This document shows positions 1 through 15,839 of a stretch of 15,839 bases of DNA, one piece after another. The notes under the pieces are model-generated. The model did not search any database and was not told where the DNA came from. It was given only the letters and a program-made list of their open reading frames with translations. Position numbers and translations under genes: made by a program. The DNA comes from Candidatus Berkelbacteria bacterium (GTDB taxonomy: Bacteria; Patescibacteriota; UBA1384; JAHJRZ01), in NCBI GenBank assembly GCA_026397195.1, contig JAPLVI010000071.1:1-15839 (forward strand), read 5' to 3'. Every line of letters starts with the position of its first letter. Position 1 is the first letter of the stretch.

Positions 1-1458
1 CATGGCCACGAAGATCATATTGGGGCGATCCCTTATATTCTAAGTCGCATTGGTGATCCCCCTCTTTATGCCACTAAACTGACCAAGGGTCTGATTGAAA
101 CAAAGATGAAAGAGTTTAATACCAAGCGGCCAAATATTTCAATTATTAAACCAGGAGACAAGATAAAACTTGGGCCTTTTGAAATCGAGCCCTTTAGAGT
201 CAACCACTCCATTCCCGATGGTGTCGGTTTTGCTATTCATACGCCCGTGGGATTACTTGTCCATACCGGAGATTTTAAATTTGACCATACGCCGGTTGAT
301 AAAGAAGTGACTGATTTTGGCAAGCTGGCCGGCTATGCCCAAGAAGGAGTCTTAGTTCTATTGTCGGACTCAACTAATGTGGAGATTCCGGGTTATACTA
401 TGTCTGAAAAAACGGTGGGGGAGACGGTCGACCGAATTTTCGAACGCGCCAAAGGCCGAGTCATTATTTCTTCTTTTGCCTCACTCATCAATCGCGTTCA
501 GCAGTCTATCAACTCGGCGGTTAAATACAGGCGAAGAGTAATGATTTCCGGTCGCAGTATGGAAAATAATGTTGAGACTTCGACCAGGCTCGGCTATTTG
601 CGGATTCCGCAGGGGGTTTTAGTTGACTCCAAAGAAGCTAAAAATATCCGTGATGAAGAGTTGGTTGTTATTTGTACCGGTTCTCAAGGCGAAGCTTATT
701 CGGCTTTGGTGCGCATGGCTTCCGGAGACCATCGAGAAGTAGTCATCAAGCCAGGGGACACGATTATTGTCTCTGCTTCGCCTATCCCGGGCCACGAATC
801 AGCTATTTCCGCCACCATTAACAATCTTTTCCGTTTGGGAGCTGATGTTATCTACGGCCGCCAAGTTGATATCCATGTTTCCGGCCACGCTGCGCAAGAG
901 GAGTTGAAAACGATGCTTGATATCGTTAAGCCCAAATATTTCATTCCAGTCCACGGTGAAGATCGGCATTTGATTCTGCACTGCCGCTTGGCACAAGAGA
1001 TCGGCCTGAGCCCTTCCAATACTTTAGCTCTCGAGAACGGGATAGCGGTTGAGTTTGATAAAGAGGGTAATTATCAAATTCTAAAGCAGAGAGTCCAGGC
1101 AGGCTATGTTTTGATTGATGGTTTGGGCGTGGGAGACGTGGGCAACATCGTTCTGCGCGACCGCCAAGCGATGTCCCGAGACGGCATTTTTGTCATCATC
1201 TGTACGGTTGATAACAAGACGGGCAAACTTATCACTTCGCCGGACTTGATTTCGCGTGGGTTTATTTATATGCGTGCTCATGAGGAATTGGTTCACAAAA
1301 CGAGAGCCGAAGTGAGGCGTTTAATGTCTAAATACAATGACCGACATCGTGCTGATTACAATGAGATAAAAATGAAGCTGCGTGATGATATTGGCCAATA
1401 TTTGTACCGTCATACGCAGCGCAGACCTATGGTGATACCAGTAATCATTGAAATTTAA
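1..1458 (+). CDS. rnj: Ribonuclease J, 5'-truncated by window edge
   Basis: This is a metallo-beta-lactamase/beta-CASP ribonuclease that processes and degrades RNA in the cytoplasm. The frame is open from base 1, and its first six residues are HGHEDH, the HxHxDH metal-binding motif. That motif is near residue 74 in Bacillus RNase J1, so about 70 N-terminal residues lie outside the window. The ATG at 106 is therefore internal, not the start. Further marks are VHTGDFKFD (metal His, window residue 88), SDSTN (metal Asp, residue 123), the beta-CASP signature SGRSMENN, HVSGH (His 296), VHGEDRHL, and a C-terminal domain ending RRPMVIPVIIEI. The visible 485 residues plus the missing part give the usual length of about 555. 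The stop at 1456-1458 is followed at once by a palindromic element and then a near-copy of the last codons. Identification is firm; whether it belongs to the J1 or J2 type is not decidable. Confidence 0.97.
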   Translation, partial: HGHEDHIGAIPYILSRIGDPPLYATKLTKGLIETKMKEFNTKRPNISIIKPGDKIKLGPFEIEPFRVNHSIPDGVGFAIHTPVGLLVHTGDFKFDHTPVDKEVTDFGKLAGYAQEGVLVLLSDSTNVEIPGYTMSEKTVGETVDRIFERAKGRVIISSFASLINRVQQSINSAVKYRRRVMISGRSMENNVETSTRLGYLRIPQGVLVDSKEAKNIRDEELVVICTGSQGEAYSALVRMASGDHREVVIKPGDTIIVSASPIPGHESAISATINNLFRLGADVIYGRQVDIHVSGHAAQEELKTMLDIVKPKYFIPVHGEDRHLILHCRLAQEIGLSPSNTLALENGIAVEFDKEGNYQILKQRVQAGYVLIDGLGVGDVGNIVLRDRQAMSRDGIFVIICTVDNKTGKLITSPDLISRGFIYMRAHEELVHKTRAEVRRLMSKYNDRHRADYNEIKMKLRDDIGQYLYRHTQRRPMVIPVIIEI

Positions 1459-1468
1459 AGCCGACTTG

Positions 1469-1505
1469 CCCCGCGAAGTCCCGCCAGAGGCGGGACGAAG
1501 TGGGG
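1469..1505. repeat. Palindromic element behind rnj (CGCCAGAGGCG core)
   Basis: The arms GTCCCGCC (1478-1485) and GGCGGGAC (1489-1496) pair perfectly around an AGA loop. A second helix, CCCC (1469-1472) with GGGG (1502-1505), closes a symmetric 5+5 internal loop. No T-run follows, so it is a poor intrinsic terminator. The same 11-base core CGCCAGAGGCG recurs behind the tRNA gene at 13035-13047. I read it as a small dispersed palindromic repeat. It could also act as a 3' RNA-stabilising hairpin. Confidence 0.7.
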
Positions 1506-1534
1506 TGGTGATTCCAGTGATTATCGAAATCTAG
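1505..1534 (+). pseudogene. Duplicated 3' end of rnj (last ten codons)
   Basis: These 30 bases repeat 1429-1458. They encode VVIPVIIEI-stop where the gene encodes MVIPVIIEI-stop. Seven bases differ: the first base (ATG to GTG), five third positions that are all synonymous, and the third base of the stop (TAA to TAG). The copy lies in another frame relative to the main gene, so read-through would not reach it in frame. The synonymous pattern shows that this copy was once part of a translated gene under selection. It is either the original end of rnj or the end of a diverged homologue, and not a recent slippage product. Confidence 0.75.
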
Positions 1535-1648
1535 CAATAATTCAAAATTCAAATTGCAAAAGTCAAAATGAAAGTTAAAAATTCAAAATTTTACATTTTA
1601 CATTTTGATTTTGAGGTTTGAGATTTGCATTTTACATTTTTTCTCCTA
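1535..1648. repeat. AT-rich low-complexity inverted repeat
   Basis: The left half is built from AATTCAAAA-like words and the right half from ACATTTTGATTTT-like words that are roughly their reverse complement, so the whole can fold on itself imperfectly. No open frame or RNA gene is visible. It resembles the repeats on either side of the gene at 3974-4480. Confidence 0.5.
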
Positions 1649-1675
1649 TTTACAATCCCCTATCTCTGCTATAAT
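1649..1675 (+). promoter_or_regulatory. Promoter of ftsK
   Basis: TATAAT at 1670-1675 is preceded by TG at 1667-1668, giving a perfect extended -10 (TGcTATAAT). The best -35 candidate is TTTACA at 1649-1654 with a short 15-base spacer, which an extended -10 tolerates. Transcription would start near 1682 and give a leader of about 30 bases that carries AGAGGA at 1701-1706. Confidence 0.65.
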
Positions 1676-1711
1676 AAAGGTTGATAATAACTCAAACACA
1701 AGAGGAAAATT

Positions 1712-3868
1712 TTGGTTATGGAAGGAAAAAGAGGTAGGCCCTCGAAAAAAGACTTGAAGAGCATGGAAAGGAGCATTCGCTGGAGTTTAGATCCAGAAAC
1801 GACACGCTCTATTATTGCAATTGTTCTTATCATTGTTGGTTTTATTCTTCTTCTCTCAGTCTTTGGAGGTGCCGGCGCTTTTGGCGCGTTTCTCGTCAAG
1901 GTTTTACGTATGGTTGTTGGTTATTTAGTTGTTTTGATTCCTTTTGTTCTTCTTGCCTTTGGAATTGGCCTTTTCTTTCCGCAACGTTTTGTATTGCGTG
2001 CGCCAACTATTCTTGGAACCGTAGTTCTCCTTATAACTTTAGCTGCGATTATTCATCTTTTTATACTGCCCGAAAGTTCATTTAAAGTAGCCGAGGAAGG
2101 AGGCGGAGGCGGATTCGTTGGTTTTTTGATCTCATATATTTTTCTTTATATCTTCAACTTTTGGGCCTCTTTTATTATCTTAATGGGCATTCTGATTATT
2201 TCTATACTCATTATCTTCAATGTTTCTCTTAAGACAGTTACCGATAAATTTAAAGATTTTGCTTATTATCTTGGTTTTGGTGAGGGCTCTGAAGAAATGC
2301 GCATTAATAATCCTGGAGAACAAAAAAGAAGATGGTTTTCTTTTGGTCGTAAGCCTAGAGAAGAAAAACCAGTGCATGAAACATCGGAGTTGGTAGCCTC
2401 CGGCCCAGAAGCATGGCAGCCGCCGCCCCTTGATTTATTGGAATCCAAAGAAACTCAACCTTCCGCCGGTGATATTAGAAAAAGAGCCGAAATTATCAGG
2501 CGAACACTCGAGAATTTTGGCATTGAAGTAAAAATGGGCGAGGTAAATGTTGGTCCAACCGTGACGCAATATACTTTAAAGCCAGAAACTGGAGTTAAAC
2601 TTAATCAGATTGTTGCCAGACAAAATGACCTCTCGCTTGCCCTTGCCGCCCACCCCATTAGAATGGAAGCGCCGATTCCAGGAAAAGATGCGGTCGGCAT
2701 TGAAGTTCCTAATACCTCACCGGCCATAGTGAGAGCGAGACCAATTCTTGAATCAAAAGAATTCCAAAACCTGAAATCTCCGCTTAAGCTTGCTGTAGGT
2801 AAAGATGTTTCTGGTCAGCCGGTGGTGACGGATCTTGCTAAAATGCCTCACCTTTTAATCGCTGGTTCTACCGGCTCAGGTAAAAGTGTTTGTATCAATA
2901 GCATTATCACCGCTCTTCTTTATGATAATTCTCCAAGCAAACTAAGAATGATTTTGGTTGATCCCAAAAGAGTTGAATTTAGTCAATATAATGGCGTGCC
3001 CCATCTTCTAACCCCAGTTATAACAAGACATGAGCAAACAATCTCTGCTTTGCGTTGGTCAGTCAAGGAAATGGATGATCGTTATAATCTTTTCCAGCAA
3101 GCAGGTAAACGTGATATTGCTTCTTATAATTCAGGAAAGAAATCAAGCGAGAAAATGCCTTATATCATAATTATTCATTTGGTGGTCGCCACCCAGCGGC
3201 CGTCGGTTGATGTCATCACGGGTCTGATTAAAGCTAATATTACTTGTCGTATTGCTTTTTCCGTCGCCTCGAATGTTGATTCAAGAACAATTCTGGATAT
3301 GTCGGGAGCGGAGCGGCTCTTGGGTAACGGCGATATGCTTTTTCTCCATTTTTCAGCTCCTAAGCCAAAACGTGTCCAGGGCGTCTTTCTTTCTGATCAA
3401 GAAATTCATCGGGTGACGGGCTGGCTTAAAAAACATGGGCAGAGTCATTACCAGGAAGATATTCTTACTTATGAACCGGAGAAGGGAACATTTTTTGGCA
3501 GCGGTGAGTCGTTTGATGATGAAAAATTTGACGATGCAGTAGAGATTGTTTTAAATTCAAAGCGTGCTTCGGCCTCGCTTTTACAACGCCATCTGCGCAT
3601 TGGTTACGCGCGGGCGGCCCGACTTCTAGACATTCTTGAAGAAAAGGGTTTAGTTGGCCCAAGTGACGGTTCAAACCGTTCCAGGGAAGTTTTAATTGAC
3701 AGAGAAACTTATGCTAGGGTCAAGTTGGCGGAAGAAGAATCAAAAAATGACAAAGATAAACCTCAGCCCCCTTCTGGGATTTCAGGCCCGCCGCCACCCC
3801 CGCCCACCGATTCTGGCCAGCCGAGAGATTTTGAGAGAAATATTGATATGGGGGAGATCGACAATTGA
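1712..3868 (+). CDS. ftsK: FtsK/SpoIIIE-type DNA translocase lacking the Walker B segment
   Basis: FtsK-family proteins are septum-anchored hexameric motors that pump DNA during chromosome segregation. Four or five membrane segments fill residues 31-170. A linker follows, then the motor with Walker A GSTGSGKS at 385-392, and a winged-helix gamma domain at about 603-665 (ASASLLQRHLRIGYARAARLLD). The C-terminus has an unusual six-proline tail near residue 695. Relatives read roughly PYIVVVIDELADLM, then some 20 residues, then GIHLVLATQRPS. Here PYIIII (to residue 488) runs straight into HLVVATQRPS, so about 33 residues including the Walker B acidic residues are missing, in frame. The start is either TTG 1712, which fits the AGAGGA at 1701-1706 best, or ATG 1718 (716 residues). 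The family is certain. Whether the deletion is biological or an assembly collapse is not known. Confidence 0.93.
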   Translation: MVMEGKRGRPSKKDLKSMERSIRWSLDPETTRSIIAIVLIIVGFILLLSVFGGAGAFGAFLVKVLRMVVGYLVVLIPFVLLAFGIGLFFPQRFVLRAPTILGTVVLLITLAAIIHLFILPESSFKVAEEGGGGGFVGFLISYIFLYIFNFWASFIILMGILIISILIIFNVSLKTVTDKFKDFAYYLGFGEGSEEMRINNPGEQKRRWFSFGRKPREEKPVHETSELVASGPEAWQPPPLDLLESKETQPSAGDIRKRAEIIRRTLENFGIEVKMGEVNVGPTVTQYTLKPETGVKLNQIVARQNDLSLALAAHPIRMEAPIPGKDAVGIEVPNTSPAIVRARPILESKEFQNLKSPLKLAVGKDVSGQPVVTDLAKMPHLLIAGSTGSGKSVCINSIITALLYDNSPSKLRMILVDPKRVEFSQYNGVPHLLTPVITRHEQTISALRWSVKEMDDRYNLFQQAGKRDIASYNSGKKSSEKMPYIIIIHLVVATQRPSVDVITGLIKANITCRIAFSVASNVDSRTILDMSGAERLLGNGDMLFLHFSAPKPKRVQGVFLSDQEIHRVTGWLKKHGQSHYQEDILTYEPEKGTFFGSGESFDDEKFDDAVEIVLNSKRASASLLQRHLRIGYARAARLLDILEEKGLVGPSDGSNRSREVLIDRETYARVKLAEEESKNDKDKPQPPSGISGPPPPPPTDSGQPRDFERNIDMGEIDN

Positions 3869-3884
3869 CAATGTCAATTGTCGA
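3858..3884. repeat. Perfect 13-bp palindrome spanning the ftsK stop
   Basis: TCGACAATTGACA (3858-3870) and TGTCAATTGTCGA (3872-3884) are exact reverse complements separated by a single A. The ftsK stop TGA (3866-3868) lies in the left arm. A one-base spacer makes an RNA hairpin strained, so a dimeric DNA-binding site or a small dispersed repeat is as likely as a terminator; no T-run follows. Confidence 0.75.
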
Positions 3885-3955
3885 CAAATCCTAAACCCTA
3901 AACTCTAAATTCTAAACAAATTCAAAATATCAAAATTATAAATTCAAAAAAATAA
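3885..3955. repeat. Left arm of AT-rich inverted repeat (CTAAA words)
   Basis: The stretch is made of CCTAAA, CTCTAAA and TTCTAAA words followed by AAATTCAAAAT words. Read on the minus strand, 4481-4545 gives nearly the same succession, with ATAAATTCTAAACTC then TAAACAAAT. The two therefore form a long imperfect inverted repeat around the gene at 3974-4480. Confidence 0.6.
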
Positions 3956-3973
3956 ATAACAGAAAGGAATTTT

Positions 3974-4480
3974 ATGTCAGAACCAGGACCAGAGAGTCCG
4001 CGGGAGTCTTCTCCGGAGATGCTACTTAAAGAAAACGAGGAAGCATCTGAAGTTATGCGCAGATTGGGGTACGGATCGGCAGGGGTATCTCTTTGGGAAC
4101 AGAGGAGAAATTATGAAGGAAATTTAAAACCATGGTCTGGGAGAGAAGGGTTTCCTACTATCACCCCCAAAGGCTTAACAGAAACCGTTCAAAAACAACT
4201 AGAGGATATTAAGGGCAGTCAAAACTTACAAGAACTTCAGCACCATTTGGTTATCTTGAATGTGAATGAATTTAAACTTAGGATTTCTCCAACAAAAGAT
4301 GAATTTGCTGATCTTGTAAGCGATTGTTCTATTTGGGAGAAAAGAACTGATGATGTATTAAGCGGTGGAGACGAAGCAAAGGAAGAATATTTTTCAGCGC
4401 GCGATCAAGTCACGCAGGAAGCCACAGCAAAATACGAAGAATTAGCTAAAGATTTAGACGGAGAATTGGGACAAAAATAA
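3974..4480 (+). CDS. Hypothetical soluble protein between inverted repeats
   Basis: I do not recognise this 168-residue protein. The start ATG 3974 is supported by AAGGA at 3964-3968. The sequence is hydrophilic and acidic, with no signal peptide, membrane helix or cysteine motif. The N-terminus is rich in Pro, Ser and Glu (MSEPGPESPRESSPE), and the second half is predicted mostly helical, with charged stretches such as AKEEYFSARDQVTQEATAKYEELAKDLDGELG split by few hydrophobics. It lies between ftsK and the RodZ-like gene but is separated from both by AT-rich repeats that are mutual reverse complements, so it may be an inserted gene, not part of an operon. Composition and the SD site support translation; the function is unknown. 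Confidence 0.8.
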   Translation: MSEPGPESPRESSPEMLLKENEEASEVMRRLGYGSAGVSLWEQRRNYEGNLKPWSGREGFPTITPKGLTETVQKQLEDIKGSQNLQELQHHLVILNVNEFKLRISPTKDEFADLVSDCSIWEKRTDDVLSGGDEAKEEYFSARDQVTQEATAKYEELAKDLDGELGQK

Positions 4481-4567
4481 TTTTGACTTTTGGGTTTTGT
4501 GATTTAATATTTGTTTAGAGTTTAGAATTTATAATTTATGATTTGTTTGGTAATTGTAACTTGGTAA
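4481..4567. repeat. Right arm of AT-rich inverted repeat
   Basis: GTTTAGAGTTTAGAATTTA and the neighbouring words are the reverse complement of the CTAAA words at 3885-3955. The last part (4551-4575) also has a short direct repeat, GGTAATTG twice. No promoter or terminator stands out. Confidence 0.55.
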
Positions 4568-4585
4568 TTGGAATTTAGTTTATAT

Positions 4586-5260
4586 ATGCCTCCTTTTTTT
4601 ACCACTAAAAAAATCAAACCACCAAAGACTTTAGGGGGAATTTTGCGTGGAAGAAGAAAGAAATTCAAATTAAGCTTGCGCCAGATCGAGAAGGCGACTA
4701 AGATAAAAAAAGTTTACCTTCTGGCGCTTGAAGCGAACAATTGGAATGAGTTGCCTTCTGAAGTTTATATCGCTGGTTTTCTTAATACTTATTCAAAAAC
4801 CTTGAAACTTGACGCCAAAAAAATACACAAAGCCTTTAAGGATGAACATCAGGCCCACAAAAACATTCAGAGGCGTGTTATTGAAAATCCTAAAGAATTA
4901 AAAGTCAATCGAGTCTATCTGACGCCAAGAATGATTATTATTGGGATTGTTGTTATCATTGCCCTTGCCTTGGGTGGTTACCTTTGGTTCCAAGTGTCAG
5001 GTTTTGCAGCTGCTCCACAGTTAAAGATTTCTGAACCGGCAAGTCAAGAAGTAAAAACTACAGATGATAAAATTCAAATTTCCGGAACCACAGATACTGA
5101 TTCAAGTGTTACCCTTAATAATCAACCGATTCCAGTTAGCACTTCTGGACAATTTGAACAGAACGTAAGTTTATCCCGCGGAGTTAATGTTTTTGAAATT
5201 GTTTCAACCAATAATGTTGGCAAAAAAACAACTAAGATCTTGCAGGTGATGGTCGAATAA
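4586..5260 (+). CDS. RodZ-like membrane-anchored HTH protein with Ig-like C-terminus
   Basis: The 224-residue protein has the layout of RodZ-type proteins, which link the cell-shape cytoskeleton or DNA to the envelope. Residues 15-76 match the HTH_25 domain (LGGILRGRRKKFKLSLRQIE, then the LPSEVYIAGFLNTYSKTLKLD block that follows the HTH). A basic linker leads to one membrane helix at about 115-137. The outer part, 146-224, looks like a small beta-sandwich of the glucodextranase-B/bacterial Ig-like kind (SGTTDTDSSVTLNNQPIPV). I chose ATG 4586 because the alternative TTG at 4568 lies in repeat-like sequence. Neither has a clear SD. It lies just before recA. RodZ is the likely family, but no mreB is visible here, so a role in shape is inferred only. 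Confidence 0.85.
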   Translation: MPPFFTTKKIKPPKTLGGILRGRRKKFKLSLRQIEKATKIKKVYLLALEANNWNELPSEVYIAGFLNTYSKTLKLDAKKIHKAFKDEHQAHKNIQRRVIENPKELKVNRVYLTPRMIIIGIVVIIALALGGYLWFQVSGFAAAPQLKISEPASQEVKTTDDKIQISGTTDTDSSVTLNNQPIPVSTSGQFEQNVSLSRGVNVFEIVSTNNVGKKTTKILQVMVE

Positions 5261-5287
5261 TTTGAATAATAGATTTGATAAATAAAC

Positions 5288-5307
5288 TGCCGACTGAAAC
5301 ATCGGCA
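5288..5307 (+). promoter_or_regulatory. Hairpin abutting the recA ribosome-binding site
   Basis: TGCCGA (5288-5293) pairs with TCGGCA (5302-5307) around an eight-base loop. Its last base is the first base of the SD AAAGGAG (5307-5313), so folding could influence recA translation. No LexA-type box is evident nearby. Confidence 0.4.
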
Positions 5308-5317
5308 AAGGAGCATC

Positions 5318-6358
5318 ATGGCTAAAACGAATGTTTTAGGAGGGGCAAAAGGGGCAAAGAAAGCAATATCGAAGGAAAAGAAAGAAAAACAAAGGGCAGT
5401 CGATCTTGCTTTAATGCAGATCGAGAAGAATTTCGGTAAGGGGGCAATTATGAAATTAGGTGATGCGCGCCATATGGATGTGGAGAGCATTCCCTCGGGT
5501 TCTTTGACGCTTGATCTCGCCTTAGGAATAGGAGGTATTCCTCGAGGAAGAATCATCGAAATCTTTGGGCCAGAATCATCTGGCAAGTCGACCCTCGCCC
5601 AGCACATCGTCGCTGAAGTGCAAGAAAAAGGAGGGCTCGCAGCCTACATTGATGCTGAACATGCTCTTGACCCTGATTATGCTAAGGCAATTGGGGTAAA
5701 GCTTGAAGATCTTTTAGTCTCACAGCCCGATACCGGTGAACAAGCACTTGAAATTACTGAAACTTTAGTTCGTTCTAATGCAGTTGATGTCGTCGTTATC
5801 GATTCAGTCGCTGCCTTAACTCCGCGTGCTGAAATTGAAGGAGATATGGGCGATGCGCAAATGGGTTTGCAGGCACGGCTTATGAGTCAGGCCTTGCGTA
5901 AACTTGGTGGGGCAATCTCTAGATCAAAAACGACGGTTGTCTTCATTAATCAATTGCGCATGAAAATTGGCGTGATGTTTGGCAATCCCGAAACGACGTC
6001 GGGCGGATTAGCCTTGAAATTCTACGCCAGCGTCCGCTTGGATATCAGGCGCATTGCCACCTTAAAACAGGGAGAAGAAGTAATTGGCAATCGTACCCGC
6101 GTCAAAGTGGTAAAAAATAAAGTTGCCGCACCCTTCAAGACAGCAGAGTTTGATATTCTCTATAAAGAAGGTATATCTAAAGAAGGTGAGATATTAGATT
6201 TAGGTGAAAAGATGGGAGTAGTGACTAAATCCGGTTCTTGGTATCTTTACAATCGCAAACAGCTCGGCCAAGGGAGAGAAACAGCCAGGCTAAAATTAAA
6301 AGAAGATAAAAAATTAGCCGAAGAGATCGAAAAAGAAATCAGAAAAAAGTCAGAATAG
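5318..6358 (+). CDS. recA: RecA recombinase
   Basis: RecA forms ATP-dependent filaments on single-stranded DNA and carries out strand exchange in recombinational repair. The 346-residue length is typical. The N-terminal polymerisation region is followed by [14 protein letters not shown], Walker [10 protein letters not shown] at 84-92, the [22 protein letters not shown] block with the Walker B strand and L1, [22 protein letters not shown] leading to L2, and the C-terminal region ([17 protein letters not shown], then WYLYN). The N-terminus has an unusually basic extension ([17 protein letters not shown]) before the conserved part. The SD AAAGGAG at 5307-5313 is only four bases from the ATG. recX follows 76 bases downstream, the usual arrangement, so the two are probably co-expressed. 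No LexA box was seen, so SOS control is not supported. Confidence 0.98.
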
Positions 6359-6430
6359 GGATTAGGGGTTAGCTTCTAGCTTTTAGATTACAGCTCGCCC
6401 CTAAAAGCTATCACCTATAAGCTATTACTT
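6359..6430. repeat. Inverted repeat in the recA-recX gap (AGCTTTTAG family)
   Basis: TAGCTTTTAG (6377-6386) and CTAAAAGCTA (6401-6410) are exact reverse complements with a 14-base loop. The words CCCTAAAA and CCTATAAGCT reappear, on the other strand, at 15184-15214, which marks a dispersed repeat family. There is no T-run, so it is not an obvious terminator. Confidence 0.6.
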
Positions 6431-6434
6431 AAAA

Positions 6435-7055
6435 ATGAAAATCACTGACATTAAAAGGCAAAAAAGAAGGCAAGACCGTTTTAATATCTATGTTGATGGT
6501 AAGTACGGATTTGCCCTCTCTGAACTTGATGTCTTAAAAAGTAGAATAGAAATAGGCAAAGAACTGAAAAATGAAGAAATTGAGAACTTAAAATGTGATG
6601 ACGAGCGAGCGAAAGTAATGAATAAAGCCTTTGTCTATTTAGCACGTCGGAATCACGCTGAAAAAGAACTAAAATCCAAACTTTTAAAAAAATTTCCTAA
6701 AGGGGCATTAGTTGAAAAAACGATTGAGCGACTTAAAGAATTAGGATATATTAATGATGAGAAATTTGTTCGAGAATGGATAGAATATAGATTAAACACC
6801 AAGCCCAGAGGAAGAATATTAATAAAAAGAGAATTGCTAACGAAGGGTGTAAATATCGAACTAGTTGAAAAGATACTGGATTTGGTGTATAATAGAGACA
6901 TAGAAAGAAAAGAATTAGTCAACCTTTTGGATTTGAGGAGAAAAAGATATTCTCAAAATAAAAAAGGTAGAAACAAATTAATATCTTATCTATTACGCAG
7001 AGGATTCCTCTGGGAAGATATCAGAGATCTGATGGAGTCAGAGGAGAATTCTTAA
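6435..7055 (+). CDS. recX: RecX, regulator of RecA
   Basis: RecX binds RecA filaments and limits their extension and ATPase activity. The 206 residues show the three-helix RecX repeats: KVMNKAFVYLARRNHAEKEL, then RLKELGYINDEKFVREWIEYRL with TKPRGRILIKRELLTKGV, then the C-terminal repeat ending SYLLRRGFLWEDIRDLM. The N-terminus (ITDIKRQKRRQDRFNIYVDGKYGFALSE) is the beta-rich segment seen in many Gram-positive-type RecX proteins. The ATG at 6435 begins where family similarity begins, but there is no SD sequence upstream; the preceding bases are the end of the inverted repeat. Its position behind recA fits the assignment. Confidence 0.95.
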   Translation: MKITDIKRQKRRQDRFNIYVDGKYGFALSELDVLKSRIEIGKELKNEEIENLKCDDERAKVMNKAFVYLARRNHAEKELKSKLLKKFPKGALVEKTIERLKELGYINDEKFVREWIEYRLNTKPRGRILIKRELLTKGVNIELVEKILDLVYNRDIERKELVNLLDLRRKRYSQNKKGRNKLISYLLRRGFLWEDIRDLMESEENS

Positions 7056-7081
7056 GTTTAGATATAAGTTAATAGAGAAAA

Positions 7082-7285
7082 ATGAAAACATTAAGCATTA
7101 TCGGATTAGTCATTTGCGTCTTGGGGATTATCGGCTCAATTGCGTTGATTGTTGACGACCCAATGACAGGGATTCTTGGATTTCTGGTTTACAGTTATTT
7201 TTTGGCTTTTAGTATTGTGGTTTTGGTTAAAGGGACAAAATCAAAAGAGCAGAGCAGAGAACCAATACAAAACAAGTCAAGCTAA
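7082..7285 (+). CDS. Small two-helix membrane protein
   Basis: This 67-residue frame encodes two hydrophobic segments, at about 4-25 (LSIIGLVICVLGIIGSIALIV) and 30-51 (ILGFLVYSYFLAFSIVVLV), joined by a short DDPMTG turn, with a basic, polar tail that should remain in the cytoplasm. It lies 26 bases behind recX on the same strand. There is no good SD, only AGAGA at 7074-7078. The family is not recognised. The clear membrane topology argues for a real gene, but at this length chance cannot be excluded. Confidence 0.55.
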   Translation: MKTLSIIGLVICVLGIIGSIALIVDDPMTGILGFLVYSYFLAFSIVVLVKGTKSKEQSREPIQNKSS

Positions 7286-7352
7286 TGATAAGAACTTTTG
7301 ATATGGCTAAAAAGGACGACAAATAAGATATAAATTTAAAAGTTTTTATTAA

Positions 7353-7415
7353 TTTACCCCGGTTAAATAACCTGACGTCGACAGGTTGCCCCAAGGGGCA
7401 TTTAACAGGGTTAAA
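7353..7415 (+). promoter_or_regulatory. Nested inverted repeats forming a three-way junction at an RBS
   Basis: An outer helix CCCGGTTAAAT (7358-7368) with ATTTAACAGGG (7400-7410), 10 of 11 paired, encloses two hairpins: AACCTG/CAGGTT (7369-7374, 7382-7387) and GCCCC/GGGGC (7388-7392, 7395-7399). The three helices abut with no unpaired base at the junction. After a C/T mismatch the outer helix can extend through TTTA/TAAA, overlapping the start of the SD AAAAGGAGG (7413-7421). It could be a cis-regulatory RNA for the next gene, or an inserted palindromic element. I do not recognise a named riboswitch. Confidence 0.65.
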
Positions 7416-7425
7416 AGGAGGAAAA

Positions 7426-7794
7426 ATGGACGACACAAATCAAGGAATGGGCCAAGAGACACCACAAGGTGGAGATCAGGGTGATATTGAAAAAAACAAA
7501 GGAATGGCGGTTCTCTCTTACATCGGAATTCTTTGTTTAATTCCCCTTCTTGCTGCAAAGGAATCAAAGTTTGCTCAATTCCATGCCAAACAGGGATTAG
7601 TGCTATTTCTTTTTGAAATTGTGGTCGGGATACTTTATGCTATTCCGGTCATTAATGTGGTTATGTTCTTCATCGGCTGGATCCTTTACATTCTGGTTTT
7701 GATTTTGGCAATTATGGGTATAGTTTATACCTTACAAGGAAAGTACTGGAAGATGCCTGTTTTGGGGGGACTTGCAGAAAAATTCAAATTCTAA
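7426..7794 (+). CDS. DUF4870/Tic20-like small membrane protein
   Basis: The 122-residue protein starts with a hydrophilic Gln/Gly-rich tail (about 1-24). The family-typical block NKGMAVLSYIGILCLIPLL then AKESKFAQFHAKQGLVLFLFE follows, and then two more membrane segments at about 62-78 and 80-105. This matches the DUF4870/Tic20-like group of small three- to four-helix membrane proteins, whose biochemical role is not established. The start ATG 7426 has a strong SD, AAAAGGAGG at 7413-7421, in contrast to several neighbours that have none. Upstream lies the three-way-junction structure, and a strong terminator ends the unit at 7813-7841, so the gene can be expressed and controlled on its own. Confidence 0.85.
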   Translation: MDDTNQGMGQETPQGGDQGDIEKNKGMAVLSYIGILCLIPLLAAKESKFAQFHAKQGLVLFLFEIVVGILYAIPVINVVMFFIGWILYILVLILAIMGIVYTLQGKYWKMPVLGGLAEKFKF

Positions 7795-7812
7795 CTCATA
7801 GATAAAAGGAGC

Positions 7813-7841
7813 AAAAAACTCAGGTCTTACCTGGGTTTTTT
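7813..7841. terminator. Intrinsic terminator behind the DUF4870 gene
   Basis: AAAAAACTCAGGT (7813-7825) pairs with ACCTGGGTTTTTT (7829-7841) around CTT, with one G-T pair. The A-run before and T-run after the stem make it usable in both directions. It separates the membrane-protein unit from the pyk promoter. Confidence 0.88.
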
Positions 7842-7871
7842 GTTTGGATTTTAGTTTCTCCTCTTTTGAGG

Positions 7872-7877
7872 TATAAT
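7872..7877 (+). promoter_or_regulatory. -10 element of pyk promoter
   Basis: A perfect TATAAT lies 18 bases before the pyk ATG, just after the terminator. No convincing -35 is visible; a T/C-rich tract (7850-7867) precedes it. Transcription would start near 7884, leaving a leader of only about a dozen bases with no SD, so pyk is probably translated from a very short or SD-independent leader. Confidence 0.55.
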
Positions 7878-7895
7878 TAAGGCAAAGCATAAATT

Positions 7896-9332
7896 ATGAG
7901 AGCAAAAATCGTAGCTACAATTGGTCCTGCTACATCTAGCCCTGAAACTTTAAAAAAAGCAATCCTTGCAGGTATGAATGTCGCCAGGATGAACTTTTCC
8001 CATGGTAGTCATGAGGAATTTGGTGTTTGGATAAAAACAATCAGGGGATACTCCAAAGAGCTTAACCGGCCAATTGCCATAATAGCTGATTTACAAGGCC
8101 CAAGGATTAGACTGGGAAAAATTCCTGGAGGTAAACGAGTACTTTATGAAAACCATGAAGTAGTGCTAGTTGCGGCAAATCCCGAGAGAGGCGAAATTGA
8201 AGTTGGTTATAAACCCTTGATCCGAGAAGTAAAAAAAGGATCTCGTATTCTTTTGAGTGATGGTCTAATTGAGCTTGTTGTTAAGAGTAAAACCAAAAAC
8301 AAGGTAAAATGTGTCGTCGCCGAAGGTGGTGATATTGTTTCGTATTCATCTATTAATCTGCCTGGGACAAAAATAAGACTTTCTCCTTTTACTCAAAAAG
8401 ATGATAAAGATCTTTATTACGGCATTCAAAACAACGTTGATTATGTTGCACTTTCTTTTGTGAGAAAAGGAGGCGATATTCAAAAGGTAAGAAAAAAGAT
8501 CATTGATTATGCAGCCAAGGAAGGGGTCGAGCCACCGAAAATTATTGCCAAAATTGAAAATAAAGAGGCAGTCGATAATCTCTCCTCAATCGTTAAATCA
8601 ACTGACGCTGTTATGGTAGCTCGGGGCGATTTGGGGATTGAAATGCCAGAAGAAGAAGTACCACTTTTACAAAAAAGAATGATTGATGAATCACGGCATG
8701 AAGGCAAACCAGTTATTACGGCCACTCAAATGCTTGATTCAATGGTTGAAAACATCCGTCCGACAAGAGCGGAAGTTTCAGACGTTGCTAATGCCATAGT
8801 TGATGGCACTGATGCCGTGATGCTCTCTAATGAAACGGCAGTCGGGAAATACCCAGTTAAAGCTATCCAGGAAATGAAAAAAATAGTTGAAGAGACAGAA
8901 CGCGGTTTATATGAGCACACTAATATGCATAAATTTTCTTTTCATTATCCTAAGGGAGAATATAAGGAAATTTCCATTACTGATGCGGTTGGATCATCAA
9001 GTTGTGAGATGGCAGCGCACTTAGGCGCAAGATATATCATCACGACGACTTCATCAGGATATTCAGCGCGCATGGTGGCGAAACACAGACCTCATACCGA
9101 AATTCTAGCTTTGACTCCTGACCACATTGTTTATAATCAACTTTCTCTTGTTTGGGGGATACGTCCTCTAATTCTCCCGAATTTTCATACAACTGATGAG
9201 CTTATTTACCAAAGTGTTGATTTACTTACAGATCGAAAGATGATAAAAAAAGGTGACCTCTTGATTATTATTGCCGGCCATCCGGTTGGTATGGGAGGCC
9301 AGACAAACTTAATCAAGGTTCACCGCGTATAA
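7896..9332 (+). CDS. pyk: Pyruvate kinase
   Basis: This glycolytic enzyme transfers phosphate from PEP to ADP, giving pyruvate and ATP. The 478 residues have the standard plan. An N-terminal barrel part carries MNVARMNFSHG (Arg31, Asn33 and Ser35 at the nucleotide/K+ site). ADLQGPRIRLG (Asp65) precedes the B domain. GTKIRLSPFTQKD, YVALSFVRKG, IIAKIENKEAVDN with the catalytic Lys, and DAVMVARGDLGIEMP follow. ATQMLDSM and GTDAVMLSNETAVGKYP complete the barrel, and an allosteric C domain runs from about 350. GPRIR replaces the usual GPKIR. The start has no SD but coincides with the family N-terminus. The stop overlaps the pps start by one base (TAATG), so the two are translationally coupled. Confidence 0.97.
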   Translation: MRAKIVATIGPATSSPETLKKAILAGMNVARMNFSHGSHEEFGVWIKTIRGYSKELNRPIAIIADLQGPRIRLGKIPGGKRVLYENHEVVLVAANPERGEIEVGYKPLIREVKKGSRILLSDGLIELVVKSKTKNKVKCVVAEGGDIVSYSSINLPGTKIRLSPFTQKDDKDLYYGIQNNVDYVALSFVRKGGDIQKVRKKIIDYAAKEGVEPPKIIAKIENKEAVDNLSSIVKSTDAVMVARGDLGIEMPEEEVPLLQKRMIDESRHEGKPVITATQMLDSMVENIRPTRAEVSDVANAIVDGTDAVMLSNETAVGKYPVKAIQEMKKIVEETERGLYEHTNMHKFSFHYPKGEYKEISITDAVGSSSCEMAAHLGARYIITTTSSGYSARMVAKHRPHTEILALTPDHIVYNQLSLVWGIRPLILPNFHTTDELIYQSVDLLTDRKMIKKGDLLIIIAGHPVGMGGQTNLIKVHRV

Positions 9333-11575
9333 TGACAAAGAGGGGCATGAAAAATATTTATTGGTTTAATAAACTCACAAAAGAGGATATACCCAAAGTT
9401 GGAGGGAAAGGTGCCAACTTAGGTGAATTGACTTCTTTGGGTGTATCAGTGCCAAATGGTTTTTGTTTATCCTCCAAGGTCTATTTTGATTTTATTAGAG
9501 CTAATGGAATCGATAAATTAATTCAAAGTGAACTCTCAAATATTGATCCGGAAGATAACAAAGCCCTGCTTCATTCTTCAAAAGTCATTAAAGAGGCGAT
9601 TCTATCGAAAGAAGTTAATTTAGAGCTACAAAAGGAAATATTAGCTGCTTATAGAAAATTAGGACAAGATAAATATGTTGCCGTACGTTCTTCCGCGACC
9701 GCGGAAGACCTTCCCACGGCTTCTTTCGCCGGTCAGCAGGCAACCTTTCTTAATACCCGAGGCGAAAAAAATCTGATTGAAGCAGTCAAGAAATGCTGGG
9801 CCTCTCTCTTTGAACCCAGGGCGATTTATTATCGTACTGTGAATAAATTTGACCATATGAAAGTAGGGCTCGCTATTCCCATTCAGCTCATGGTTGAATC
9901 CGACGTCGCTGGAGTAATGTTTACAATCGATCCTGTTACTAACGATAAAAACCTGCTTGATATAGAGGTAGCATATGGTTTGGGTGAGGTTGTTGTTTCT
10001 GGCGCAGTCAGCCCAGATAGATATCTTGTGGATAAAAACACTCTTGAAATTAAAGATAAAAAAATTGTCAAACAGACTTGGGCGATTAAAAGAGCTGGTG
10101 CAACCAATAAAAGAGTAAAAATAGCATTCGCAGATCAAGAAAAGCAGAAATTAACTGATAAGGAGATAGAAAGTTTGGCTAAAATCGGCAAGATTATTGA
10201 AGAACATTATGGTTCTCCCCAAGACACTGAATTTGCTGTCTCTAGGGGGAAGATTTTTATGGTCCAGTCTCGCCCGGTAACGACCTTAAAGACAAAAGCA
10301 AAATCAAGAGGGACAATTCAAGGTGAACACAGGGTAATTCTTAAGGGAGCGGCAGCCTCTGTTGGTCAAGCAGCTGGAGCAGTTAAGATAGTCTCTACGC
10401 CACAACGACTGGATAAAATCACCAAAGGTGATGTATTAGTCGCCAAAATGACCAACCCAAGTTATGTCCCGGCAATGAAGCGAGCTTCAGCTATTATTAC
10501 CGATCAAGGAGGACAGACATCACACGCAGCGATTGTTTCGCGGGAACTTGCTATCCCCTGTGTTGTTGGAACTTCAGAAGCAACCAAGATATTAAACGAT
10601 GGAGATATTGTCACTGTTGATGGTGAAGAGGGTTTAGTTTATGAAGGCAATGTCGTCGTTGAAAGCCAGGAAGAAGTTGTTGAAAAAGTTAAAAAAATTA
10701 AAACCAGAACCAAGATTTATGTTAATTTAGCCGAAGTTGAGGCGGCCGAACGGATTTCTAAGCTTCCGGTTGATGGCGTTGGACTTTTACGTGCTGAATT
10801 TATGATTGCCGAAATCGGAGAGCATCCGCGGGCAATGCTAGAGAGAGGCAAGGGTAGGGAGTTTGTTAATAAATTGGCAAATGGCATGGAAAGATTTGCT
10901 AAGGCCTTTCACCCGCGCCCGGTGATTTATAGAGCGACTGATTTTAAAACCAACGAGTATAAAAATCTCAAAGGCGGTGCTAAGTATGAACACGACGAGC
11001 CGAACCCCATGATTGGTTATCGCGGGGCGATGCGCTATATCCAGGAGCCGGATTTATTTGAGCTTGAGATTAAAGCCATGAAAAAAGTAAGAAAAATTTA
11101 TAAAAATCTGCATTTGATGATCCCTTTTGTCAGAACTTTAGATGAAATGGAAAAAGTAATTGCACTTTTGAAAAAATTTGGTTTGCCCAGAACAAAGGAT
11201 TTCGAGCTTTATGTGATGTGTGAAGTGCCCTCGACGGTCATTTTGGCACAAGAGTTTATTGATTTGGGGATTGACGGTTTTTCAATAGGTTCGAATGATT
11301 TGACGCAGTTGACCCTTGGTCTTGATAGAGATAACGAACGTGTAGCCTCGGAATTTGACGAGAGAAACCCGGCAGTAATGCAATCAATGAAAAAAGTTAT
11401 TGAAATATGTAAGAAAAATAAAGTCAAATGTTCTATTTGTGGACAAGCGCCTTCAGTTTATCCTGAAGTAACCGAAGCCTTGATTGAGTGGGGCATGACT
11501 TCGGTCTCGGTTAATCCAGACGTAATTATTAAAACCCGTGAACTTGTGGCTGAGGTTGAAAAGAAGATTAAATAA
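9332..11575 (+). CDS. ppsA: Phosphoenolpyruvate synthase
   Basis: The enzyme converts pyruvate plus ATP to PEP, AMP and phosphate, opposing pyruvate kinase. In its 747 residues I see the ATP-grasp-like N-domain (VGGKGANLGEL, AVRSSATAEDLPTASFAGQQ), the swivelling phosphohistidine domain with GGQTSHAAIVSRELAIPCVVGT where His398 is the phosphorylated residue, and the PEP/pyruvate barrel with GLLRAEFM, FVRTLDEM, FSIGSNDLTQLTLGLDRD and the catalytic Cys block ICGQAPSVYPE. These features fit PEP synthase better than PPDK, which is longer. The start may be ATG 9332, overlapping the pyk stop, or ATG 9347, which has AAAGAGG three bases ahead; the family N-terminus favours the second slightly. It shares an operon with pyk and the Nudix gene. 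Confidence 0.96.
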   Translation: MTKRGMKNIYWFNKLTKEDIPKVGGKGANLGELTSLGVSVPNGFCLSSKVYFDFIRANGIDKLIQSELSNIDPEDNKALLHSSKVIKEAILSKEVNLELQKEILAAYRKLGQDKYVAVRSSATAEDLPTASFAGQQATFLNTRGEKNLIEAVKKCWASLFEPRAIYYRTVNKFDHMKVGLAIPIQLMVESDVAGVMFTIDPVTNDKNLLDIEVAYGLGEVVVSGAVSPDRYLVDKNTLEIKDKKIVKQTWAIKRAGATNKRVKIAFADQEKQKLTDKEIESLAKIGKIIEEHYGSPQDTEFAVSRGKIFMVQSRPVTTLKTKAKSRGTIQGEHRVILKGAAASVGQAAGAVKIVSTPQRLDKITKGDVLVAKMTNPSYVPAMKRASAIITDQGGQTSHAAIVSRELAIPCVVGTSEATKILNDGDIVTVDGEEGLVYEGNVVVESQEEVVEKVKKIKTRTKIYVNLAEVEAAERISKLPVDGVGLLRAEFMIAEIGEHPRAMLERGKGREFVNKLANGMERFAKAFHPRPVIYRATDFKTNEYKNLKGGAKYEHDEPNPMIGYRGAMRYIQEPDLFELEIKAMKKVRKIYKNLHLMIPFVRTLDEMEKVIALLKKFGLPRTKDFELYVMCEVPSTVILAQEFIDLGIDGFSIGSNDLTQLTLGLDRDNERVASEFDERNPAVMQSMKKVIEICKKNKVKCSICGQAPSVYPEVTEALIEWGMTSVSVNPDVIIKTRELVAEVEKKIK

Positions 11576-11584
11576 TAGATACTT

Positions 11585-11986
11585 ATGGAGATAAAAACGA
11601 GAATTGTAGCCATTATTGTTATAAAGGGAAAACTTTTAATGCTTAAAGGCAAAGGTTACAAAGAGTTGTGGACTCCTGGTGGTAAAATTAAACCAGGAGA
11701 AAGCGACGAAGATTGCTTGAGAAGAGAATTAGAAGAAGAGACAGGGACTGAACTTCTAAGTATGAAATTTTTCAAAAAATATTCGGCCAAATCCTTTTAC
11801 AGTGAACACATCACTAAGCAGAGAGTATATATTGTTTCTATAAAAGGAAGTAAGATAATACCTCAAGCAGAAATTGAGGATTTTATTTGGCTCTCAAGGA
11901 ATGATTTTGAAAAGGGCAACTATCCTATGATTCCCATCACTCAAAATAAAATTATCCCAGATTTGATCAAGGCTGGGATTTTTTAA
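11585..11986 (+). CDS. Nudix hydrolase
   Basis: Nudix enzymes cleave nucleoside diphosphates linked to another moiety, often clearing oxidised or surplus nucleotides. The 133-residue protein is one domain, and its Nudix box GX5EX7REUXEEXGU is complete: GKIKPGESDEDCLRRELEEE then TGT, at about residues 37-60. The N-terminal strand (TRIVAIIVIKGKLLMLKGKG) and the KELWTPGGK approach are typical of MutT-like members. The substrate cannot be read from the sequence. It begins nine bases after the pps stop with no SD, so it probably depends on coupling to pps. An intrinsic terminator stem lies within its last codons and its poly-T contributes the C-terminal Phe codon and the start of the stop, ending the pyk-pps-nudix operon. 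Confidence 0.92.
   Translation: MEIKTRIVAIIVIKGKLLMLKGKGYKELWTPGGKIKPGESDEDCLRRELEEETGTELLSMKFFKKYSAKSFYSEHITKQRVYIVSIKGSKIIPQAEIEDFIWLSRNDFEKGNYPMIPITQNKIIPDLIKAGIF
11954..11984 (+). terminator. Terminator inside the Nudix gene's 3' end
   Basis: ATCCCAG (11954-11960) pairs with CTGGGAT (11973-11979), loop of 12 bases, followed by a run of six T (11979-11984) that continues into the stop TAA. It fits an economical end of the pyk-pps-nudix transcript. Confidence 0.75.
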
Positions 11987-12009
11987 AATTAAAAAGTACT
12001 CTAAACTTG

Positions 12010-12038
12010 TTGTTGTTTTTTTTCTTTTGTGCCATAAT
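12010..12038 (+). promoter_or_regulatory. Possible promoter of the MazG-like gene
   Basis: TTGTTG (12010-12015), a 17-base T-rich spacer, and CATAAT (12033-12038) resemble a sigma70-type promoter. Transcription would begin around the SD AAGGAGGT (12046-12053), which is unusually close. The -35 lies in a TTG-repeat, so its exact position is uncertain. Confidence 0.45.
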
Positions 12039-12060
12039 CCTTACGAAGGAGGTCTTGCCC

Positions 12061-12795
12061 ATGGAGACAAGCGTTCCTCAGACACTATCTGGATGGTTGC
12101 AGTTCTTCTTCAGCGAATACGGCATGCGTAACCGACTTCGTCTAGGGGGCCCGCTTGAGAGAGTGGGGCTTCTGTCACTTGCGGCCAAGGACCTCCAAGA
12201 TGCCATCCGCAAGAGAAAGGTGCTTGAGCCAAGCATAATTGGCATCGCTCTGGCGCGGGTGGTCGCTCGGATCTTCTGCATCGCCGAGCACTACCTCGAC
12301 TTGCCGCTGGTTGAGTCGTTCGTCACCAAGTACATGAGCGGCGCCTGCAGCTACTGCGAGCAGAGGCCCTGTGCCTGCAGTGAGAGCCGCCGCAGCGAGC
12401 CAACCAAGGTGAAACTCACGAGCCAACCGGACTGCACCTTGGCAGAATGCTGCGCCGAACTGGAAACGAACTACGGAGAAGTCAACCGTGCTTCTGGCAT
12501 CGAGAATCTCGTCAACCGTCTTTTCAGTGAGACTGGCGAGATCTTGAGCTTGGTCATGGGCAGCTTGACTTCTGAGACGAGTAACCAGCAGCTCAAACTC
12601 GAGATCGCTGAAGAGCTCGCCGACGCCCTTGCCTGGTCCATCGCGATCGCTAACTTCATAGGGATGGATCTTCAGGCCGCACTTACCAGTTGGTTCTGGC
12701 CATATTGCCGAGTCTGCCACGCCAGTCCCTGTGAGTGTGGTCCGTTCAGCGTTCGGCTGGTCAACTGGGAGGCCTTCCAGGACACTGAGTCGTAG
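12061..12795 (+). CDS. Tandem MazG-like protein with two CxxC-x4-CxC zinc motifs
   Basis: The 244-residue product appears to be two repeats of an all-alpha MazG/NTP-pyrophosphohydrolase-like domain, each closed by the same putative zinc knuckle: Cys96, 99, 104, 106 and Cys216, 219, 224, 226 (C-x2-C-x4-C-x-C, identical spacing). The second repeat keeps the MazG metal-binding pattern ExxE (157-160) and ExxD (185-188). The first repeat has lost both acidic pairs and is probably structural. MazG-type enzymes hydrolyse (d)NTPs to monophosphates; activity here is inferred. The start ATG 12061 has an ideal SD, AAGGAGGT, at 12046-12053; the longer frame to 12007 would translate the promoter region. 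Base composition is clearly GC-rich (36 of 60 bases G or C in 12301-12360) against AT-rich neighbours, which suggests acquisition. Confidence 0.8.
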   Translation: METSVPQTLSGWLQFFFSEYGMRNRLRLGGPLERVGLLSLAAKDLQDAIRKRKVLEPSIIGIALARVVARIFCIAEHYLDLPLVESFVTKYMSGACSYCEQRPCACSESRRSEPTKVKLTSQPDCTLAECCAELETNYGEVNRASGIENLVNRLFSETGEILSLVMGSLTSETSNQQLKLEIAEELADALAWSIAIANFIGMDLQAALTSWFWPYCRVCHASPCECGPFSVRLVNWEAFQDTES

Positions 12796-12831
12796 TCGAG
12801 TGGTGATCGACGATTCCCTTGTGTACACTAT

Positions 12832-12841
12832 AAGGAGGTGA
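12832..12841 (+). other. Orphan Shine-Dalgarno-like sequence
   Basis: AAGGAGGTGA is a perfect anti-SD complement, but no start codon lies within a usable distance; the next, GTG 12860 and ATG 12870, are about 20 bases or more away and open into the terminator and the tRNA. It forms the first half of a block that is shared with the end of the second GC-rich unit. Confidence 0.5.
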
Positions 12842-12848
12842 ACTACCC

Positions 12849-12894
12849 GGCCCGCCTAGGTGTGCAACAATGCAATCTCGGAGGGCCTTTTTTT
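12849..12894 (+). terminator. Terminator of the first GC-rich unit
   Basis: GGCCCGCC (12849-12856) pairs with GGAGGGCC (12880-12887) with one G/A mismatch, followed by seven T (12888-12894). The loop holds a small TGCA/TGCA helix. Confidence 0.75.
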
Positions 12895-12895
12895 A

Positions 12896-12924
12896 TTGAT
12901 TTTCTCTTATTTTCAGGTTAAGAT
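12896..12924 (+). promoter_or_regulatory. Promoter of tRNA-Ser
   Basis: TTGATT (12896-12901), a 17-base spacer and TAAGAT (12919-12924) form a fair promoter whose start would fall near 12931, three bases before the mature tRNA end. Its first 15 bases match a T-rich repeat found beside the second GC-rich unit. Confidence 0.55.
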
Positions 12925-12933
12925 TATTGATGT

Positions 12934-13020
12934 GGTGGGGTCGCATAGTGGTCTAGTGCGCCTGTTTGGAGTACAGGTAGATCCGCAAGGGTCTCGCGAG
13001 TTCAAATCTCGCCCCCACCG
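12934..13020 (+). tRNA. tRNA-Ser (anticodon GGA)
   Basis: The full cloverleaf can be drawn. The acceptor is GGTGGGG (12934-12940) with CCCCACC (13013-13019) and discriminator G at 13020. The D arm is GCA/TGC. The anticodon stem CCTGT/ACAGG encloses the loop TTGGAGT with GGA at 12968-12970. A long variable arm, GATCC/GGGTC around GCAA, marks a class II tRNA, and the T arm is GCGAG-TTCAAAT-CTCGC. It reads UCC and UCU serine codons. CCA is not encoded. The long arm and anticodon make serine secure. A near-copy of its 3' end lies downstream at 13064-13080. Confidence 0.96.
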
Positions 13021-13033
13021 TTTTAGAAGGTCC

Positions 13034-13080
13034 TGCGCCAGAGGCGCACCCGCCTTGAGTGGGAAATCCCATCCCCACCG
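13034..13080. repeat. Palindromic element plus near-copy of the tRNA 3' end
   Basis: TGCGCC (13034-13039) and GGCGCA (13043-13048) pair around AGA, carrying the same CGCCAGAGGCG core as the element behind rnj. At 13064-13080 a 17-base stretch matches the tRNA 3' end (13004-13020) at 14 positions, including the final CCCCACCG. The copy lacks a proper T arm, so it is not a second tRNA end in use. No protein frame is credible here. Confidence 0.6.
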
Positions 13081-13150
13081 CCAGTTTTTTAGCTTTTGCC
13101 TATGATTGATCGCTAGTTATTTTTAAAATATATAGTATTAATCAACCAAC

Positions 13151-13810
13151 ATGATGAAAAAATTATTTATCTTCTTAGGACTGGCATTAACATTCTTAGT
13201 TCCATCGATAGTCTCGGCGGATATTCTTGAGCCGGGTATGAAAGAAATTGATTATTGTTTTCAGGTTGAAAACATCAAAGATTATTCTGAATATGTATTT
13301 TTATCCTATTTTCAAGAACCAGTAGGAGGACATAAAGTTATAAATCAGGGAGACTGCGTCAGTTTTTACAAATTTAGCAACCCGACTATTTATGCCATAA
13401 AAAAAGGTGATTTTAATGAGAATGAGATCGGTTCAACTGATGAACAGGAAAAAAATTATTTTCAAAATAATAAAAAATTAATTGCTTCCGGGCTTAGCAT
13501 TAAATCTATTGGTAGTGTTAAAGAAAATGATCCAAGACAAAAAGTTGTTGATGTTTATAAAATCGAATCGCTTGATAGCGCCTTATTAAAAATTTTCCCT
13601 CTAAAAGTAATATATACATATACCGATGGCACGTCCGAAGAAAAAATTTATCAATCACAGCCCAATAGTACCGAAACTCCAAAAAGACCAGAGCCATCGA
13701 AGAAAACTTTTCTGCCGTACTGGTTTAGTATAATTTGGTACATAGTTTTGCCATTGATAGCTCTCATCATAATAATAGCTATCTTAATATATCGACGAAC
13801 AAAGAAGTAG
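13151..13810 (+). CDS. Exported protein with C-terminal membrane anchor
   Basis: I do not recognise the family. The 219 residues begin with a classic signal peptide (MMKKLFIFLGLALTFLVPSI, likely cleaved after IVSA at residue 23). An outer domain of about 145 residues follows and has two conserved-looking Cys (CFQVEN, GDCVSFY) that could form a disulfide. A Pro/Ser/Lys-rich spacer leads to a C-terminal helix at about 190-214 with the basic tail YRRTKK. It should be a type I membrane protein with its domain outside. There is no SD; ATG 13151 and ATG 13154 are both possible. The next gene starts six bases after its stop and is all membrane, so the two probably act together. Composition is strongly AT-rich, like the host genome. 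Confidence 0.85.
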   Translation: MMKKLFIFLGLALTFLVPSIVSADILEPGMKEIDYCFQVENIKDYSEYVFLSYFQEPVGGHKVINQGDCVSFYKFSNPTIYAIKKGDFNENEIGSTDEQEKNYFQNNKKLIASGLSIKSIGSVKENDPRQKVVDVYKIESLDSALLKIFPLKVIYTYTDGTSEEKIYQSQPNSTETPKRPEPSKKTFLPYWFSIIWYIVLPLIALIIIIAILIYRRTKK

Positions 13811-13816
13811 ATTTTT

Positions 13817-14122
13817 ATGGTGCAGCAGTTTTTATTGTTAATTATCACAGTTATTATTGAATTTTTTATCCTGTGGCTTTTTATCAGAAAAAATCCATTA
13901 AGAATCTTTTTTTATGCCGCACTTATAAATTTATTCACCTTGCCAGTTGCCAGTTATCTATATCAGAATATCCTAAATAATTTTTTATTGATTGAACTAG
14001 GTGTTTTCCTTATTGAGTGGATTTTAATCATGGTCTTGTTTGAAATAAAATATTATCGAGCGCTGCTTCTATCATTTATCGCGAATTTCATTACCGCGGC
14101 AATAAGTTTGCTATTTAGATAA
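13817..14122 (+). CDS. Small multi-pass membrane protein, partner of 13151-13810
   Basis: The 101 residues form about four helices, at roughly 4-22, 28-48, 54-75 and 81-100, with short basic turns (RKNPLR, KYYR) on the inner side. Helix 2 has an Asn-x5-Pro pattern (INLFTLPVASYLYQN) and helix 3 carries an acidic pair spaced within the membrane (ELGVFLIEWILIMVLFE). Similar Asn/Thr/Pro and Glu patterns occur, as far as I recall, in small membrane proteins paired with exported partners in other bacteria, but I cannot name a family. It begins six bases after the anchored exported protein and has no SD, so translation is probably coupled. A joint envelope role is inferred from the pairing only. Confidence 0.8.
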   Translation: MVQQFLLLIITVIIEFFILWLFIRKNPLRIFFYAALINLFTLPVASYLYQNILNNFLLIELGVFLIEWILIMVLFEIKYYRALLLSFIANFITAAISLLFR

Positions 14123-14199
14123 TAAGAAATTGATGTCGGGTTTTGTCCCAAAGAAATGAAAGTTAAAAATAAATTCGAATTCAGGATCTAAAAAATAAA

Positions 14200-14218
14200 T
14201 TGATTTTTCTTTTATAAA
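14200..14218. repeat. T-rich direct repeat, left copy
   Basis: TTGATTTTTCTTTTATAAA matches 15147-15165 at 18 of 19 positions. The copies bracket the second GC-rich unit. A similar 15-base stretch (12896-12910) follows the first unit's terminator. The rest of the gap 14123-14254 is AT-rich with no gene that I can support. Confidence 0.55.
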
Positions 14219-14254
14219 TAAGCCATTAGCCTATTATTTCAACAGTACTGAAGT

Positions 14255-14282
14255 TATAATGATGTTACAGAACGGTCTGTAA
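14255..14282 (+). promoter_or_regulatory. Promoter -10 with operator-like palindrome
   Basis: TATAAT (14255-14260) is followed by a perfect inverted repeat, TTACAGA (14265-14271), ACGG, TCTGTAA (14276-14282), which covers the expected start of transcription. It could be a repressor operator, or a leader hairpin a few bases before the SD at 14290-14297. No clear -35 is present. Confidence 0.5.
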
Positions 14283-14305
14283 TCCACCGAAAGGGGGTGT
14301 GCCTT

Positions 14306-14998
14306 TTGGACATCTGTGGGAGTTGCTCGTCTTCTCCTCCACCTTTGATTGGGTCAGCTGGCCCAATCTTGGGCATCCTGGAGCGGCAGTCTGCCGGCTT
14401 AAGGTTGACGCTGGCAGCACTCGTCTTCGTAGATCCGTCAGAACTTACGCCTGAAGGGTTGCACCCTGGGCTTGAGTTCCTCGACTGGACCTCCGGCGTG
14501 CCGGGCGAGGTCCTTCGGCAGATGATCAACGAAGGCGATGTTGACAAGAGGACAGCTGAGCTCTTTCTTAACCTGATGATCTCGGTGTGGGCTGCCGGCC
14601 ATAGCTCTTCCCCAGGGCTCGTTGTGAGAAGGGAGAGTATTATGCCGGCGGAATTGAGGGAGGACGTTGCGATCTACTGTGTAGACCGTTTCAGTACGCT
14701 CCTCTCCCAACTCATCGAGGACTTGCCGGAGCGTATGGATGCGGCGACAAAGAGGCGCGCTCGCACTCGCTCCCTGCCATTGTTTCCGGGTGAAGTACCC
14801 CCGACAATCGACTGGCGGATGACAAAGGCTGGGAGTGCGAAGTGCCTCTTGATCTTGGGACGGGTGGCTCGCCTTCAACGCTATGCTGGAGTCTGGTTCG
14901 AGATCGAGTTGATGGGTCTAGAAGAATTACTGGGCACAACCCAGCGTCCGCTCCCAGAGCATCCCACGACACGACCACCCGCAGTGAAAACGAGATAA
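14306..14998 (+). CDS. Unrecognised GC-rich protein
   Basis: No family is recognised for this 230-residue frame. TTG 14306 is chosen as start because the SD AAAGGGGG (14290-14297) lies eight bases ahead; the in-frame GTG 14297 overlaps that SD. The N-terminus has a CxxC pair (DICGSCSSSPPP). The rest is predicted mostly helical and soluble, with stretches such as TAELFLNLMISVWAAGH, VDRFSTLLSQLIEDLPERM and AKCLLILGRVARLQRYAGVWFEIELMGLEELLG. There is no signal peptide. Base composition is GC-rich like the MazG-like gene at 12061 and unlike the flanking AT-rich genes, and leader and terminator regions resemble those of that gene. The last 20 residues look less natural, while another frame stays open with coding-like third positions to 15078, so a frameshift near 14930-14990 is possible. 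Confidence 0.65.
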   Translation: MDICGSCSSSPPPLIGSAGPILGILERQSAGLRLTLAALVFVDPSELTPEGLHPGLEFLDWTSGVPGEVLRQMINEGDVDKRTAELFLNLMISVWAAGHSSSPGLVVRRESIMPAELREDVAIYCVDRFSTLLSQLIEDLPERMDAATKRRARTRSLPLFPGEVPPTIDWRMTKAGSAKCLLILGRVARLQRYAGVWFEIELMGLEELLGTTQRPLPEHPTTRPPAVKTR

Positions 14999-15089
14999 CG
15001 GGTGACCCCGTCTTCCGGCAGGTTTGCCGCGACTTGGCGAAAGTCAGAGTAGGCCTCGTCGAGGCACGATCCCTGTAGGCTGCAGGCTG

Positions 15090-15134
15090 TTTGTTCCCAA
15101 CAAAGGGGTGGCTTACCCGCCATCCCCTTTTTTT
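15090..15134 (+). terminator. Terminator of the second GC-rich unit
   Basis: A small hairpin TTTGTT-CCC-AACAAA (15090-15104) runs into the main stem GGGGTGGC (15105-15112) with GCCATCCCC (15119-15127, one bulged T), followed by seven T (15128-15134). Confidence 0.78.
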
Positions 15135-15146
15135 ATGGTAAATAGT

Positions 15147-15165
15147 TTGATTTTTCTCTTATAAA
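15147..15165. repeat. T-rich direct repeat, right copy
   Basis: TTGATTTTTCTCTTATAAA differs from 14200-14218 at one base. Its TTGATT could also serve as a -35 with TAAATT (15170-15175) 17 bases on, giving a promoter for the gene at 15273; both readings are open. Confidence 0.5.
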
Positions 15166-15180
15166 AGGGTAAATTTAGAT

Positions 15181-15255
15181 CAGGTTTTAGCTTACAGCTT
15201 ATAGGTTTTAGGGTTAAGCGTAATACATAATTCATTATTCATTATTCATATTAAT
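15181..15255. repeat. Dispersed AGCTTATAG repeat and ATTCATT direct repeats
   Basis: AGCTTATAGG and TTTTAGGG here are the reverse complement of words in the recA-recX gap (6399-6425). They are followed by three tandem ATTCATT units (15230-15249). It is low-complexity intergenic sequence of the same style as the repeats near ftsK and recA. Confidence 0.5.
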
Positions 15256-15272
15256 TTAGTGATTGGGAGAAA

Positions 15273-15839
15273 ATGAAAAAACAAATGATATTGAAGCCAA
15301 TGAAGTTTGGTTATAGATTGAGAAAATATATTCTTATAACCTATTATTTAGATACACTAAGAGAAAAAGGTAATTTGAATGAGGCAATCTTAGGAATACA
15401 AATGCACGGTGTGGAAAAAATGTTTGATGAATGGAATGAAAAATTCCTTAAACAATCTATCGGCTCCGAGGACAAAAAAAGACTAATAAAATTAACTGAA
15501 GAAAAAAATAAAGAAGAACAAAAAGAATATTTAAAAATTTTATTTAACCAAGCATTGGTAATGGCTTGTGCTGTTTTGGACACATATCTTGACGACTCGA
15601 TTGACGTTATCATCAGTACAAACAAGAAAATTTTAATCGTTCTATCCGATGAAAAGGATATATCAATTCCAGAGATTATTGAGGCAAATAGCTATAAAAA
15701 TATTTTGGACAAAATGAGGTTGAAAGTTTTGGAGAGGTTTGGATATAAGGGGATAGAAGATAGATTGAAAATTTTAAAAAAAATTAATTTAAATTTGGGA
15801 CAAGCCTTGAAGCTTAAAACTCACACAGAAGAAATCCAG
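15273..15839 (+). CDS. Hypothetical protein, 3'-truncated, possibly HEPN-like
   Basis: The frame runs open from ATG 15273 to the window end (189 residues, no stop). GGGAGA at 15265-15270 lies just ahead as a tight SD; ATG 15285 is an alternative start. The protein is helical, Lys/Glu-rich and soluble. A hydrophobic helix near residues 91-112 (FNQALVMACAVLDTYLDDSI) resembles the core helix of HEPN-type and abortive-infection-like domains, and FGYKGIEDRLKILKKIN looks like the segment that in some of these proteins precedes the RNxxxH motif. That motif, if present, would lie beyond the window, so the family is only a suggestion. The gene is AT-rich like the host chromosome and follows the second GC-rich unit. 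Confidence 0.75.
   Translation, partial: MKKQMILKPMKFGYRLRKYILITYYLDTLREKGNLNEAILGIQMHGVEKMFDEWNEKFLKQSIGSEDKKRLIKLTEEKNKEEQKEYLKILFNQALVMACAVLDTYLDDSIDVIISTNKKILIVLSDEKDISIPEIIEANSYKNILDKMRLKVLERFGYKGIEDRLKILKKINLNLGQALKLKTHTEEIQ

What the first reader, a model, noticed from the sequence alone, without database searches (positions are those of the whole stretch)
12013..15165. Two GC-rich one-gene units with related leaders and related ends in an AT-rich chromosome
Both units begin with TAATCC, two or three bases, CGAA(A)GG, a GGT and GCC around the SD (12035-12059 and 14280-14303). Both end with AAGG, GGTG, CT, ACCCG and CC in the same order right at the terminator (12832-12856 and 15103-15121). 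The proteins themselves are unrelated. Shared flanks around different GC-rich cargo, each with its own SD and terminator, suggest exchangeable gene cassettes from a common foreign source. No integrase or recombination site type that I know is visible.
Basis: partly seen in the sequence, partly recalled or inferred. Interest (0 to 1): 0.75.

Follow-up and report, generated by a model that had tools for sequence, protein, structure and literature searches.

The report
Two laterally moved GC-rich single genes
In a tiny AT-rich bacterium two unusually GC-rich genes, a nucleotide-cleaning type enzyme and an unknown protein, look like separately acquired single genes, while the flanking sequences they were said to share are no more alike than chance.

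Summary
The window lies in a Patescibacteria metagenome bin (G000, 842 kb). Both GC-rich one-gene units are real: unit 1 is a MazG-type NTP pyrophosphohydrolase by sequence, unit 2 a protein of no known family. Their codon use departs from the host's (16th and 19th worst of 216 ORFs). The claimed leader and end similarity is not above background: 5-15% of random Shine-Dalgarno leader pairs, and 32% of random GC-rich segment pairs, score as high. Mobility is supported by other evidence. The same-genus genome G001 lacks both genes and has PPS directly before tRNA-Ser, without NUDIX and unit 1. Unit 2 recurs (81% protein identity, dN/dS about 0.25-0.29) at an unrelated place in a genome of another family, with unrelated leader and trailer, so flanks do not travel with the cargo. 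Best reading: separate single-gene lateral transfers into intergenic slots, a kind already reported for Patescibacteria. In G000 such GC-rich stretches run to the terminator T-run and stop there. A covarying two-hairpin element, absent from this window, follows a GC-rich stretch and T-run at 9 of 9 strong copies examined in G000 and G001; that by-product is the more surprising result.

The parts
11585..11986 (+). NUDIX hydrolase gene of host-like composition, inserted together with or before unit 1
   Evidence: Pfam NUDIX E 1.3e-15; absent from the matching G001 interval
12010..12038 (+).
   Evidence: read directly; not listed by the consensus scan
12046..12052 (+). Shine-Dalgarno AAGGAGG of unit 1
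   Evidence: read directly
12061..12795 (+). Unit 1: MazG-type NTP pyrophosphohydrolase with two CxxCx4CxC motifs, GC3 0.71
   Evidence: Pfam MazG E 0.0013, below cut-off; family profile against 1vmg 4.3e-12; conserved residues
12796..12894 (+). 3' UTR and terminator of unit 1; T-run 12888-12894; homology to G001 resumes at 12907
12933..13021 (+). tRNA-Ser (GGA), right neighbour of the unit 1 insertion
14193..14218 (+). Left copy of the 26-nt imperfect direct repeat around unit 2
14255..14260 (+). Likely -10 box TATAAT of unit 2
   Evidence: read directly; also scored
14290..14297 (+). Shine-Dalgarno run AAAGGGGG of unit 2
   Evidence: read directly
14306..14998 (+). Unit 2: protein of unknown family; TTG start preferred over GTG 14297, which overlaps the Shine-Dalgarno run
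   Evidence: homologue in G032; dN/dS
14999..15134 (+). GC-rich 3' UTR and terminator of unit 2; T-run 15128-15134
15140..15165 (+). Right copy of the 26-nt imperfect direct repeat around unit 2

Best explanation
The two units are independent lateral acquisitions: single GC-rich genes, each a complete transcription unit, that entered intergenic slots of an AT-rich Patescibacteria chromosome. Unit 1, with the AT-rich NUDIX gene before it, lies in the variable spacer between the PPS gene and tRNA-Ser. Unit 2 lies downstream of the 13817-14122 gene, perhaps with a 26-nt imperfect direct repeat as its insertion scar. Shown here: deviant composition and codon use, no match in the congener, an interval without NUDIX and unit 1 in the congener, unit 2 at an unrelated locus in another family, purifying selection on unit 2. 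Inferred: gain rather than loss; a route of DNA uptake and illegitimate or short-homology joining; trimming of each insert to promoter-to-terminator by selection or deletion; other Patescibacteria as the immediate donors. Likely role of unit 1: hydrolysis of surplus or non-canonical NTPs (from family). Role of unit 2: not known; a conserved soluble protein is my guess. The likeness of leaders and ends is convergence on a Shine-Dalgarno sequence and on a GC-rich stem with T-run.
For: Both absent from G001; unit 1 in 13 of 99 and unit 2 in 2 of 288 genomes, own included. G001 PPS is followed at once by tRNA-Ser, and homology resumes 12 nt after the T-run of unit 1. In 29 PPS loci read (G001 and 28 others) tRNA-Ser follows within 1.5 kb in 10, NUDIX or unit 1 in none. 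Unit 2 and its G032 relative match over 580 nt only, 84% nt, with unrelated surroundings; 80.6% aa is the highest of 33 ORF matches, median 37.2%. dN 0.14, dS 0.49-0.56. Codon and GC3 deviation. Leaders and ends within background. Single-gene transfers in Patescibacteria are in print (PMC12455944: abstract and passages seen).
Against: The exact leader pattern is found only at these two sites and the picked end blocks are at the 0.1% level. Gain is not proved by a tree; loss in G001 is possible. Synteny right of unit 2 is lost, so its right border rests on the direct repeat alone, and 56 of 57 tested islands show no such repeat at p < 0.05. No donor was found. The G032 ORF matches are best hits, not tested orthologues. 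The stop of GC-richness at the T-run is not explained by simple transfer.
Confidence: 0.75

Rival explanations
1. True cassette system: the leader and end blocks are recognition sequences by which a recombinase swaps GC-rich genes.
For: Exact leader pattern twice in the bin, both at these units; picked end blocks at 0.1%; other GC-rich units of the bin do share 3' elements across unlike cargo.
Against: Leader and whole-3'-UTR similarity at background; leader and trailer of unit 2 not conserved with its G032 relative; the shared 3' hairpin of other units is not in this window (best score in the units' region 8.6 bits, E 1.6).
Confidence: 0.08
2. Old residents: both genes were in the genus ancestor, kept a high GC for reasons of their own, and were lost from G001.
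For: Only one congener was available; unit 1 relatives occur across the phylum.
Against: Codon use deviates strongly; neither NUDIX nor unit 1 beside PPS in 29 loci; unit 2 found in 1 other genome of 287, far more alike than other ORFs.
Confidence: 0.1
3. The GC-rich stretches are reverse-transcribed mRNAs inserted behind host promoters, which would explain why they span transcript start to T-run.
For: GC-rich 3' UTRs that end at the T-run; -10-like hexamer near the 5' GC border in 8 of 18 units, random mean 3.4, sd 1.6; reverse transcriptase matches in G000 and G001.
Against: No reverse transcriptase match in G032, which also has GC-rich genes; the direct repeat of unit 2, if a scar, would enclose its promoter; trimming by selection predicts much the same borders.
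Confidence: 0.03
4. Assembly or binning chimera: GC-rich fragments of other organisms joined into the contig.
For: The bin is fragmented (183 contigs); some GC-rich stretches lie at contig ends.
Against: Both units are internal, between AT-rich host genes; G001 has an internal GC-rich unit between flanks that are orthologous to a G000 interval; G032 has internal ones on long contigs.
Confidence: 0.03

Closest known systems
Individually transferred genes in Patescibacteria (Gios et al. 2025, PMC12455944; abstract and passages seen)
   Same: Single genes moved laterally into reduced Patescibacteria genomes, most of them between Patescibacteria according to that abstract
   Different: Here the inserts are GC-rich outliers, and in G000 the composition stops at the terminator T-run; no passage on that was seen in the parts read
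MazG / all-alpha NTP pyrophosphohydrolases (Pfam PF03819; PDB 1vmg and others)
   Same: Unit 1 family profile matches over residues about 110-206; ExxE and ExxD residues invariant in 36 sequences
   Different: Single-sequence Pfam score below cut-off (19.4 against 22); extra N-terminal part and two CxxCx4CxC motifs
Integron gene cassettes (recalled)
   Same: Single genes with their own end structures
   Different: No attC-type site recognised in the window, no array here; each unit has its own promoter
REP/BIME elements with REP-associated tyrosine transposases (PMC2817692, PMC3116915: search listing and start of abstract only), for the by-product hairpin
   Same: Dispersed imperfect palindromes; 6 of 8 genomes searched carry Y1 transposase matches
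   Different: About 106 nt with two hairpins and 1-17 matches per genome; G000 itself has no Y1 match; absent from this window

Membership tests
Laterally transferred single gene | Composition and codon use unlike the host | tested here: met
   GC3 0.71 and 0.64 against 0.39, sd 0.13; 16th and 19th worst of 216
Laterally transferred single gene | Patchy presence, absent from close relatives | tested here: met
   no match in G001; unit 1 in 13 of 99, unit 2 in 2 of 288 genomes, own included; one congener only
Laterally transferred single gene | Gene tree in conflict with the species tree | not tested
   no tree was made; identity outlier for unit 2 only
Laterally transferred single gene | Empty site in a relative | tested here: inconclusive
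   unit 1: G001 interval without NUDIX and unit 1, direction inferred; unit 2: synteny lost after 14135
Site-specific gene cassette (integron-like) | Conserved recombination site beside unlike cargo | tested here: not met
   leaders and ends at background; shared hairpin absent from the window
Site-specific gene cassette (integron-like) | Dedicated integrase | tested here: inconclusive
   one PF00589 match in G000, far from the window on C9; not classified
MazG-type NTP pyrophosphohydrolase (unit 1) | MazG domain by profile | tested here: met
   36-member profile against 1vmg E 4.3e-12; single sequence below the Pfam cut-off
MazG-type NTP pyrophosphohydrolase (unit 1) | Acidic metal-binding motif ExxE ... 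ExxD | tested here: met
   E157, E160, E185, D188 invariant among 36 sequences; that these are the metal ligands is recalled
MazG-type NTP pyrophosphohydrolase (unit 1) | NTP pyrophosphohydrolase activity | not testable with these tools
   needs an enzyme assay

The most novel reading that the evidence does not exclude
These AT-rich Patescibacteria carry a standing population of transcript-bounded GC-rich genes (27 of 276 ORFs of at least 100 aa in the read part of G000), exchanged as promoter-to-T-run units. In this genus a covarying two-hairpin element, possibly worked by Y1 transposases, sits right behind GC-rich terminators and helps to move or stabilise such units; the window's two units are hairpin-free members of that population.
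Probability: 0.15. Interest if true: 0.75.

Novelty: new variant of a known kind. Interest (0 to 1): 0.42.

Why it matters
It shows at single-gene scale how a very reduced genome keeps gaining genes, and it raises a testable question: why the foreign composition runs through the noncoding 3' UTR and stops at the terminator T-run. The hairpin element found on the way has strong covariation, no Rfam match in the loci scanned, and a place behind GC-rich terminators in this genus.

Tried and rejected
Shared leader and end blocks: not above background. Direct repeats as a general insertion scar: 1 of 57 islands at p < 0.05. The repeat as a dispersed site: two exact matches in 842 kb, both around unit 2, plus one 1-mismatch and one 2-mismatch hit on other contigs, reversed control 2; the 1-mismatch place was read and looks coding to me, the other was not read in print. 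Reverse transcription: disfavoured. Phage or plasmid source: unit 2 had no relative in the viral contigs (patterns of a single protein, close relatives only) or plasmids searched; unit 1 had three remote relatives at 24-25% identity in viral contigs, not followed up, and was not searched in plasmids. Literature: two searches for GC-rich or horizontally acquired genes in Patescibacteria/CPR, one for reverse-transcribed gene copies, one for RAYT in Patescibacteria that gave unrelated papers, one for RAYT in general; I make no claim that the pattern is not in print.

Limits: 390,622 of 842,208 bases of G000 (84 of 183 contigs), 159,145 bases of G001 and 325,674 bases of G032 were read for the statistics. 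Some GC islands look like rRNA or tRNA clusters (my reading), and some selected ORFs may be on the wrong strand. ORFs are mechanical calls. PPS loci: 30 returned (own plus 29) of 50 genomes with a match; two of the 29 downstream stretches were shorter than 1.5 kb.
Full report
SETTING. The window is contig C61 (15,839 nt) of G000, an 842-kb bin of 183 contigs, 79.5% complete. Windows of 500 nt run at 0.28-0.49 GC outside the two units; the units reach 0.55 and 0.54.

THE TWO GENES. Unit 1 (12061-12795) matches Pfam MazG below the cut-off (E 0.0013). The profile of its family (36 sequences, own included) matches solved MazG-type proteins (1vmg, E 4.3e-12, then weaker ones). E157, E160, E185, D188 and the four cysteines of the first CxxCx4CxC motif are invariant, and three of the four cysteines of the second motif nearly so. 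Of the homologues few bear an organism name; those are Patescibacteria or 'bacterium' bins. GTG 14297 overlaps the Shine-Dalgarno run, so TTG 14306 is the better start (read).

ARE THE FLANKS RELATED? I compared the pair with backgrounds from the same genome. Leaders: the strict local score consists of the six letters TAATCC and is reached by 71.7% of 13,695 pairs of SD leaders. Ends: the picked blocks are at the 0.1% level, but they were picked; the full 3' UTRs give 32%. The two TAATCC blocks differ in place relative to the likely -10 boxes, which are my reading; the consensus scan lists neither. Against me stands: the exact leader pattern occurs only at these two sites. As the pattern was written from them, I give it little weight.

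ARE THE GENES MOBILE? G001, of the same genus, has neither protein. Its contig C44 shows PPS, then tRNA-Ser, then another ORF, then the 13151/13817 gene pair at 91% nt identity. In the window this order is broken by NUDIX plus unit 1, and homology resumes at 12907, 12 nt after the T-run of unit 1. In 29 PPS loci (G001 and 28 more distant relatives) tRNA-Ser follows within 1.5 kb in 10 (9 GGA, 1 GCT), starting 26 to 1,299 nt after the PPS match; NUDIX or unit 1 was found in none. The nine spacers examined outside G001 hold different small ORFs or none. Unit 2 recurs in G032, of another family: the match covers 580 nt inside the gene (84% nt), from codon 29 of the longest frame to 12 codons before the stop, and leader, trailer and neighbours do not match. 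At 80.6% it is the most alike of 33 ORF matches between the read parts of the two bins, median 37.2%, next 68.0%. Differences fall 30, 24, 66 on codon positions 1, 2, 3, and dN/dS is 0.25 (NG86) to 0.29 (YN00). A 26-nt direct repeat (23 of 26) flanks unit 2; 1 of 5,981 random AT-rich pairs does as well, but among 57 islands unit 2 is the only one with such a repeat at p < 0.05.

THE WIDER PATTERN. In the read part of G000, 36 stretches of at least 500 nt reach GC 0.50; some look like rRNA or tRNA clusters. Of ORFs of at least 100 aa, 27 of 276 have GC3 above 0.62 in G000, 4 of 141 in G001, and 25 of 296 above 0.66 in G032. Of 30 GC-rich proteins chosen from the three genomes, 11 had a Pfam match at E 0.01 or better, two of them below the curated cut-off; the families include PurH, carbamoyltransferase, xylose-isomerase-like TIM barrels, DUF1559/N-methylation prepilins, M23 peptidase, methyltransferase and cupin. 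In the 13 G000 units with a detected terminator the noncoding 3' UTR has GC 0.57 (925 nt), the 50 nt after the T-run 0.34; in native units (30 with a terminator) the 3' UTR has 0.36. G001 gave only 2 units (0.57, then 0.35). G032 gave 2 with no drop (0.48, then 0.47), so the pattern is shown for G000 only. The 5' border is less clear: 8 of 18 units have a -10-like hexamer within 25 nt; random mean 3.4, sd 1.6, and the largest of 300 random sets also reached 8. One G001 spacer holds a GC-rich unit that the matching G000 spacer lacks, and one flank gene has different GC-rich neighbours in the two genomes.

BY-PRODUCT. Four G000 GC-rich units with unlike cargo share an element of about 106 nt right after the T-run, without an Rfam match in the loci scanned. 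A model from these four finds it in 18 of 80 genomes, own included (11 matches in G000, 17 in G003, 14 in G030), and in none of the 25 genomes outside the class; the weakest matches may be ordinary hairpins. On 35 aligned matches 94.2% of cells pair and 305 cells change on both sides (shuffled mean 84.8; slid structures at most 63), though the alignment was fitted to the model. All nine strong copies examined (seven in G000, two in G001) follow a T-run and a stretch of raised GC; in one (C161) no GC-rich ORF was found just upstream, and one (G001 C78) has only 0.49 over 600 nt. Four weaker matches in G000 and two in G001 were not examined. In other genomes it occurs on either strand, in several loci close to a possible gene start. 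Y1 transposase matches number 10, 8, 5, 4, 2, 3, 0, 0 in G030, G021, G003, G016, G009, G001, G000, G032, where element matches number 14, 8, 17, 12, 8, 4, 11, 1; G000, with 11 and no Y1 match, does not fit. In G016 two matches lie 261 and 544 nt from a Y1 match. This suggests, but does not show, a REP-like element. The window does not contain it.

CONCLUSION. Two separate single-gene lateral acquisitions, not a matched pair of cassettes. The GC-rich self-contained units stand and belong to a genome-wide pattern; the related leaders and ends do not stand above chance.

Noticed in passing
L068:541-647, L068:1976-2080, L134:1504-1610, L117:10645-10749 (-); also G000 C161, C87, C177 and G001 C62, C78: Two-hairpin element of about 106 nt with strong covariation, right behind the T-run of GC-rich stretches; matches in 18 of 80 relatives, no Rfam match in the loci scanned.
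   Followed up: partly
window 13004-13020 and 13064-13080: Second copy of the tRNA-Ser 3' end 60 nt downstream of the first; its 17 nt equal the 3' end of the G001 tRNA-Ser, while the window's own tRNA differs at 3 of 17, as after integration and loss of an element in the tRNA gene (interpretation inferred).
   Followed up: partly
L118:1715-1788, L164:1132-1199, L137:6777-6848 (G000): Related terminator hairpins behind GC-rich units with unlike cargo (75-76% identity in pairs).
   Followed up: partly
L118:1-2725 (G000) and L098:1-950 (G001): GC-rich prepilin-like genes with N-methylation/DUF1559 match at the same locus, three in G000 and at least one in G001.
   Followed up: partly
L098:2343-3716 and 3902-5264 (G001 C15): Two AT-rich inserts of about 1.37 kb inside a gene that is uninterrupted in G000 L118; they look like inteins in an FtsH-like gene (from recall, no family search).
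   Followed up: no
L118:3825-4031: Group I intron match (RF00028, 61.6 bits against a gathering score of 50), with a tRNA at 4296-4367.
   Followed up: no
L015:1501-1944 = G000:C100:3627-4070 (-): A second, remote relative of unit 1 in the same bin, 24% identity, one stop inside the matched stretch.
   Followed up: no
L139:2552-2664 (G000) and L087:2779-3620 (G001): Matching intergenic spacer with a GC-rich unit in G001 and an unrelated short GC-rich hairpin in G000.
   Followed up: partly
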